Shown: positions 1-10,631 of the stretch, piece by piece | How the letters are laid out: every line of letters starts with the position of its first letter | Position numbering within the stretch: position 1 is the first letter of the stretch | NCBI GenBank assembly: GCA_947251855.1 | Contig: CAMXUZ010000012.1 | Span: 1-10,631 of the forward strand | Source: an uncultured Ruaniaceae bacterium | GTDB taxonomy: Bacteria > Actinomycetota > Actinomycetes > Actinomycetales > Beutenbergiaceae | DNA: 10,631 bases | Direction of reading: 5' to 3' | The notes under the pieces: model-generated | Told to the model about the DNA's origin: nothing | Databases searched by the model: none | What the model saw: the letters and a program-made list of their open reading frames with translations, nothing else | Position numbers and translations under genes: made by a program

Positions 1-1330
1 AACCGCCCGGGATGTGTTCGCCGTGGACCTCTTGGCCATCCCAGGCTTCGGGCTGGCCGAGTACGAGCTCGCTTTCCGGTTCGCCGTTGCCCTTGAGCTG
101 ACCCATCCCCACGCACGCTCCGAGCAGCACGACGATCGTGATGATCCAGATCGGGCGGGCGCGCCGGTCCACGAACTTCGGTAACCGGGCCCACACACCC
201 TTCGTCGGCAGGTGCGCCTCCGGGTCCCCATCCGTGAGCAGTTGCGGGCGCTTCGGCCAGAACGCCACCCGCCCGAACGCCATGAGCAGGGCCGGTAGGA
301 GGGTCAACGCGGTGAGCATCGCAAATACGATGCCGATGGCGGCGATCGGCCCGAGGTCGCGGTTGGACTGCAGTTCGCTCAACAGGAGGCACAGCAGGCC
401 CGCAATCACGGTGCTTCCTGAGGCGAGGATCGCCGCGACGGAGCCCTTCCACGCCTCCTTCGTCGCCTCCCACCGCAGTTCGTGATCGCGCAGGGCCTCC
501 CGATATCGCGCCACGTACAACAGCGAATAGTCCGTGGCCGCACCGATGACGAGGATGAACAAGATCCCTTGCGTCTGCCCGCTGAGCAGCACCACACCCG
601 CCTTCGCGAGCCACCACACGGCGAGCAGCGCCACGGTCAGGGCAACGAGGCTCGTCGTCAGCACGATGACCGGCAGCAACGGGGAGCGATAGACGACGAC
701 GAGGATCACGAACACCGCGGCGATCGCCACGAGCAGCAACAGCAGGTCGATGCCGCCGAACGCTTCGACGAGGTCGCCCAGGAACCCGGCCGGGCCCGTC
801 ACGTAACTGTCGAGGCCGCCCGGGAGCTGGGAGGCAAGCTCTCCGCGCAGGGTCTCGACGGCGTCATCCACCTCCAACTCGGAGTCGAGGGGGATGAAGA
901 TCTGCACCGCTTCGCCGTCCTCGGACGGGATGGGTGGGCTCGCCTCCCCGCTCACCTCGGGAAGGTCAGCGAGTTTCTCGGCAAGATCGCCCAGCTCGCC
1001 GAGTTCCTCCTCGGTGAGCTTCTCCTCCCCGGTGATCACGACGATCGCGGGGATCGCATCGCTGCCCAAGAAGTCCGGGAGACGTTCTTGCACCTGCGTG
1101 GCATCCGCCGTCGTCGGCAAATATGCGGTGGAGTCGTTCGTCGAGACCTCGCTGACTTTCCCGAAGTAGGGGCCGCCGGCCCCGGCCGCGGCGAGCCAGG
1201 CAAGGATGACGAGCGCGGGCAGGACGATCCGCAGGAGCGAAGTGCGCTGTTCGGCAGGGGCGCGGTGAGCGGGAGCGGCGCCGGAGGGGGAGTTGCTCTC
1301 GCGGGGATCCCTGCGGTGACGGTGCGGCAT
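1..1330 (-). CDS. MMPL/RND-family efflux transporter, N-terminal 443 residues (3' end outside window)
   Basis: This is a polytopic inner-membrane exporter of the MMPL (MmpL/HpnN-like RND) family, which moves lipids or drugs using the proton gradient. The frame starts at ATG 1330 and stays open to the left edge, giving 443 residues of a protein that normally has about 700 or more. Seen: a polar N-terminus, TM1 at about residues 33-52, an extracytoplasmic domain to about 190, then a bundle of helices (about 193-214, 218-248, 254-275, 297-317, 327-352) and a further helix at about 393-410 that opens the second half. The family's proton-relay Asp-Tyr pair is present as GAATDYSLL (D267, Y268). GGAGGT and AAGGA lie 12 and 7 bases before the ATG. 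It is divergent from a marR gene, and its promoter carries a palindromic operator, so it is probably repressed by that MarR. The substrate is unknown. The family call is secure. Confidence 0.93.
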   Translation of the reverse strand, partial: MPHRHRRDPRESNSPSGAAPAHRAPAEQRTSLLRIVLPALVILAWLAAAGAGGPYFGKVSEVSTNDSTAYLPTTADATQVQERLPDFLGSDAIPAIVVITGEEKLTEEELGELGDLAEKLADLPEVSGEASPPIPSEDGEAVQIFIPLDSELEVDDAVETLRGELASQLPGGLDSYVTGPAGFLGDLVEAFGGIDLLLLLVAIAAVFVILVVVYRSPLLPVIVLTTSLVALTVALLAVWWLAKAGVVLLSGQTQGILFILVIGAATDYSLLYVARYREALRDHELRWEATKEAWKGSVAAILASGSTVIAGLLCLLLSELQSNRDLGPIAAIGIVFAMLTALTLLPALLMAFGRVAFWPKRPQLLTDGDPEAHLPTKGVWARLPKFVDRRARPIWIITIVVLLGACVGMGQLKGNGEPESELVLGQPEAWDGQEVHGEHIPGG

Positions 1331-1368
1331 GCGGCGGTCCTTACCTCCGGAGGTGCTTACCGGAACAA

Positions 1369-1395
1369 AATATAACTAGCCTGGCTAGTAGTCAA
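1369..1395 (-). promoter_or_regulatory. Promoter of the MMPL pump gene
   Basis: Read on the minus strand, TTGACT (1395-1390) is a 5/6 match to the -35 consensus and TATATT (1374-1369) a 5/6 match to the -10. The spacer is 15 bases, or 17 if TATTTT (1372-1367) is used as the -10. The predicted transcription start near 1362 leaves a leader of about 30 bases containing the GGAGGT/AAGGA ribosome binding site. It is inferred from sequence only. Confidence 0.6.
1375..1389. promoter_or_regulatory. Perfect 15-bp palindrome, probable MarR operator
   Basis: ACTAGCC-T-GGCTAGT is a perfect inverted repeat with 7-base arms around one central base. It occupies exactly the spacer between the -35 (TTGACT) and -10 (TATATT) of the divergent MMPL gene, where a bound MarR dimer would block RNA polymerase. 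The regulator gene itself begins 44 bases to the right. The size and symmetry suit MarR-family operators. The assignment to this particular MarR is inference from position. Confidence 0.65.
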
Positions 1396-1420
1396 CCTAG
1401 GAATGCAACTCGCTGGAAGC

Positions 1421-1429
1421 TAATATATT
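1421..1429 (+). promoter_or_regulatory. Possible -10 element of marR, close to its GTG
   Basis: TAATATATT contains TAATAT (1421-1426) and TATATT (1424-1429), both resembling a -10 box. Either would put transcription initiation at about 1432-1436, at the GTG start itself, giving a leaderless message. I see no convincing -35 at the right distance (about 1398-1406). Confidence 0.35.
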
Positions 1430-1432
1430 CCT

Positions 1433-1990
1433 GTGAGCGACGAACGATCCCCCGAGCTGCGGATGCGCATGCACGACCCGCGCGTGATCGATGCGCGCGG
1501 GAAGCTCCTCGCCATCGATGCTCTGGGCGAGGCGCAGCTCGAGAGCACCGTCGAGGTGATGAACGCGATCTTTCGCTGGCGCCAGGCGGAGCAGCGGGTG
1601 AGCGAGGCCTCGCAGGAGTACATGCAGCTCTCCTCCACGGATATGAAGGCGGTGCGGTACGTGATCGTGCGTTCCGACCAGGGCGAGGTGGTCACCGCCC
1701 GCGACGTCGCCGAGCACCTGGGAATCTCCAGCGCCTCGACGACGAAACTGCTCGACCGGTTGGAACGCGGGGGGCATATCGAGCGCCGCCCCCACCCCCA
1801 CGATCGGCGTGCCCTCGCGCTCAGCGTCACCGAACGTACCCGCGAGGCGGCGGAGGCGACGATCGGCCACGAGCATGCCCGCAGGTTCCGGATCGCCGCG
1901 AGCCTGGACGAGGCGGAACGCGAAATCGTGGTGCGGTTCCTCAACGCGCTCGCCGATACCGGCGAGGACACCTGGCCGAAATCCTCCTAG
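1433..1990 (+). CDS. MarR-family winged-helix transcriptional regulator
   Basis: This is a 185-residue cytoplasmic DNA-binding repressor of the MarR family, which acts as a dimer and is usually released by a small ligand. Seen: N-terminal dimerisation helices (about 30-65), a winged helix-turn-helix (about 68-133) with recognition helix ISSASTTKLLDRLER (98-112), the family's wing ERRPHPHDRRALALSV (117-132) containing the DxR motif, and a C-terminal dimerisation helix (about 157-174). The start used is GTG 1433. It has no Shine-Dalgarno sequence, and an AT-rich TAATATATT lies directly before it, so translation may be leaderless. ATG codons at residues 11 and 13 are alternatives and would not affect the DNA-binding domain. 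It is divergent from the MMPL pump, whose promoter contains a palindrome, so local control of that pump is the likely job. It converges with the response-regulator gene, with 16 bases between the stops. Confidence 0.93.
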   Translation: MSDERSPELRMRMHDPRVIDARGKLLAIDALGEAQLESTVEVMNAIFRWRQAEQRVSEASQEYMQLSSTDMKAVRYVIVRSDQGEVVTARDVAEHLGISSASTTKLLDRLERGGHIERRPHPHDRRALALSVTERTREAAEATIGHEHARRFRIAASLDEAEREIVVRFLNALADTGEDTWPKSS

Positions 1991-2006
1991 CGCTTTCCCG
2001 GCCGCT

Positions 2007-2627
2007 CTACAACCAGCCGTTGCGTTCGGCCACCCGAGCGGCCTCCAGCCGGTTCGAGGTGCCGGTTTTCCCGATTGCGGAGGAGAGATAGTTGCGCACC
2101 GTCCCCGCGGAAAGGTGCACCGTCGCCGCGATCACGGCCACCGAGCTGCCGTCGAGGGCGGCACCGAGCACCTCTCGCTCTCGCGCCGTGAGCGGGTTCG
2201 GCCCGCCCGCGAGGGACTCCATCGCGAGAGCGGGATCGACGACCCGTTCGCCCCGCTGCACCGCACGGATCGCGCTGGCCAGTTCCGGGGCGGGGGTGTC
2301 CTTGACGATAAAACCGCGGGCGCCGGCTTCCAACGCCCGGCGCACATACCCGGGCCGGCCGAAGGTTGTGACGATGAGCGACCTGACCTCCGGGGCGAGG
2401 CGGGCGAGCTCCCGCGCTGTTTCAATGCCGTCCAGCCCCGGCATCTCGATATCCAGGAGGCAGACGTCGATCGGGTCGTCTGCGGCGCTCCGTTCCACGA
2501 CCGCTGCCACCGCCTCGGTTCCCGTGCCCACCTCAACGGCGACGTCGATGTCGCCCTCGAGCCGCAGCAGCGCGGCCATCGCCCCGCGTACGAGGGCTTG
2601 GTCGTCGGCAAGGAGGACCTTTATCAC
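2007..2627 (-). CDS. NarL/LuxR-type response regulator (DesR-like)
   Basis: This is a 206-residue two-component response regulator. The receiver domain (about 1-120) has the acidic pair D8-D9 in LLADDQ, phosphoacceptor D59 in LLDIEMPGLDG, the switch threonines in LIVTTFG and the conserved lysine in GFIVKDTP. A LuxR-type helix-turn-helix (about 143-206) follows, with LTAREREVL and a recognition helix around SAGTVRNYLSSAIGKTG. The start chosen is GTG 2627, because family members begin MIRVLLADDQ and AGGAAGGGAG lies just upstream. GTG 2660 is an alternative that would give a 4-base GTGA overlap with the kinase gene. It is the last gene of the ABC-kinase-regulator operon and lies 29 bases after the kinase stop. 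Phosphorylated by that kinase, it most likely controls the operon promoter, though the target is inference. Confidence 0.92.
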   Translation of the reverse strand: MIKVLLADDQALVRGAMAALLRLEGDIDVAVEVGTGTEAVAAVVERSAADDPIDVCLLDIEMPGLDGIETARELARLAPEVRSLIVTTFGRPGYVRRALEAGARGFIVKDTPAPELASAIRAVQRGERVVDPALAMESLAGGPNPLTAREREVLGAALDGSSVAVIAATVHLSAGTVRNYLSSAIGKTGTSNRLEAARVAERNGWL

Positions 2628-2656
2628 GCTCCCTTCCTGCGCAGCATCCTCTCGTG

Positions 2657-3811
2657 TCACCAGCACACCTCCACCTGGGTCCCGCCGCCTGCCCGCGCTC
2701 CGATCTCGAGCACGCCTCCCGACGCTTCGACGCGTTCCCGCGCGCCGCGCAGCGCAGTTCCGGCGACGCCGTCCACTCCGCGCCCGTCATCGGCGACGAC
2801 GAGCCGATCGGCTGTGATTTCGACCCAACACATCTGTGCCCCGGAGTGACGTATGACGTTCGTGATGGCTTCCCGCAGTACCCACGCCGCGACCATCCGG
2901 TAGCGAGGGTCGATGATCGCGGAATCGTCGGGAAGGTCACTTGCGATCCCGGCGCTGGTGAGCGCGGTGCGCGCGTGCTCGAGCTCCTCGGCGAGCCGCA
3001 CGACCCGCAGCCCCGCGACAGTCGCACGGATCTCGCCCAGCGCCTCCCTGGAGAGCGACTCGATCTCGCCGATCTCCGCCGCCGCTTGTGCCGGATCGAC
3101 GTCGATGAGCCGCCGCGCGAGTTCAGATTTCACCGTGATCACGGTCAGCGAATGGCCGAGCACGTCGTGGACGTCGCGGGCCACTCTTTCTCGCTCCGCC
3201 ACGAGCCGATACTGGTTCTCCACCTGGCTGTAGCGGGCCTGGCGGATCTCGATCCACCGCGTCATTCCGGTTGCGACCGCGACGAGGATGACGATCGCGC
3301 AGAGGAACCACAAGTACCGCCACGCCCCGGCTACCGTCAGTGCGATCGCCATGACGACCAGGCACGCGATCGTGATCCCCACCGCCCTTGGAAACGGCTG
3401 GTTGAAGATCGCGAAGGCGACGATGAACGGCACCAGCCCAAGTGCTTCGACCCCGATCGACGTCGCTAGAACACCACCGATCGCCGCGAGCACCACCAAC
3501 GTGAGCGTTCGTACGCGCATCTTGGTCCCCCGGCGCGGAAACTGAACGAACCCGTAGACGTAGATGACGGCGAAAACGAGCGTTGCCGCGAGCCCGACGG
3601 CGCGGGGCACGGGGGGCTCGGCGAGGGCACTGCTGATCGGGAATGCGAGGAAAACGAGCCAGATGACGCTCATCATCCACCCGAACCGCTCCCATGGGTC
3701 GCTGGCAGCACCGGGCGCGGCAGTGTTCTCCCCGCCGGGCGAGCTCGGGCTGTCGGCGCGGGCCTGCTCGGCGAGGGACTGCTGTTCGCTGGCGGTTTCG
3801 TCGTCGATCAT
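2657..3811 (-). CDS. Sensor histidine kinase, HisKA_3 (DesK/NarL-partner) type
   Basis: This is a 384-residue membrane sensor kinase. After a hydrophilic stretch of about 40 residues there are about six predicted membrane helices (around 42-63, 70-90, 100-118, 121-139, 143-162, 166-183) with very short loops, as in intramembrane-sensing kinases. The dimerisation/phosphotransfer helix carries the phosphorylatable H215 in RVARDVHDVLGHSL. The HATPase_c domain shows the N box (REAITNVIRHSG, N318), G1 (VVADDGRGV, about 338-346) and G2-like LRGARERVEASGG. It starts at ATG 3811, 13 bases after the permease stop. I see no good Shine-Dalgarno sequence, so translational coupling is likely. The partner is the NarL-type regulator 29 bases downstream. 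The stimulus is unknown. Lying next to an exporter suggests a membrane-active substrate or lipid perturbation, by analogy with DesK, LiaS and LnrJ systems. Confidence 0.93.
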   Translation of the reverse strand: MIDDETASEQQSLAEQARADSPSSPGGENTAAPGAASDPWERFGWMMSVIWLVFLAFPISSALAEPPVPRAVGLAATLVFAVIYVYGFVQFPRRGTKMRVRTLTLVVLAAIGGVLATSIGVEALGLVPFIVAFAIFNQPFPRAVGITIACLVVMAIALTVAGAWRYLWFLCAIVILVAVATGMTRWIEIRQARYSQVENQYRLVAERERVARDVHDVLGHSLTVITVKSELARRLIDVDPAQAAAEIGEIESLSREALGEIRATVAGLRVVRLAEELEHARTALTSAGIASDLPDDSAIIDPRYRMVAAWVLREAITNVIRHSGAQMCWVEITADRLVVADDGRGVDGVAGTALRGARERVEASGGVLEIGARAGGGTQVEVCW

Positions 3812-3824
3812 TATGCGGATCGTA

Positions 3825-4586
3825 CTATTGCCTGGACCGACCCCGCCGGACCAGCAGCAGCGCCGCGAGTGCGAAGATGACCGCCCAGACCACGAGATTG
3901 AGGATCGGGATCCACAACGGTTCCGGACCGATCGGGGGGCCCTCGGTGGATACGAGGTAGCCGTCGGTTACGGGATAGCGCGCGAGGGCGACGTACCCGT
4001 AGAGCGGGGTGAACTTCGCGAAGGTGAGCATCCCGCCCGACAGCGGGAAGAACACGTTGCCGAGGAACGCGAGGATCACCAGCGCCCCGCTCGCCGCACC
4101 GACGGCTGCTTCGGTGGGGAAGAGTAGCCCGGCCATGAGGCCGTACAGCGAGAACACGACAGCGCCGATAAGCACCACGAGGGCGGAGATGAGCCAGGCT
4201 CTACCGGTCCCTTCCGCGCCGGTGAACGTTCCCAGCAGGTAGATGAGGCTGATCGGGATGATCGAAACGAAGAACGCCACCGCGGCTTTGACCGCGACGT
4301 AGCCCGCGTCGGGCAGCGGCGTGAGCCCGAGTTGGCGCCCCCACCCTTGCATGCGCCCCACGGCGGCGATCCCGCCGACCCCGGTGGTTGCGGTTACGGC
4401 TCCGTAGGCGGCCATCGACGTCATGATGTACATCGTCACGTTCCCGCCGACGATCATCTGCCCACCGAACGCCTGGGAGGCGCCGAAGATGATGTACATG
4501 AACGCGGGCAGGAGCGCCACGAAGAACATCGTCGTGACATCGCGGACCACCCGGCGAAGCTCGATTCCTAGATAGGTGAGATTCAT
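3825..4586 (-). CDS. ABC-2 type transporter permease
   Basis: This is a 253-residue membrane subunit of an ABC exporter (ABC2_membrane, DrrB-like). Seen: a short cytoplasmic N-terminus with the typical ELRRVVRD segment, then six hydrophobic spans (about 19-37, 50-72, 98-122, 131-156, 162-186, 223-247). The fourth to fifth region, GLLFPTEAAVGAASGALVILAFLGNVFFPLSGG, is the characteristic ABC-2 stretch with NVFFPLSG. The ATG at 4586 overlaps the TGA of the ATPase gene (ATGA), and AGGAAGG lies 9 bases upstream, so the two subunits are translationally coupled. It should dimerise and pair with the upstream-encoded ATPase to export a hydrophobic compound, lipid or peptide. The substrate cannot be read from sequence. 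The length is normal for the family, with no damage seen. Confidence 0.92.
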   Translation of the reverse strand: MNLTYLGIELRRVVRDVTTMFFVALLPAFMYIIFGASQAFGGQMIVGGNVTMYIMTSMAAYGAVTATTGVGGIAAVGRMQGWGRQLGLTPLPDAGYVAVKAAVAFFVSIIPISLIYLLGTFTGAEGTGRAWLISALVVLIGAVVFSLYGLMAGLLFPTEAAVGAASGALVILAFLGNVFFPLSGGMLTFAKFTPLYGYVALARYPVTDGYLVSTEGPPIGPEPLWIPILNLVVWAVIFALAALLLVRRGRSRQ

Positions 4587-5587
4587 TTCCTGGCCCCTTC
4601 CTCTCGCGCCGCCACTTCGCTGCCGTGCCGCAATTCCGTGTCGTGCCGAGTGAGTGCGGTGAACGCTTCGTCGAGCGAACCCGACGTGACTTCCAGGTCC
4701 TCACCGCCGTATTGGGTGAGCAACGCGAGCGCGACGGCGTCGGAGTCGCCCGCGTGGACGACGAGCCGGTCGCCTTCGGTATGGACGGTGTGGACGTCGT
4801 TGCGCGCCTCAAGCGCGGCAGCCGCCTGGGCCAGCGGGGGCACCTGGGAGGTGCCGCCGTCCCCAGGAATGCGGGCGGAGACGATTCGGCCAGCGACGTG
4901 GGAGCGGATCTCCCGAGTGGTGCCATCAGCGACGATCTTTCCGCCCGAGATCATGACGATCCGTTCAGCGAAGGAGTCGGCCTCTTCCAGATAGTGCGTG
5001 GCGAAGATGATCGTGCGGCCCCGCCGGGCCTCGGCATGCATCGTGTCCCAAAACTCGTGCCGCGCCGTGACGTCCATCCCCGTCGTGGGTTCGTCCAGGA
5101 TGAGCAGGTCCGGATCCGGTAGGAGCGCGAGGGCGAAACGGAGCCGCTGCTGTTCGCCACCGGAGCATTTCGACACCCGGCGCTTCGCGAGCCCGGATAT
5201 CCCCGCCCGCGTGAGCGCCTCCTCCGTGGAGATGGCGTCATCGAAGGTGGAAGCGATGAGCTCGACGGTTTCCCCCACGGTGAGATCCCGCAGCAGGCCG
5301 CCGCTTTGCAACACCGCCGAGATCTTTCCGCTGCGTACCGCGTCCCGAGCGTTTTGGCCGAGTACTTCGATGCGGCCCTGGGTCGGCGCCGTCAGGCCGA
5401 GGACCATATCGAGTGTCGTCGTTTTTCCCGCCCCATTCGGTCCGAGGAACGCGACGACGGTTCCCCTTGGGATCTCAAGGGATACGTCATCGACCGCTGC
5501 GAGGGGGCGGCCTTGACTTCGGAACACCTTCGTCACGTTCTCGAGGAGAATCGCCGGCGGGGAGGTCGAGTTTTCAACGGGAGTCAT
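4583..5587 (-). CDS. ABC exporter ATP-binding protein (DrrA-like)
   Basis: This is a 334-residue cytoplasmic ATPase subunit. Motifs seen: Walker A GPNGAGKTTT (49-58), Q-loop Q94, signature CSGGEQQR (141-148; Cys and Glu replace the commoner Leu and Gln of LSGGQ), Walker B LLILDEP (161-167) and switch His in FATHYLEEAD (H198). A C-terminal extension (about 230-334) resembles the DrrA/CcmA-type regulatory tail. Start: ATG 5587 is chosen over an in-frame TTG at 5632, since the added residues do not resemble the family. There is no normal Shine-Dalgarno sequence, because the bases just upstream form an imperfect palindrome. It is first in an operon with an ABC-2 permease (4-base overlap), a histidine kinase and a response regulator, and so presumably powers self-regulated export of a toxic or signal molecule. 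Confidence 0.94.
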   Translation of the reverse strand: MTPVENSTSPPAILLENVTKVFRSQGRPLAAVDDVSLEIPRGTVVAFLGPNGAGKTTTLDMVLGLTAPTQGRIEVLGQNARDAVRSGKISAVLQSGGLLRDLTVGETVELIASTFDDAISTEEALTRAGISGLAKRRVSKCSGGEQQRLRFALALLPDPDLLILDEPTTGMDVTARHEFWDTMHAEARRGRTIIFATHYLEEADSFAERIVMISGGKIVADGTTREIRSHVAGRIVSARIPGDGGTSQVPPLAQAAAALEARNDVHTVHTEGDRLVVHAGDSDAVALALLTQYGGEDLEVTSGSLDEAFTALTRHDTELRHGSEVAAREEGARK

Positions 5588-5606
5588 ATTCCAACAATGT
5601 CGGAAT
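5588..5606. promoter_or_regulatory. 19-bp imperfect palindrome next to the ABC ATPase start
   Basis: ATTCCAACA-A-TGTCGGAAT has 9-base arms with a single mismatch around one central base. It lies immediately upstream of ATG 5587, where a ribosome binding site would normally sit. It may be an operator for the operon's response regulator or another dimeric repressor, or a leader hairpin that affects initiation. The role is inference. Confidence 0.4.
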
Positions 5607-5645
5607 GCCGGCCCGCCCGCGAGAGGGATCAATCATGAAAGTGAA

Positions 5646-5659
5646 ATGACAGTTGTCAT
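5646..5659. promoter_or_regulatory. 14-bp perfect palindrome upstream of the ABC operon, candidate response-regulator site
   Basis: ATGACA-GT-TGTCAT is a perfect inverted repeat of 6-base arms with two central bases, 59 bases before the ATPase start. NarL/LuxR-type response regulators often bind short inverted repeats of this sort in the promoter of their own operon. No convincing -35/-10 pair could be placed beside it, so the call rests on symmetry and position. Confidence 0.4.
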
Positions 5660-5678
5660 AACGTCGTCGCGCTGCGCC

Positions 5679-5697
5679 GGGAACCGTCGAGGTTCCC
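5679..5697. repeat. Small strong hairpin (7-bp stem, 5-base loop)
   Basis: GGGAACC-GTCGA-GGTTCCC can fold into a stable stem-loop. On the plus strand it is followed by TCTTCTCCT, a weak pyrimidine tract. On the minus strand it is followed by G/C-rich sequence. It is not a clear terminator on either strand. If the ABC operon is transcribed from farther upstream, this would be in its leader. Confidence 0.35.
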
Positions 5698-6155
5698 TCT
5701 TCTCCTGGGCAGCCTTGTGGGACGTGTTGATGTCCTCGCGCGCGGCAGGCACGTGGGATGGGAAGGTACGGGCGGCGATGATCAGCGGTTCAATCGGCCC
5801 AACAGATGCGCCGGGAGTATCACCGAAAAGGGGGACGAATGAACGACGACTTGAAGATCCCACGGGGCGTGAATCAGACTGAAAAATCGGAGACTGGGCC
5901 GCGGTACCTGCTGGATCGGTAGTAGGAGACATTCCCGGCCATCACTGCTTTTGACTGTGATTCCCGGACTCGCGAAGAACGCGTTGGCTGGTCACCAGAA
6001 TCCGGCGGTCGCCGCTTTAGGCACGTCATTGAGAATTTCGAGGTATGCCACTCGTGGGTGGCGTCAACCGCATCCACCCTTCTTCGACGATGAGCGCAGC
6101 AAGGTGGCGCCTGTTCACCTACCCCAACCGTTCACAACCTCCCGGGGTGGCACAG
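5698..6155. other. Gene-poor intergenic stretch, no recognised gene
   Basis: This lies between the stop of the beta-helix/AAA+ gene and the control region of the ABC operon. Open frames of up to about 100 codons exist on both strands, but their translations match no family I know and they overlap each other. Items seen: an 8-base direct repeat ATTCCCGG (5931-5938 and 5960-5967), an 11-bp palindrome CTGGTCACCAG (5988-5998) and a candidate small ORF at 5839-5922. I found no clear U-tract terminator for the AAA+ gene. It could be a decayed gene, a leader region or an unannotated RNA. Confidence 0.5.
5839..5922 (+). CDS. Possible small ORF, 27 residues, unknown
   Basis: ATG 5839 is preceded by AAAAGGGGGA (5826-5835), a strong purine-rich match to a Shine-Dalgarno sequence, with only 3-4 bases between. 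It encodes MNDDLKIPRGVNQTEKSETG followed by PRYLLDR, then TAG. The same frame remains open after the TAG for about 50 more codons to a TGA near 6080, so this could also be the start of a broken gene. I recognise no family, and it has no membrane segment or signal peptide. Chance is a serious alternative. Confidence 0.22.
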   Translation: MNDDLKIPRGVNQTEKSETGPRYLLDR

Positions 6156-9100
6156 CTAGGGCTGAAACTCCCGGAGGACCTCTTCCGTGATGTGCAGCAT
6201 CTCCTCGCCGTGAATGTCGTGGTCGATCACGTATCTGTTGTGCCGGGTGATGATCTCTTCGGTAAAGGTGCGCGCCCAGCGGCCGTTCGAGCGTTCTTCG
6301 GCCGGGAGAGCGGTGTAGGCGCTCGCGGCGATCTCGGTGAGCAACTCGGCATCGAAACGCCACTGTTTCGCCAAGGCGCGGCTGGCGATCTCGGCTACCT
6401 CTTCCGAGGTGTAATCGGGGAACTCGATTTCGGCGGGAACCCGTGATTTGAGCCCGGGATCGGACCGGAAGAACTCGTGCATCTCGTCGGTGTACCCGGC
6501 GAAGATGGCAACGAACTTGTCGCGGTCGTCCTCGAGCCGGGTGATCATCGCATCAACGATCTCCTGCTTGAACGACGAGTTCTTTCCGCCTTGCGTGCGC
6601 AGCTGGTGCGCCTCGTCGATGAACAGCACTCCACCCATTGCAGCGTCGAATGCCTGATGCGTGTTCGCAGCCGAATGACCGAGGTACCTGCCCTGCAACT
6701 GGCTCGCGGGGACGGATTCCACTGTCGGAGTCGAGAGGATGCCCAGAAGGTGGAATACCTCCGCCACGGTGCGCGCCACCGTCGTCTTCCCGGTGCCGGG
6801 ATTTCCGGTGAAGGCGACGTGATAGTTCGGGCGTTCCATTGCGCCGTCCAGTTCGAGCATCCGTTGGTTCACGGTGGCTTGCGCGACCAACGAATGGACC
6901 CATTCCTTCACCGGTCCCAGGCCGATCATGGAATCCAGTTCGGCGAGCTTGTGTGCCAGCTGGGCCTCTCGATCCTCGGGTCTGCCACCGGCGAGGGCGT
7001 GCAGGTCCTCCGCTTCGATGGTTATGAGATCTTCCCTGGTGGGATTGTCTATGAGGATCACCCGGTCCTCCTGACGAGAACGGAGATCCTGGTTGAAATT
7101 GCGCACCCAGCGCGCATTACTGCGATCAGCGCTCTGGGCGTAGGCAGCGCCGACGATGCGTCGGTAGAGTTCCTCGTCCACCGTGTAGTGGCCGCGGGCG
7201 AGTTCGGCGAGACCGATCTGAGCGATCTCAGCGGGGGAATAATCCTCGAAATCGAGGCGGTGCTTGATCCGAGACTTGAAACCCTCATTCATCGCGAGCA
7301 GTTCGTGCATCTTTTCGTTATAGCCCGCGAGGATGACCATGGTGTCGGAACGGTTGTTCTCCAGGAAAGTGAGGATTTCGGTGATCGCCTCCTGCGCGAA
7401 GCCGCTGGAATCCTCGGTCGCCAAGGAATAGGCCTCGTCAATGAAGATCACACCGCCGCGGCCGCTCTCCAACACCTCCCGGGTCTGTTTCGCGGTACCG
7501 CCGATGACATCACTGACGAGTTGGGCACGCCCCACCTCGACGAAACTCTCGCTGATCACCGCGCCGACCTCGTGCATCGCCTTGCCGAGCAACCGCGCCA
7601 CCGTCGTCTTTCCTGTCCCGGGGTTACCGAGGAACATGCTGTGGAGGGTGAAATCGGAATCGGCCGGCAGCCCGAGTTCGAGGCGTTTCTGCCGTAGCTT
7701 CACGGCGTTCGCGATGCTCTGTACCTGCTTCTTCACCTTCGCCAGACCGACGAGGTCGTAGAGTCTGGTGAGCGGGTCGCCGTCATCCTTCACGCGCTCG
7801 TCGGTAGCGCTCGACGCGACGTCGTCCCAGTCGGGGTGGTCTTCTACGCCCATCGGTGCGCGCGAGTCCAGGCCACGGTCGTGAGCCTGGGCAGGAGCCC
7901 CTCGGGTGGCGAAGTGCACGGCTTGCGCCTCATCGCCCTCAGTCACCTCGAAGAGGTCATAGGCGCCGGGGTCGATTCCGGTGATCTCACCACCGTTGCG
8001 AACCACTTTGAAAGTTTCATCGTCAGTGGATCCGAAGGTGGTCAGATCAACGGTTCCGCCTTCAAGTGAGATGCACAGATCGTCCGTGGAAGCGGTGAGG
8101 GAGGGGATGTGGATCGTGCCGCCGTCAGCGGCTCGGATCTCGCAGTAGCCGCCGTTATCGTGACTATGGTGCTCGTCGGTGACCGTGATCGTGCCATCCG
8201 CCTCCGCGGTCAGAGCGTAGGAGAAAGAACCAGAGAGCGAGGCACTCGCCCCGTGCACCACGTGGAGCGAGTCGAAGCCGCAGTCCACCGCCTCGAGCCG
8301 ACCGGTGGCCGAGACGAGGACGGTTGCCCACGTGTTCTCCGGGACCGTAGAAATATCGACGCTGCATGCTCTCAAGGTGAGGGCTCCTTGGGACTCGACG
8401 ATGTTGCTTCCATCCGGGCCTGCGGCCGGTTCCAAGGTCACCTGCTCCAGGGTGAGGTGGGCATCTGATTCACCGACGAGGACGGCGGGTACATCCGGAG
8501 AGGGGGTTGCGACGGTGAGATCGGTGATTTCGGAGTCTCCAGCCGACGCCGCCCGCAGGCAACCGATGAGCCGGGTGCGTTCCTTGCCCTTCCCCTGCAG
8601 TCGTACCCCGGGCAGGAGGAGCAGTTCGCCCTCGATGACGTAGTCTCCCTGCTCGAGCAACACCGTATCACCAGGACTCAGTTGTGGCGCGATCGTGGAG
8701 TCGAATGCGCCAGCATGCTCCAGCGGCCAGGTTATGGTTTTCGGACGGGATGGAGGCGGTTCGGGAGCGGCGTCCTGATCGATGACCCTCACCCGAGAGC
8801 TCGCGCTATTGACCCGGGCCTCGTTCTTGGTGATCACTGAGACTGAATGCTCGTTGCTCTGAACGACTTCCCCGATCTGCACCAAGCTGTTGTCCGCGAA
8901 CCCCTCATCGTCCTTCTCCGTGAGTTCCAGGTGTGGAAACTCGCAGACTGATTGCCCGGAGAGGACGAACATGCGCTTCTTGGGCTCCGAACTGATCCGA
9001 TGGCTCCCGTAGGTGCGGACCCGGGAACCGTCCGCGGCGAGAATAATGGTCGATCCTGAGTCGATCAGATCCGCTTTCGAGTTCGTGAAATACATACGTC

Positions 9101-9557
9101 CGAGTTCGCAAGTCGTTGCGTGTAGCGTGCCCGCTTCCACCTGCACCGAGATCGCATCTGCGGCACTCGTATCGGCCTGCACGGCCGTATTCTTCAACAC
9201 GAGGCTGTTGCCCTCCCCGGCCCAGATGGCCGGGTATTTGCCACTTGGATCGGGTAGAACGGCGCAGTTCGTGATTGTTGCCATGTTACGGGGCGTGTTC
9301 AGGTAGATCCCGTTCTTATACGGCAAAGGATTGAGCGTCAGATTGCGGAAGGTGCAATGGCCTTTGATGATGAAGGAACCATGGATGAATACGTCGTTTC
9401 GATCTGTGGCGCCTTCCAGTTGCACCCCGTTGAGGATCAGCTGTTCCGTTTCGTACGTACCGGGATCAAGGACGATCCTGTCGCCCGACGCGACCTTCTG
9501 AAGAGCCGCTGTGAGGGAGACCTTTCCGAAACCCGAACCGACTCTGATCCTGGCCAT
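6156..9557 (-). CDS. Right-handed beta-helix protein fused to tandem CbxX/CfqX-type AAA+ ATPases
   Basis: This is a 1133-residue, apparently cytoplasmic protein (no signal peptide or membrane span). Residues 1 to about 540 form two right-handed parallel beta-helix modules, each opening with a matching pectate-lyase-like cap (about 6-77 and 277-352; compare GDRIVLDPGTY with GDTVLLEQGDY). An acidic linker (about 545-593) follows. AAA+ domain 1 (about 594-840) has Walker A GNPGTGKTT (644-652), Walker B FIDEAY (705-710), Arg finger R763 and NARWVRNF. AAA+ domain 2 (about 867-1133) has Walker A GNPGTGKTT (918-926), Walker B FIDEAH (979-984), R1039 and NGRWARTF. Both sites look active. The family (CbbX, SpoVK, EccA ATPase domain) forms hexamers that remodel partner proteins. 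Start: ATG 9557 with GAAGGGAG 10 bases upstream. An in-frame extension to 9785 is unlikely because it runs into the upstream gene. The target is unknown. Confidence 0.88.
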   Translation of the reverse strand: MARIRVGSGFGKVSLTAALQKVASGDRIVLDPGTYETEQLILNGVQLEGATDRNDVFIHGSFIIKGHCTFRNLTLNPLPYKNGIYLNTPRNMATITNCAVLPDPSGKYPAIWAGEGNSLVLKNTAVQADTSAADAISVQVEAGTLHATTCELGRMYFTNSKADLIDSGSTIILAADGSRVRTYGSHRISSEPKKRMFVLSGQSVCEFPHLELTEKDDEGFADNSLVQIGEVVQSNEHSVSVITKNEARVNSASSRVRVIDQDAAPEPPPSRPKTITWPLEHAGAFDSTIAPQLSPGDTVLLEQGDYVIEGELLLLPGVRLQGKGKERTRLIGCLRAASAGDSEITDLTVATPSPDVPAVLVGESDAHLTLEQVTLEPAAGPDGSNIVESQGALTLRACSVDISTVPENTWATVLVSATGRLEAVDCGFDSLHVVHGASASLSGSFSYALTAEADGTITVTDEHHSHDNGGYCEIRAADGGTIHIPSLTASTDDLCISLEGGTVDLTTFGSTDDETFKVVRNGGEITGIDPGAYDLFEVTEGDEAQAVHFATRGAPAQAHDRGLDSRAPMGVEDHPDWDDVASSATDERVKDDGDPLTRLYDLVGLAKVKKQVQSIANAVKLRQKRLELGLPADSDFTLHSMFLGNPGTGKTTVARLLGKAMHEVGAVISESFVEVGRAQLVSDVIGGTAKQTREVLESGRGGVIFIDEAYSLATEDSSGFAQEAITEILTFLENNRSDTMVILAGYNEKMHELLAMNEGFKSRIKHRLDFEDYSPAEIAQIGLAELARGHYTVDEELYRRIVGAAYAQSADRSNARWVRNFNQDLRSRQEDRVILIDNPTREDLITIEAEDLHALAGGRPEDREAQLAHKLAELDSMIGLGPVKEWVHSLVAQATVNQRMLELDGAMERPNYHVAFTGNPGTGKTTVARTVAEVFHLLGILSTPTVESVPASQLQGRYLGHSAANTHQAFDAAMGGVLFIDEAHQLRTQGGKNSSFKQEIVDAMITRLEDDRDKFVAIFAGYTDEMHEFFRSDPGLKSRVPAEIEFPDYTSEEVAEIASRALAKQWRFDAELLTEIAASAYTALPAEERSNGRWARTFTEEIITRHNRYVIDHDIHGEEMLHITEEVLREFQP

Positions 9558-9747
9558 TACCTTGCCGCTCCCTTCAGCAACGATCTGCAATTCTTCGCTG
9601 AGCCTGCCGTAAACAGAGAACAGTCTAGAACAGGAAGAGGTCGGGAAAATGCAACCGATATTCTCGCCACCCGCAAGTTCTGGCTCGAGCCGGCGCCCTC
9701 TTCCCGGATGCATCGTGGGGAACTCCGCTTGATGATGACGCCGCACG
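9558..9747 (-). promoter_or_regulatory. Upstream region of the beta-helix/AAA+ gene
   Basis: These 190 bases between the S-component stop and the AAA+ start should hold the AAA+ promoter unless it is co-transcribed. GAAGGGAG (9575-9568) is the ribosome binding site. A direct repeat AGAACAG-TCT-AGAACAG (plus strand 9617-9633, 10-base period) could be a same-face binding site. TTGCAT followed by TCTAGA-type sequence on the minus strand is only a weak promoter candidate. Confidence 0.35.
9617..9633. repeat. Short direct repeat AGAACAG x2, 10-base period
   Basis: Two exact 7-base copies (9617-9623 and 9627-9633) are separated by TCT, about 60-75 bases before the AAA+ ATG. The one-helical-turn period is typical of sites for activators that bind head-to-tail dimers, but no regulator is implicated. 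Confidence 0.3.
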
Positions 9748-10590
9748 TTACGCCGTCGAAGAGCGTTGAGCGGCCGCGGGGTCACCCGCAGAGCGCGGCG
9801 GGTCCACGAACACCGCCCGCTTCGCGGCTCGCCGTAACGTCACCAGCACGGGGTGGCCGAGCACGAGCACCCCCGCCGCGGTCGTGAGCGCCCGGGTGAG
9901 ATCCCACGGCAGGGAGGTGACGATCGAATAGGAGGCGAACCTCGCCAGATTGGAGCCGAGCGGATCGCCGGGCACGAACGAGATGTCGGTGCCCATCCCC
10001 GCCACGAACGGCCAGAACGACAGGTTGAGCAGCACCCCGAACGCTACCGAGCTCACGGCTCCGTACCCCGCGAGCAACGAAAGCTCCCCCACCCGGGATC
10101 CGCGCGTCCCGCGTGTGCCCACTCGGCGCGGCAGGAGTCCCGCCCCGAGGCCCACCCAGCCCGCGGCGAGCATCTGGAACGGCAGCCACGGGCCCACCCC
10201 GCCGGTGAGCAGCGCGGAGGAGAACAGCGTGCTCACCCCGAGCAGGAACCCGAACCCGGGCCCGAACACTCGCCCGCCGAGCACGAGGAGGATGAACACC
10301 GTCTCCACCCCGCCGGTGCCCGCCGCGATCGGGCGGATGAGTGCCCCCACGGCGGAGAGGAGACCAAGGAGGGCGACGGCCCGAACGTCCATACCGCCGT
10401 CCGAAATCGCCATGAGCGTGACGACGAGCGACAGGGCGAGCACGACGCCGAGAATGAGTGGGGCGGTTGCCGAATGGCCGGTCGGGGAGGCGAGCACGGC
10501 GGCGCCGGAGTCGACGAACAGCGGCCAGGTGAAGGTGAGCAGTCCGATGACAGTGACGGCGAGGAGCGTGGGCGCGAGCCGAGGCCCCAC
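9748..10590 (-). CDS. ECF transporter S component (vitamin-type substrate-binding membrane protein)
   Basis: This is an integral membrane protein of about 280 residues resembling the substrate-specific S subunit of energy-coupling-factor transporters. Seen: about six or seven hydrophobic spans (around 8-27, 43-63, 68-88, 95-128, 135-155, 171-196, 217-248), the GRVFGPGFGFLLGVSTLFSS and GPWLPFQMLAAGWVGLGAG segments, and a late LPWDLTRALTTAAGV helix like the D..RA segment of S components. The C-terminal tail is basic then polar. The start is uncertain: GTG 10590 lacks a ribosome binding site, and the frame stays open to the right edge (10631) without another usual start, so the real N-terminus may be outside. 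The T subunit and ATPases are presumably encoded upstream, off the window. The substrate is undetermined; a cobalamin (CbrT-like) or other vitamin ligand is possible but not shown. Confidence 0.75.
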   Translation of the reverse strand: MGPRLAPTLLAVTVIGLLTFTWPLFVDSGAAVLASPTGHSATAPLILGVVLALSLVVTLMAISDGGMDVRAVALLGLLSAVGALIRPIAAGTGGVETVFILLVLGGRVFGPGFGFLLGVSTLFSSALLTGGVGPWLPFQMLAAGWVGLGAGLLPRRVGTRGTRGSRVGELSLLAGYGAVSSVAFGVLLNLSFWPFVAGMGTDISFVPGDPLGSNLARFASYSIVTSLPWDLTRALTTAAGVLVLGHPVLVTLRRAAKRAVFVDPPRSAGDPAAAQRSSTA

Positions 10591-10631
10591 GGGAACCGCC
10601 GAGGTTGGCAGCCAGGAGTCCGCCCGGCCCC

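Follow-up and report, generated by a model that had tools for sequence, protein, structure and literature searches.

A probable protein-remodelling motor with a two-part beta-helix head from an uncultured Ruaniaceae bacterium

The window analysed here, a stretch of 10,631 nucleotides from an uncultured Ruaniaceae bacterium, carries a gene (6156..9557, minus strand) for a protein of 1133 residues, probably a remodelling motor whose client may be selected by a two-part beta-helix head. The protein belongs to the SpoVK/CbbX/EccA clade of AAA+ proteins; within a chaperone design known in outline, it forms a distinct branch that has received little study. We put at about 0.6 the probability that it is a cytosolic ATP-driven remodelling machine on a branch common to Micrococcales and Lactobacillaceae. 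Few clients of the clade are known, those named in the available excerpts of a survey being Rubisco, MurG and type VII secretion substrates (PMC10659427). A branch whose head is missed by Pfam and whose rings differ in their pore loops offers a practical way of finding a new one, by means of an AAA2 trap.

Layout and conservation of the head and the motor

The architecture of a beta-helix and a double AAA+ motor in one polypeptide was confirmed. From the N terminus the protein comprises beta-helix module 1 (8763..9557, on the minus strand like every feature of the gene; residues 1-265), beta-helix module 2 (7908..8750; residues 270-550), a linker (7776..7907; residues 551-594), AAA1 with its lid (6978..7775; residues 595-860) and AAA2 with its lid (6159..6977; residues 861-1133). 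Both head modules are identified by structure models and fold matches: their short-strand coils stack into parallel sheets and match solved beta-helices, as in right-handed parallel beta-helices. A head-only model was made for the fold search because searches with the full model were filled by AAA+ chains. The linker is disordered at residues 554-591, where pLDDT falls below 50, and none of its 44 columns is conserved at 90%. The geometry of head relative to motor is undefined in the full-length model (pTM 0.47). The highest 19-residue hydropathy is 1.16, and the protein contains no transmembrane-like stretch. The original prediction of an N-terminal beta-helix head on a double CbxX-type motor is thus borne out by structure models, fold matches and motifs kept in 45/45 sequences. 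It had also raised the possibility of an assembly error or fusion artefact, which is ruled out by full-length relatives whose contigs reach 377 kb and 3.17 Mb; the fusion was found repeatedly among relatives. Elsewhere in the window, a promoter scan returned a single site near chance level, and no Rfam match was found.

Conservation was assessed in a 45-row alignment of the window protein with 44 relatives, 41 of which were hand-picked by length and motor identity among the matches listed. The two relative searches scored 7,996 and 7,991 candidates, with 120 matches listed of the 7,996. Module 1 is covered over at least 200 residues by 43 of the relatives and module 2 by all 44. We take the named relatives to be Micrococcales, except P0003, whose record reads Sporosarcina. 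The predicted pairs of intact Walker motifs and Arg fingers hold throughout, the ATPase motifs of both domains being kept in all 45 rows. In AAA1 these are Walker A (7605..7628; residues 644-651), Walker B (7434..7451; residues 703-708, with E708) and Arg finger R763 (7269..7271); in AAA2, where a Pfam AAA match spans residues 915-1047, they are Walker A (6783..6806; residues 918-925), Walker B (6612..6629; residues 977-982, with E982) and Arg finger R1039 (6441..6443).

The two domains differ in their pore loops. CbbX pulls the RbcL tail and needs canonical Tyr/Ile/Gly pore loops to do so, according to the available part of PMC5385338. AAA2 of the window protein carries an aromatic loop, YLG (6678..6686; residues 958-960), and position 958 is aromatic in every row (Y 22, W 18, F 5). 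The corresponding loop of AAA1 reads VIG (7500..7508; residues 684-686), and none of the 45 members has Y, W or F at position 684. The same split is seen in four Streptomyces proteins with both domains. However, among four Lactobacillaceae species the AAA1 loop has Tyr in L. salivarius and L. porcinae and Asn in the other two, so the division of roles between AAA1 and AAA2 does not hold throughout the larger family.

Motor and head have diverged at different rates. Median identity of the relatives to the window protein is 31% in module 1 and 26% in module 2, against 53% in AAA1 and 52% in AAA2, and columns kept at 90% or more number 14/265, 22/281, 86/266 and 85/273, respectively. Faster divergence of the head is as expected if a recognition part sits on a constant engine, although it could instead reflect weak constraint. 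In the proposed mechanism, six subunits would assemble into two stacked rings, and the double beta-helix heads, on flexible linkers, would bind one particular client rather than clients in general. Much as CbbX does with the tail of Rubisco, AAA2 would grip an exposed segment with its aromatic loop and pull on it, thereby activating or rearranging the client. In AAA1 the ATPase motifs are intact but the aromatic grip is missing; a role in ring cohesion, timing of ATP use or docking is therefore more likely for this domain.

Place within the clade and kinship with Lactobacillaceae

Clade membership was judged by the criteria of Delerue et al. (2023). The GY signature, with Tyr in the sensor-1 region, is present in both domains (G745 Y746 and G1021 Y1022, 45/45). 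A further criterion is an Asn placed four residues before the first Arg finger. AAA1 has N757 in 44/45 rows, but position 761, four residues further on, is mostly K, Q or R, and the invariant R763 lies six residues on from the Asn. At the equivalent place in AAA2, 28 of the 45 rows have N and 17 have D, the window protein being among the latter (D1033). The second Arg, that of sensor-2, is present (R816 and R819, 45/45; R1093, 43/45; R1096, 45/45).

The protein scores below the NCBIfam cut-off of each named system of the clade. Its best score is for SpoVK (TIGR02881), at 398.3 bits against a cut-off of 422.95, followed by CbbX (TIGR02880; 365.3 against 459.25) and EccA (TIGR03922; 340.6 against 466.65). 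SpoVK activates a single client enzyme, MurG, and is described in the accessible text of PMC10659427 as having a short N-terminal domain and occurring in sporulating Firmicutes only, whereas the window protein has a double beta-helix. CbbX has one AAA+ domain and a short helical N-extension, and is encoded with Rubisco (PMC5385338, available part); no Rubisco family was found among the eight proteins scanned within the 10.6 kb window. EccA shares the AAA+ clade and an N-terminal recognition head, but its head is of TPR type (PMC10659427, in part) and ESX genes lie alongside; the one EccA sequence examined has a single standard Walker A. The window protein has no TPR; its modelled beta-helix is a head type that Delerue et al. 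likewise list for EccA.

The same survey, as far as its available text goes, describes clade members as chaperones of narrow target range whose N-terminal domains vary, and reads these domains, including a beta-helix in EccA, as likely substrate recruiters (PMC10659427). This supports the proposal that the head stands in place of the TPR or other domains of the clade. It also means that the architecture, as a class, had already been reported; within the literature searched, which left out most subscription journals, the available part of that survey is the only text tying a beta-helix to the clade.

The family extends beyond the actinobacteria. Four Lactobacillaceae proteins, annotated as 'AAA family ATPase' or 'probable RuBisCo-expression protein CbbX', have heads homologous to that of the window protein (hhalign probability 99.3, E 9e-21), and the window motors group with Lactobacillaceae motors (97/82). 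In three of the four species treed, AAA1 and AAA2 group with window AAA1 and AAA2, respectively, whereas both L. salivarius domains are placed with AAA1. Their domain numbers differ from those of the window protein, with head modules numbering one or two and AAA+ domains between two and four, and the literature searched yielded no function for them. The description of the protein as an uncharacterised actinobacterial chaperone needs correcting in that the family is not confined to actinobacteria; poorly named lactobacillar 'CbbX' genes are joined to genes of soil actinobacteria.

Polysaccharide lyases, epimerases and phage tailspikes account for many of the top fold matches to the head. One reading of this resemblance is that the head is a lyase-like or lectin-like sugar-handling module, which would place the action of the protein at or close to a cytosolic glycan or a glycan-making enzyme. 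We consider this the most improbable of the alternatives. Polysaccharide lyases of families PL6 and PL9 have conserved catalytic Lys/Arg and metal-binding acidic residues; in the head no charged residue is invariant in all 45 rows, and D26, D297, R195, K107 and E218 are near invariant. Descent of the head from a phage or virus was considered and set aside. Phage tblastn gave no match, two head scans of viral contigs gave none that was confirmed, the viral structure library returned broad beta-helix matches only, and the PHROGs matches of the protein are AAA-type. An AAA-based scan gave 67 loci, of which three were opened; one, L046, encodes a Streptomyces-type beta-helix protein adjoining a mycosin match. 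Separately, precomputed Pfam lists assign PF22842 to P0003 and some relatives, while our scans, run on the heads of the window protein, P0003, P0004, P0005, L001, L034 and L020, disagree with these lists, finding no PF22842 at E up to 1 even in P0003.

Type VII secretion and the Streptomyces cousins

A related architecture occurs in Streptomyces type VII secretion clusters, in proteins annotated as 'right-handed parallel beta-helix repeat-containing protein', in which a long beta-helix head likewise precedes a single or double AAA+ motor of the clade. Matches were found in 38 Streptomyces plasmid records, of which nine were opened, including the near-copies L029 and L030. The gene adjoins eccC in eight of these nine loci, and those eight include eccD in eight and eccB in seven. 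By analogy, the window protein could be an EccA-type chaperone of a type VII system encoded elsewhere, with the beta-helix replacing the TPR head and the motor passing substrates to EccC. EccA function itself is called unknown in the available part of PMC11217815. In the PDB the closest sequence matches are CbbX and EccA1, both to AAA2, and neither a single origin of all beta-helix motors (p-AU 0.33) nor a union of the window branch with EccA (p-AU 0.073) was rejected. The trees hint at two independent beta-helix fusions, which we do not claim because a single origin was not rejected. These trees omit EccA_L037, which has no standard Walker A, and the second also omits Pontibacillus.

Other evidence makes this reading unlikely. 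The Streptomyces motors form a separate group (99/96), and a union of Micrococcales with Streptomyces that excludes Lactobacillaceae was rejected (p-AU 7e-50). The Streptomyces heads are detected with the Pfam model Beta_helix (two tested, E 5e-42 and 3e-55), but their resemblance to the window head is weak and limited to 112 columns towards the N terminus (hhalign probability 27). The link to ESX or WXG100 genes suggested for a survey of gene neighbours is seen in the Streptomyces cousins, whose gene lies within a secretion cluster, and not in the window branch: eccC, eccB, eccD and mycosin had no match in the window and eight related loci of 7-22 kb (tblastn, one Streptomyces query set with the ecc queries from L029, E 1e-10). 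A WXG100 gene occurs in 6/6 carrier genomes tested, but this is uninformative because 272/290 genomes of the family have one, against 6/295 with the head. EccB was found in 0/6 carriers, in a search that had no ringing control and so is not evidence of absence. The window branch stands apart from the type VII version of Streptomyces; a search for 'beta-helix plus AAA' would lump the two together.

Occurrence and gene neighbourhood

Besides the 6/295 genomes of the family, the gene was counted in 4/396, 1/24 and 2/186 genomes. A class-wide draw gave 2/394, one being G002 and the other a weak partial match, and no further full-length carrier. This low occurrence implies that most species can do without the gene. 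Its patchiness is also what a mobile or defence-type gene would show, that is, a foreign accessory motor acting on phage or plasmid components. Gene GC is below flank GC at 8/8 loci measured, and Lactobacillaceae relatives occur on plasmids and also, on a low-GC contig, adjoining an apparent integrase judged by eye. However, lower GC possibly reflects the protein's own composition, the scanned Micrococcales neighbours are ordinary genes, and PADLOC matches on the window protein fall within the AAA+ part and look generic, with no weighty match among the L. salivarius neighbours. We therefore regard a mobile or defensive role as very unlikely.

A possible functional neighbour lies at 2007..5632 (minus strand) and comprises an ABC ATPase, a presumed permease, a HisKA_3 kinase and a LuxR-type regulator; similar cassettes lie close to the gene in three other genomes, an association noted post hoc. 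The client might accordingly belong to an envelope-response module, in which a two-component pair and a DrrA-like ABC exporter recur near the gene. This would complete the remodelling-motor reading rather than replace it, and seems a distinctly long shot. The kinase/regulator pair is found near the gene at 6/10 loci (window, G002, G082, G458 with a PspC-type kinase, G461 and G707), accompanied by an ABC ATPase at four of the six; the window order is kept in G002, and in G461 and G707 the set directly adjoins the gene. A HisKA_3 gene lies within 10 kb in three of the first eight genomes against 0.49 expected (P 0.0096, a value that is too small since the hypothesis was drawn from the very loci counted). 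The later-found G707 fits but is syntenic with G461 (regulator and ATPase each 78% identical) and so is not independent. Moreover, neighbour identities to the window genes across lineages are just 27-41%, kinase/regulator pairs are common (6 to 17 HisKA_3 genes per genome), and the pair is absent at G001, G023, G127 and on the short G075 contig.

Taking the remodelling motor as the preferred reading, we tentatively propose, at somewhat less than even odds, a dedicated activase family outside type VII secretion, common to Micrococcales and Lactobacillaceae. Its tandem beta-helices would recruit a cytosolic client, perhaps one within the two-component/ABC-exporter module, and of its two rings AAA2 would pull and AAA1 anchor. 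An all-against-all comparison of neighbour ORFs in the window and eight loci contradicts the reading that no neighbour recurs: the shared families are ABC ATPases, kinases and regulators, together with one 32% match between L017 and L034 (the kin pairs L001/L002 and L018/L020 being set aside). As a minor observation, the gene is split in Specibacter, but across two contig ends.

The fusion protein and its start site

The minus-strand frame 9557-6156 runs without interruption through 1133 residues of the window translation. A longer frame starts at 9785; however, relatives of 1132-1133 aa open with the same residues as the start at 9557, which is therefore preferred. The original prediction of two beta-helix modules and two CbxX-type AAA+ domains in one protein is borne out as a good description of a real polypeptide, and the Walker B glutamates it named, E708 and E982, are the correct ones. 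The protein is probably a dedicated remodelling chaperone in which the beta-helix acts as the recognition head. The general idea of such a head on a CbxX-type motor is not new, since its outline is already in print (Delerue et al., 2023, bioRxiv, PMC10659427). The available sections of that preprint were not found to contain the window branch, the twin modules, the Lactobacillaceae kin or the pore-loop split, and a literature search whose reach left out most subscription journals returned nothing closer.

Pore loops and descent of the motor domains

The first pore loop of AAA2 carries an aromatic residue in all 45 aligned members, namely the window protein and 44 relatives (Tyr in 22, Trp in 18, Phe in 5). 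The AAA1 loop has Tyr, Trp or Phe in none of the 45, its residue being Asn (16), Arg (10), Thr (6), His (5), Ala (3), Val (2), Ser, Lys or Gly (1 each). As Rubisco remodelling by CbbX requires a Tyr/Ile/Gly loop, according to PMC5385338, AAA2 would by analogy be the pulling domain and AAA1 would lack a grip. The same split is found in four Streptomyces cousins, beta-helix/AAA+ proteins read for both domains (AAA1 Ile, Val, Val, Ile; AAA2 Tyr in 4/4), and in the Nonomuraea relative P0006 (His and Tyr, respectively). Across four Lactobacillaceae species, AAA1 has Tyr in two and Asn in two.

Window AAA1 and AAA2 fall into separate clades (100/98 and 100/99), each including Lactobacillaceae domains, and both lie inside one branch (97/82); in L. 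salivarius both AAA+ domains group with AAA1. A second group (99/96) unites the beta-helix motors of Streptomyces, Nonomuraea and Planotetraspora, and joins EccA with weak support (88/50). Uniting the actinobacterial motors of Micrococcales and the Streptomyces group without Lactobacillaceae was rejected (p-AU 7e-50). Constraining all beta-helix motors to one clade (p-AU 0.33), or the window branch with EccA (p-AU 0.073), was not. The actinobacterial metagenome protein P0019 has three AAA+ domains, the second nearly identical to the third (branch lengths 0.02 and 0.01), reflecting either recent duplication or an assembly artefact. The beta-helix protein of Streptomyces NBC_00055 (L008:9476-12655) has a single standard Walker A, which suggests possible decay of the second ATPase site.

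Gene neighbourhoods

Nine of the 38 Streptomyces plasmid records having a match were opened. At six annotated loci the cousin lies inside a cluster with eccC and further type VII genes, and at the other three the stretch is without annotation; tblastn found eccC in 8/9, the exception being S. clavuligerus pSCL4. The original prediction proposed surveying neighbours for ESX/WXG100 genes; with queries from one Streptomyces set, eccB, eccC, eccD and mycosin had no match in the window or in eight relatives' loci of 7-22 kb. WXG100 in 6/6 carriers is uninformative, because 272/290 genomes of the family have it too. The window branch gives no sign of a type VII secretion role.

Another set of neighbours occupies 2007-5632 on the minus strand: genes for a DrrA-like ABC ATPase, a 253-aa presumed permease (no Pfam match), a HisKA_3 kinase and a LuxR-type regulator. 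All-vs-all comparison of neighbouring ORFs placed a histidine kinase and LuxR-type regulator near the gene in the window and in carrier genomes G082, G461 and G458, the last with a PspC-type kinase. G002 also has the pair, outside the stretch first compared, and shares the window order of ABC ATPase, presumed permease, kinase and regulator. Genes of these kinds directly adjoin the AAA+ gene, on the opposite strand, in G461 and the related G707. The pair occurs at 6/10 loci, with the ABC ATPase at 4/10. That the client belongs to this kinase, regulator and exporter module is a lead, though an unlikely one: of the first 8 genomes, 3 have HisKA_3 genes no more than 10 kb away, compared with an expectation of 0.49 (P 0.0096), but those same loci suggested the hypothesis, and the kinase, regulator and ABC families are common, with cross-lineage identities of 27-41%.

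Upstream on the same strand, 190 bases ahead of the gene start, is an ECF transporter substrate-binding domain gene (PF12822, E 4e-9; 9748-10590, minus strand), and a search of seven further loci gave no counterpart. At 2-1990 an MMPL transporter gene, truncated at the window boundary, diverges from a MarR-type regulator gene. Apart from the kinase, regulator and ABC genes, the neighbours are ordinary: UvrD helicase, ubiE methyltransferase, a VanZ-like gene and an ECF transporter part are examples. Gene GC is below flank GC at 8/8 loci measured, by 0.02 to 0.13 (window 6156-9557, L001, L002, L017, L019, L020, L033 and L034; L018 was left out), reflecting either foreign origin or mere protein composition. 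A defence-type gene is quite improbable.

Two L. salivarius plasmids (L010 and L042) share a neighbourhood unlike that of Micrococcales loci. Between them the beta-helix-like/AAA+ gene is 98% identical, and an adjacent DUF3268 zinc-finger gene and a 186-aa protein are each 96% identical; large uncharacterised proteins nearby resemble each other. These plasmid neighbours are a possible client set.

Distribution of relatives

Among the matches listed from a head search of 5.8 billion proteins were only the protein itself and two relatives (45% and 41%); a widened search found at least six, and the motor search many more, of 1,056-1,182 aa. Four Lactobacillaceae heads are homologous to the window head (hhalign probability 99.3, E 9e-21, 243 columns). 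Carriers are rare: 6/295 genomes in one family and 4/396 across the order, two of them already within the family count, with 1/24 and 2/186 in the families to which two of these carriers belong. One locus, L001 (NZ_JADHDY010000003.1), is titled Sporosarcina beigongshangi; this looks wrong, since its gene order is shared with Specibacter and the genome was drawn within the same family as the Micrococcales carriers counted at 6/295. A low-GC IMG/VR contig (L044:1-4109) encodes a 934-aa double AAA+ protein with a head that is beta-helical by eye, adjoined by a 400-aa protein that, also by eye, looks like an integrase.
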